From Spinacia oleracea (Eukaryota > Streptophyta > Magnoliopsida > Caryophyllales > Amaranthaceae), in contig NC_079489.1 of assembly GCF_020520425.1 (NCBI RefSeq), positions 18,066,001-18,130,000 on the forward strand: a stretch of DNA of 64,000 nucleotides. Direction: 5' to 3'. Of this stretch, positions 1-64,000 are shown piece after piece; position 1 is the first letter of the stretch, and the number at the start of each line of letters is the position of its first letter. The position numbers were made by a program, and so were the translations under genes. The notes under the pieces are model-generated. The model was given only the letters and a program-made list of their open reading frames with translations. It did no database searches and was not told the origin of the DNA.

Positions 1-100
1 TTTCATTAATATTAATTGTCCCGTCAAATACGAAATATAATTTTGTACATTTGAATTTTAATTCAAGTTGTAAATTCCCTTGAATTAAGGGTACTAGTTT

Positions 101-112
101 GTATATATATAT
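101..112 (+). promoter_or_regulatory. Putative TATA box of the lectin receptor kinase
   Basis: An alternating TA run lies about 50-60 bases before the first ATG of the receptor kinase. This distance suits a short 5' leader starting near 130-140. A TA run in AT-rich plant DNA can also occur by chance, so this rests on position only. Confidence 0.4.
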
Positions 113-160
113 ACATATAAACATATAGTACATACATTATCCTAGGAAGCATGCAATAAA

Positions 161-2614
161 ATGAATGGCAAAAAACTCAGTTGCAATTCAATGACAAACC
201 AAACCACACTCTTCTTGATCATGTTCTTTGTTTTCGGATCTATATTGTCTACAACAGTTGTAGCTTCGAGTTTCCTCCGAAGAAGCGCTTCTTTAACCGT
301 TAAAGACTCGTCTTTAACTTCCCCTGACAAAACTTTCAGTTGTGGGTTTTATAGCATTGGATCAACCAATGCTTATTACTTGTCAATTTGGTTCACAAAT
401 TCAAATGACAAAACTGTTGTTTGGGTAGCCAACCGAGACAAGCCGGTTAACCGGCGTGGCTCCAAGCTGTCTCTAAGAAGAAACGGTGTGATGGTGTTGA
501 CAGACTTTGATGGAACAACGGCTTGGGAAACAAATACAACCGCCACATCCAATGTTGATAGAGTTGAGCTTCTCAACACAGGGAACCTTGTTCTGAAGGA
601 CAATGCTGGTAATATTCTTTGGCAAAGCTTTGATTTTCCTACTGATACTTTACTTCCGAGTCAACTGTTTACAAAGAACAAAAGATTGGTGTCTAAGGTT
701 GGTTCTCAGATGTTTGGTTTGGGGTCTTTTAGTTTCTTTTTTGATACTGATAATGTGCTTAAATTGGTATATGATGGTCCTGAAATTTCAAGTATTTATT
801 GGCCTGATACTCAATTAGAAGCATATCAGAATGGTAGAACAAATTACAATAATAGTAGGGTTGCAATGCTTGATGATACTGGCATGTTTTCTTCAAGTGA
901 TCAGTTACAGTTTAGTGTTTCAGATGTTGGTGATGTTCATGTTAGGATCAAAAGACGATTAACATTAGATTATGATGGGAATTTGCGGGTTTATAGCTTG
1001 AATGAGTCATCTGGATTTTGGTACATAACATGGCAAGCAGTTGCAAAACCATGTGATGTACATGGTCTTTGTGGTAGAAATGGTGTCTGTGTTTACACAC
1101 CAGACCCTAAATGTAGTTGCCCTCCTAACTATGAGCCTGCTGATTTAACTGACTGGAGTAAAGGGTGCAATCCAAAGTTTAACAGAAGTTGCGCAGACTC
1201 AGAGTTCGTTGAGATTACCCACGTTGATTACTTTGGGTTTGATCTCAACCGAAGCAGACCTGCTTCTTTTGAAGAGTGTAAACAACTCTGCTTGGGAGAT
1301 TGTCGTTGTCTCGCATTTAACTATAGACTTACTGGTGAAGGAATGTGTTTCACAAAAAATTCTCTTTTTAATGGATTCAGGTCTGTTAATTTCCCAGCTA
1401 GTATACATCTCCGAGTACCAAGAAGTGTTGCACAGACAATGAAACCTGAAACCGGCTTTGATGTGTCTCGTCTTGAATGTGGGAACGAGCAAAGTAAAGT
1501 AGTTGAATTGCCTATCACATATGACACCACCATTCAAAGATTCAAGTGGGTTTATATCTACGCATTTGCTTCTGTCATTGGTATTCTTGAACTAGTCCTT
1601 TTGGTAGCAGCTTGGTGGTTTCTTTATAAGAAGCATGGTCTTTCAACTTCTATGGAAGATGGATATCGTGCCATTTCAAATCAGTTTAGGAGCTTTAGCT
1701 ACAACGAGCTCAAGACTGCAACAGGGAAATTTAAGGAAGTTCTAGGAAAGGGAGGGTTTGGTGCTGTTTACAAGGGTATTCTGGCAGATGAGAGAGCAGT
1801 TGCAGTGAAGAAACTAGAAAATATATTCCAAGGAGAAGAAGAATTTTGGGCAGAAGTGAGTACAATTGGTAAAATCAATCATATGAACCTTGCAAGAATG
1901 TGGGGTTTTTGTTCCGAAAGGAAACACAAGCTCTTGGTTTATGAGCTTGTGGAAAATGGATCTTTGGACAGACACTTGTTCTCCACCCAAACCCTTGTTG
2001 GATGGAAAGAGCGGCTTAAAGTTGCAATAGGCACGGCTAAAGGATTAGCTTACCTTCACCATGAGTGCCTAGAATGGGTTATCCATTGTGATGTGAAACC
2101 TGAAAATATACTCTTGGATGAGGATTTTGAGCCAAAAATTTCAGACTTTGGGCTAGCAAAGCTACGTCAAAGAGGGAGTCAGGGTTCAGCAGAGCTGACC
2201 GGAATCAGAGGAACAAAAGGTTATATGGCACCTGAATGGGCATTGAACCAACCCATTACTGCAAAGGTTGATGTCTACAGTTATGGAGTTGTTATCCTAG
2301 AGCTTGTCAAGGGAATTCGACTGTCAAGTAGGGTGGTGGATGATCATAATGACTTAGAGGATATATCAGAACTGGTAAAAATTGTGAGATTGGCTAAAAG
2401 CAAAATGCAGAATGAAGAAGATTCATGGGTAGAAGACTTTGTAGACCCGAGATTGGAAGGAAACTTCAGTAGATACCAAGCTGGTATAATGATTAAGGTT
2501 GGACTTTCTTGCGTGGAGGATGATAAAAATAAAAGGCCAACCATGGAGTCAGTTGTTCATGTTCTTGCAGAATGTGAAGACGAGATATTAATGTCCATTT
2601 CCGGCACCTCATAA
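161..2614 (+). CDS. G-type lectin S-receptor-like Ser/Thr kinase (ZmPK1-like)
   Basis: Plasma-membrane receptor kinase of 817 aa in a single exon. Order seen: signal peptide (about 1-36); bulb-type mannose-binding lectin domain (about 45-170) with the WQSFDFPTDTLLP signature at 154-166; six-Cys EGF-like stretch (298-336); PAN/apple domain (about 344-420) with CKQLC and CRCLAFNY; transmembrane helix (about 463-488); kinase (about 526-806). The kinase has the Gly loop GKGGFGAVYKG (529-539), catalytic Lys in AVKK (547-551), HCDVKPEN (642-649), DFG (662-664) and APEWA. The Cys before the catalytic Asp makes it a non-RD kinase, a class often tied to innate immune signalling. Length and lack of introns fit the ZmPK1 group. 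A second in-frame ATG at codon 11 would still leave a signal peptide. The ligand is unknown. All key residues are present, so it looks functional. Confidence 0.93.
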   Translation: MNGKKLSCNSMTNQTTLFLIMFFVFGSILSTTVVASSFLRRSASLTVKDSSLTSPDKTFSCGFYSIGSTNAYYLSIWFTNSNDKTVVWVANRDKPVNRRGSKLSLRRNGVMVLTDFDGTTAWETNTTATSNVDRVELLNTGNLVLKDNAGNILWQSFDFPTDTLLPSQLFTKNKRLVSKVGSQMFGLGSFSFFFDTDNVLKLVYDGPEISSIYWPDTQLEAYQNGRTNYNNSRVAMLDDTGMFSSSDQLQFSVSDVGDVHVRIKRRLTLDYDGNLRVYSLNESSGFWYITWQAVAKPCDVHGLCGRNGVCVYTPDPKCSCPPNYEPADLTDWSKGCNPKFNRSCADSEFVEITHVDYFGFDLNRSRPASFEECKQLCLGDCRCLAFNYRLTGEGMCFTKNSLFNGFRSVNFPASIHLRVPRSVAQTMKPETGFDVSRLECGNEQSKVVELPITYDTTIQRFKWVYIYAFASVIGILELVLLVAAWWFLYKKHGLSTSMEDGYRAISNQFRSFSYNELKTATGKFKEVLGKGGFGAVYKGILADERAVAVKKLENIFQGEEEFWAEVSTIGKINHMNLARMWGFCSERKHKLLVYELVENGSLDRHLFSTQTLVGWKERLKVAIGTAKGLAYLHHECLEWVIHCDVKPENILLDEDFEPKISDFGLAKLRQRGSQGSAELTGIRGTKGYMAPEWALNQPITAKVDVYSYGVVILELVKGIRLSSRVVDDHNDLEDISELVKIVRLAKSKMQNEEDSWVEDFVDPRLEGNFSRYQAGIMIKVGLSCVEDDKNKRPTMESVVHVLAECEDEILMSISGTS

Positions 2615-2997
2615 CTCCATTTTCACTCTATGTATTTACTTACATTCAGACTTGCAGTTGTTCCCAACTTTTAATATAACTGTATGTTGTAAACCAATAA
2701 CTGAAATGTGCAAGATGTGCTGATATTAAATATTGGCTAAAATTTATTGTATTCTTTTCATATTTCTGGTAGAGTTTACTTTGCCATGTCAGAATGTTAA
2801 CTTGAACTGCTTAGCTTGGTTTAAAACACAAATATAATCAGTTCTTTGACATATTGTCGAACAGATGGACAGCAAACAGCGATGTACAATGGAAGTTATC
2901 TGAGAAGTAAAGCATGTACAGCAGGAGGGTGAAACAATAGCAAATGCGTAGAGAATGTAGAATGCATACTGGTTAAAAAAGAAAAGTTGCTTCTTTT
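2615..2997. other. 3' flank of the receptor kinase
   Basis: AT-rich sequence with likely 3' UTR and polyadenylation signals (AATAA-like strings near 2690). No further gene is seen. Confidence 0.4.
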
Positions 2998-3003
2998 AAA
3001 AAA
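2998..3003 (-). terminator. Run of six T on the minus strand after the tRNA-Met
   Basis: Eight bases beyond the tRNA 3' end the minus strand has an unbroken run of six T, which is a standard RNA polymerase III stop signal. It suggests the locus was, or is, transcribed by Pol III. Confidence 0.55.
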
Positions 3004-3011
3004 TTTACAGT

Positions 3012-3105
3012 TGGGGTGAGAGAGGCTCGAGGCTCGAACTCTCGACCTCAGGATCACTCATCTTAGCTATGAGACCTACGCGCTAGCCAACTGCGCCACC
3101 AGCCC
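3012..3105 (-). tRNA. Elongator tRNA-Met (CAU) with intron, probably degenerate
   Basis: The minus strand reads as a plant elongator tRNA-Met. The D arm holds an A box (TGGCGCAGTTGG), anticodon CAT is at 3071-3069, and an intron of about 13 bases follows base 37, as is usual for this tRNA in plants. Two defects stand out. The T arm contains a 7-base repeat (CTCGAGC), giving a loop of about 14 instead of 7. The acceptor stem has a C-C mismatch at pair 4-69, where G is expected. The B box remains. I judge it a recently decayed pseudogene that could still be transcribed. Confidence 0.75.
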
Positions 3106-3522
3106 TATTGATAATAAATGTTAAATTTCATATTATAAGACATTGTTACCCTGTTTCATATTATTCTAACACATACTCCGTATTATTAGAATAATATTAT
3201 AACACATATTATTCTAAACAGATGAAAAAATACATTCCATACAACACAGGCAATGAAAGTTGAAGTAAAAAGTTTCTTAAAGTTGGGTTTTCCTCATATC
3301 ATTGATATCAATGATGTCCTGTTGTTCTTAAATCATACTGCGTGCAATATGTTAATACAGTTATAGTATTACAACATTATTGTAGAGATATACAACGCGA
3401 GTGGTCGGTTTGTTTGAAGCAGGTATTACTTAAAACGTACATTTTCTTTCTACCTTTTTTACGGCACATCAACGTTGATCATATATCATTCATCAATGTC
3501 AAAACTCAAAAGAATTATTCCT

Positions 3523-4476
3523 CTATGGTCTAGTTAGTACCATGTTACTGAAGTCATATCCGTCTGAGAGCATTACCCTTACCTCAGACATGCTCGGTCT
3601 GAGTTCTGAATATTGGACACACGAAAGCGCAACTTTGACAAAACGTATCACTTCATCTTCTGAAACTTGAGATAGAGTAGGATCGACAATCTCAGGAATC
3701 CTACCACTTGCTTGTAGGTCCCAAGCCCAATTCACCAAGATAAACCGCAGATTTTTCTTACCACTGATGATTTCGAGTAGAGTAATTCCAAAAGAAAACA
3801 CATCTGTCTTCTCTGAATATCTTCCTGTTATACAATATTCAATATCCAAGTAGCCAATTGTTCCACAAATACGGCTACTACGGTCTAATTCACTGTCTTC
3901 TAGAAGACTTGAACACTCAAAACCTACTATTTTGGGGTTGAAACTTGAATCCATTAACACATTCCCAGGCTTGAAATCACGAAGCACAACACGGGGACTG
4001 ATCCCGCAGTGAAGATATTCTAGAACCCGAACAATCTTAAAGCATATGGACACTCTCATGGGCCAATCTAGCACAGAACGATCTCCTACCCCACTGCTGG
4101 AGTCTGGAAACAACAACTGATCCAGGCTGCAATCCCCTACAAACTCGTGCACCAGCATTTTATGATTACCTTCAATGCAGTACCCAATGAGTTCCACTAC
4201 ATTTTGGTGCCTGACTCCAGACATGATTTTGATTATTGAAGCCAAGTCTATGACACTATAATCGGTTCTATATACGTTAACTATGACTTGTAACCCATCT
4301 GTTAAAGTGCCCTTGTAAGATGATGGAAATCCATTCGATCTGAGCCTATTGCTGAAATTGTTTGTTGCCTTTTTCAGTGATTTGTAGGAAAAACTAGTCA
4401 CGTTTCCTAACAAAGTATCCTCATTTGGGTTTAGATCGCGGATCAACTTCAATCTATAAGACAAACAACCCCCCAT
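3523..4476 (-). CDS. Membrane-anchored receptor-like cytoplasmic pseudokinase
   Basis: Intronless ORF of 317 aa with a protein-kinase fold but no ectodomain. The N-terminus MGGC fits myristoylation at Gly2 and palmitoylation at Cys4, so membrane anchoring is likely. FSYKSLKKATNNFS (29-42) is the usual lead-in of plant receptor-like kinases. Catalytic parts are degraded: the Gly loop reads SNGFPSSYKG, the VAVK Lys is Asn67, DFG is replaced by VGFE (184-187) and APE by DIE (211-213). The catalytic loop LRDFKPGN (165-172) keeps its Asp and Lys, and C-lobe motifs DVFSFG and RPSMSEV are present. Loss of the ATP Lys and Mg-binding Asp predicts no kinase activity, while the open full-length frame suggests selection as a scaffold. 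It resembles CRPK1-type cytoplasmic kinases, whose genes normally have introns, so it may be a retrocopy. Confidence 0.75.
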   Translation of the reverse strand: MGGCLSYRLKLIRDLNPNEDTLLGNVTSFSYKSLKKATNNFSNRLRSNGFPSSYKGTLTDGLQVIVNVYRTDYSVIDLASIIKIMSGVRHQNVVELIGYCIEGNHKMLVHEFVGDCSLDQLLFPDSSSGVGDRSVLDWPMRVSICFKIVRVLEYLHCGISPRVVLRDFKPGNVLMDSSFNPKIVGFECSSLLEDSELDRSSRICGTIGYLDIEYCITGRYSEKTDVFSFGITLLEIISGKKNLRFILVNWAWDLQASGRIPEIVDPTLSQVSEDEVIRFVKVALSCVQYSELRPSMSEVRVMLSDGYDFSNMVLTRP

Positions 4477-5003
4477 AACAATAGTAAATATACACCCAAA
4501 TTAAATTACCAATCCAATACTGTGCTGTGTTTGTTGAGAAATGGTATTAGCTGTGCTGTGTTTGTTTGTTCGCAAAGGGAACTTGACATTTCACAAATGA
4601 AGAATAAGAGAAGAAGCTGCCAACTTTGACAAAGTTGGAGTCTTTGAATGGTACAACGACTACCACAATGTTTTCGTTTTGAATATTGTTGAGAAATGAA
4701 GCTTCCAAGTGCCAACCATTAATGTAAGTTTGAATGTGGTTAGAATTTGAGGATCTTGATTGAAATTGGAAACAAACAACAAGCCCAGACATCACTAGAC
4801 CACTCAAACATTATCCTATTTTATTCTTTTTACATGAAAAAATAAACAACTAGGGTGATGATAAAGGTCGCAACTTGCAATAAGTTTTAATTGTCGCAAT
4901 TTTATGTGGCGTATTCTTAATGGTGTCGCATGAACTTTTACTATGGAAATATGTAATTAAAATAGTCGATACAAAGATGGAAACAAATATTTATAGTAAT
5001 ATA
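4477..5003. other. Intergenic DNA between pseudokinase and MITE
   Basis: AT-rich sequence that should hold the pseudokinase promoter. Short ORFs here have no recognisable motif. No gene or clear repeat is seen. Confidence 0.4.
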
Positions 5004-5005
5004 TA

Positions 5006-5262
5006 CTTCCTCCATTTTTTTTAATTGTACCATCTTTGATTTCACGCTTGCCAATGCACTATTTTAACCACTAATATCTCCCATTATACATTTTAAAAAA
5101 TTATAAAAATTTGCTAATTTGAAAGTATATTTCGAGACGAATCTAACAAGATCCCACATGAATATATTTTTCCTTACATATAAATTACAAAAAAAATAAC
5201 TATATAAGAATATGGGAATAGTGTTAAAACCAAGATGGTGCAATTATTAAAAATAGAGGAAG
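5006..5262. mobile_element. Stowaway-like MITE (257 bp)
   Basis: Terminal inverted repeats begin CTTCCTCCATTTTT and end in the complement, with an inner match TTGTACCATCTT / AAGATGGTGCAATT. TA dinucleotides flank both ends (5004-5005 and 5263-5264), as expected for Tc1/mariner-type insertion. No coding capacity. Confidence 0.8.
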
Positions 5263-5264
5263 TA

Positions 5265-6062
5265 TGATTTTTTGTTAGAAATTTTTTTAAAGTCCAAAAA
5301 TTGTGATAAATGACCTTATAAAAAAAATTGTTGTGAGATAGGACCTAAAATTGATTTTTTGTTGTGAGACGAGACCTTTATCAATTTTTCGATGGTAACT
5401 CCAATTTTTCGGCGTTGACTCGCGCGCTTTGGTCACGTGCTTATTAAAAAATGATTTTTTTTACGTGGACTATGGACCATGGTGCACCATGTGCACCAAA
5501 AGAACACATGTGCATAAACAAAAGAACATGACACTACGACTAAAGAACATGCAATATAATATTTTATTTTTTTGTTATAAAAATCACAATTTATTAAAAA
5601 TATAAAAAAATATATGCCCATGTTCCTTTTACATAACCAGATGTTCTTTTAATTATATACTAATATTCTTAAGGTGCACCATGGTCCACCTTCTAAATTG
5701 CGCCTTCCTAACTCTACGGTCCCTCTCATGTTCATCTTCTTCGACCGGTTCTTCAATTGTGCAAGATACCAAAAAAACAAATCGTTGCGCCCTATTCAAA
5801 CAAGGAAAGAGAAAAAGGCCCAATTTCCGCATCAATTCGTTTAATTTGACTTTTGTGGAAATTGGGGTTCATCTGAAATTATTTTTAAGAAGCACATGAC
5901 CGACACACACGAGTCAAAACCGGAAAATTTTTATCGAAAAATGGGTAAAGGTTTCATCTCACAACAAAAAATCAATTTTAGGTTCATCTCACAACATTTT
6001 TTTTTATAAATTCCTTTGTCATAATTTTCAGACTTTAAGAGGTCCTTTCTGACAAAAAATCA
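5265..6062. repeat. Foldback inverted-repeat element (about 800 bp)
   Basis: Left arm 5265-5470 and right arm 5850-6062 are inverted copies (left starts TGATTTTTTGTTAGAAA, right ends with a near-complement). The spacer of about 380 bp holds small inverted pieces around CACCATGG. TA lies on both outer sides, each directly next to a MITE. No transposase is seen. The family is not recognised. Confidence 0.6.
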
Positions 6063-6064
6063 TA

Positions 6065-6347
6065 CTCCCTCTGTATTTATTTAAGGGATACACTTGCCTT
6101 TTCCGGCCGTATTTATTTAAGAGATACACTTGCCATTTTTAGTAACTTATCAACCCCACCATCTATTTAAATAATATATCTACACCCCACTTCCACTCTC
6201 CCCTCCCTAAAATGACATGGTCCCCACTTGTTTTTCTTATTAAAATATCTACTCAACCTCACTTGTTTTATTACTTTATTTCATTTAATTCTTTTTCTTA
6301 ATATCCGTGTCCGGCCAAGTGTATCTCTTAAATAAATACGGAGGGAG
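6065..6347. mobile_element. Stowaway-like MITE (283 bp)
   Basis: Ends are CTCCCTCTGTATTTATTTAA and its inverse, flanked by TA at 6063-6064 and 6348-6349. Inverted arms of about 40-50 bp include AAGTGTATCTCTTAAATAAA. It is a different family from the MITE at 5006. Confidence 0.85.
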
Positions 6348-6957
6348 TAATATAAATGTATTTTCTTTTATCTTGTAAATTACGGAGTACAAATTAAAAA
6401 CAAAATTATAATCTAGGGTTGAGGTCTGTTATGGAAATTTATTTGTATTCGGGAAATCAGATGTTGGCAATTAGTTATGTGGAACGCTAACCCCACCCTA
6501 TTAAAACTCACCCGCCCTATTAAATGTCACAACTATCTCTCCATATATTTACCCCTTCATGTTTTATGGGAAATGATAAATCCAAGGAAAAATTTACTTC
6601 TTCCAAAGAAATCAACTTTGTAAAAGTGTGGATTTCCTTGGACGAAATAAAAATTTCCTTAGATTTATCACCTCCCATGTTTTACCTTTCACCTTACTTT
6701 CACTCACCATCTTACCTTACCACGTACCCACCTTCAACCTTCCAACATTCAGACGGTCACCACTCTGGCCAGACCCCCGACCAGACCTCCGGCGACCGAA
6801 ATTCCGGGCAGCCACCACACCGGCGAGGGAAATTTCCGGCGACGCAAATCTTCGGCGAAAAAATACGTCGAAATTCTTACATGTACGAGTCATCCGGGGG
6901 AACATCCACGTAATCCCAAGAGGTAAATATTTTTTTTTTGTCCGTTAAATACAGAGG

Positions 6958-8106
6958 GTTCTTCATTTTAAGCTTCCACCATGGTAGAGACTTCTGCAGT
7001 TTATTTAAGCTCGTACCATGGTAGGAGCTCAAACTATAGAAGTCTCCACCATGCATTGTGGACGCTCAAAATGAAGAAGTCACTATATAAATTCAATTTT
7101 AATTATTGTATTATTCCGGAAAATATTAGGAGACTTTTCGTTTTAAGTTCACACCATGGTGGAGAATTCTGTTGTTTGAGCTAATACCATGGTGAAAGTT
7201 TAAAATGAAGAAGTCTCTACTGTGGTAGGAGCTTCAAACATACAGAGTAAAAGTCTTCATGCGAAAAAAATGTATTAGTATATTTTTATTTAATTAGTGT
7301 AAAATATATTAATAAATTAATCAAATAAATAATTAATATCAATTACAAGTTCAATCAAATAAAAGTAAAATAAAATTCTATGTAAAAAAATTAGTTAGAC
7401 TTTTTCGTCTTGAGCTTCTACCATGGTGTAGACTTATTCGTTTTAAGTTTCCACCATGGTAGAAGCCAAATAACATAAGTCCTCGGCATGGTGCGAGCTC
7501 AAAACGAAAAAGTCTAACTAACTTTTTCCAAAATAATTTTTTTCCGGAATAATTTTTTCAAATGTGGAGGGAAAAGTTACAGAAAATTATTAAATATCAC
7601 TAATAAAATAAAAATAGATTTACATTTCTTTTTTAGCATTGATACTTCTGCGTTTTAGGCTTCTTCCATGGTAGAGATTTCTTCGTTTTAAGCTTCCACC
7701 ATAGTAGAAGCTTAAACAATAGAAGTCTCCACCATGGTGCGAACTTAAAACGGAAAAGTCTAACTAATTTATTTCCGGAATAATTAGTTCAATTCAACAC
7801 TTAATTACCAAAACTATTTCGTATTTAATATCACTAATTTAGAATTACATTTTTTTTTTAGCATGGAGACTTCTACGTTTTAAGCTTCCACCATGGTAAA
7901 AGCTCAAACAACATAAGTCTCCACCATGGTGCGAGATCAAAACTAAAAAGTCTAACTAATATTTTCCGGAATAATTATTTCAAATTCAACAATAATTAAA
8001 ATTGAATTAATATGCAGGCTTCTTCATTTTAAGCTTCCACCATGATGGTACGAGCTTAAACTGCAGAAGTCTCTACCATGGTGGAAGCTTAAAATGAAGA
8101 ACCCTC
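6958..8106. repeat. Array of palindromic CCATGG modules in the foldback core
   Basis: About six modules of 100-130 bp (near 6958, 7121, 7398, 7650, 7860 and 7990) each read as an imperfect palindrome. They run from GACTTTTTCGTTTTAAGC through TTCCACCATGG, then back through CCATGGTGCGAGCTC to AAAACGAAAAAGTC. They are separated by AT-rich spacers. The outer two modules belong to the long arms. The whole array could fold into several nested hairpins. Confidence 0.75.
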
Positions 8107-8308
8107 TTTACCTCTTGGTATGATGTGGATGTTCCCCCGGATGGCTCGTACATGTAAGAATTTAGACGCATTTTTTGCCGCAGATTTGCGTCGCCGAAAA
8201 AAGTGCTTGCCAGAGTGGAGGAAGCCGCCGGATTTCGGGTGCCGGAATTTCTGCCGGAGGTCTGGCAGGAGGGTCGTTGCCGGAATGTTGGAAGGTTGAA
8301 GGTGGGTT

Positions 8309-9476
8309 CACTACAAGAAAGCGGTGATTTTACGACTAAATTTTCCGACCACAGGAAAAGTAGTCGGTAAAATCGAATTTTACCGACTATTTAAATGATG
8401 GTCGTTAAATATAATATTTACCGACTAAATAAAATTGGTCGGTAAGTTACGACTACTACACAAGTAACTTACGACTATTTAATAGTCGTGAAATAAATCG
8501 ACCAAAACAAATGTTTTAAAAAATTTAACGACCAAAGCGACGAAAGATATTTAGCGACCACTTTATTTAGTCGCTAAATTCCGACTACAGTTTGGGCAGT
8601 CGTTGATAACAAGTTTTACGACTACATTTTAGTTGGTAAAAAAAAAAAAATCAATATGTGGTCGTTAATATATGGTCACAGATTTACTATTCCGACCATC
8701 CTTTTGGTCGTAAATTGTTTTAAAAGAAACAACCCCTTCTTCAATACAGTAGTCGCTAAATTTCCGACTACAAATTTAGTCGTTAAAATTGCGACCACAA
8801 AAGTAGTTGGAAATCACCGACCACAAAAGTAGTCGTTATTTTAGGGACTAGCTTTGTAGTCGGTAATTTCCGACTACTTCTGTAGTCGTGATTTTAACGA
8901 TTACTCCCTCCGTCTCTTTTTGTTTTTTACGTTTGGTATTTTACACGCGTTTTAACGACTAATTAATGTGCATTGAGACTCTTCTAAGTTTTTCATGTAA
9001 ACGAGGAAAATTACGTTTATTTATAATGTTTTCACTCTTATCAAAATTCTGATATTGGGAAATTGAGAAAAAGTTAATGTCTTTATGGAAAAGTGGGAGA
9101 GATTAAATGACCCAATGGATTTAATTGGTTAATATAATAATTGGCACAAATTTTGATAAAATATTAAATCATTTATGTGATAATATAAAAGGAAATGTAA
9201 AAAACATTTTGAAATACCCAAAAAGGAAAACGTAAAAAACAAAAAGTGACGGAGGGAGTACTTTGGTAGTCGGATATTTTGCAACTACAATTTAGTCGGT
9301 AAAGTAGTCGTAGAAATTTAACGACTACTTTTCAGTCGTATTTTCCTAATATACCGACCAGTAATATTCCGACTACACTCTACCGACCACTTTCAATCGC
9401 AAAACTATTTAGCGACCAATTTAACCATTTTTCCGACCATTTTTGTCGGTCGGAAAAATGAAGATTTCTTGTAGTG
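8309..9476. mobile_element. Non-autonomous CACTA (En/Spm) transposon
   Basis: Ends are CACTACAAGAAA (8309-8320) and its exact inverse (9465-9476), the hallmark of CACTA elements. A perfect 3-bp target duplication GTT flanks it (8306-8308, 9477-9479). Subterminal regions are packed with short repeats of the type CGACTAC / GACCAC in both orientations, as is known for transposase binding in this superfamily. Without the nested MITE its length is about 813 bp. No ORF. It sits in the right arm of the foldback element. Confidence 0.93.
8904..9258. mobile_element. Stowaway-like MITE nested in the CACTA element (355 bp, family A)
   Basis: Ends CTCCCTCCGTCTCTTTTTG and its inverse, flanked by TA at 8902-8903 and 9259-9260. 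It is the same family as the copy at 11890 (356 bp) and the decayed copy near 19113. It is the youngest layer of a three-deep nest. Confidence 0.9.
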
Positions 9477-9639
9477 GTTGTAAGCTGTTGAAGGTGAGTT
9501 GTAAGGTTGGAGGTAAGGTGGTGAGTGAAAGTAAGGTGAAAGGTTAAAATATAAAGGGGTAAATATAGAGAGATATTCGTGACATTTAATAGGGCGAGTA
9601 AGTATTTATGAGGCGGGGTTTAATAAGCCCCGTAGTTAT

Positions 9640-10350
9640 TCTTCTACCATTGCAAGAGCCAAGAGATAGCTCGTGCGGCAGTAGTACTTCCACTTGACAT
9701 ATTATTATATGGACTACAAACGGAGAAAAAATTAAGGCCTTAAGGGCACTAGATCAAGTATAAAGTAAGTATATAAATCACCCAGAATTTTATTTAATCT
9801 GAGAAAAGTATTATTCTAAAAGTGTTTTTGTATAGGCGTAGTGTTCGAAAGTTAGAAAGTGTACTGATTACATAAGTTGTGCAAGATCTAACGTACAAGA
9901 AGTCAAGAACCATAAGTTAGAGCACCCCATGTAATTAGCTCCATCAATATGTAAATAAAACAACAGTATACTAAATTACTAACACTACACTATGATAAGT
10001 CTATAACTCTAACAAACAACATAACATGCTACGTGCGTCTAAATAGTACTCCGTAATCTTAAAAGTCATTTGCATATTACATAGCCTACCATTTTACCTC
10101 ACCATTATCCTTAAACATTATGTCAAATAAAATTAGAACAATTAGAAACACGAAGTAATTTTAAGTGACATCTTCGGATAAGTACGTAGTAGGTGATGGA
10201 GCAACGTACCCTCACCACCGTTCACTTGATGGACTATATCCTATGCAACCACTTTAAGGTCCGAAAAGACCCACGTACCACCACCTCTTATTTTTTCCCT
10301 AAGAAGATAATAACTTACCCCTTCATGATTATTAAATATATTTATATCGA
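9640..10350. other. Intergenic DNA
   Basis: AT-rich sequence with no recognised gene or repeat. The last 100 bp probably holds the 3' UTR of the collagen-like gene, which reads on the minus strand. Confidence 0.35.
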
Positions 10351-10986
10351 TCACATACAATGAGTACCCGGTGCTCCTGGTGTTCCTGGAACACCAGGAA
10401 TTCCCGGGGAACCAGGAATTCCTGGTGAACCAGGAGTGCTTCGACTGCCAGGAGTTCCTGGTGTGCCAGGAGTACCTGGGGTAGCTGGTGCGCCAGGACT
10501 ACCTGGTTTGCCACCACAAGTTCCTGGTGTGCCAGGAGTTCCTGACGTGGCTGGAGCACCGGGTGTTCCCGGAACACTCGGTGCTCCAGGGCCTCCTATG
10601 TTGCTTCTAGTTTTTGTTGAGACAAGAGCGCTAAGAGTATGTGGAGTGTTAGGAGGTCTTGGAGTACCCGGAGTTCCAGGTGTACCAGGAGTTCCCGGTG
10701 TGCCTGGAGTTCCAGGTGTGCCGCCTGAAGTTCCCGGTGTGCCACGTCCTCCCGGAGTACCACGTCCTCCTAATGTGCCACGTTGTCCTGGTGCTCCATC
10801 TTTTCCTGGTTTGCCATCTTTTCCTGGTTTACCATCTCTTCCTGGTGTACCTAGGGTGCCCAGAGTGCCAGGATTTGTCGGTGGGTGAGACTTTTCACTA
10901 TAACCACAAGCATACATGGATGACAACAACATCACCAGACAGAACATGTAGACGAAAAACACCAGTGTTAATTTTGGTTCCCCCAT
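10351..10986 (-). CDS. Secreted collagen-like Gly-X-Y repeat protein
   Basis: Intronless ORF of 211 aa. A hydrophobic signal peptide (about 1-27) precedes two collagen-like blocks. Block 1 (40-109) has 16 unbroken Gly-X-Y triplets, beginning with charged ones such as GRD, GKP, GKD and GQR. One extra Gly (88-89) is followed by seven GTP triplets. A linker of about 21 aa (110-130) with no Gly follows. Block 2 (131-208) has about 25 triplets, mostly GTP, GAP, GSP and GIP, with four Gly positions changed to Ser or Ala and one register slip near 159-161. The tail is GTHCM. No globular domain is seen. Pro in the Y place and Lys in GKP/GKD are typical collagen hydroxylation contexts, though plant enzymes differ. 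An extracellular or wall structural role is inference. True collagen-like proteins are rare in plants. Regular repeats on both strands give long antisense ORFs, which I treat as shadows. Confidence 0.75.
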   Translation of the reverse strand: MGEPKLTLVFFVYMFCLVMLLSSMYACGYSEKSHPPTNPGTLGTLGTPGRDGKPGKDGKPGKDGAPGQRGTLGGRGTPGGRGTPGTSGGTPGTPGTPGTPGTPGTPGTPRPPNTPHTLSALVSTKTRSNIGGPGAPSVPGTPGAPATSGTPGTPGTCGGKPGSPGAPATPGTPGTPGTPGSRSTPGSPGIPGSPGIPGVPGTPGAPGTHCM

Positions 10987-11117
10987 GGTTAGGGAAGATT
11001 TTTATTTTCTTTTAGGGTCTTGATCTATGAGATTTTTAATATCAGGGAATGTATAGATAAGATTGGTTTAACCAACGTGTAATAATAAACTCAAGAGTTA
11101 CATGGAGGAAGTCTTAC

Positions 11118-11127
11118 ACAATATAAA
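11118..11127 (-). promoter_or_regulatory. Possible TATA box of the collagen-like gene
   Basis: The minus strand carries TATTTATATT about 130 bases upstream of the ATG, between the gene and the MITE at 11154. Position is plausible, but AT-rich context makes this weak. Confidence 0.3.
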
Positions 11128-11153
11128 TACTACTGATAATTTATTAAATAATA

Positions 11154-11469
11154 CTCCCTCCGTCCCGGAATACTCGACCCGGTTTGACCGGCACATAGTT
11201 TAAGGGATTTGAATTGACTTATTTAATTTAATAGGTAGTAGTTGATAGTGGGGTATTATTTTAATGTAGTTAGTGTGAGGTGGGGTTGGGGAAGAGTAGG
11301 GGTTGAATTTTTAATTATTTTTTGTATGGAGTAGGGGGTGGGTGGGTTAATAGGGATGGAGTGAGAAATAATATAATATTGTTAGAATATTTCCATTTTT
11401 AGAAACAGGTCAAGTATTAAGGGACGGCCCGATAAGGAAAACAGGTCAAGTATTCCGGGACGGAGGGAG
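11154..11469. mobile_element. Stowaway-like MITE, family B (316 bp)
   Basis: Ends CTCCCTCCGTCCCGGAATAC and its inverse with TA on both sides (11152-11153, 11470-11471). Two close relatives occur at 46620 and 51111. It lies just upstream of the collagen-like gene, within about 170 bp of its start, so it could supply promoter sequence. Confidence 0.9.
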
Positions 11470-11698
11470 TACGAAGTATATATCTGTTTTTTTTTTTTTT
11501 TGCAATTGTACGTTGTATTTTCATTTGGTACTAAACAACATAAGTTGTAAAAGTAGGGTAGTTGTATTTTGTCATTTGGTACCAAACAACATAGTTTGGT
11601 ACTAACAAGTCAAAGGTAAATGGTTTTTTTTTCCTGGGTCAAACTCATTTAATGAGTTGAAGTTATTGTCTCATAAAACCTTAGTTACATTCAAAATA

Positions 11699-11887
11699 CT
11701 CCCTCTGTTCCTAAAAGATTGTCTCATACTTATATCATAAATGGATATCTTTATTTATTTGCCTCATACCTTATTTGACTTATCAGTTTATGGTCCCCGC
11801 GTGTTTGTTTCTACATACAATTATTTAATCTAACTAAAAGATAAATCTGCCTACCAATTTACTTTTAATTTTACTCAATCTATTATT
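11699..11887. mobile_element. Left fragment of another MITE
   Basis: Begins CTCCCTCTGTTCCTAAAAGA after a TA, like a Stowaway end. No matching right end is seen before the next MITE starts, so it appears truncated. Confidence 0.4.
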
Positions 11888-11889
11888 TA

Positions 11890-12245
11890 CTCCCTCCGAC
11901 TCTTTTTGTTTTTTACGTTTTCTTTTCTGGGCATTTCAAAATGTTCTTTACATTTCCTTTTATATTATCACATAAATGACTTACTATTCTATTAAAATTT
12001 GTGTCCAATTATTATTTTAACCAATTAAATTCATTGGATCATTTAATATCTCACACTTTTCCATTGGGACATTAAATTTTTTCTCATTTTTCAATATCAG
12101 AATTTTGATAAAAGTGAAAACATTATAAATAAACGTAAATTATCTTGTTTAAATAAAAAAAATTGAGGAATCTCGATTCAAATTAATTAATCGTTAAAAC
12201 GCGTGAAAAATACCAAACGTAAAAAATAAAAAGAGACGGAGGGAG
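11890..12245. mobile_element. Stowaway-like MITE, family A (356 bp)
   Basis: Ends CTCCCTCCGACTCTTTTTG and its inverse, TA on both sides (11888-11889, 12246-12247). Its body matches the copy at 8904 in inverted orientation, including ACGTTTATTTATAATG. Confidence 0.9.
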
Positions 12246-12369
12246 TATTACTGAGTTCAGACTACCTGGTTTTACAGACATGTCATTTCGTCGATTTCTT
12301 TTCTTAACTCTATTTCATTCCTCAATCATTCATAATTCTTTCCGAACTTCCTAACATTCATTGATATCA

Positions 12370-13150
12370 TCAACCTCATAGACAGAATTCTTGATAACTT
12401 ATTTCAATGCTTTATATACAAACTCAATCTCATGTCCTCACCATAAATCATACTTTTCCTCGCAACATTTTTGCAAAACCTTACATTCTCTGGTTCAACT
12501 TTTCTTTTATGGAGATAATCAAGCATCCTTTCAGATAATTACACAAAAACAATCCTTATAAATGATGCAGAAGGTCAACCTTATTGAAAGACCAATTCTT
12601 GATAACTTATTTTTAAAATTCTCAGAACTTCATGTGTAACCTTAATTTCATCTTTTCACCATAAATCATGTTTGGTTGCGCATAATATTCTTGCACAACT
12701 CTTAAAATTCTAGCTTAGCTTCCTTAACATATCTGAAAATACACTTAGGTACTTGCAACCACAAAAACAATCATTATAAAGGGTGCGGAATAGTAACTCA
12801 AGAATCAATCATACTTGAACGTTTTAAACCTTGAATAACCTTGATTTAATCGATGGTTCACCACTTACAAAATTACAACTCATGCTCTTTCGGTACTCTA
12901 TCATTCAACCTTTATTGACAAGCTAATTCTTGGTAACTTCTTTTGGAAAAATCCTCAAGATCTTATTCATGTGTCAACTCAAATGGGTCTTTTATCATAA
13001 CTCATGTTGGGTTCATAACATTTATGTATAACTTCTTAGCTTCATTAATAGGGGCATATCAATCAGCTTTTAGATAATAGGCCTTTGTACTTATAAACAC
13101 CAAAATATGCATCGGAAAGGTAGACCAAGGATCACTTTTATTCATAATGT
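12370..13150. repeat. Degenerate repeat units inside the truncated LTR element
   Basis: Similar stretches recur: TTCTTGATAACTTATTT near 12390 and 12596 and a variant near 12926. ACAAAAACAATC followed by TATAAA recurs near 12545 and 12763, with a weaker form at 13095. CACCATAAATCAT-like strings recur at 12440, 12657 and 12998. Spacing is about 205-335 bp. The repeats are diverged; no coding role is apparent. Confidence 0.5.
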
Positions 13151-14704
13151 TAACACGTTAAACTTCGAATAACCTCATCTTAACTGGGGATCAACCACTC
13201 ATGAAATACAACCTTATGCTTGTTTGGCACTCTAACATTTATACCATCCTTAAATCTTTCATAAAAGTTCCTTAAAACAATCCATATCCACAGAATCTTT
13301 GAGTTCGAACCATGCTTAACTTAACTCCTTCTAAGAAAATAGTAATACTTAAACTTTTCCTAGACTGTCTAGGGTAGGAAACTCATTATATGACATATAA
13401 CAATAAAAGTGAAATCAGCTTCAAAGCGAGAGAAAACTAAATTAAAATAATATCAATGTTGGCGTCATCTTCGTCTTTCATCATGTAAGCTCTTACATAT
13501 GTTGACGGGCGTGATGGATTTAGCATTGTTGTTGCTTCGTTCCTGATTGGTCGAGGTTAATGTTCCGGTATTCGTTGGAGGTGGTTTAGGACAATCTTTA
13601 ACGAAATAATCTTTTCCTTGACATAAATAACAAGTATTCGTTTTTCGCACGATATTCGCTTCCATTCGTTAGAGCATGTCGAAAGTTTCGAGTAGTTGAT
13701 CCGTATGATTGATCTAGTCTTTTAAATTCCATCGAATTGGCTTGCGATCAAAGATTGGTGGATTCGAGGGTGAAAACTTTAAATAGTGACGCATTTTCGT
13801 TCGCATTAGTGACTTCCGTTTTTCGAGAATCTTTGACCACTTCAGTTGACAACGTACTTGCAGTTCTTAATCGTTCCATCATATCCTTGGAGTCTATTAT
13901 AGATTGCTCGTCATAGAAATCATCATAGGGGACATCATTGTGGGAGACGTTATCGTGAATGTTGCGCTTTGTTGTGAGCTTCGTTCGTGGCATCGTTGGT
14001 AAGTTCGATAAACGATATTTCGCATAACATATTCAATCAAGAAAACATCAATAACATAAGAAATGGATCCCTTTTATCCCGTGTGTTCCTACGCTCACAC
14101 TCATTTCATTTTAACTTGACTTGATTTTAACATATTCTTTTTAACTTATTCCTTAAAATTCTTGCTTAAAACCTAATAAATTTTATTTCGTGCAAAACCC
14201 GTAAAGTTTAGCACTTATGGTCGCAGAACCTTGGCTCTGATACCAAACTGTAACACCCCGACCTCTAATTCAATTATTTAATCATAATTAGCAGTGGAAT
14301 TAACCTAATTCGGTCGGGACATTACCTGCCGTAACTCCCTTTTGGGAATTACAAGGCAACCATCAATCATAAGCTATTAAACTCCAAAATTAACATAATA
14401 ATCCTTTTTAATTCCTTAATAAAAGTACGTAACTTAATCAAGAATCTTTACTTAAACTTGTTACAACTTAACATTAACTTAGGTGAACTTTGTAATAGTG
14501 GAATCCTCGCCACTACTCGTTTCCGTGGTCCCCAGCAGTACCTAAAACGGAAAACAAAACGGTGAGCCGAAGACTCAGTAACGAGTTACCCTAGCATCGT
14601 AACATCATTTCAATTCATTTTATTTAATAAACAGGGAGAATAGAATATAGTAAAACATTTAACAGAATTATTCTGGTCGTCATCACTTTACAGGAAAACA
14701 TGGT

Positions 14705-14916
14705 AGGACGTCTCCTACGAACAGGGGAAGTCAGTGCTTCATAACAGGGGGAGCCAGTGCTCCATAACAGGGGAAGCCAGTGCTTCTTATCAGGGGGAAC
14801 CTTGGTTCCATATCAGGGGAAGCCAGTGCTTCTTATCAGGGGGAGCTTGGGCTCCATATCAGGGGAAGCCAGTGCTTCTTATCAGGGGAAACCTTGGTTC
14901 CATATCAGGGGAACTT
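14705..14916. repeat. Eight 23-bp tandem repeats, each a small hairpin, within the LTR
   Basis: From 14720 the unit AACAGGGGAAGCCAGTGCTTC plus AT recurs every 23 bp for eight full units to 14903, with a partial ninth. Each unit has paired half-sites: GAAGC..GCTTC, GGAGC..GCTCC or GGAACC..GGTTCC. Changes in one half are matched in the other. A related hairpin TAGGACGTCTCCTA (14705-14718) precedes the array. A shorter array with the same design lies at 33903. Confidence 0.85.
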
Positions 14917-17035
14917 GACCAGTTCTTACACTTTCCTTTATCATGTTTTCATTTCTTTTAATGGGACATTAATCAGGAAAAAAAAAATCTCATTCATTCA
15001 GGATAGATCAATAAAATCATTAAATCTCGTTATGTCAGAAAATCATTTCTTTCAGGAATAATAATTAATTAAATCAATACTTTGCATAAAGCTGCATTAT
15101 CGTAAAACAATTCAATCAAATCATACTTGTAATCCCGCAAATCATAAAACATCATTATAAAACATCAATCATTCATAACATCATTCATAAATACATTTCG
15201 AAAGGATTGCGGGTACTAGCAATAACCGTTACCTCAATTCCATGATTGCTAGGCCTTTTTCCTTGGTTCGTTCGTCCTGAGCTCCGAGTTCGATTTCTTT
15301 CAAAGTATCAAATTATTGAATTAATATTAAATCGACAAACAATCTAAAATCGATATTTTATAAATATTAAGTTTATAAATAATGAATTTATAAATAACGT
15401 ATTTTAATAAAAAAATATAATTTCATAATTTAAATGAAAATATTATTAATCGACATTTTAATCAAAATGTATATTTCATAAATCAATTTACATTATTTAA
15501 ATTCTATTTTTAGTAAATAAAGCTAGTAATTTATTTTAGTAAAATCGATAATTAAATCTGAAAATAATAACAATTTTTTAGTAATTACTTGGAAAAAACT
15601 TATTAAATCATTACTATGGCTAAATTATAAATCTGAAAATTTAAATTTGGTCTTACCCAAAGCCCAAAGTTCTAGAGTTTTTGGCCCAACTTAATAATAG
15701 GTTTAAATGAAAACCAAAGTTTCAAAAAGAAACTTGGTTTTGGTTTCTGAAAAAAAGAAACCAAGAAACAGGGGAGGGGGCTCGCACGAAGGAACAAGGG
15801 AGGAGCAGAGAAGGGAGGCGGCTGAGTTGGGCGGTGCAGCCACGCAAACCCGCGCCAGAGGCGACGGTGGTGGTGGTGGTTGTTTGAGGCGGCGCGAAGA
15901 GAAAGGGGAAGGGGTGCACGAACAGGGGAGGCACGAAGGGGAGGAGGAGAGAAAGGGGCGCTGGGGTGGCTGAGCTGGGCGGCTCAACGTCGCGGCTGCT
16001 CGCGACGGAGGGCGGCGGTGGTGATAGGTAATAAGTGGCGGCGGGACGACGGGGGAGACAGAGAAAGGGCACGAGATGGGCGAGCAGAGCAGGGGAGTTT
16101 AGGGGTGGTGTCGTGGGTGGTTATGGGCGGAGGGGAGAGCAGCTCGCCGGGGAAAGTGGGCGGCGGAGGTCAGTTCACCAATCGGTGAGGGTGACGGGGT
16201 GTGGTGGTTGCGGTGTGGTGGCGCAATAAGGGGAACGAGGAAAGGGAAAACAGGGGAGGTGGTGGGGCGTGGTGCGACGAAGGAGAAGGAGAGCAGGGGG
16301 AAGTACGGTGGGTGTGCGATGGTGATTGCGGTGGTCGTCGGTGCTGGTGGTTGTAGGCAGTGGTGGTCGAGGTGGTAATCGGTGGTGGCTATGGTGGTGG
16401 TTTGAATTACAGAAAACAAAGAGGATGAGATTTTCAGTTTTGGTAATTGATTTTGGTTTGGGGAAATTGATGCAATTATGTCTGATTATAGGGTGAAGAA
16501 GAAGGGAATTTGCTTGGGGTCCAAGGAGTGAATTTGGACAGAATTGAGGGAAGGAGGGATGGAAGAAAATCCTTCACTCCATTTGTACGTGGAGAGCAAG
16601 GAGAAGAGGTGAAATGAGATTTTGGCTCTTCTAAGGGCATTTTGGTCATTTCCCAAAGTTAGGCAAAGTTCAGAAAAATCATTTTCTGTTTTTAGAAAAT
16701 TAATTAGAATAGAAATGTTTAATTAAAACTAAGTCTCAAAATAATCTTTTATAAAAGTGTCGTTAACGAAAAATAAATTTCGTTTTCGAATAAAATAAGA
16801 ACGTTATTAAATTATGAAAAATCCGAAAATAATTAAGATTTAAAAAGATCGTTTAAGCTCGTAAATATAAAAATTAAATTATAAAATCCGAAAAGTAAAA
16901 CGTGTAACAAATCTTAAAATTTCAATAAAACTTCGTTAACTAAAATAAAGTTCGAAATTAGGGTTTAAAACGATTTAAGCTAAATAAAAATAATTAAGCA
17001 TAATTAATCGAGTTTTAAAAACTAGGGGTATTACA

Positions 17036-17200
17036 TAAGAAATATAAAAAACATTGATAAATGAACTTCTAATGTTAGTCTACTATGAATAATATAATAC
17101 ATGGTAACTGGTAAGTAAGAATGTTAATTAAAATAATAATACATGGTAAGTAGACTAACATATAAGTTTATTTATCAAGATTTTACTCAATTCAAAATAT
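17036..17200. repeat. Short inverted repeat next to the LTR
   Basis: TTGATAAATGAACTT and TGTTAGTCTACT near 17052-17090 are mirrored by AGTAGACTAACA and AAGTTTATTTATCAA near 17148-17180. It resembles a small hairpin MITE. Ends and target duplication are not defined. Confidence 0.45.
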
Positions 17201-17439
17201 GTTGTATTTGACTAACTCGGTTATGCTCGGGTCTTATCGAAAATTCGGGTTTGGTTAACGTTGTTAGATACAAGTAAACGACTATAATTTTTAACTTTGT
17301 ATATATAGTAATATGCAAATTTAGTTCATTTGAATATTTTTTTGACACAACTAGCTTTGAATTTATACTTTTTCATATATCTGGCCTATTTACTTTTATG
17401 TTTTCTTAATATCACAAGTCTTTTTGTTACTATTAAAAT

Positions 17440-17491
17440 AATAAATTGTTTTAGTAGTAGCCGTGCGTTGCACGCGCGGCCCTTAAACTAG
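17440..17491 (+). mobile_element. Probable Helitron 3' end
   Basis: A GC hairpin (GCCGTGCGTTGCACG then CGCGGC, about 17459-17480) is followed ten bases later by CTAG and a host T, matching the Helitron rule of hairpin plus CTRR-T. No matching 5' end (TC then TATACTA) is found nearby, so only the terminus is called. Confidence 0.5.
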
Positions 17492-17583
17492 TTCTTAATT
17501 ACTTCTTAATAAAGTAAACAAAAGCACTTAGACAATCTTTTAGGAACATAGTAAGTAGTAATGTGGAAGGTCAATATTGAAGC

Positions 17584-18852
17584 TAGAGCTGTCAAAACAG
17601 GTCATAAGGTCGGGTTTGGGTCGGGTCATCCCGGGTCTCGGGTCATGATCAGGTCGGGTCATGTCGGGTCAATATTCCATCCGGGTTGAGTTCGGTTTCG
17701 GTCAGGTCAATTTCAGGTCGGGTCATGTCGGATTTTTTCCTATCCCGTGTTCAGGTAGGGTTCGGGTCGGGTCACATTTCGGTCAGGTTTGATTTCGGGT
17801 TCGGGTCTTATCGAGTCGGGTTTAAGTCGATTTGCAAAACAGTTATTTTCGGGTTCGAGTCTTGGTTTGGAACGGATATAATCGGATCAGATAGAATTCA
17901 GGTCGGGTCACTCTCGGGGACGGGTCAAACTCGGGTCTGATAATTAACCTATATATTTTAATTATTTTATATTGTGAACATATTTTTTAACTTATTTTAG
18001 AGTTAAATTTTATATAGACCAAATAATCACGTGTTTTTGTCAAGTCAATACACATATAAAGTGAATATGGATTACAAACCAATGATCGATTTGGTCATCT
18101 CAAAATGTGAAAGTGAAAAACATTACTCCCACAACTCGAATTTCATTTATGGAATGAGGGGTAAGTGAATGGGTCTCGAGCCAATGCGAGTCTCCTGTGC
18201 GATAGTGTAACCGTTTTTCTCGTTGTTGGGCACATTGACATAAGTCGCGTAGACAAAGAGAAAGACTGTCAGTTAGGATGTTCGATTCAATTTTTACCTT
18301 TCATCTCATCCAAATTGCAAAAATAACTCGAAATTATTGTAAAAATAAAACAAGTTTTACTTTACTTTTGTTTATTTATATAAAAACGTTAAGCTATTCA
18401 ACACGTTTTAATTTTTTCGCGTTTTAATTTTTCAGTATCTAGTAATAAATAATTAAAATAGATTTATTGTTGAAGTTAATATTTGATCGGGTTGATGACA
18501 AGTCGGGTTATCAACAGGTCGGGTAAATCGGATAGCGAGTTGTCACAGGTCGGGTCAATAGCAGGTTTCATCGAGTTACAATCGGTTTGGGGTTGACATC
18601 GGGTCGGGTATTGAATCGGGTTTGGGTCATTGTTCGGTCGGGTCAGTTTGGTTATCGGTCATCTTCGGGTCGGGTGTCGGGTTCGGGTTCGGGTGTTACA
18701 ACATCAGGTTAAAATCGGTTATCGATTTTTTCGGATCGGGTACAGGTCGGGTTTCGAGTTACCTGTTTTACCATAATTTCGGGTCATGGTTGGTCACGGA
18801 TTCGATCAGTTTAGGTCGGATTTTCATGTCGGGTCAGTTTTTAACAGCTATA
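17584..18852. mobile_element. Non-autonomous hAT-like transposon with GGGTC-rich arms
   Basis: Ends TAGAGCTGTCAAAA and the inverse of TATAGCTGTTAAAA (12 of 14 match), flanked by an 8-bp direct repeat ATTGAAGC / ATCGAAGC (7 of 8), which is the hAT signature. Both subterminal regions (about 17600-17940 and 18485-18845) are dense degenerate GGGTC / TCGGG repeats, and the centre is AT-rich. No transposase. The ORFs read through the repeats (rich in Gly, Ser, Phe) are not genes. Confidence 0.8.
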
Positions 18853-18860
18853 ATCGAAGC

Positions 18861-18965
18861 ATTCCTATCGCCATTAGGCCCACTGCCGACATGAGGCTGA
18901 GCCCCAAAGGGTAATATGCTTTCATCCACATTTGGAATTCTTTTCGTTTTCATGTTAATTTTGTT
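18861..18965. repeat. Dispersed repeat, copy 1
   Basis: CCCACTGCCGAC, then ATGAGGC, then TTTCATCCACATTTGGA and TGCTATTTTGAG follow in the same order here and at 35180-35295. Family unknown. The hAT element at 17584 inserted directly beside this copy. Confidence 0.55.
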
Positions 18966-18999
18966 TTCATGCTATTTTGAGTCACAAACTCGGTGATAC

Positions 19000-19468
19000 T
19001 TCCTCCGTATCTTAATATACTCGCTACAAGTTATACTCGTTTTATTTTTTTTTTGTTTTATTTTTACGCATAAACGAGAAATTATATTAAACTAGTAAAT
19101 TAGAGTTTTGTACAAAAAGGACAACACTTTTTTGGTTCTTTATGTTAGGTATTTTACTACGCGTTTTAACGACTAATTCATATGTATTGAGATTACTCTA
19201 TTTTTTTATTCAAACAAAATAATTTACGTTTATTTAATGTTTTCACTCTTATCAAAATTCTGATATTGATAAAATGAGAAAAAATTAATGTCCCAAAACA
19301 AAAGGGTGAGAGATTAAATGACCCAAGGAATTTAATTGGTTAAAAAATCATTGGACACAAATTTTGATAGAATATTAAAGCATTTATGTGATAATAAAAA
19401 GGAAGTGTGAAAAACATTTTGGGACATCCAAAAAGGAAAACGTAAAGAACAAAAAGAGACAGAGGAAG
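19000..19468. mobile_element. Decayed MITEs, including a family A copy
   Basis: A MITE left end (CTTCCTCCGTATCTTAATA) starts near 19002. A second, recognisable by its body (ACGCGTTTTAACGACTAATT) and right end AAAAAGAGACAGAGGAAG with TA at 19469-19470, spans about 19113-19468. Its left terminus is eroded. Confidence 0.6.
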
Positions 19469-19991
19469 TACTTTAATTGGCACCAAGCTTTAGGAGGTTT
19501 GAGTTGAATTTAATGGATTATACAACATGTACACCTAGTGTACATAGCATCTTGTACAGCATGTTATTCATTGGTTGGAATGGCATCTTTAAACATGCCT
19601 CTTTTTGAAATTTTCCCAAATTTTCAATTTCACTTTCAAATTTGAATTTCAAATTTTACACAGATTTCAATAAACTTAATTAATGCATTATTTTTTTCTG
19701 ATTTTTTTCAGCAGGAGAAAGAAAACATTGGTTGAATTTTATCATATGTTCTTCGTGTTCTCTTCCGTTCTTCATGTTCTTCGTGTTCGATTTTCTTCTG
19801 TTCTTCATATTCTCCCTTTCTTCATGTTTTTCCTTGAATTAAAGTTTTTGGTTGAATTAAAGTTTGATTTTCTTATGTTCTTCATAAACCCAGATTTAGG
19901 GTTTAGGGTTTTGGCGGCTGTGGTATTCGACCCAAGGGCGGTTGTGGGAGTTGAACCACGACGGCGGTGGGTCGTTGGTGTTCTTATTTCC

Positions 19992-22761
19992 TGTAATCCC
20001 CCGTAAATTTAGAAACATTATTTATATATTTTAACGTATAGTTAATTATATTTAAATAAAAATTTACTAATTTTAGTAATAAATATATAATTAACGTATA
20101 TTTATTTTTATACGTTTTAAATATTTCAACGATTTATGAAATTAAAATAATTTTAGAATTTGATGTTGAAAATAATTTGAATTACGAAAACACGATTGAA
20201 TTTAGAAAACAATCCTAAGCGGTGTTGAATTCAAATACCAAACTTAATTCTAATCCTAGCCCAATTTGATATAGCCCAATTTGATAAAGCCCAAAACAAA
20301 TAACCCATAAACCCAAATCCTTGTTTCAATACTCACGTGAAACTCAACTCCCCTTCTCTTCTCCCCATTCACGTGTTCACGTAAAAATCACCAAAATCTC
20401 AAACCCTCCTCCTTTCTCTCAGCCGTCGGACCTCTGCTGCGCCACCACTCCTCCGTCGTCGGTACTCCTCCATCTCCTCCTGCTTCTTCTCTTTCGTTTT
20501 CCTTTCTCCTTTACTTTGCTTTATTGTCTTCTCTCATCCTCACTCGTGGTTTTGTTTTCTGCGACAACCACCACCACCACCTGGTCGCCGCTACTACGCC
20601 ACCACCTTGCCGCGCCGTTGAGACGCCTCCATGCTTGCTGCGCCGGTAATCTCTTATTCCTCCTCCCTCTCTTGCTTCATTCTTTCTCTTGTTCGTTTTC
20701 TACAACCTTACTCGGTTGTTTATGCGTTCGCAGCCACCAGCGCACCTCCGTGTGCAACCCTGCCGCCCAGCCGCGCCTCCAGCCATGCCTTCGTCCTTCC
20801 TCTCTCCTAACTTTTGGTTATTTCCTTAAACCCTAAACTAATTAATGAATTTAATTACGTTTTAATAATTTAATTATGTTTCTTGAATTAAAATTATAAC
20901 TTTTATGATTTGATTATGAATTTCAAGAATTATATGTTTGCATAATTAAATTATTAATTTTCAGATTATATAAATGCATTGAAATATTGATTTTTAATTA
21001 TTTAAAGTATGAATTTTAAGGTTTTTAATGATTTTAAATCATGGTAGGATGTTTAGGAATTATTAAAGTTATTGTTTTTATGATTTCAAACATGTTAATT
21101 ATGTTTTGGAGCAGTTTGAAAGTAGTTATATTGCTGGAAATTAAAGTATGATGTTTGCGAAGAGTTTTCAACGAATTTCAATCATTGATTCAATAATTAT
21201 TATGCTAGGAAATCAAATACTCAAGTTTTGATGTTGGGGAATGTTCTAAGTATATTTAGGATGTATTTGGAATGCTTTATTATGGTTGCGAATGATTAGA
21301 AATTGATGGGGATTATTTGTTGGTTGTTTTAGGCGGAGAATTTTCTTTAGGCGATATTTGAAAGTGTTAAAGTGGCCTATTAGTTGTTTATACAAGGTAC
21401 GTACATACCTGTGTGCTTGGAACGTGTGCTAATTGTTGAAACCATGTTGAATCTTGTTGTTGAACTTGGTTATGTTGATATTATTGTTGAACTTGGTGAT
21501 GTTGATATTATGGACGAACTGGGTTATATTGAATGTGCATGTTTAATACTGTTGGACAAACTTATTGAACTCATTTTGCACTATAAGAACTGTAACATGT
21601 TAGTATGGATGTTTGATACAAACATGTTGGTTGGGAACACTAGATTATTCTATATGATTGGGTTGGATCAATTGGTTGTTGTTCCCTTTCTATCTTTTCA
21701 CTACTTTATAAGGGCGGAGGACCTTGTTTAGTAAGTTGAAACTTTATGCCCATATACAGGGTTGCTCATGGTTAAAGGAAAGGTTGGTTAAGTTGGAATG
21801 AGTCTTGATTGATGCTTTTATGATCACTTACTTAATTCCAAGATAAAAACAGTTGTGAACAAATGTGAATTGTCTGTCTTATGTAATGGTTGAGTCATAA
21901 CGGAATCTCAATTTGTAAATCATGTAAAGTGAAACTGAATAGCAATAGCTTTAGACTGTGCACGTCTGAAGTGACGGACAAACAGGAGTTGGGGTTCATG
22001 GTGGTAGCCCATGGCCTTTTCTGGGACCGGATTGATCACCGTGTCCTATTTTTATTTAAACGTTCCTCGATATCGCAGGTCACTGAGGTTACGGAGTCGC
22101 GCCCGTACCTCGTCTTCCTTAGTGAAGACTTCTGGATGGTCAACTCGGTCCATTGTCTATTTCAACTAAAATAATATTATGGTTGTTAAGCCTAGCTTAG
22201 TCTAGTCAAGTATAATCGTCAATTTATTATGTTTTGTCTGTCCTTACCTATATTTATTAGTATCATGTTAGGGTTGTTGGTTTGATAGTATCATGCTAGG
22301 ATTGTTGTTGTTTTAGTATGTAGTACTCAGCTTTGCTGATTACGTGCTTTGTTTGTGTGTGTTGATCATGGCTATGCCTTATTGATCCTGTGATGACCCA
22401 TCTTTGGTGAGCAGTCTCTAAGGATCAATAAGCGTTGCCCATCTACAGGTTTGAAGATGATGCATCATTGGGATCGGGATTAGAGAGCTTGTAGTTCTAT
22501 TCGTTTAATTAAGTGATTTAATTTGTTAACTTGGATTTGAAATTTGTCGTACTATTCGTGATTCCTTATTTTCGTTAATTGGTTTTGAACTTAATATGTA
22601 ATCGATTATTTATAAACCTAAGAGTTAGTTTTATGTTTTCCGCTGCAAAATTCTGAATAAGCCGTTACGTTTTCACACGGGCGATAATGCCTTGATAATT
22701 CTCTATAGTTATATTTATAAAAGGGTTGTTTTAGAAAAAAGGGAATTGTCGGGGTGTTACA
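19992..22761 (+). repeat. 5' LTR of the 10-kb element
   Basis: Same length as the 3' LTR with a constant offset of 7,199 bp and no indels seen. It holds a pyrimidine- and GC-rich block (about 20330-20820) between AT-rich flanks. ORFs of 171, 115 and 94 aa within it recur in both LTRs simply because the LTRs are identical. Confidence 0.93.
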
Positions 22762-24266
22762 AAGTGGTATCTAGAAGCTTATGGTTTTACTTCAATGATT
22801 TTTAGGCGCCTAAACTAGCTAATTTTCTAAAATGAATTTCCCAGAATTGAGCTACTACTTATTATATCATTCAAAAATGCGTACTTTTTTTTGGGGGACC
22901 ATATTCATTTTATTTTGTGTGAAAGTACATTAATATTTCTTATTTAAGTTCGAAATTAACTTATTTATTCAAAATTTGTCGTTTACGTGAATTAAGTACG
23001 TTTTTCTTTCTTTTCGAAATTAAATTAAATATATATATATATATAAAAAAAAAAAAAAAAAAAAATTCCTTAAGTATCTTTATTCCTTTATATTTATTCG
23101 TTTAATAAATATTTATTCGTTTAATAAAATTCCTTTCTTATTAACCGTCTCGTTTATTTCTTAAGTGTTTTAATGTTTTACTTATTTTGATTTATTATGA
23201 GAGATGGGTAATATAGGAAAGGGCATATAGGATAGAATTATATGTGCATTAGTAGTTAATTGCTAGCATAAGAATTAATTGCTATGTGCATGTGTTAAAT
23301 GTTTAACTGTTGCATGTAAATGTGCATAGAAATTGTTTGATTCCACCAAACTTATTGTTTTATTGAATTCTGATTATGCTTTGGTTGGGAAATCGTTAGT
23401 AAGATCTTAAGTTGTTTGTTTCATGAATAAAACGCTTCTTTCCAAGTACACCAACATAAGATCCTTTGAGAAGATCGACGAATACTGAGGATCTAGATTT
23501 CACTTCACAAATTTCCAAGGAAAGAACAGATAGACAAGATGCCTTAAACATTTAAAGTTGTAATAGTTAGGTTGTTCTTAAATGTTTTGGAGAATAAGTA
23601 GCAAAGCTACAACAGTTTAAAGTTAAAGCAATAGGAGTTTAAGTTATTCTTTATTCTTTTCAAGGATGTATTAAACCTTTATAGAGTTAGTAATAAAAGT
23701 TAAAGTATTCTTTTCGTTTTGAGAATTCCAAGTTGCGCTCTAGGATGACCAACAATAATGACCTAGCTGCTGTTATTCGCCTTTTGGCGGAAAAGCTGAC
23801 CCTACCTTTTTAGAAAACCGAGTTGGAGAGTTTGAGAAATCGTTTGGGGTTGTGAACTGTCCTTAGAATATGAGAGTGAGTCAAGTTGTCATGTATTTGA
23901 AAGATGAAGCTGATTTATGGTGGAGAGAGAATAGAGTTAGGTTTAGCACTGCTGAGAGATTCAATTAGGATTCAATTGTTACTGCCTTAAGGGAAAGTTT
24001 TACCCTACCTTTTATGAGAAAGCAAAAAGTTTGGGAATTCATAAACCTTAGTATGGGGAGCATGACCATTGTCGATTACTATAGCAAATTTATAGCACTG
24101 TCGTGGTTTGCACCTGAGGTTGTAGCCACAGAGGAGCTAAAGGCTCTGGGGTTTAAGCAATGTTTGACTGAGGAGATCCAATTAGGATTAGGTGGGAAAA
24201 CCTTTACATCTTTGGATATTGTGTATGGGAAAGCTGCTCATATTTATGGTTTGCAGTCTAGAAGGG

Positions 24267-24304
<38 letters not shown>
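24267..24304 (+). repeat. Poly(A) run inside the 10-kb element
   Basis: Uninterrupted A run of more than 35 bases in the gag-like region. It may be a mutated simple repeat, and its length should be treated as approximate because such runs are hard to assemble. Confidence 0.8.
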
Positions 24305-24308
<4 letters not shown>

Positions 24309-26894
24309 TTCTTGGGGAGAAAAGAAAAGAGTTTAATGCTGGGGAAAACCAGGGGAATTTCAAGAGGAATATGAATGAAAACGGGTATGGGAATGGATAT
24401 GAAAACTTTCAAGGAAGGAACAAACAAGGGAACAACAATAGGAATCAATATGAGAGAGTGTAGTACTGTAAGATGTGCAGTAACAACCATCCTGGTAGAA
24501 ACTACAAATGGAGAATTAGTCACCTACAACTATTGTCAGAAAAAGGGACATGGGGAGTATGAATGCTTTACTAAAGCAGAAAAAGGAGCATAATGGTAAT
24601 GGGAGTGGTAACCAGGTGAAGTCGGGATTTAACCAGTCAAGAAATTAGGGTTCAAAGCATGTAGGAGCGCAGAACAACCAAAGGAACCTCAATAAGTCTG
24701 CCAATGAGAATAACAACCATAATAAGGCTCCGGGTAAACTGTTCGCAATGATTCGAAATGAAGCTGAGCTATCTGTTGACGTAGTTTCTGGTACTTTCCT
24801 ATTAACTTCATACTAGTTAGAAAGTTATTTGATTCGGGGGCAACTTATTCTTTTGTTTCGTCATCTGTTGTTAAGAGTCTGAATTTAGTAGATTTGAGGT
24901 GATTGATTTACCTTTTAGTACCTACTGGTGTAACCTTAAGGTGTACCAAGTTGTTTAAGAACTTGCCTTTGAAGATAAAAGATTGCGTTTTCCTTCTGAT
25001 TTGATAAGGTTTAATCTGAGGGACCTAGATGTAATTCCTGGGATGGATTGGCTAAGTTTGTGCAAGGCTAAGGTAGACTGTGAAATTCAGAAAATAAGTT
25101 TAAGGAACCCTATTGGAAGGTTGGCCTCGTGTAGATGTTTTGAGAAGTCCAAAAACCTTTAGTTATTTCTGGAATGCGAGTGAGGAAATTGATGAATAGA
25201 AAGTGTGAACTATTTTCCTGTAGTGTGTTAGAGGTGAGTAAAGAAGTGGAGTGAAAATTGAGGATGTTTGCCATTGTGAATGGATTCATTGATGTGTTTC
25301 CGAGTGAAATTGCAAGTATGTTATCTGTTAGAGCCTTTGAGTTCATTATAGACTTAGTTCCTAGAATGACGCATATATCTAAAGCACCATATAGAATGAC
25401 ACCTCCTGAAATGAGCTAATTAAGACAAAGTTGCAAAAGTTGTTTGGTCAAGGAATATATTAGGCCTAGTGCATCACCGTGGGGAGCTCCTGTGTTGTTT
25501 GTTAAGGAGAAAGATAAGAGTATGGAATTATGCATCGATTTTAGGGAGCTAAACACCATCAAGAACAAGTATCCCTTGCCTAAGATAGATGACATATTAG
25601 ACCAATTGAATTGGGCGAGTGTGTTCTCGAAGACTGATTTGGGTTTAAAGTACTACCGATTGGGAGTAGCTGATAAGAATATACTTAAGACCTCATTAGG
25701 ATTCGTTATTGTCATTAAGGGTTTAGAGTAACGTCTTTAGGGTTAACCAATGCACCTGCATTAATTGTGGATTTGATGAATGAGGTTTTCTACGAATTCT
25801 GAATTAAGTCGTTATTATGTTATTGATGATATCCCGATTTGTTCAAGGAATGAGAAAGAGCATGACAAACACTTGAGAATTACTTGGAGACGCTTAGAAA
25901 GAATCTAGTTTTATTAAATGAAGTATACAAATCTTGAAGTCATATGTGTATAAGTGACACCGACGGAAAAGTGAAGGACTAAATTGATTGAGAACTATGT
26001 TACGTAAGGGAATAAAATTTAGAGAAGATTCGAGTGGTCCAGTATCGTTAGGAATCGTGTGTTGTCTTGAAAAGATGGGAGGAATTATATGAATTAGTGA
26101 AAGAGCTAAGAGTTAAGCCCAAAAGTTATACATCCATGAAAGGTGTAATGAGGTTTAGTAAAAAAAAAAAAAAAAAGGAAAAGTTGACCAGAAGGAATCT
26201 CTGTAGATCCTGCTAAGATTCAAGCTGTGAGTAAGTGACCTATTCCAAGAACGCGTCCGATATCTGAAGTTTTCTAGGCTTAGATGACCATTATAGGAGG
26301 TTGTGGAAGACTTTTGGAAGAAAGAAAAACCAATGACCAACTTGTTGAAAAAGTAATCGAAATTCGAGTGAAGTGAGAAATGTGAGGAAGCTTTCTAGAT
26401 TTAGTTGTTGTAGCGTCAATTGACACCTTATAAGGCTAATTACCAAACCCATGACCTAGAGTTAGCTGTTATGGTGTTATCTACGAATATTTGGAGACAT
26501 TACCTTTATAGGGCAACATGTAAGATCCTTACCGAGAACAAAAGGCTGAAATTTTTGCAATAAGGTCCAATTGAATCTTGGGGACAACATTGAAAATGAA
26601 TATTGCTTTCCACCCTGCAACCGATAGACAGATTGAGATTACTAACGGGATTTATGTTGAAAACCTGTGTTATTGACTTTAAGGGTAATTGGGAAAACCA
26701 CCTAGAGTCGATTGAATTTCTTGCAACAATAGTTACTATGCGAGCTTTAAGATGTCACATGTTGAGGCATTGTGTGGAAAGAGAGTAGAAATCCTACTTG
26801 CTACGATTTTAGTCGAAATATACGTTGGGCACATGATTCGTTGAAATAGAAATATCCAAACTTATTCCCTGAGATGAGTTACGAGGGCGTAACT

Positions 26895-27190
26895 CGTTTT
26901 CTTTAAGAGGGGTAGAATGCGATAGAAATTCGCGATTTTTACCTATTTTTATAGAAATTTTATGCATTTTATGCTCATTTTTAGCAACTTATACTTGTTG
27001 ATGCAAAATAAAGATATTCTTTGCATAAGGAAAATGTGTTCTTGAGTAACACAAACAACTTTAAGTTGGCAAAAGAGTGCACATGAGTGGCACAAGTATT
27101 TCTCTACTAAAGATGAATTAAAGACTTTTGAAAAATGTGTGAATTTTCGTGTCAAGTTTCGGGACGAAACTTCTTTTAAGAGGGGTAGAT
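26895..27190 (+). repeat. Second purine tract and possible foreign LTR fragment inside the 10-kb element
   Basis: TTTAAGAGGGGTAGAATGCG near 26900 looks like a polypurine tract joined to the start of a different LTR. About 270 bp later the true tract (AAGAGGGGTAGAT) precedes the 3' LTR. This suggests the interior is a mosaic of two related elements. Confidence 0.45.
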
Positions 27191-29960
27191 TGTAATCCCC
27201 CGTAAATTTAGAAACATTATTTATATATTTTAACGTATAGTTAATTATATTTAAATAAAAATTTACTAATTTTAGTAATAAATATATAATTAACGTATAT
27301 TTATTTTTATACGTTTTAAATATTTCAACGATTTATGAAATTAAAATAATTTTAGAATTTGATGTTGAAAATAATTTGAATTACGAAAACACGATTGAAT
27401 TTAGAAAACAATCCTAAGCGGTGTTGAATTCAAATACCAAACTTAATTCTAATCCTAGCCCAATTTGATATAGCCCAATTTGATAAAGCCCAAAACAAAT
27501 AACCCATAAACCCAAATCCTTGTTTCAATACTCACGTGAAACTCAACTCCCCTTCTCTTCTCCCCATTCACGTGTTCACGTAAAAATCACCAAAATCTCA
27601 AACCCTCCTCCTTTCTCTCAGCCGTCGGACCTCTGCTGCGCCACCACTCCTCCGTCGTCGGTACTCCTCCATCTCCTCCTGCTTCTTCTCTTTCGTTTTC
27701 CTTTCTCCTTTACTTTGCTTTATTGTCTTCTCTCATCCTCACTCGTGGTTTTGTTTTCTGCGACAACCACCACCACCACCTGGTCGCCGCTACTACGCCA
27801 CCACCTTGCCGCGCCGTTGAGACGCCTCCATGCTTGCTGCGCCGGTAATCTCTTATTCCTCCTCCCTCTCTTGCTTCATTCTTTCTCTTGTTCGTTTTCT
27901 ACAACCTTACTCGGTTGTTTATGCGTTCGCAGCCACCAGCGCACCTCCGTGTGCAACCCTGCCGCCCAGTCGCGCCTCCAGCCATGCCTTCGTCCTTCCT
28001 CTCTCCTAACTTTTGGTTATTTCCTTAAACCCTAAACTAATTAATGAATTTAATTACGTTTTAATAATTTAATTATGTTTCTTGAATTAAAATTATAACT
28101 TTTATGATTTGATTATGAATTTCAAGAATTATATGTTTGCATAATTAAATTATTAATTTTCAGATTATATAAATGCATTGAAATATTGATTTTTAATTAT
28201 TTAAAGTATGAATTTTAAGGTTTTTAATGATTTTAAATCATGGTAGGATGTTTAGGAATTATTAAAGTTATTGTTTTTATGATTTCAAACATGTTAATTA
28301 TGTTTTGGAGCAGTTTGAAAGTAGTTATATTGCTGGAAATTAAAGTATGATGTTTGCGAAGAGTTTTCAACGAATTTCAATCATTGATTCAATAATTATT
28401 ATGCTAGGAAATCAAATACTCAAGTTTTGATGTTGGGGAATGTTCTAAGTATATTTAGGATGTATTTGGAATGCTTTATTATGGTTGCAGATGATTAGAA
28501 ATTGATGGGGATTATTTGTTGGTTGTTTTAGGCGGAGAATTTTCTTTAGGCGATATTTGAAAGTGTTAAAGTGGCCTATTAGTTGTTTATACAAGGTACG
28601 TACATACCTGTGTGCTTGGAACGTGTGCTAATTGTTGAAACCATGTTGAATCTTGTTGTTGAACTTGGTTATGTTGATATTATTGTTGAACTTGGTGATG
28701 TTGATATTATGGACGAACTGGGTTATATTGAATGTGCATGTTTAATACTGTTGGACAAACTTATTGAACTCATTTTGCACTATAAGAACTGTAACATGTT
28801 AGTATGGATGTTTGATACAAACATGTTGGTTGGGAACACTAGATTATTCTATATGATTGGGTTGGATCAATTGGTTGTTGTTCCCTTTCTATCTTTTCAC
28901 TACTTTATAAGGGCGGAGGACCTTGTTTAGTAAGTTGAAACTTTATGCCCATATACAGGGTTGCTCATGGTTAAAGGAAAGGTTGGTTAAGTTGGAATGA
29001 GTCTTGATTGATGCTTTTATGATCACTTACTTAATTCCAAGATAAAAACAGTTGTGAACAAATGTGAATTGTCTGTCTTATGTAATGGTTGAGTCATAAC
29101 GGAATCTCAATTTGTAAATCATGTAAAGTGAAACTGAATAGCAATAGCTTTAGACTGTGCACGTCTGAAGTGACGGACAAACAGGAGTTGGGGTTCATGG
29201 TGGTAGCCCATGGCCTTTTCTGGGACCGGATTGATCACCGTGTCCTATTTTTATTTAAACGTTCCTCGATATCGCAGGTCACTGAGGTTACGGAGTCGCG
29301 CCCGTACCTCGTCTTCCTTAGTGAAGACTTCTGGATGGTCAACTCGGTCCATTGTCTATTTCAACTAAAATAATATTATGGTTGTTAAGCCTAGCTTAGT
29401 CTAGTCAAGTATAATCGTCAATTTATTATGTTTTGTCTGTCCTTACCTATATTTATTAGTATCATGTTAGGGTTGTTGGTTTGATAGTATCATGCTAGGA
29501 TTGTTGTTGTTTTAGTATGTAGTACTCAGCTTTGCTGATTACGTGCTTTGTTTGTGTGTGTTGATCATGGCTATGCCTTATTGATCCTGTGATGACCCAT
29601 CTTTGGTGAGCAGTCTCTAAGGATCAATAAGCGTTGCCCATCTACAGGTTTGAAGATGATGCATCATTGGGATCGGGATTAGAGAGCTTGTAGTTCTATT
29701 CGTTTAATTAAGTGATTTAATTTGTTAACTTGGATTTGAAATTTGTCGTACTATTCGTGATTCCTTATTTTCGTTAATTGGTTTTGAACTTAATATGTAA
29801 TCGATTATTTATAAACCTAAGAGTTAGTTTTATGTTTTCCGCTGCAAAATTCTGAATAAGCCGTTACGTTTTCACACGGGCGATAATGCCTTGATAATTC
29901 TCTATAGTTATATTTATAAAAGGGTTGTTTTAGAAAAAAGGGAATTGTCGGGGTGTTACA
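27191..29960 (+). repeat. 3' LTR of the 10-kb element
   Basis: Near-identical copy of 19992-22761, preceded by the purine-rich AAGAGGGGTAGAT. The base after its end starts the second TTTCC target copy. Confidence 0.93.
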
Positions 29961-29965
29961 TTTCC

Positions 29966-30290
29966 AGCCGGAATCTAGGGTATGAGGGGTAATATTAGAA
30001 GGAAAAGGAGATAAGAGATTACAAATGAGGTTTGTTGAGGATGGTGACGACGTTGATGGTAAGGCGGCCGGTGAGGAAGTAGGCGGCGGGTTAGGAACTC
30101 AAATATTCATGAACCTAGATCTTAAAGTTCTCCAATCTTTTTTTATATGCCTTTGATTTAAAGGGATCATTTAAAAAATAATGAAATCAAAAGGAAAATT
30201 GAATACACGGGGTCATTTGTTCTATAGAATCCAATAAAGTGATTCTAATACAATTATGCCAGACATAGAATAAGTAATTTACTTTTCAAT
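29966..30290. other. Right flank of the LTR element insertion site
   Basis: Continues the sequence interrupted at 19991. Purine-rich around 29980-30100, then AT-rich. No ORF joins across the site, so I see no gene broken by the insertion. Confidence 0.35.
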
Positions 30291-30296
30291 AGGTTA

Positions 30297-30376
30297 TGTG
30301 CTGATACGCCTTGCCTCAATGGTCACTGCAATGCTTCTTATGTTTCTTTCAGCCTGCGTGGCGTGTTCAATCCCTA
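30297..30376 (+). repeat. tRNA-like SINE head, copy 1
   Basis: GTGCTGATACGCC leads into an A-box-like TGCCTCAATGG and, about 50 bp on, a B-box-like GTGTTCAATCCC. Two similar copies follow at 30594 and 31608. It has a tRNA-derived promoter layout but no cloverleaf, which fits a SINE head. Confidence 0.5.
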
Positions 30377-30593
30377 ATAACAACATTTTTTAACTCTGAA
30401 TAAGAATTTACGGAATCTTTTTAACTTTAAGGAAATCAAAAGGTGATTTTTTAAACACTGGCTTAATTTATGATTTCGTAAATTAACAAATTGTAAATTT
30501 GAAATTAAGGGATAATATTCGTTTTCCAGAAATCAAAACAAAATGAATTGTTCTTATACAAAAAATAAATAAAATTACGTTACAATTTTGTAT

Positions 30594-30676
30594 GTGCTGA
30601 TACCCCCTGCTATAATGGTTACTGCAGCACTGCTTGAGTTTAAATGTTTTCACGCACCAGTGTTCGAAACCTGGCA
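30594..30676 (+). repeat. tRNA-like SINE head, copy 2
   Basis: GTGCTGATACCCCC, A-box-like TGCTATAATGG and B-box-like TGTTCGAAACC, in the same order and spacing as copy 1. Best preserved of the three. Confidence 0.55.
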
Positions 30677-31607
30677 AAAAGAGGAATATTTTTAACTTTA
30701 TACTGGTTTGAAAATTATTTTTCATCATTTTTATTTCTAACGTATCATTTTCTAATTAAGATAATCAAAGTAAACCATTGACAAAATTTAAATATACAAT
30801 AATAATCCTCTAAATAAGTAAATACTATAGTTTTATATTGTTTGCGAAGGTTATAATTGTAACTTTGATCAACCAACGGTTCTAATTGTCAATTTAATTA
30901 GAGTTTGACTATTTTTTTCCTTTTTACCTTAAAGGTGTAATGATCCTGTAAATTCATGGTCAAAAATTAAACCAAGTAATTGCCTCTTTGGCCAGGATTC
31001 CAAAGCCTAGTTAAACTTTAAAAAGATGATTTTTTCTCTAGGGAAATTCATAGCCAGGGTAGCCTTTTATTTTTATTGTCGTATTAGATGTGTTTACTAA
31101 AACATAAATTAACTTATAGGTGTGTATGGATTCTAATCCTAGATTCTTAAAGAGTAATCTTCTATTAAAAAGGTAAATGAAACCTTCTATTACGACGGTA
31201 TTGTTTTAGCAAATATCTATAAACGCTTGTAATGAACGGATTAAACATTGCATGAAAATTATAATATTACTATGATGAAGCCTTTAGCGCAAGTCGTGAA
31301 GGCTTGAAAAAACTAATTAACTTGACCATATGCTTAATTAATCCATAATTTTCAAGTGCTTGAATTATCAATCAATATTCGATCCTATTTCAATAAGGGG
31401 TTATTGGCAGAAAAGAGTTTTTTATTATATTTTTACTAGGAAGTACTCCGTATGTTTTTTTAATGAAAATAAAATTTTATAAGTATGTATTTTAATAATA
31501 TGTGGGATCATTTTATCTATTATGAAATCTAAACATTCGCTGCTTATAAAACTTTATCTATATTCTCAAAATCTCAAATATATTATATATTTTCTAGCAC
31601 AAATGGA

Positions 31608-31690
31608 TGTGTTGATACCCCTTGCCAAACTGGTTACAACGAAGTTTATTTGATCATCTTTACACTACCTAGTCCTGCGTTCGATCCTTT
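31608..31690 (+). repeat. tRNA-like SINE head, copy 3
   Basis: GTGTTGATACCCC, A-box-like TGCCAAACTGG and B-box-like GCGTTCGATCC. It is followed by a T-rich stretch. A weak partial relative (CTGATACTCCTTGCTATCC) is at 33111. Confidence 0.5.
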
Positions 31691-31759
31691 ATATGTGGAT
31701 CTTTTTTTTTCTTTTAGCAATTGTTGTTTTATCTTACTATTGTTTTTATGGTTTCTTCT

Positions 31760-32530
31760 TAGTATTTACGGAATCATAATAAACAATACATAATCAGATT
31801 GCATATTGCAATATACGCCCATTGTCACTTCTGAAAAGCCATTGTCATATTCATCAACCTTAGGTAAAGGGCCGGGTCCAGCTTTTGCTTCCGTTCAAGC
31901 ACAAAACATCAACATAGCTAGTTTTCTTCTACACCTTCTTCCAACCATCAATATAGCTAGCTTTTGCAACTGAAACTAATTTAGAAAATGTAGATTAAAT
32001 TTATTATTTCAATTGAGCATTTTATCAAACAACTTATATGCATCACAAAGCTAGGGAGGTTTATGTAATAAAAATTCCGGCTATTTCACAGCCCAATTAG
32101 AAAGATATTAAGGGAAGCTCGGATTGCAATTGATAATAGGTTATATCTAGCACGAATGCCCAACTATCTTATAGCCAATTCGAAAAATTCAGTACTTTGT
32201 AGCACAAATGAATGTGGAAAAAAAATGGCAAATTATTTTTCTGAACAACAATGGCAGAAAAAGGAAAGAGAAGAAGGGAGATGAAGGAAGATGAAGGACC
32301 TATAATAATTTCGTTTGGCGCTCTTCATGATGGCGCAAATTGGAAAAATAAATCCCGCCCAAATTCCCATCTGTTGGCGCAATTTGTGAAAATACCTCCC
32401 GCCCAAAAATATGATTTGATTGTGTTTTCCCTCTCTTATTTTAATGGGATTGATGAGTTGTCAACATATTATTGGTGGTGTATAATAAACTAATTGCAAG
32501 TGGGGTAGTGGTTAGTTATTTATTGTAATA
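31760..32530. other. Intergenic DNA with an unsupported 80-codon ORF
   Basis: No recognised repeat. An ORF at 32251-32493 starts with a Lys/Arg/Glu-rich stretch and shows no known motif. Nearby GGCGC-type words recur. I do not call it a gene. Confidence 0.3.
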
Positions 32531-32534
32531 AATT

Positions 32535-32671
32535 GATAATAGGTGAATTATTTATTGTGGCAAAAATATGGTGTGAGTAAATGTAGGGCTAGGTTAATTA
32601 TTTATTGCAAGACATTGATAATGGGTGAATTATTTGTTGTGGAAAAATATGGTGCGATCAAATGTAGGGAG
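32535..32671 (+). repeat. Tandem duplication, period 82 bp
   Basis: GATAATAGGTGAATTATTTA at 32535 recurs with few changes at 32617, continuing through GTGG, AAAAATATGGTG and AAATGTAGGG. Two copies, the second incomplete. Confidence 0.7.
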
Positions 32672-32816
32672 TATGAAAGTAGAAAGATTAATATAATTGA
32701 GAGTGGTGACCATAAGGTAAGGAAAAAATAATAAAATAAACGAAAAGTATACCAACAAAAAAATGTAATTTATATTAAAGTACGTTCGATTTTAAACAGT
32801 ACATATAACTCATATT

Positions 32817-33040
32817 TCCTCCGTTCTTATTTATATGACACAATTAATTTTTGCACATCATGCATATTAAGCAGAGGTAAAGAGAAAGTTAAAGGACAAA
32901 AGTGCTCTTTAACAACAACCAACCAACCATCACTTTCACCAAATCACCCAGAAAAGTGAGGGTAATTATGACAATTCACCATACAAAACTTTCCCATAAT
33001 AAAATTGTGTCAACTAAAACGATTTTTGAAGAGACAAAGT
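32817..33040. mobile_element. Stowaway-like MITE, moderately decayed
   Basis: Left end TCCTCCGTTCTTATTTATA with GACACAATTAA and right side AAAATTGTGTCAACTAAAAC form inverted repeats like a common plant MITE. The right outer end is eroded. Confidence 0.55.
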
Positions 33041-33401
33041 AACGATTTTTGTACCCGTGGAGAACTGAAGAAGATTTTTATCTGATTCAACTAATTAATG
33101 TGATGGTAGAACTGATACTCCTTGCTATCCAATATAAACTTTTACCAACGATTCAATTTTACGGTAGTCTTTTAGATATGCGATCCTGGATTGTAGAAAA
33201 CTAAAAGAAAAGTCGTCTTCCAAGGATAGGAGAACATTCCTTGTCTTTCGAGGGAAGAACATCCTTGTATGGGGAGGAAGCATTATTATAAGTCTAAAAA
33301 CAAAAACGAAGCAAAAAGAACACAAAATTCAAATTCGTTTTCCCTGGTATAAATTGATGAAAGCCCCTTGAAGTTTCTCTGATGTAGAGGTAGGGTTTGT
33401 C

Positions 33402-34515
33402 ATTTTATGCCCCGACCTCTAATATAATTCAAGTATTAAATCATACTTAGCAGCGAAAATACCCTAGTTGGTCGGGATTTTACTGTCGTACCTCCTTCTT
33501 GGAAGGTATAAGGCGACAATAAACCTTGAATAATCAATCATCCTATTACTTTAAGATGCTACATAATCTCATTAAAACTTAATATAACCTAAGTTAACTT
33601 AAGTATTACTAGGTGAACTTGTCTTAATGAAATCCCCGCCACTTTGTACGTATTTCCTTGGTTCCAACAGTACCTAAATAAGGGAAACTTAAAACGGTGA
33701 GCCGAGAACTCAGTAACAAACTACTCTAGTATCGTAACATCATTTAAACTCATTTTAATTGATAAAACAAGGAGAATATAATATAGTAAAATATTTAACA
33801 AAACATCATTTCAGAAACATCATTTCTTTAATATTTTCCTTTTAACATAATTATTCTGGTCGTCAGAATTTTACAGGAAAACATGGTAGGACGTCTCCTA
33901 CGAACAGGGGAAGCCAGTGCTTCATAACAGGGGGAGTCAGTGCTCCATAACAAGGGAAGCCAATGTTTCATATCAGGGGGAACTTGGGTTCCATATCAGG
34001 GAAACCAATGCTTCATATCAGGGGAGCCTGGGCTCTATATTAGGAAGATTGACCAGGTCTTACAATTTCATTTATCATGTTTACATTTCTTTAAAAGGAA
34101 TGATAATCAGGAAAACTCAAGCGTTCATGATATTCCTGATTATCAGGGAAGCCAATGCTTCATATCAGGAGGAGCCTGGGCTCTATATTAGGAAGATTGA
34201 CCAGTTCTTACAATTTCATTTATCATGTTTACATTTCTTCAAAAGGAATAATAATCAGGAAAACTCAAGCGTTCAGGATATTCTAGTAAAGTAATAAAAT
34301 CTCATCATTTCATAAAATCATTTCTTTCCGGAATATTATTTCATCAAATCAATACTTTTCATAAAGATGCATTCTCATAAAACAATTCAATCAAATCATA
34401 CTTGAAATCCCGCAAATCATAAAACACGTTATAAACATCAATCATAACATCATTCGCACATAAATTTATTTTGAAGGGATTGCGGGTACTAGCAATAGCA
34501 GTTACCTTGATAAGA
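33402..34515 (-). mobile_element. LTR fragment related to the 14249-17035 LTR
   Basis: GCCCCGACCTCTAATATAAT at the start and GGATTGCGGGTACTAGCAAT near the end match, in order, about the first 1 kb (plus-strand coordinates) of the LTR at 14249. The rest is missing. It includes the hairpin-repeat array and an internal 148-bp duplication (34041 and 34189). No second LTR or interior. A fossil fragment. Confidence 0.75.
33903..34186. repeat. Second array of 22-23-bp hairpin repeats
   Basis: Six units from 33903 to about 34038 and two more at 34141-34186 have the same design as the array at 14720. Paired half-sites include GAAGC..GCTTC and GGAAC..GTTCC; several have G-T wobble instead of mismatch. 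Confidence 0.75.
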
Positions 34516-34648
34516 GGTTCGATAAACCCTTCCTTTAGTCATTAGTAATGTAACAAATCACGAAACTTAACTAGGCAAAGGTTCCTCTTGGGCACATGAG
34601 CCGAGGAGCTTCATCCTCTTTACATAGAAGATGAATACTATCTATCTA

Positions 34649-34965
34649 TCTATACTATATATTAAAAGGCGTTTCCAAAGAAGTTTATGTGCCACGTGGC
34701 GCTCTGCTTGTGATTATTTCATTTCCCGTAAACTTCATATATTTAAAAATGTAGCATGTATAAGACTCGAACCCGCGACCTCACGTTTAAACACTAAAGT
34801 GTTTACCATCGAGCTAAAATACATTGCATGCTATCATTGTAAAAAAAATGATACTAATAAATGTAATAAAAAGGAACTGATTAATAATATTTTCAAATAC
34901 GAAGTAAGAATAATATAAATGTTACTAATGCAGTAACACGGGCATCTCCCGGGCCTAAAAACTAG
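34649..34965 (+). mobile_element. Short non-autonomous Helitron (317 bp)
   Basis: Starts TCTATACTATATATTAAAAG after an A, ends CTAG before a T. Just inside the 3' end is a hairpin-forming CACGGGCATCTCCCGGGCC. All three Helitron marks are met, with no target duplication. A TATC microsatellite abuts the 5' end. Confidence 0.85.
34761..34822 (-). repeat. tRNA-like segment inside the Helitron
   Basis: The minus strand has TAGCTCGATGG (A box) and, about 40 bases on, GGTTCGAGTCT (B box) after GGTCGCG. It looks like a decayed tRNA or SINE head carried by the Helitron. Confidence 0.55.
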
Positions 34966-35023
34966 TTTCTCTTAAAAAAAAAGAATCTTCTCCTTTATTT
35001 CTACAACAATGAGGAGTCATCTT

Positions 35024-35046
35024 AAAAAAAAAAAAAAAAAAAAAAA
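35024..35046 (+). repeat. Poly(A) run
   Basis: About 23 A residues. It could be the tail of a retrocopied sequence, but nothing recognisable precedes it. Confidence 0.6.
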
Positions 35047-35179
35047 TGCTAAGTGGATGGTACGTGTTTCCTCTCGATTACTCAATAATCATGCTCTAAC
35101 AATCCATGCCAAATCGGTATTATTGAAGTTGACTTGTAGTGGTATTTCTTTTACCCATCCATGCCAACTCGGCATTACT

Positions 35180-35295
35180 CCCACTGCCGACCTAAATATG
35201 AGGCCCAAAAGGCCAGAAGGATAGCATAATTTCATCCACATTTGGATTATTTTCAATTAATTGTTACTATCTTTTTGTTCCTTTGCTATTTTGAG
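35180..35295. repeat. Dispersed repeat, copy 2
   Basis: Shares CCCACTGCCGAC, TTTCATCCACATTTGGA and TGCTATTTTGAGA in order with 18878-18980. Family unknown. Confidence 0.55.
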
Positions 35296-35610
35296 AATTG
35301 AGACACATAAAATGATAAAAACCATTGAAAACAATAAAACACTATTTTATCCACTTTTTGAAATTTTGGTAAATCTCATTTCCAAACAAAATCTCATCAC
35401 AAAAAATGAACCTAGGTGTCCATAGATAAACCCCCATCTTTTTGAAAATTTAAATATTATCCAAAAAAAAAAAAACCTGTCATCACAAAATAAAGGACAG
35501 GTGTCTTTACCTAAAATTTTTATGATCCTAATCCATCACACATTCCAACGGTCATTATCCTTTACACTTTCTAGAAGCAAACTCTCTCTCATTCCCAAAA
35601 ACAGGAAAAA

Positions 35611-35618
35611 TATAAAAG
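35611..35618 (+). promoter_or_regulatory. Putative TATA box of the thioredoxin gene
   Basis: TATAAAAG about 200 bases before the ATG, preceded by a CT-rich stretch common in plant core promoters. This implies a 5' leader of about 175 bases. Confidence 0.45.
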
Positions 35619-35820
35619 TAAACACCTTGAAAAACTTTACGTAAACCCTATTTTTTGCAAAATTTCAATTGAGAAATTTGAGACTTTTCCCTGTTCATCC
35701 CCAAATCTGCCCTCTACCCATCCCTTATCTCCAACGCAATTCGAAACCCTTTTCTTCAGTTCCTGAAATAATCCCTATTTCATCAACTATACTTTAGGGC
35801 TTTTTTCATCTGGGTTTTTA

Positions 35821-37818
35821 ATGGCGGATGTTCTAAGAAAATCCATCGTTTTCTCTCCAAAAACTTCTCATCGTAATAATCATAGCAAACGTAAATTTTT
35901 TCCCATCAAATGTTCATTTCCTGCAAATAATGGAGGCAGATTAGTTGGGATTTCTTCGAGGAGTAGTTTTGGTGGTGTGGGAACTGCGGTTGATCAAAAT
36001 CGCAATATTTGGTCTCAAAAATCGAGGAACTTCCAATCAATTGGTGCCAAGGTTTGTGAAAATTTTCTGGGTTTCTTTATTTTTATGGAATTTTGACACC
36101 CATGTCGTTTAATTTCCTCTCTGTATATGAATCTGATTGATTAGGTTATTAATTGATCATTAAACCTTCAAATAGCATATACTTGTTTAAATTTTTTATT
36201 GTTTACCTTTGTTGGTAGATAATTAGATATATGTCCCTTTTGGTATCCTTGATTATTGCTTGGTCTGAGGAGCTGGTAAATTTTCAATTTATGGGGTTTG
36301 TTTTTATCAATTCCAAAGTCAAGTTGGGCTCCAGCTTGTGAAAGAGGGATTATTTGTCAAAATATGTCTTTGTGTCATTGTATGTGCGTGGTTTGCTAGG
36401 ACTTGTGTTTTGTGGTATGATAAGAGTGTTTTGAAAAGATTCGCCAGAATCGCCAGTTAGGTGGTGTAGGGAGGTCAAGCTGTATGAATTCTGCCTATAA
36501 GAGTACAAGGAGGTAAGTTGTATGAATTCCGCCATCAGGTGCAATCAAGAGGGGGTACAGGGATGTTGGTGTTGTGTGAATTCTGCCATTATGGTTTGTC
36601 GAAAAACTAATTTCAGAGGTCATGGCTGACAATCTGTGGAATTTGGATCTCTTGGATCTTTATGGCTTTGCTTTTGTCCATTGTTGCAATTTGTCTACCT
36701 GCTTTGTTCGAAGTTATACTATTGAGCCTATGTTCACTCTCTCTGGTTGCCAAGTGTGGCTTGTAATCTCATGTTTAGATAAGTTGGAAGGTTGAGTACT
36801 GCTCTTGCAGTAGTACTTAGTCTTTATTTGTAATGAATGCAGATGGGTCTTAGCATTGGCAAAGCACATAAGTGGTGGGAGAAAGGACTTCAACAAAATA
36901 TGAGAGAGATAACTTCTGCAGAAGACCTAGTGGATTCTTTACTAAATGCAGGAGATAATTTGGTTGTCGTTGATTTTTTCTCTCCTGGATGTGGAGGCTG
37001 CAGGGCTCTTCATCCTAAGGTACCTTCATTCTATCAATCTTACATAGGTTTTCCTCTGGTTTGTTATATTAATGTTAAAGGGTGAAGAATTTATTAGTGT
37101 AGTATTATTCTTGTTGACTGCTTGAATCCCTTTGTATAACTAATTATCTGTGTTGGTTTATGCAGTTATGTCAGTTGGCAGAGATGAACCCTGATGTTCA
37201 GTTTCTCCAGGTGAACTATGAGGAGCACAAATCCATGTGTTATAGCCTTAATGTTCATGTTCTCCCTTTCTTTCGGTTCTACAGAGGCGCTGAAGGTCGC
37301 GTGTGCAGCTTCAGCTGCACAAATGCCACGGTTAGTTTGCTTTTCTCACACTCCTCTTCCTGCTGCTAGACTTGGTTTGGTTTGGTTTGGTTAGACGAGT
37401 AATTTATTCTCATTGTGTCATTGAAAAGCTTTATAATTGGTTAGGGAAAATTAGTTTAGTTGGTACTCCGTAGTTGATAACTGATAGAATTATCCAAATA
37501 AATGTATTACAGATTAAGAAATTCAAGGATGCTTTAGCCAAGCATGGAACAGATAGGAGCAGCCTTGCTCCAACTAAAGGGCTGGACGAGAAGGAGCTCG
37601 TTGCTCTTGCTGCTAACAAAGAACTTTCATTTACCTACACATCAAAACCAGTGGAAGCGGAACCTGTACCTGAGCACCAAGAAGTTTTAGTCAATGCTGA
37701 CGATAAAGCTGCAGCGAAAGAGTCTCTTTCTTCCAACAGGAAAACTCTTGGCTCATCATCAACCTTAAGATCTGCTCAAGAGAACGAAGATAAAACTTTG
37801 GCCACTGCCAGGAGATGA
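35821..37818 (+). CDS. ACHT4: Chloroplast atypical Cys-His-rich thioredoxin (ACHT / thioredoxin-like 1)
   Basis: Four exons: 35821-36051, 36843-37019, 37166-37330 and 37513-37818, all with GT-AG junctions on codon boundaries, giving 292 aa. The first 77 residues are rich in Ser, Arg and Lys and poor in acids, as in a plastid transit peptide. The thioredoxin fold spans about 95-205, with the redox site CGGC at Cys127 and Cys130 in SPGCGGCRALHPK, NYEEHKSMC and the cis-Pro in VLPFFRFY. GCGGC instead of WCGPC is the ACHT mark. The C-terminal 90 residues are a low-complexity tail. By family knowledge ACHT proteins carry oxidising signals in the stroma, for example to 2-Cys peroxiredoxin or to ADP-glucose pyrophosphorylase. 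The ACHT4-like symbol rests on remembered similarity; a related family member is possible. Length and exon structure look intact. Confidence 0.93.
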
Positions 37819-38252
37819 TTTTAAGTGTCTTCCTGGCAATTTACTACTTGTACAGTACTGTAATATGTTTGTGGTGTGTATTTTTATTTTTATTTTTAAT
37901 ACCTGTAAAAATGAAATATCAACTGTGGCAGAGTTTGGGTTCGTTTTATTAGTCCAAACTTGCCATGTCTGTGGAATAGTACCGGAAAATTGGTCTGCCT
38001 AATGCAGCCTATATAGGGTCTGTTTTTAAGTCCCTGTGAAAGAAGAAAATTGAGAGGATGTTGAATAGGAGCACGAGGATGTGTGTTTATGTAGTTTTTC
38101 ACTTGGATGTGTCTTTTCGGAAAATTATACTCCGAACTTTGTATTTGGATTTGTACTATACTTTGTACCAAGTATGTGGCAATGTATTATGTTTGAAATT
38201 AGCTAACAATACATTGACATTTTCCGGCAAAAATAACCGTTTTATTGTAACC
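37819..38252. other. 3' UTR and downstream flank of the thioredoxin gene
   Basis: AT-rich with TTTTATTTTTATTTTTAAT near 37880. No other gene seen. Confidence 0.4.
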
Positions 38253-38260
38253 ATTGTATT

Positions 38261-38448
38261 CAGGGGCGAAGCATAATGTTGGACTAGGTAGGCCATGGCC
38301 CCCCTAAGGCCCAACCACACCTATTAAATAAAAGACTAACAAGTTAACATTAGATAGTCTCTATTGGACTGGCCCCCTTAAGCGGCTAAGCCTACTTGCT
38401 CAATTAGTGTTCGGCCCCCTTTGATAACCGAGTCTGGTTTCGCCCCTG
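38261..38448. mobile_element. hAT-type MITE (188 bp)
   Basis: Ends CAGGGGCGAAGC and the near-inverse TTTCGCCCCTG, with a perfect 8-bp target duplication ATTGTATT (38253-38260, 38449-38456). Body holds GGCCCCC-rich inverted segments. A clean, probably recent insertion. Confidence 0.92.
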
Positions 38449-38456
38449 ATTGTATT

Positions 38457-39806
38457 GCTGAAGAGTTGACTCTGAACTAGACCGAAAGTGCCAACCTCCA
38501 TGGCTCATCCCGGGCCCCACTTTTACGTTCCTCAAGCAGACGACGGTGGCCAACAAGCAGACCTTCTCAAGACAGTCATGCTGCATGGAGGTCTTACGCA
38601 CAATAATAAATAGAGCAGAAGAAAAAAAATATAATCCAACTCGTGCAGATGAGCAAATTTCAACAAATAATAGTAGGTTAAAAAAGAGTGCTCCAGAAAA
38701 ATTGATAATCGTCAAGTGTTAGATATTTTTTCGATGTTGAGGCCCTAACGTGTTTTATATGAGGCAACTTCCATGAGCATGTGTGTCTTTACTGATGCAT
38801 GTATCTTGCTGCAAGTTAGTATCATTGCGTGTTGTTTCCTCTGCTATTGTTGTGTTTAATGTTTGTTGCGCATACTGGATCAAGGCTCGGGGATTCAGGC
38901 GTCGCGTGGAAGGTTAAAAGGCCCGTCCGTGACAGATAGATCAAAGCAATGACCACCCTTTTGAAATAAGTCCAATTTTGCTATTATTCCTAGATAGTCC
39001 CAATTATGATGCATATTTCACTAATGTGGTCCCTATGACTTATAACCTACTAAACCGGTTGATAATTATTATTATTTTTGGAAAATGCAAAAGTTTTTAT
39101 CACACCTTCAAAGACCATATTTCCAAATTTTTAATTTCTGTAGTAGATAGTTTCCTCTCTTTCATGTTCTTCTCATTACCTCCAAGTCCACACCATAACA
39201 GGTCGGTCAATGTAGACTTTTTTTTAAGAAACATAATGACAACTAACTCCTTTTGTCCATCAAGAGTACGTGTCCTTCGCTATGACTCTGTCTTAGCCAA
39301 GACTTGCCAAATAGGTCGGTCAATGTGGTTTCAAGCTGAGTAAGTTTGAGTTTGAATTGAAATTAGATATCTCGATCGGTCCACTCCTTTTTCACAAGTC
39401 AAGTTGTTTCGTCAATGAAGGAATAACATTTATCATATTGGAATAGCTAGCTGGAGGTACAAGTACAAAGGTGATGAAATTTGACCGATAAAGGTCATGT
39501 ACCAAGCACAATTCAGATTAACAACCCAGCAATGAAGTACTCAAAATTCATCAAAATTGCTCATTAATGAAATTAAAATTAACTGAACTATGGTTGTTGG
39601 TAGTCACCATTCACTAGTTTGGGTTGATAGGTTTTCCATGTAGTTAAACACCCCTACTTGACTACACTACCATGGTATGAATCATTGACTCAAAAGGCTT
39701 AAACTGGACACCTTGGTTAACAACTTGTTGATCTTCATCAATTTGATAAGAGATTAATTGTCCATTATCGATCATCACGCAAAGAGACGTGGAGGAAGTG
39801 TAAATG
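38457..39806. other. Intergenic DNA between thioredoxin and inverted-repeat element
   Basis: Mixed sequence with no recognised gene. ORFs at 38404-38715 (minus) and 38978-39343 (plus) lack motifs and look fortuitous. GTCGGTCAATGT recurs near 39203 and 39315. Confidence 0.3.
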
Positions 39807-40044
39807 AATATCTGATATGTATTTCACAAATACATATCACCCACTAAACGAAAAAATAGAGATAAGACAAACGTAAGGACAAAATCAATTTTTTTTGAAA
39901 ATGACATCCGTTTTTGGGAAATGGCATTGATTTTTGAAAAATGGCATCTGTTCTTTGAAAAATGGCACATTCTTTCATTTTTGTCTTATCTCTATTTTGT
40001 CGTTTAGTGGGGTGATATGTATCTTGAAATACATATCAGATATT
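39807..40044. mobile_element. Hairpin MITE with internal 21-bp repeats (238 bp)
   Basis: Arms of about 70 bp: AATATCTGATATGTATTT, CACCCACTAAACG and ATAGAGATAAGACAAA on the left are mirrored on the right. The loop holds three to four copies of a 20-22-bp unit (AAATGGCAT then TTTTTGAA). No clear target duplication, so the superfamily is open. Confidence 0.7.
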
Positions 40045-40659
40045 GGCCTCTTCGCCATCGCCCCTCAATTGTAAATTTGTGTTTTTAAACCACAAAAATT
40101 GTCCTTTAATTAAAATAATGTGCTTTTAACCCTGTTGCATGTAGAGCTACATACAACCGGATACACCTTTTAATTTTTGACCCTCTCAAGACATTACCAA
40201 ACTAAGCTAGTTGACATCTCCACTATTGAAAAGCCAGCGTATCTTTTTTTATTTGTTATTTATGTCAGTTTGACCATCTACTCCAAGTTAGGCTAGTTTG
40301 TAGCTAATTATATGATAGTTTTCGATTATAAGCCTTCTGTCTCACAATTCATGTACCATTATTTTCATAGGGTTTTCGATTAATGAAGTGTCTTCATTTG
40401 TCCGTCTAAAATACTTTCTTTTCTTACATAAAGGCCCCAAAGGAAAGGGGGTGCAACCATCCATGGAAGTCAGTCTAAAAGTTCCATGTGATATAAAATG
40501 GCTAAATCATTAGATTCAACATTTCCATAAATAAGGAGACAAATAATCAAAAACTGTGTTTGTAAATCACTGCACATCAATGAGGCGGCTTGAAGATGGG
40601 CGTTTCCTTCAGCTGATGCAACGATGGGCAATTGAGAGGGGCAGCACTAATTGTTTAAC

Positions 40660-43600
40660 TTAGCATGCTGCACTTTCAAATGGAGGCAAGCCCCATTCTG
40701 CAGGATTCAAGTCTGTTAAAGATTTCAGAACCTGATCAGCAACTGCGTGATAAGAACTATCCAACCTTGGATCAGGAACCATAATCACAGACCTGCATAG
40801 GAAAATTCAGTCCATAGGAATTACAAACAAACAAATTCAACTATTCAAGTACCGAAAATAAATTTCCATAGGGACTCAGATAACATGTCCATACAGCAAG
40901 CTAGAATTAGATACCATAACAATATTTTCTTTTAAAGTTAAACAATTATAAGACATATTCAGTTCTCAGGTTCTTAGTTATATTATCCCTCCAATAATGT
41001 CCAAAATCTAAGAGTTACGATGGTTAACCAGATTTCATGTCATTTCAGGTCACAAGAACAGGCTACAAGCAATTTTACACTTCTTCCAGGAAATTAAACT
41101 GACTAACTGGTCTAACTCAAACAATTCCACGCACCATTCAGACGCTTTTTTTATGTGCTTACCCTTTCACTACAAGAAACTTTTAACTCAAACCATATAC
41201 ACTTACATTTCAGCATTTTTGGCAGCTTGAACTCCTGAGGGTGCATCTTCAAATACAAGACAAAGCTTTGAGTCTATAGGTCCACCCTGCTCATAAAATA
41301 GGCTCTTTTAACATGATGCAAATTTACAAATTAAATTTTTTGTAGTAGTAGACACTAGTACAATCCTTCTGGCTTCAATAACTTTTTTTTTTAAAGCTCA
41401 TAATAATGAGAAGGTGAATTATGCTTACCTCAAATCTTCTGGCAGCTGCCAAAAATACATCAGGAGATGGCTTTCCTTGCTTAACTTCTGGATCATCTCC
41501 GGTAACGATATGATGCATTAAAGCAAATAGTTCTGTATGTCTTTGAGTTTTCAGCTCAAAATGCCGTTTGTGGGACCTACAGTGTTCAACACATCAATGA
41601 TCAAAAGTTACTCTATATTACACATACAGGTCAAGATAGGTGAAGGATCCGAGTAAGCATAAGTTCTACTTGTCCCACGTATAGCATTTAGTAGGCAAAA
41701 AAAAGAAGCAATGCCTCTAATATCGATCCCACAACTGGCAATTGGCAGGGGATACTACTTAGAGAGGTGCGCGAGTTTTTAACCTCACTTTAATTCTTTG
41801 GAGGCTAGAAGGACTGTTTCGGAAAACTAGAACAGTAAATTTGAGTAAAATCACCATGTCCAACTGTCACAATAAATGAATCCCATCGGTAATTACATTA
41901 GAAATAGCCTCTATAGTCTATACATATTTGATCTTTTGGGTAAAGCCACACAAATCTAATCCTCCCTAAGTGGACAGAAGTTTCCTGCATTATAGTATGA
42001 TGCAGGACTAAAAAACATAAAACTCTAAATCCATTACCATTCAAATCTAAGTGGAATTCTTGCCCCTAAAGATGACTCATGACACTTGGCATACATTTCC
42101 ATTAGAAGTTTTAGATAAGACCAAGCACTCAATGCTAATTTCCTTCAAAATATTTAATCTCTAGGACAAACATTTCGGAAAGTGAAGTCTTTTCCCTTCC
42201 TCTCCCCCCTCGTTCTAACACACTAAAAAAAGAGTGCATATAAGATGAAGAAACGGATTGTCTATGCAGCCTTGCAAGCACTTGTGTATTAGATTGGCAC
42301 GCACGAAACAAATCCCTTTGGACTGCTATGTTACCTATGCGCAAAGTCCTAGTGGAAAAGATTAAATTTGAGGTCTGTTGTAGGGCCTTTCATCTGATGA
42401 ATGAGAAGTGGTCAGCGGAGGATAGAGCTTGGTTGAATGCTCTAAAATCTTATCTGTTATTGGTTTATGCTTTGTGCTGACCGTTTGTTGCTGGCAAATT
42501 TTGCATCATTATTTATTGTTGGGTTTGAATCTGGCAGTGGTTGTGCTTGGTTTAGATGGACTGCTGTTGTAGTGTGTTGGGTGCAGCTGTTGTGTACTTG
42601 TGTTTTCAGTTCTGCAGTACTTGGTACTGCTGTGCTTCTGTTTTCTTGTGCTTCTGCAAGGTTTCTGTGCTGCAGTTGTTACTGCAATGTTGTCAACAGT
42701 CAGGAAGGGTGCAGGTGATGGTCATGGTGCTGGTCTGAAGTCAGCTATTGGTCAACTCAGGTCAGGTTTGACCTATGGGTCAGGTTTAGGTGGTTATGTG
42801 GTTATGCTGCTGTGGAGAGGTACTGATATGGTCTGAGGCTGCTGGGGCCAGTGACTGGTTCAGGTTGATGATGCAGGTGTTGGGCTGGGTTGCAGGATGC
42901 TATTGAGGTGCTGGTGTGGAAAGGCAGTCAGCAGTCAAAAGTGGAGAGTATCTTCTACATTGTTGTTGTCTTTACCATAGTTGACTTGTGCTGACTGTTT
43001 GGATCGCTTGCTTTTTTGAATTGCTGGTGTTGGATTTCAGTCAGTGTTGAGATTTAGTAAGGGCTACTCAGTCAGATGGGAAGCAGGCATGGTGCAGTTG
43101 GTTGAAGATCGTGCTGCAGTGCTGTTTTTTGTCACTTTGATCATAATTGGCAAGAGTTGACTTCTTGAGTTGTGATAATTTTTGAGTGCTTGTTTTGCTT
43201 AGTTTGTGTTGGTAGGAACGTATAGCTTGCTTTTGTTGGTTGTTGGTTTTGTGGATGTTTTTGTTCAATCACCCGTGTACATACATTTTCGTTACGACTT
43301 GTTAATATATTGCTTACTTACCAAAAATAAAAAAAGAGTGCAACATAACAATTTCTACCCCTACGCACAAATACACAGAAAGATTAGGTGACAGAGAAGA
43401 ACAATACCCAGTAGCGACACAGATTGGCACTTGATGTGCATGCAAATGTTTGATCAATCTTTCGACCCCTGTATCAGAAAAGTAAAGTAAGCCAATTGAA
43501 ACAGAAAACGCAAGATATAATTGAAACAGAATCAGAAGAAAAAAGTAAGCCAATTCAAAGTATCGTTAGGTTCACCATAGAAAGGAATAAATTTTAGTAT

Positions 43601-45908
43601 TTGATTCAGGTGGAAGGAAAATATAGCTTTCCAAGGGCTGTGAAGAATAAAATCAGTGAATGGGCAGAGCTCTATAATCGCAGTTTCCTGGGAGAGAGAA
43701 AAACAAGCTAAGGCAAAAGAGTGAAAGGACAATTTCTTTTCTCTTCTATTGTGTAAAAACTTGAACCATGCAACGTTTGCTATTCTTCGCCTAGCAGATG
43801 AGGAGTACAGTTAACAAGCAATTTTGAACTCATAAATGTAAATCACTAATTGTCATTGTTGAACTGCACCATAACTGATGTCATAAGCGAGAAAAATGTA
43901 CTACAAAAATAAAATCGGATTCCTTATCCTGCTGTCTAGAGTAAGCAAGCTTATTATGGTCCTGCACTGATGGTCTGCGGGGAATTAAGTGCAACACTTG
44001 AAGAAATAATCAACCAAATGATCTCGGTTCAGCAGCTCCACAGATTCTGCCTTCTGCAGTTTGTTTCCACCAGGGAGGAAGAGTTCAGTTACAGCATCTG
44101 ATTGTTTAGTATAATGGCTTCCCGGTAAATTATTTGACCCAATGTCTAATTATGCCCGAAGGTAAACTGAATCCAGGTGATACAGGAGAATGGTCGTTCT
44201 TTGAAAGAAAGAAGAAAAACAAAAACAAAAATTAATACATGTAGAAAGCATACCTGGCATTAGCTCACTCGTCGGAAACATGCTCTGCAGCATTGACTCC
44301 CTTTCTACAATGAAGTCCTCAGCTGAAAGGGAGTCACTTATTCCAGTCTCTTCAACAAATATCCTAGCAGCTTCTATTGCTTTTTTCCCCATCATTCTTG
44401 CTTTGAGAGACCAATCAAAAGTTTTATTGTATCTAGCTAGTATCTGTTCCTGAACTTCTGTATAAAACTTCTCAGTATCTGCAACAATATGGCATCAGAG
44501 TTAATTTAGTTTTCTCCCTAGCATAAGTAGCACTATGTTAGACTTCACTAGCACGGCAATAGCATAAACTTCAAGTTCAAGAACAATAAAGTTTTAAGAA
44601 AGTGAGGAGGATATGATGAGTACAAACAACTAAAAATAAAGAACTGATAAATATTGCTATTCATCCAATTATATTTAAACTATGAGCTCCAACACAAGCT
44701 GATTTGTCAGACTTGAAAAAGCTATTGACGCGAGGCGAACAAACCCTGGAATGTAAAGCATTCATAAGGGGAAAGAGGGGGAAACTTGTACGGTCAGGTG
44801 CACTTCTTTCAATACAGTGTACGAATTTTCTCCCTTTCCAGCAAAGAGAAAGCTTGCAAACGAGAAGATAAAGAGAATGTACAATTAGTTGCAGAAACTA
44901 CCTGGAATAATTAGGACAAGACAATACACCATTACTCTTCTTGGAAAATTCTACTCCGTATAATCCCTTTTCCATTTAACAGACAACAGATATAAAACCT
45001 TTATATTTTTCAAGGTGGAGGAAGTAGCTTAACTTGTCCCCCTCCCACACCCCCACCACACACACATGCGCACAACTTCATTTCACAGGAAATAAAACAT
45101 CTGTGAAGTTTCTATTTCACCAGAATCTATGTTACTCTGACTATTCATTTTACCTAAAGTACCCATGTCGGATACTTGATACTCCGACATGGGTAAGTAC
45201 CTTTGGACACTTCACTTTGGGCTAAAATCCCAAAATAGCCGAGTCGGGCACTCCGACATGTACCTGTGTCCGGCATGAGTATCTGAGTTCGAGTAACATT
45301 ACCGAGAATTTATAATTTCCTAGATTCAACTAAATGGCCACTCGGATTATCAAAAGCTTGAAAAAAAAAAAAAAAAAAAACTAAGGAAGATGATACATTT
45401 GTCATTCTTGATCCGACTATACTAATCTTAAGGGAGCTGATGACATTGAATGAATCCCCAATTTCCATCACTCTCCCCCTCCCTAATTTCAAACGGCAAT
45501 CTACGCCGAGTTTATCATCTAGTAATTTCATCACTTACAATTAAACTAAGTAATCAATCAATTTCCTAATACTATTAGCATTAATTTTAAAAGAATGATG
45601 CAAACTTCCACCATCTATTACTATCAAATCAAGTAAATAATCAACCCAAGTCATAAGAAATTACAGTATAAAATCAAAACAATTGGATACGGAGTACATT
45701 GATAAGTAATGGAAAGATATGAAGAACTATAGGTGGGGTTACCTAGTAAGAGACCATCCATGTCAAATATAACGTGGGTGATTGCGGGCTTCGTCGGAAC
45801 TGAAGCGGCGGCATCCACGGCGGAGTTGACCATGTTGGGGTTGCACAACTGCTTGGGCGGAGTGATTGATTCCAAATTGTGCAGCAAAGGGGACTCTTTT
45901 GTGGACAA
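40660..45908 (-). CDS. HAD phosphatase, glycerol-3-phosphatase type, tandem copy 1
   Basis: Six exons on the minus strand: 45908-45743, 44478-44254, 43468-43408, 41576-41429, 41286-41207 and 40792-40660, totalling 813 nt (270 aa) with consistent GT-AG junctions. HAD motif I is [10 protein letters not shown] (Asp49 and Asp51), motif II the Thr of ICVATG, motif III the Lys of QGKPSPD and motif [10 protein letters not shown]. It matches plant GPP1/GPP2 enzymes, which dephosphorylate glycerol-3-phosphate. Substrates of this subfamily overlap, so sugar phosphates or pseudouridine phosphate are alternatives. Compared with copy 2, a one-base difference near 45833 puts the N-terminal region (45834-46048) in another frame, so translation must start at 45908 or 45833, giving a likely cytosolic form. 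Intron 3 carries a LINE. Exons are close to copy 2; catalytic residues are intact. Confidence 0.88.
42244..43330 (+). mobile_element. 5'-truncated L1-type LINE in intron 3 of phosphatase copy 1
   Basis: Absent from the matching intron of copy 2. It starts with the C-terminal part of a LINE ORF2: one frame at about 42295-42450 reads WHARNKSLW, then [11 protein letters not shown] and [10 protein letters not shown], the familiar tail after reverse transcriptase. A long GT-rich 3' region and an A-rich tail (CCAAAAATAAAAA) follow. Direct repeats of about 14 bp (AAAAAAGAGTGCA) flank it at 42225-42238 and 43329-43342, as expected for target-primed insertion. The ORF2 frame is disrupted upstream of this stretch. 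It lies antisense to the host gene. Confidence 0.8.
45160..45195. repeat. 13-bp perfect hairpin in intron 1 of phosphatase copy 1
   Basis: TACCCATGTCGGA and its inverse TCCGACATGGGTA lie about ten bases apart, followed by further GTCGGGCACTCCGACATG-like words to 45290. It is a CCGACA-rich repeat of unknown family, absent from copy 2. Confidence 0.6.
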
Positions 45909-46619
45909 ACTAGAATCGGATGCCTTATTTCCTCTTTTCTTGTGGGGAGGGAACTAGATGCAAAGTAATGGCAAAAGGGAGGAACTCTTAGCAATCTTAT
46001 GCTTTGGTGGTACACTAGATGCTGACTTTGAGTCATTGAATGAATCACACAATCAATTTCGTTGATTGGCTAGCAAAAGGAGTATTTTTTGTAAAATTAT
46101 TAATATACTATCTAAATATTACATGTAATTTTTAGATTGTATATTATTTTCATTATATTTACGATAATAATTAACTAGACACGTGATGAGTGCGAATATT
46201 TAAGAAATTGTGGTTCATGGATGGGTCTAATTATTTAAGTAACCTCGTGGTGGATGCAATTATTGAAGCTTTATCGAACTTTAAAATCAACCTATCACGA
46301 GTTAGAGGGAAGCAAGTGGATCAACCTAATTATAAATATACATTTTCAGTTACAATTTCTGTCATAAGGCATCAAGGTGGTGCAACCATTCCTGGAAGTT
46401 AGTCAAAAGAAATTCATGGAAGTTACAAATGTTTCATGTGATAAATAAATTTTGAAAAATGAGGGTAAATAATCAACTGTACATGCAACACTCCACAAAT
46501 AAGGAGGCAAATAATCGAAATAGTGTTTGTAAAACACTGCAAAAAGAAAAATGAGGCGGCTTGAAGATGGGCGCTTTGACTAAGTAGCATTCCTGCAGCT
46601 GATGCAACACTAAGTGTTA

Positions 46620-46945
46620 CTCCCTCCGTCCCGGAATACTCGACCCGGTTTGACCGGCACAGAGTTTAAAGAACTTGAATTGACTTATTTAATTTAATAG
46701 GTAGTAGTTGATAGTGGAGTATTATTTTAATGTAGTTAGTGGGAAATGTGTAAAGGGGTGGGGTTGGGAGAGTAGGGGTTGAATTTTTAATTATTTTTTG
46801 TATGGAGTAGGGGGTAGGTGGGTTAATATGGGTGGAGTGAGAAATAATATAATATTGTTGGAATATTTCCATTTTTAGAAACAAGTCAAGTATTAAGGGA
46901 CGGCCCGATAAGGAAAACAGGTCAAGTATTCCGGGACGGAGGGAG
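46620..46945. mobile_element. Stowaway-like MITE, family B (326 bp), in the 3' UTR of phosphatase copy 2
   Basis: Ends CTCCCTCCGTCCCGGAATAC and inverse, TA on both sides (46618-46619, 46946-46947). Its edge lies about seven bases from the stop codon of copy 2. Copy 1 shows the empty site. It must therefore lie in the transcript's 3' UTR unless the transcript ends inside it. Confidence 0.92.
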
Positions 46946-46952
46946 TATAAAC

Positions 46953-49900
46953 TTAGCATGTTGCACTTTCGAAAGGAGGCAAGCCCCATTCTGCAGGATT
47001 GAAGTCCGTTAAAGATTTCAGAACCTCATCAGCAACAGCGTGATACGAGCTGTCCAACCTTGGATCAGGAATCATAACCACAGACCTGCACAAAATATTC
47101 AGTCAAAGGCCCATTTTTAACATGCAAATAAATCTCTAAGGACTAAACAACATGCACACACTGCAGCTACAATTAAGTATAATTCATGGTAACTAACTAG
47201 ATTTCATTTCAGGTCACATGAACAGGCTACAAGCAATTTATACTTCTTCAAGGAAATGACACCCAACTGACTAGCTGGTCTAATTCAAACCTTTTCACGT
47301 AACCTTGTCCATTGCCCATCTGTCACACGCTTTACAACAAATTTAACCATCTCTAGCTATTTAGAAGACATTAGCCATATGTTTTACAGGTAGAAATACT
47401 TACATTTCAGCATTTTTAGCAGCTTCAACTCCTGCTGGTGCATCTTCAAATACAAGACAACGCTTTGAATTTACAGGTCCACCCTGCACGTTAAATACTT
47501 TCTTTTAACATGATGCAAATTGCAAAATTTACGAATTAAAATTTTCAAAGTAATAGACACTGGCACATTCCTTCTGCTTTTTTCATATAAAATAATATAG
47601 AGAGAAGGTTCATTGTCGCTTACTTCAAATCTTCTGGCAGCTGCCAAAAATACATCAGGAGATGGCTTTCCTTGCTTGACTTCTGGGTCATCTCCAGTAA
47701 CAATATGATGCATTAAAGCAAATAGTTCTGTATGTCTTTGAGTTTTCAGCTCAAAATGCCGTTTGTGGGAGCTACAATGTTCAACACATCCGTGATCAGA
47801 AGTTGCTCTATAATACCATGCAACTGTCTCGATAAGTGAATCCCATCAGTAACTATATAGGAATAGCCTCTATAGCGTATACCAAGCACATCTTTTTGAG
47901 TAAAGCTACATAAATCCAATCCTCCCTAGACTAGACGGACAGGAGTCTCATGCATTATGGTAAAATGCAGGATTGAATAAACCATTGATAATACTCCAAT
48001 CCATAACCATTAAAATATAACTGGAATTCCTGCCCTAAAAATGTTATTACACTTGGCATACAACTCAATTAGAAGTTTTAGACAAGACCACGCAATCTAT
48101 GCTAGATCCTTTAAAATATTTAATCACTACGACAAAATTTCTGAAGGAGAAGTCTTTGTTCCTTCCTCCTCCCCCTCGTTCTAACATACTAGGAAAGAGT
48201 GCATATAATAATCCCCGCCCCTAGTCCCTAGACACAAATATACAGAAAGATAAGGTGAAAGAGAAGAACTTTACCTAGTGGCAACACAGATTGGCACTTG
48301 GTGTGCATGCAAATGTTTGATCAATCTTTCTACCCCTGTATCAGAAAAGTAAAACCAATCTGTAAGGTTGTGAAGATAGTAAAAGAAACAGAAAGATTAA
48401 GTGATGAAATTGAAACAGAATCACATGAAAAAAAAGTAAGCCTATTCAATTCAAAGTATTGTTATTCACCAAAGAAAGGAATACGCTTCAGTATTTGGTT
48501 CAGGTGGAAGGAAAATATAGGTTCCAAGGGCTGTAGAAGAACTACAAAATCGCAGTTTCTTAGTAGATAAAGAAAAGGAAGCTACGGTTTAGGAGTGTAA
48601 GGAAAATTTCTGTTCTCTTTTGTAATACTTGAACCATGCAGCGTTTTCCCATTCTTGTCCTAGCTGACAAGCAACTGTGAGTTCATAAATGTAAATCACT
48701 TATTTTCTTTGCAGAATTGCACCATAACTGATGTCATAAGTGTGAAAAATAAGAATAAAACAAAATTTGATTGCTAACCCTACTGTCTAGACTCTAGACT
48801 CCAGAGTACTGAAGCAAGCTTATTATGGTCCTGCATTAAATGGCTGTGAGGCATTAAGTGTGCCAATACTTGACAAAATAATCAACCCCAAATTATGTCA
48901 GTTCAGCAGCATTAGAACCTCTGTTTGCTCCACAGATTCTGCATTCACGTAGTTTGTTTCCACCAGGGAGGAAGAATTCAGTTATGGCATCTGTTTCTTT
49001 AATACACTGGCTTCCCTATAAATTATTTCACCTAATGTGTCTAATTAAGCCCGGGGGTGGATCGAGTCCAGCAATACAGGAGAATAGTCGATATTTGAAA
49101 AAGAGAAGAAAAACAAAAACAAAAATTTAATACATGAGGTCAAGCATACCTGGCATTAGCTCACTCGTTGGAAACATGGTCTCCAGCATTGCCTCCCTTT
49201 CTACAATGAAGTCCTCAGCTGAAAGACAGTCACTTATTCCAGTCTCTTCAACAAAGATCCTAGCAGCTTCTATTGCTTTCATTCCCATCATTCTTGCTTT
49301 GAGAGACCAGTCAAATGTTTTATTGTATCTAGCCAGTATATGTTCCTGAACTTCTCCATAGAACTTCTCAGTATCTGCAATAACATGACATAAAGAGCAA
49401 GTTTAGATTTTATCCCTAGATCTATATCAGAATTCTCTAGCGCAGCAACAGCATGGACTCCAAGTTCAAGAACATTAAAGTTCTAAGAAAGCGAAGAGAA
49501 TATGATGAGTAATAGCACTGACACAATGACCTGATAATAAACAATATTAAGAGAATGGCTATTCATTACATTATACTTGGTATATAACTATGAGCTCAAC
49601 ACAAGCTGATTCGTCAGACTTATGGACGCCAAAAAAAAGAGTGAAAAAACCCTGGAATGTAATGCATTCATATAGAGAAAGAGGGGCAAACTTGTAAAGA
49701 AAATAAGAATTTCGGTCTGTCAAAGTTCAGGTACACTTCTTTCCATACAGTGTTTGAATTCTCACTTGCAAAGGACAATGTATACCAATCATCCAATTAG
49801 TTGCAGAAACTACCTAGAATAATTGGAAAATTCTACAACCTTGTTGATCTAACCTTTTCATAGACATCTTTTTATCAAACTTAACCTTTATATTTTTCAA

Positions 49901-50722
49901 AGTGGAGGAAAGAGCTTAACTTGTACCCCCCACCCTATACACAGACTCACAGTTCATTTCAAAAATCCTCAAAACTGTGATTTCACCAGAACTGTATTTC
50001 CTACATTCAACTAAACGACCATCCGGAATCCGGATGATCAAAAGATCGAAAATAAAAACAGCAATTTGTTCTTTCAATCAATATGTATGAATCCCCAATT
50101 CCCATCCTCTTAAGGGAGCTGATAACATTGAATGAATCCCCAATTCCCATCAATTCCCTCCTAATTTAAGACAACAATTTACGCCAAAATTCATCATCAA
50201 GTACTCCGTAACTTGCAAGTTGCAAGCAAACAAATAACAAATAAATTTCATGAATATGTAAGCATTATTTTTAACAAAACACGAAGAAAGATGCAAACTT
50301 CCATGATTTCTCATATTACAATGCCATCAAATCAAGCAAGAAAATCAACCCAAATAAGAAAAACACAACATTAAATCAAACAAATCAAATGCAGCAATAA
50401 CTAACGAAGTAAAGAGAGAAATATAAAAGTGAGAGTTACCTAGTAAAAGACCATCCATGTCAAATAAAACGTGAGTGATAGTGGGCTTCGAAGGAACTGA
50501 AGCGGCGGCATTCACGGCGGAGTTGGCCATTGCTGGGGTTGTGCAACTGCTTCGTCGGAGTGATTGACGCCGAATTGTGCAGCAAATTGGACTGTTTTGT
50601 GGGTAAATTATAATCGGATATCTAATGACCTCGTTTCTTTTGGGGAGGGAACTACATGCAAAATGAGGGACTTCTTTTAGCAATCTTATGTTTTGGTGGA
50701 ACATAAGATGACTTTGAGCCAT
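46953..50722 (-). CDS. HAD phosphatase, glycerol-3-phosphatase type, tandem copy 2 with targeting extension
   Basis: Six exons: 50722-50440, 49374-49150, 48335-48275, 47771-47624, 47483-47404 and 47085-46953. They total 930 nt (309 aa), and exons 2-6 have exactly the lengths of copy 1. Motifs: [10 protein letters not shown] (Asp88, Asp90), Thr in CVATS, Lys in QGKPSPD and VFEDAPAG. The first 66 or so residues are rich in Ser and Arg and run in frame into the HAD domain, as in organelle-targeted GPP1-like proteins, so plastid or mitochondrial import is likely. Copy 1 lacks this in frame. An internal Met at 66 could give a cytosolic form. Catalytic residues are intact. The 3' end is altered by a MITE just past the stop. 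The function is a phosphatase; the exact substrate is inferred from family. Confidence 0.9.
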
Positions 50723-51110
50723 TGACTTGTGGGATACTTAAGTTTGATTATAGTCGTACGGAGTACGGAGTACTGGTCTAAGGTTGGGACTCTACTTCTC
50801 TCTAGAAGAAAAAAAGATAATGGCAAAATTTATATAGATTTAAGCAAATTTTCTTATTATATTCCATAAGGTGTCTTTATTAGTCAAATCTTTAACGACC
50901 ATATTAATGTTGAATAAAATTTACTAACATGTCGTACTATAACCTGAAATTCGAAATTTAAAAGAAGTTTAATAATAAACTAAGTTAAATTAATCAATTT
51001 AAACGAAAAATATAAAATCATCAAACAATCAACCATAAAATAGAATAGAGGAAATTGAAAGTAATTATCGTGCGGCAGTAGCTGGATAGAGGAGAGTGTT
51101 ATGATCTATA
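50723..51110. other. Promoter side of phosphatase copy 2
   Basis: Contains the 5' UTR and promoter of copy 2 on the minus strand. Includes a CGTACGGAGTACGGAGTAC-type word near 50755. No gene. Confidence 0.35.
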
Positions 51111-51438
51111 CTCCCTCCGTCCCGGAATACTCGACTCGGTTTGACCGGCACAGAGTTTAAGGGACTTGAATTGACTTATTTAATTTAATAGGTAGTAGTT
51201 GATAGTGGGGTATTATTTTAATGTAGTTAGTGGGAAATGTGTAAAGGGGTGGGGTTGGGGGAGAGTAGGGGTTGAATTTTTAATTATTTTTTGTATGGAG
51301 TAAGGGGTAGGTGGGTTAATAGGGGTGGAGTGAGAAATAATATAATATTGTTAGAATATTTCCATTTTTAGAAACAGGTCAAGTATTAAGGGACGACCCG
51401 ATAAGGAAAACAGGTTAAGTATTCCGGGACGGAGGGGG
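51111..51438. mobile_element. Stowaway-like MITE, family B (328 bp)
   Basis: Ends CTCCCTCCGTCCCGGAATAC and inverse, TA on both sides (51109-51110, 51439-51440). Close to the copy at 46620, so both probably moved in the same burst. Confidence 0.92.
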
Positions 51439-51987
51439 TATATGTTAAATTAATATTGTACGTTTGCTTATTTTCCATGGAATCTACCACTCCGTATTAG
51501 TTTATCAGGGATTGACATGTTTTGAATTGGATATAAACTATGGATTAGTTGTTTTTCTTTTGTTTTTTCTTTAGAGGTATGAATTTATGATATGTCTAGA
51601 TTTTAGAGTTATGATTTATTTAGCAAACAAGAGTTGTGTTAGTTTTAAACATTTTATTTTTATTATTCAAGGGGATCATAGTTAAAGCGTAAACGTACGA
51701 AATGATTTATTCTTTTCCCGATTCGTATTAGTAACTTTAGGTTAAGTTCGTGTTGCGTTGTGGTAGCCAATGTTGTGTATTGTCGTGGATTGCCAGCTCT
51801 AACTTGACATGGCATGCTAGTTTGCGCCCTTAAGTCCCTTAACTACTCTTTGCCAAACATTGTGATTTGTGAGGGGTTTTACTCGAATAGATTAAAAACC
51901 CTAATTCCCAAAACTCGCTATTGCTTTTCAGAATCTAAACGAAATTTCTGCAGAAATCACAAAGTTCATTTGAAATAATTTCCCAAA

Positions 51988-54900
51988 ATGTCGCTCAGGG
52001 GAGTTTGGCAGCTTCAGAAACTGATTGTTAGCTACTGCGATTGGGGAGGCAGCAGCAGAGGCATCAGGTATTATTTCTCACTAATTTCTCCTGTACTCAA
52101 ATTTCTTCTTTTGGTTAATTTTTCTTCAATAAACGCATAGTTCTGCAATTCTTTTTTTCGATTTTTCATTTGCGCCCATATGCAGATTCTGATGCAATTG
52201 TATAATTGTTATTGCATTTGCCTGAAATTGTCAAATTGGTATCGTTTTTTGTTTGATCTTTTCATGGTTTAGTTTATTGGCCATTTTTTGATGTATTGAT
52301 TTCGGAATTTGCTTCGATTATCTCAAAGTTGAGTGCTTTTTCGATATGGTTGGGATGAACTATGATGGTAATTGAAGCTTAAAACTTCATTTTTTTGTGA
52401 AACCAGAAATAAATCATATACTAGTGTTGGAGGCCTTATTTTGACATTTTATTCAGTTTGAGGAGCTATGTTGATTGGACTCGGGTAAAGGATTGGTTGG
52501 AGATAAGCATTTGGGGATTGTAAGTGGCTTTGTCCAGTTAGTTTCGTTGGAAGTGCATATGTATCGTAATGTTTACAAATTCCCTAGGGTTCATTTTGAG
52601 GAGGGATGTTACAAGAACTCGAGTTAAGGATTTTGGTAGGGATGTGGATTTGAGGATCATAGGGGGTCTTTTGATGGGGTTCTGTACTTCTATTGTATGT
52701 GGGTGCCCCAGGGTGGTGCTTTGCTTGGAATAGAGTAGCTCGGTACATTATATTTAGACCTTGTGATCATGTCCAATAATGTCAAAATAAAGGAATCCTA
52801 TTTTTTAAGTTGTAGCATAGTACTGTCTTGGAGGGTTGCTGTCACTGTATCCTTAGTTTTAAAAAGCGTGCTTTTTTGCGCTTCAAGCTCGGAAGCTCGG
52901 AAGCTCACAACAAAAGCTTCTGCCAGTTGAAACCCAGCGACATACAAGAAGCGCGCGCATCCTAGCGCTTCGTTGCTTCTGCGCTTCCTAGCGCCTTTGC
53001 GCTTCTTGTAGTCTGGGCACATGAGACCCTTATTTTTTATAAAAAATAAAGCCACGTGACTCTAATCTTCATTTTTAAAGTATCACGTGATTTCTTTTTC
53101 TAAAAAAGCGAATATTTGGGAAGTTTTTGAAAACCCTAGTGCAATTTTCTCCCATAGCCGGATTTCTCTAGCCTTCTCGCCGGATTTCTCCCATCGGATT
53201 CTGAATTTTTCTTTCATCGTTTTTATTTCTCTTTTTTTCTTTCACCTTTCTTTCCATATTTTCTGAACTTTTGAAATTTTATTATTTCTTTTTGGGTGCG
53301 CTTCGCCTATGAAAAGCGTGCGCTTTCGCTTTGCGCTTAAGCTCCAGGGCCCTTTTGCGCTTCAGTGCGCTTCGCGCTTTTTAAAACTAAGACTGTATCT
53401 GGTGATTGTGTTTCTTTGGGCTGTTGTCAACTTATTTAGTTTATTGGTTTGTGACAATTCTGATGAGTACAAGCTGATTTTCTTTTGAAATGTCGTTATA
53501 GGTGTTTCTCTTTACTATTTCCATTTTATACTTTCCCTATCAACTTTCCGTTATTTAGTTTATTGGTTTGTGACGACTCTGATGAGTACAACCCTTATGA
53601 TCCTCCATGTAAAGAGCCATTGTTTCATTGATTGTATAGCTACCCCTATGGTAGCTTCTAGCAACTTCACTCAGATGCTAAGGGGCTCATTCCGAAAATA
53701 TTCTAGCCAAACTTTGTTGATTTAAGAATTTGAGGTAACAAGTCTGCAAAACCAAAAGTCTGTGAGGAATGGGGACAGCCTGCACAATAGCATTGTCAGC
53801 ATCCAACTTGCTTCACCGCTTATACTCATTTTTTCATCTTGGTGTAAAGCTAGAAGGCCTGGAACCCTGTCCTTTGCTAAATATCTGGCCAGAAAAGATA
53901 TAAATGGATGAGAACCAAAGCATGGCTCTAGTTGGTATCCAACTAGGTTCCTGTGCACAATTATTTTACGCATTCTCTCTCCTCTCTTCCAACTTTGATG
54001 GTTGCAATAAAACCACTCTTGAAGAGGTGAACTATTGAACCTATCACTTTAAAGGAGTGCATGCATGAGAATTATCGAGAACATTAGAGGTATTGATACT
54101 AGTGTGGGATACTGTAGGTACTTTATAATTAGCCTCCATGTGCTGAGTGCTGACTATAAATATTCACTTGGAAGCTTATGAAAAGATGATTTATCGCATT
54201 GCAGGGCATTCATGGAAACACATTTGCCATCAATTCAGGAGAGCAACCCACGGGTAGAGGTCGTTACAGAACTCATTCGTGGACAGCATCCTCATCTAAA
54301 GGCTTTCTACCGTGAGTGCCTCCCTCTGTGCTTTTTGCCTCTTCAGCATCCTTTTCATTTGAATAAATCTGAAGAAAATTTAGGGTTTGAGAATGACACG
54401 TAATTTCTGGTGCCACTCTTTACTGATTCACATTCCACCATATGACTAATGCAATATTTTCTGATTTATATTTTGAGTGTCTTGCTTTTGTCTTCTTTTT
54501 TTCATTTTATAGCAAGCAAAAATATTTTTTCCCCTCCACGTTAAGGAAAATAGTTAGATTTCAGATTTTGATCCTTGTGGATTGACAACCAAGCTAAGGC
54601 TAATCCAATTCTTGGGAACATGGGACCTAAATCTTGACAGACAGGCTGTCTTTCAAATTGAAAGCTTTTACTGATATTGCGTTTGGTTGATGTCTTGACT
54701 GGCACTCTTCATGAACCTATTGCTTGAAGAGAAGTTATCAAGCAGAAAGGGGTGTCATAAAGATAAAATCCTGTTCTAGGACAACAGAAAAAAGGCCTTT
54801 CTAGGTTCTTGGCTATATTTTATTCCTTGTTATTGAAGGTTTGCAAGAGAGATTATTTCTTGGCAGCAGTTATTTTTTTATGTATTGTTATAATATGTAT

Positions 54901-56094
54901 ATCTGGTTTAGTTCTAGTTGAGGGCTTCCAAGCTGGAACTCATCGGAGCTGTGTGGAATTATGTTTCTTATCAAGTTATCAGTATGTGCGCGTTGTTCTT
55001 TGCTGGACTTCCTGAAAGTACTGAGTTATGCAATTGATAGAGGGGTTTGTGAATTAACAACTTGTTTAGTTATGTATTTATTAGGAGCCTAGGAGGGAAG
55101 GGGAGGTGGAGTTGTGGAAAGGTGAGGGGAGATAAACTGTTCTATTGTTTGGATAAGATAGAAATGGAGGGAAGGGAGGACTGGAGGAGTAGGGGAAGCA
55201 AAACTATAATTTCAATGACAAGTGCCATCAATTCATTCATTTTCAATACTCCAGAAACATAGGCCAAAACTCAAACATGAGAGAAGGCTGGAGTGGTAGA
55301 ATATAATTTGAAAAAAAACGCGAGGGGACAAGTGAGGAAAATGACTATAGAAGGATTTCAGTTAAGAGAGAGAAAATGACCGTAGGAATTCCAGAGAAGA
55401 GAGAGTGAAGGGAGAAGAGAATTGGCAGTCGGTGGATCTGACGCAGAAGGGTGACACGAGGAAAAACATGGTATTAGCAAGGGTAGAGTCGTCTCTTCTG
55501 TGTTATTAAGTTTTGTGGTTGTCATTCTCCTTTCAAATCTTTCCAATTTTGGAGACATTGTTTCTTAGAGAGTCGAAGGACAAAATTCCTTCCATCTCCC
55601 TCCTCTCCATTTCCTCACTCCCTTGATATACTATCCAAACAATAGAAAATGTACCCTTCCCTTTCCTTTTTCCCTCCAAATCCCCCCATCCAAACAAGGT
55701 GTGATTGTGTGAAAGAAGGATAGAGGAGCAGAGAAATGGCAGAGGGAATGTAGGGTTGCTTGCTTATAGAGAATTGGGATTATAGAGCATTTTGGATCTA
55801 TTTGATTTGTTTTCATCATCTCACTCACAGTCATAGTTCTAGATCATCTGCTAAAGTATGTACGTACATTTAGATGTGAACACTCTGGCGTTGCATAATT
55901 TTATATCTGATTGTTTAATAGGAAACAAGAACGAACGAGTGGTTTGTGTGAAGAACATGACTCAAGAAGACGTACTGCTGCATGCAACAAGGTTGAGGAA
56001 TGCTTTGGGGAGGAAGGTGATTAAATTGAAGACAAGACATGTCACAAAGCACCCTAGTGTACAAGGCACCTGGACAACTGCTCTGAAACTATAA
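51988..56094 (+). CDS. Mitochondrial large-subunit ribosomal protein mL43 (L51/S25/CI-B8 family)
   Basis: Three exons: 51988-52067, 54205-54311 and 55922-56094, totalling 360 nt (119 aa), with introns in phases 2 and 1 and GT-AG borders. The protein begins MSLRGVWQLQKLIVSYCDWGG and continues through ETHLPSIQESNP, HPHLKAFYRNKNERVVCVKNM and a basic end with VTKHPSVQGTW. This is the thioredoxin-like fold shared by mitochondrial ribosomal L51/S25 proteins and complex I subunit B8. The YCDWGGSSRG start and length fit the plant mL43 type (listed as 54S L51). It acts in the mitochondrial ribosome; the basic N-terminus probably serves as the import signal. Both introns carry transposons. Tail to tail with eIF2A, 1.5 kb apart. 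Confidence 0.9.
52852..53391. mobile_element. hAT-like non-autonomous element in intron 1 of mL43 (540 bp)
   Basis: Ends CTTAGTTTTAAAAAGCG and its inverse with a perfect 8-bp target duplication ACTGTATC (52844-52851, 53392-53399). Inside are many AAGCGC / GCGCTT words in both orientations near the ends. No ORF. Length and duplication point to hAT. Confidence 0.88.
55061..55698. mobile_element. Foldback element in intron 2 of mL43 (about 640 bp)
   Basis: Left CTTGTTTAG and TCTATTGTTTGGATAAGATA are mirrored by right TATCCAAACAATAGA and CATCCAAACAAG. Arms of about 130 bp are purine-rich on the left and pyrimidine-rich on the right. No target duplication was found, so the family is not set. Confidence 0.6.
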
Positions 56095-56490
56095 AGCAGT
56101 GAAAGCCCTTCGTGGTTAGTAATCTTGCCGGCAATTACGTGAAGCGTATGGTGTCCTTTTTACGCCCTTGTTAGTCTCTTGTTGGATGTAGCTTACTGTT
56201 TCGGATGGTGTTGCTAGACCTTACTGTTTGTGATCTTCCCGTTGGTTGCTGAGATAACTAGGATTGATAAATGTTACCCTGGTTTTATTATGACCACATT
56301 ATTCTAGCTTCTTACCTCCTTTTTTGTATTGTATTGAGTAGTGGGTAGCATGTGCTACAATGCTAGTACTCATCAATTAGAACTTGGCTTACAAGATCTG
56401 AATAAATTTATAAAGTTTGTTTGAGCCAGATGAACAAATGCTGTTTGTGTAGACTATTCTTATTTTCTAGGTAAGTTCAAATTCAATTAT
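56095..56490. other. 3' flank of mL43
   Basis: Likely 3' UTR, with no other gene. Confidence 0.4.
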
Positions 56491-56496
56491 GAAGTA

Positions 56497-56728
56497 CTTC
56501 CTTCGTTTTCTTTGACTTCGACTTTTTACGTTTGTCGATGCATGACTTTAGCCATTGCTCGTAATATTGTCAGTTATAAATAAGTAAAAGTGGAGTATTT
56601 TGAAAATGTACATTAAGACAAATCTAACAGCACCCTACATGATTACATATTTCCTTCACAAAGCACTATTACTATTAAAGAAAGTTTGTGAATAGTGCAA
56701 AAAGTCAAATTGTTGCGAGTAAAACAGA
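56497..56728. mobile_element. Decayed Stowaway-like MITE
   Basis: CTTCCTTCGTTTTCTTTGAC with GACTTTTTACG on the left and GCAAAAAGTCAAATTG on the right form imperfect inverted repeats. The outer right end is eroded. Confidence 0.45.
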
Positions 56729-57127
56729 ACAGAAAATAAGCATACCACTAAAACGGTCAATGCTCTTTAATCCATTGACCATGACATGAGGCAATCAGAC
56801 TCTCACGTACTCTCAGATGCATTGCAAAACTTTGACGACCTGAAAGTGTTCTCAAGCGTCAGCCAGCCAGGGTATTATTGAGTGCAACGCGCACAGAAAA
56901 GGCTTGGGCAGACAGACAGCCAGGGACCAGGGTACTAGTGGGTGCCACCGCTAGTTGAAGCCATAGCCATAGCCCTAGCCCTACTAATGATTTGTAAAAT
57001 GAACCTAGCATAATGAACTGCAACAGGTCCCCAAATGCATGTATCCATCGACAGCAAACTCGGCATTTGGCAGTAACTTAGCAGAAGCAAGTACAACAAT
57101 GGTTACCAGAACATGATATACAGTCAT

Positions 57128-57153
57128 GGGGGGGGAGGGGGGGGGGGGGGGGG
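57128..57153 (+). repeat. Poly(G) run
   Basis: Eight G, one A, then 17 G. Long G runs are rare in plant DNA. It could form a G-quadruplex, and its exact length is prone to sequencing error. Confidence 0.8.
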
Positions 57154-57580
57154 AACTGAGGTTAAAGGAAAGAAACTGGAACAATTACATAATAATAATC
57201 TTTAGTACAGCATGATGGACTTTAGCCTCTAGGGAAGGGCTGTTACTCAAAATCCCTTAGTCGTCATACTTGCTTATTTGACCATGTGTTAGCCTCACAT
57301 TCGCAACTGCTTAAAATGTAAGACTTGATAAAGATTATACAAAGTCAAAATGATCTTTTTAGTAAAGTGGCAGAGATCTGAGTGATACATTTCACCTAGT
57401 CTTTAATAGTGTACATCAGTATGACACTCGAAACTTAAATAGTTCACACCCAAAATTGTGCTGCTATTGGTGAAAACCAATCCTCCTGAGCCTGCATTTT
57501 AGGGACTTGGTGAAAACCAATCTCCGCCGCATGCCATACATAAACATTAAAATTAACATTAACATTAACCCAGCACTTGA

Positions 57581-60500
57581 TCAAGGGTTGCTGCCAGAAC
57601 CCTCAGCTGCTTTCTTTTCCCGCTGTTTTTCTCGCTTTTTCTTGTTTTTCAAAGCATTTTTGCTCATTTCCCTGTGTAATCATGGATATCACATTCAAGT
57701 AAGTTGTAAAAGAGGGGAGAAAAGTTGAATCTTGAAAGAAGAAAAAAAAATCAGCACTTACTGTGTATCCATTCCTCCAAGTAGCTGCCAGATTAAAAAC
57801 AGAAATGAGTTATAAACTGGTTTATGTAAGTTTGACTACTTTATTTCAGATTCCGACTACATTCCATCTATGCAATATGATTAAACCATAAGTGCAAGTC
57901 TGCGATGTTTTGCACGCCTTAATGCATAAATGAAAAACATCACAGACTTGCCTTCCATTCCATGTCATAGTAAAGGTGACACCGAGATTAATTATTGAGC
58001 ATGAGAAACCACTTATGTATTATATTCAACTCTAACATCAATATCCTCCTTGCAACAAATACATAATAATAAGTGTATAGGAAATGGACCAGCACAAGAT
58101 CAAATTATTCAAAATGGCTTATCACCCACAGAAACAGCAAATATCTTGAAAGGAATTAGATGTCAGTGGATTGCCTGTTTAAAAATAATGGAATGTTTGC
58201 TCAATAAACCACACAGCATCAATGCATCATAATTCAAATAAACAAAAATGTCGCAGAATTATATTTACACCAACTCCATGCAAAAGGCAGGAAATGAAAA
58301 ACTAGCCGATGAGGAGACAAATATGACCTGAGTGTCGAATTGAATATGACCCTTATTTATTACTTCTTGTCTACATTATATTACACATTTAAATTTTCAA
58401 AACATGTTGTGGATTTTGTCATTCTGCTCAATGCCATGCCAACATTGGAAATTTCTGGATGTCATAAAACAAACATTTATAGCATTGAAATTTAAAAAGA
58501 TATAGAAGGTTCTCTAGAACAAGCTATACCAACCATTTAGGTTGATTCTATCAAAATTCAAAAGATAATCAACTGGAAATATTAGTGTTCAGTACTAGGT
58601 AGCTGGAATATACCTCTGCCTTGACAGAAGCTGCTTGCTTAGCATGAGGAGGTCGATATGCAGAAGGTTTCTGTGGAAGATTTGTTGGGTTGGCTTTTGT
58701 AGCATTCTGGGAAGGTTTCGACCCTTGTCCTACAAGAAGAAGATCTCATCACTCAAACAACAGTATTTTTATGAAGATATATGTTCTGAATAAGCTGCAG
58801 ATATGAGAGCAAGGAACCTTGTGATTTGGTTTCCTCAATCTTCAATGAACCAACAGACTTCACAAGTTCAGCAATATCACCAAACCTGTCTGCTGATTCT
58901 GGTTTCCAATCAGCCTGAGTTTGATAGCAGAAAACAATGAATATGAAACCACGATGTGACACAAAACGAAACATAAGAAGAGTAAATATGTGTCACACTA
59001 ACCTGGAACAACTTGTCGAACATCTTCTTGTAATACAATGATCCATTGTGGTGAAAAATCTTAATCCTACATTATGCCGAAGTATGTATGATCAATTACT
59101 TATTTACTTCCACCCAAACGTAAGAGAAAGATTTGCTAAACCCTTGAAAATAGAACTGACCAATCACCTCGAATTATTGTTCTCCAATTGCGATACTTAT
59201 ATAGAACTTTTTGGAGTCAATTTTCCACAAGTTTTATCATAAATTCTAAATGTTTTGCAAAGATAATGAATTTGTGAATGTGAAAGTATTGATCCATGTT
59301 TTAGAGGAAAGATAAAATTACTATAGAAATGGTAAAATATGCATATGGCAGTGGCCAGAAAAAAATACATGCACTCATCACTTTAGATGTCATATTCAAC
59401 ACCATTTTTAGAGAAAGGGAAGGAAGCATTGAAAGCAAATTTGTTCAAATGAGGGACAGTAATAGTTTTACAGACAATAACGTAATAGCAGGAAAGTATT
59501 ATCGTGATCAGCCGAGAAAAACAATTAAATGCGCATATGATATCACATACCTCATCACGGAGTAATTACTCTAAACAGAGAATAGACAGCTTACAAATAA
59601 ATAAGACACGGTTAACAGAAAATCCAAAAAAATGTGGCCAACATGCAAGTCTCTCTCTCACTCCTCACACTACCCACCTTTCGGAACACAAAAACTTGGA
59701 TAACGAAACCTTGAACTTTCATGTCGACAAAATAGAAATAGCAGCATTTCTCAGATTTAGGCTTTGTTATGTTCACCTTAATTCCATTTATTTCAGTAAA
59801 AGCAAGTTTATATAAGTGTAGATAAGATAAATTCACGAAAAATAAGGGTTGGTCAAGTACAATTTATAACTAAAAAATAAGTGTTGATAAGTTCAGATAA
59901 GATAAATTCAGAAAAATAAGTGAAAATCAGGTGAATAGAACGCACCCTAAATCATGATATTTTCTATAGGAACTTAAAGATGACTTGTTACATTTTGGTA
60001 ATCAACAGCATCACTTAAGATCACATTCACAGGTTCATGATGAAAATTCATAATCCATTATAACTCATAAGGGGAAAAGAAAAAGAAAAAAAAAAAGCAT
60101 ACCCATTATCAATCTGACGTCTTGGTGCCGTTGAAGCGGTCATAAAGAAGCAGCCATTAGGCGACCATTCACTAATAACCGACCACTCGGCTTTAGTTGT
60201 TCCAAGCTGCTTTTTCTCTGTGCAATCCCAGAAAGCCTGAAACACTCTCAAAGGTCCATCAAAAAAATTTAAGATAGAATCATGCAGTTGTCTAAGAAAG
60301 CACATGGCCAGATCAATCATCCTTGACTACATTTAGCCTTGAGTCAAATGAAGGCCATTCATGCCTATCAAAAACTACACAATTTCCTGGGACCTATTTC
60401 ACAAATACTCTACTATATTGCAGGAAATATGAATTACATCCCCTTAAAAACAAGCCTGTTATAGAAACAGTTAAGGAACTTAGTGCTTATGGAAACCTAT

Positions 60501-63500
60501 AACAGTTCAAACTATGAGATCGCATAGACTTCAAGAATCAAATTGCAACCATGCGGAGAAGAAAGGTACATCTAATTTTAGGCTATAGCTTCCAGGACTC
60601 CAAGATCACTATCATCACAGATTCACAGGCTGATAGTAATCTACTAAGTTTACCACTGACATGGTCTCTTACAAGGAAGAATAACTTGCACGCAAATGAC
60701 AAAATCACCCCAAAATTACAGTTTTTCACAAGAATAACCTTCTTTTACACAAAACCAACTATAACTCAGAAATTTATGCAGTCTTCCAGCCATTATGGGT
60801 GGCTTTGTCCAGTTTTAGGTTAAAAAGAATAAAAAGATTATGGTTGTTGAAGAAACTTATAACTGGTCGCGGGTTTGGTGTGAATACAATTGTGATTAGA
60901 TGTGTGCATCATCTTAAGGTATGTCTTTCCAACTAATGACACGGAAGACTACAAACTGCACAAATCACCAGACCCTAATCAGGCAAAGAGTATAATAATA
61001 TGTTTACCAAACAAAAGGATGTGAGTTGTGACAAATGATTAAACCTAAAAAGAGAACCTTGTGAAAGAAAAATTTCTGGTCACAAACAGTATTCTAACAG
61101 GGGCAACTGGCAAAGCAGCATTAAAGATGGGCATTTGGGAGGCATGTACCATCATATATCAGATGACAACAAGAACAACAACAATCACCCAGTCCTGTAC
61201 CTAAATTTCAGATATATGCACCATTACCACTAACAAGCAGAAGCATACAATTATCAACAGCTGTTGGGTAAATTAACTATATACTTCGTATAAAAACTAA
61301 TTAAGGGAAAGCCAATTCAACATACCATATCACCAGGTAAGTTTCCGAAACCAGCCAAGCACAAAACTGTATGAGAGGATTCAAGGATATTAACATGAAT
61401 AAAGAAGAATACAACTAAAAGAGGGGGAGAGGGGATATGAAGAATATAAATGATAAAAATGCGGGTGCATCAACTCTTCTAAGGATACATCTTCCCTTGG
61501 GATTCCATTTGATGGTGTTGTACGGGCCTGAGCCAAGCTCAAGAAGGGGATTGCACTTCCTGTCGAACACTGTAGCTTTAGCAGGCATAACTAGAGTCAA
61601 GTTAAGGAAAAGCAACATCAAAAAATGATAAGAATGTTAAAATAAACCACTGTCATATTTAGCCTTTATATGAACAACCCTCAATCCACATAAACAACTC
61701 TGAAGTTAGAAACTAATTAATCACACACACGTGACACACCCCATCTGAGCCATTGGGCATATCATGGAAGCTGTAGTGGGGGAAAAAGAATGGAATATCA
61801 TTTTCATGGACAACTTTAAAGTACATCATCCTTAGATCCAATGAAAGGATACATCCATAGACAACAGCAAATTCTGAACCAGTGCAGGACCACTGAACAT
61901 CATGAATGGGTCCCTCCTTGCCTGTTGATGAACTGAACTAATCAGAAATGTTAAAAGAGTAATCATAATTCAAAGTTTCAAACCATATACATCATGGTCA
62001 CATACGAAGAGGTACAAGTCCTTCATGAGCTCCATCGGTTGTCAAATAACTTAATTTTGACTCTCCATAATAACTCTGGTTGGTTTTGTCAACATCTGCT
62101 TGAGCCACAGCTAGAAGACCAGTAGAACCATAATTCCAATGTAATTGCACAGTTGAACAACGGAAGAAACTGCGTCGGGCAAGAGGCTGGTTAGAGGCAT
62201 CGCTTCCACAGGCAAATATCTGGACACTTGCAGGAACTCCCTAAAAAGAACATCAGTGGGAGAAGGAACTCATTTACACAAGAAGACTATCTGGTAGGGG
62301 TAAAAATGCTCAACAAGTAAAACAAGTTGGCCTTCAAAAATCTATTTTATACACTTAGAGACTGCCTTTTCTCATAGGGTACAGCATCAAAAGGAATATA
62401 TTACGAACTTTTTACAGTTGAGGCCCCTTTTCTATAACCCCGTTGATTCTATGCAGCAATCTAACATAGATATCTTCTCGGTTCAAACATAGTGACCAGT
62501 AAACTCATAAAAATATGTAAGTACTAAGTAATCGTTTGCTTCAAGTGTAGAAGTTTGTTCAAATGCCAACCTACTAACCAGGCTGCAGCTTACAGCCTAC
62601 AGCCTACAGGTCAGGAAGAAAGCACGAACATCTGTAATATAACAAGCATGCTGACATTCTGAAAGTTCATCTTGACCAAATATATTTACATTGAGATGAG
62701 ATGGAGGCCCAATTCAAATAGACCAACCTTGGATTCAGGAACAAACGTAGCAACATGTGAACCAGGCAACTTGGAAAGTTGAACTGCCGCTACTCCTGGG
62801 ACTTTGAGGCGAGATACAAATCCTTTAGAGAAATCAGCAGGATCAAAAAACTGTATTTCATTTGTGGCAAGCCGAGATGCAGCAGCTTCATCAGAGCTGA
62901 ACCGAATAGAAGGCCTGGAGACAGATCACAAACATTTACACTGGGAGTACAAATGTTTAACAAGACTTGAAAAAGAAAATAAAACTATGTACCAAAAAAA
63001 CTATCACTTCCATCATCCTATACAAGTTATTCAATAATTATCTTAATTTGTTGCCCCATGAGACCATGACCCCCATCCCTTTTTTGTCTGAATAGAAAGA
63101 ACTAAATTCTAAGATATATAATAAATCACAAGATCCATTAGACTGATTCCAGAAGAAATGTCGGAAAATAGAGAACATAGACTATTGAAAGAGAGGGGAA
63201 AATGATAACAGAGCATCGTCCATCATGATAAATCAAGAGATTCCTCTACCTAGTCAAAAGAACAGGAAAAAAATCATCTCGGATATCCTTACATAGCCTG
63301 ATATCCTGATGCTTCTGCAAAAGTAAAATTTAGCCAACAGACTTCTGCCTCAAATAGATTCATGGGAAAGGAAAGGGAAGAATAATTTCGGATGTATGAA
63401 AATGAAAAATAAAATTAGAAACAATCAAATGCACAAAATCGAATCAAGAATAAGTCCAGACTTCCGAATATATATTGAAGTAACTTCAAGTGTATCATAC

Positions 63501-63999
63501 ATACCATGTTGTTTTACTCATATTCTTTTGAGAAAAGTTATACACAGAAGCACCAGTCTCTACACTCCATAAGTTCACATTTTTCTCCTGAGGTGACGAT
63601 TGTTTCTGAAATGTCTGAAGGTAAGTCCCACGGGGAGATAAATTTGCAGCAGCAAAGTTTGGAACTTGAAATGATCTGATCTCCTTGTAGGTCTTACAAT
63701 CATATATACTGATAATGCTGTCAGGTTTAATCACCATTAGCCTAGATCCATCTTCAGTAAATGTGGCACTGGCGCAAGGAACTTTAGGCATCTTGGTATT
63801 TGGTTGACCATTTTCGAAAGGCGGACCAGTCCAAATGGAAAATCCTTCTTGGTCTCGAACTAAAAGGAAAATCAACAACAAATTTCAGTACCTGAGCTCC
63901 TTCAAATTCCATCTATGAAATCATCCTTAAGCATAAGCAATAATCAGCGAGATACACACCTAAAATATCCAAAGATGGTGAAGCAACTGCAGCTGCCAT
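57581..63999 (-). CDS. Eukaryotic translation initiation factor 2A (eIF2A)
   Basis: Thirteen exons on the minus strand: 63999-63960, 63859-63505, 62914-62728, 62240-62006, 61921-61853, 61590-61489, 61366-61326, 60236-60103, 59066-59003, 58914-58818, 58729-58614, 57784-57762 and 57671-57581. All have GT-AG borders and compatible phases. Total 1,554 nt, 517 aa. The N-terminal part (about 1-420) forms the WD-type beta-propeller seen in eIF2A: GFSIWTGPPF, SPRGTYLQTFQK, EKNVNLW, KWNPKGRFLCLAGFGNLPGDMAFWD and SEWSPNG. A Pro/Gln/Ala-rich linker and a Lys/Glu/Arg-rich tail (KNALKNKKKREKQREKKAAEG) follow. By family knowledge eIF2A acts in the cytosol and can deliver initiator tRNA in a GTP-independent way. 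The start codon lies one base inside the window edge, so the promoter is outside. Exon 12 is a 23-nt microexon. Looks intact. Confidence 0.93.
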
Positions 64000-64000
64000 T

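Follow-up and report, generated by a model that had tools for sequence, protein, structure and literature searches.

Introduction

Hybrid proline-rich proteins (HyPRPs) form a family of putative plant wall proteins whose repeat domain, in one account, is defined by (XP)n or (XPY)n occurring at least twice (PMC6784160). Another report describes HyPRPs as diversifying fast in sequence, with rearrangement-prone repeats and with Gly-rich N-terminal domains that evolved separately in a number of lineages, perhaps through inversion (PMC2216038). An inversion would be expected to preserve a Gly-X-Pro pattern, since GTP read one way becomes GVP the other. The hydroxyproline-rich glycoproteins of plants are a second point of comparison. 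By the Hyp contiguity hypothesis, isolated hydroxyproline (Hyp) is galactosylated and carries type II arabinogalactan and contiguous Hyp carries short arabinans; the arabinogalactan-protein (AGP) rule places non-contiguous Hyp in [A/S/T]P modules, and site prediction is not straightforward (PMC7511660). Most plant prolyl 4-hydroxylases (P4Hs) are described as hydroxylating collagen-like, extensin-type and AGP-like sequences (PMC4132260).

A literature search of titles and abstract openings, with subscription journals mostly outside its reach, gave no HyPRP-derived or other flowering-plant collagen-like gene among the matches listed. Here we describe a Gly-X-Y gene at C3:18076351-18076986, within a 64,000-nucleotide stretch of the Spinacia oleracea genome (hereafter the window; C3:18066001-18130000), which very probably derives from a HyPRP gene and not from a collagen.

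Results

A leader followed by an interrupted Gly-X-Y protein

The initial annotation had described window positions 10351-10986 as a single open frame for a leader and a Gly-X-Y protein, and this was borne out by the sequence and the ORF listing: the minus strand carries one uninterrupted frame of 211 aa with 47 Gly-X-Y triplets, running from an ATG at 10986-10984 to a TGA stop at 10353-10351. Residues 1-26 (10909-10986, minus strand) are leader-like and related to the leader of a HyPRP on contig C6 described below; they form a putative signal peptide, assigned by hydropathy only (mean 2.2 over residues 6-25), with a presumed cleavage site. The first Gly-X-Y block (residues 40-109; 10660-10869, minus strand) is made up of 17 consecutive triplets and, after a slip of one residue, a further 7, all GTP. 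By triplet count it is followed by a non-collagen insert of 21 residues, RPPNTPHTLSALVSTKTRSNI (residues 110-130; 10597-10659, minus strand), and then by a second block (residues 131-209; 10360-10596, minus strand) with 23 strict triplets, four Gly replacements and one slip. When runs of at least two are counted, 24 triplets fall before the insert and 23 after it, against about 23 and 25 in the initial annotation; two triplet pairs overlap at one-residue register slips, leaving 45 non-overlapping triplets.

The tally of the 47 triplets is GTP 17, GAP 5, GTL 3, GKP 3, GSP 3, GKD 2, GGR 2, GIP 2 and ten singletons. The charged GRD, GKP, GKD and GQR triplets noted at the outset are indeed present, grouped as GRD-GKP-GKD-GKP-GKD-GAP-GQR within the 17-triplet run of the first block, and in the second block Gly is substituted at four in-register sites, SVP, ATS, ATP and STP. 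The longest runs are of 17, 8 and 7 triplets. When the mature protein was shuffled 2000 times, the mean length of the longest run was 3.7 and none exceeded 9; the run of 17 is not chance. A tandem repeat with 9- and 18-bp steps underlies the Gly-X-Y coding stretch.

Collagen profile matches and the coding strand

Pfam Collagen (PF01391) matched the window protein at 60.8 bits against a cut-off of 27.2, with Gly at every third position unbroken for 17 triplets only, after which come the slips, the 21-residue break and the four Gly replacements. The opposite strand also holds an open frame (10436-10888, plus strand), of 150 aa and Gly-Val-Pro type, which scores 32.3 bits with the same profile. 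It reads as Gly-Val-Pro because GGN-ACN-CCN reversed is GGN-GTN-CCN and, since this antisense frame too passes the cut-off, little weight can be put on a Collagen match by itself at this locus. The openness of the 150-aa frame and its score could be taken to mean that the plus strand is the coding one, or that neither strand is. However, this frame has no leader and would start with GTG in plant nuclear sequence, whereas the minus frame has its start codon, leader and UTR in common with the C6 gene. We therefore regard such a reading as having next to no probability, take the plus-strand frame as a by-product of the repeat and not as a gene, and fix the coding strand as minus on the basis of the leader and the C6 relative.

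Across the genome, PF01391 matched the window gene (on both strands) and one further place, C4:159995049-159995201(-), three places in all and a lower bound, as only the best candidates were scored. The C4 place, which has an Ala-Pro-rich open frame (L030:2473-2871(+)) on its other strand, was considered as a second collagen and set aside as a probable antisense artefact. Whole-protein and PF01391 searches found no second long collagen-like gene in the genome among the best candidates scored. A structure library searched by sequence returned 15 distinct PDB sequences at E 0.001 or better. The best was 8zxl, a GAPGAPGSQGAPGLQ repeat chain named spindlefibril/axialfibril, on which there was nothing among the literature matches listed, and nearly all others were collagen chains or C1q; these matches were set down to repeat composition and rejected as kinship.

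A 5' end in common with a HyPRP gene

The genome searched comprised 894,210,420 bases in 242 contigs. Searched in six frames at E up to 10, the 40-residue N-terminus matched a single place besides its own, on C6 (39 aa at 51%, E 1e-7), and the DNA of 10880-11151 found that same place as its only other match, at 75% over 130 bp (10884-11013, E 3.1e-15). The 27 bases of 5' UTR adjoining the ATG (10987-11013, minus strand) are aligned with the 5' UTR of the C6 gene. Compared directly, the two genes were 71% alike over 171 bp by blastn, and a full-length tblastn with filters off gave E 7.7e-29, a value inflated by composition. As the whole window protein matched only its own place in the genome (35 candidates scored), the link to C6 rests on the leader and UTR, together with the composition-inflated tblastn.

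The C6 relative (L029:2352-3164(-)), which sits roughly 150 kb short of one end of its 151.45-Mb contig, is a 270-aa HyPRP with a leader, a Pro/Gly-rich linker and, at the C-terminus, an eight-cysteine domain scoring 82.8 bits with PF14547. Its linker holds Gly-X-Pro-type runs of 8 and 5 triplets, the former being GAPGAPGAPGTPGSSGPPGAPGSS. The two genes are alike in leader, 5' UTR, a Cys-Gly-Tyr after the leader (Cys-Gly-Tyr-Ser in the window gene and Cys-Gly-Tyr-Cys in the relative), a linker Gly-X-Pro tract and a single open frame. Unlike the window gene, the C6 gene keeps PF14547, has only these short runs, and has two PF14547 genes as neighbours in the same orientation (L029, 3918-4379 and 5718-6221). 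A Cys after the leader as a shared motif was tried and rejected: it is present in 6 of 6 aligned leaders, but four of these were chosen for it, and L047 and L049 are among the loci without it.

PF14547 has 58 genomic matches, stops being present in some of them. The C6 protein matched 51 places, of which 25 loci were read (L033 and L045 in part), the other 26, one of them the window gene, falling outside this reading; among the 25, the C6 gene alone has a Gly-X-Pro run of at least 3 triplets, and the only others with any triplet run, L032 and L037, have runs that are mostly Gly. L033 (C3:15321944-15322219), a HyPRP about 2.75 Mb from the window gene, has an open frame listed as 1316 residues, and the 595 residues read consist of PPVVTPPSTPP-type repeats and the eight-cysteine domain. 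No eight-cysteine domain was detected in the window (best tblastn of the domain, E 0.41) and no PF14547 in the window protein at E up to 1; a downstream second exon encoding the domain was rejected, the domain being without a match in the window. The window protein thus has the leader and the Pro-rich repeat of a HyPRP (42 Pro in 211 residues, in GXP repeats) but not the eight-cysteine motif, and is therefore a HyPRP descendant and not a member.

Further upstream, a TATA-like TATATTG (11119-11125, minus strand), beginning 139 bases before the ATG, aligns weakly with a TATA-like site at -121 of the C6 gene. Over the whole upstream alignment, an equal or better score arose in 17 of 1000 shuffles, the two genes being weakly alike beyond the UTR. 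No source of the new 3' end was found with the DNA of 9485-10345: outside its own locus, matches (40 of 82 candidates scored) covered just parts 3-162 and 286-552 of the query.

The annotation had suggested a lineage-specific invention by expansion of a 9-bp repeat, and had set the gene apart from plant wall proteins. The 9-/18-bp repeat is there; however, because the leader, the 5' UTR and a short Gly-X-Y tract are in common with a HyPRP, and thus with a putative wall-protein family, the gene was not invented from nothing and the separation from wall proteins is unneeded. The same findings bear on acquisition of a bacterial or viral collagen-like gene by horizontal transfer. Such an origin would suit the charged block, which resembles bacterial collagen-like stretches, with loci in bacterial genomes (16 in number) matching part of residues 21-70 at 46-66% identity. 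However, all 16 matches start at residue 21 or beyond, which leaves the leader unshared, and a plant gene resident in this genome, with its own Gly-X-Y tract, has a matching leader and 5' UTR. A tblastn against 50,697 phage records gave no match, a null result that the low-complexity filter makes weak for a repeat protein. We consider horizontal transfer very improbable, and retain descent from a HyPRP.

Elements around the gene

A MITE at 11153-11472 (strand unassigned), presumably Stowaway-like and one of three copies in the window, lies 166 bases upstream of the ATG and limits the proximal promoter. The gene is flanked by inverted repeats at 8902-9260 and 11888-12247, whose two arms show 86-91% complementarity. 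The left one is a MITE of about 359 bp with short terminal inverted repeats of its own and 2961 first-look candidates genome-wide; among the 40 scored, full-length copies other than the query were 94-96% alike. The right arm is taken as a second copy of this MITE in opposite orientation, the left copy alone having served as query. A long-TIR transposon carrying the gene was rejected as an explanation, the arms being abundant MITE copies that mimic long terminal repeats. The left copy is itself nested in an element at 8309-9476 with CACTACAAGAAA / TTTCTTGTAGTG ends and GTT on both sides, which we take to be non-autonomous and CACTA-like. Among this element and the MITEs nearby there was no sign of one carrying the gene.

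Elsewhere in the window, 161-2614 is an uninterrupted 817-aa frame that we take to resemble an S-domain (lectin) receptor kinase, and a second frame at 3523-4476 is presumably kinase-like. A direct duplication with a 7199-bp offset spans 19992-29518 (D4, with matching tandem repeats and ORFs), and a duplicated gene piece lies at 45738-45833 and 50435-50530 (91% alike). Within the ORF at 50345-50722 there is a DMDGLLL motif that we take to resemble HAD-type hydrolases.

Repeat history and the possibility of decay

The 17 GTP units are written as 13 different 9-mers, and the repeat units look old. In the run of seven GTP units, 16 of 16 neighbour differences are at third positions, though given the 18-bp higher-order period fewer than 16 independent events lie behind them. 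At first, second and third codon positions, differences numbered 30, 36 and 94 in 39 neighbouring triplet pairs, and 17, 23 and 41 in 31 pairs at two-unit spacing, both counts being favoured by the picking of Gly-starting triplets. The pattern suggests that filtering acted on the repeat at the protein level during part of its history, on one strand or the other and before or after loss of the domain. Third-position variation cannot separate the strands, because wobble positions coincide on both, and it may date from a full-length ancestor. Over the 34 leader codons shared with the C6 gene, differences were 10, 3 and 10 at first, second and third positions (NG86 dN 0.26, dS 0.30), with bootstrap ranges of 0.29-3.78 for omega (median 0.91) and 0.06-0.68 for dS (499 usable of 500 replicates). 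The leader codon test is thus uninformative and gives no clear or strong signal of purifying selection.

These results touch on the main rival to a working gene, namely that the locus is a pseudogene fragment, a functionless cut-down HyPRP copy whose frame happens to have stayed open because few codons of the repeat are a single change away from a stop. In a neutral simulation with no indels, a frame was indeed often still open over 200 codons (in 1189, 737, 424 and 107 of 2000 at 0.05, 0.10, 0.15 and 0.30 substitutions per site). Decay would also fit with the missing eight-cysteine domain that defines the family, the leader without clear purifying selection, the MITE close to the promoter and the Gly replaced at four repeat positions. 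In contrast, frame, leader and ATG are all intact, and once indels were simulated at one-tenth of the substitution rate the frame seldom stayed open (in 236, 47, 17 and 2 of 2000 at the same four levels). That indel rate is an assumption and the age is poorly known, half of the NG86 dS being about 0.15 with a wide bootstrap range, and the open frame therefore favours function modestly. We consider decay possible but rather doubtful.

Proline context and the predicted product

Pro occupies the Y position in 32 of the 47 triplets and the X position in none. Of the 42 Pro, 30 are preceded by Thr, Ala, Ser or Val ([ASTV]P), and there are 2 PP pairs. Arabinogalactan-proteins are recognised by a content of at least 50% Pro+Ala+Ser+Thr; residues 27-211 stand right at that line, with 50.3%, and contain 27.6% Gly. 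Unlike the directly repeated [A/S/T]P of the AGP rule, most [ASTV]P are spaced by Gly (TPG 18), with many junctions reading GTPG. An O-glycosylation motif quoted in PMC7511660 fits 21 of 42 Pro in the window protein vs 8 of 57 in the C6 relative. By eye, the C-terminus of the window protein has no hydrophobic stretch that could serve a GPI anchor. Because of this Pro context, the Hyp contiguity hypothesis and the substrate range of P4Hs, a secreted Hyp-rich O-glycoprotein was chosen as the preferred reading. The gene probably encodes a working secreted glycoprotein, as predicted from sequence, and its product more probably resembles a hydroxylated, O-glycosylated arabinogalactan-protein than a collagen that folds into a triple helix.

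The alternative is a true plant collagen, a trimer whose Gly-X-Y triple helix would be stabilised by Y-position Pro hydroxylated by plant prolyl hydroxylases, derived through expansion of a lipid-transfer-type wall protein's linker and loss of the folded domain. Animal collagen carries hydroxyproline in the Y position, and the frequency of Pro at Y in the window protein, its 17 unbroken triplets with their charged residues and its Pfam Collagen score are all as a collagen would have them; plant P4Hs, moreover, take collagen-like sequences (PMC4132260). Yet X-position Pro is absent, the repeat is disrupted by four Gly replacements, two register slips and the 21-residue break, predicted O-glycosylation sites are dense, and a Pfam search of the window protein recognised no trimerisation-capable domain besides Collagen. 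A plant collagen is thus unlikely, and we keep to the secreted O-glycoprotein.

Discussion

Descent from a HyPRP and a working glycoprotein, taken jointly, make a reading that we hold to be moderately probable. A dispersed duplicate of a HyPRP gene would have placed a copy on C3, after which the 9/18-bp Gly-X-Pro unit may have multiplied to about 45 triplets; the 3' portion, with the eight-cysteine domain, would have been lost, the frame coming to stop in local sequence. We infer the direction from HyPRP to truncated repeat protein because the domain is widespread in the family and the truncated copy is single. The product would enter the secretory pathway, where plant prolyl 4-hydroxylases would turn many of the prolines after Thr, Ala, Ser or Val into hydroxyproline, and these would be O-glycosylated with arabinogalactan-type glycans. 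The end state would be an extended glycoprotein in the apoplast, soluble or wall-held. Its Gly-X-Y register would be an outcome of repeat expansion, for which a stable triple helix is possible and not required.

The locus thus offers a plausible plant route to collagen-like sequence, in which the already Gly-X-Pro-rich linker of a wall protein grows as a short unit expands and the folded domain is lost, and a relative of the ancestral kind is still present in the same genome. If expressed, the gene provides a test of which of two outcomes, triple helix or arabinogalactan scaffold, a plant Gly-X-Pro repeat leads to. A further point is one of caution, in that plant Pfam Collagen matches can stem from Pro/Gly repeats, even on the antisense strand.

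Among known systems, the collagen repeat PF01391 is matched in its Gly-X-Y runs, its charged triplets and a profile score over the cut-off; unlike it, the window protein is apparently of independent origin, is interrupted, has no X-position Pro and has no trimerisation domain found by Pfam. Extensins differ in their Ser-(Pro)3-5 repeats, which were not found here, the window protein having only the 2 PP pairs. Arabinogalactan-proteins resemble it in the share of Pro in [ASTV]P (30/42) and, right at the borderline, in the Pro, Ala, Ser and Thr content of residues 27-211 (50.3%); its Gly content (27.6%), its Gly-X-Y register, its charged block and, as judged by eye, its lack of a GPI-anchor tail set it apart from them. 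The HyPRPs with atypical Gly-rich N-terminal domains likewise have a fast-evolving repeat domain and have undergone repeated switches from Pro-rich to Gly-rich; in contrast to the window gene they keep the eight-cysteine domain, and the word collagen occurs 0 times in that text (PMC2216038). The window gene adds to the known variety of HyPRPs a collagen-type register coupled with loss of the eight-cysteine domain.
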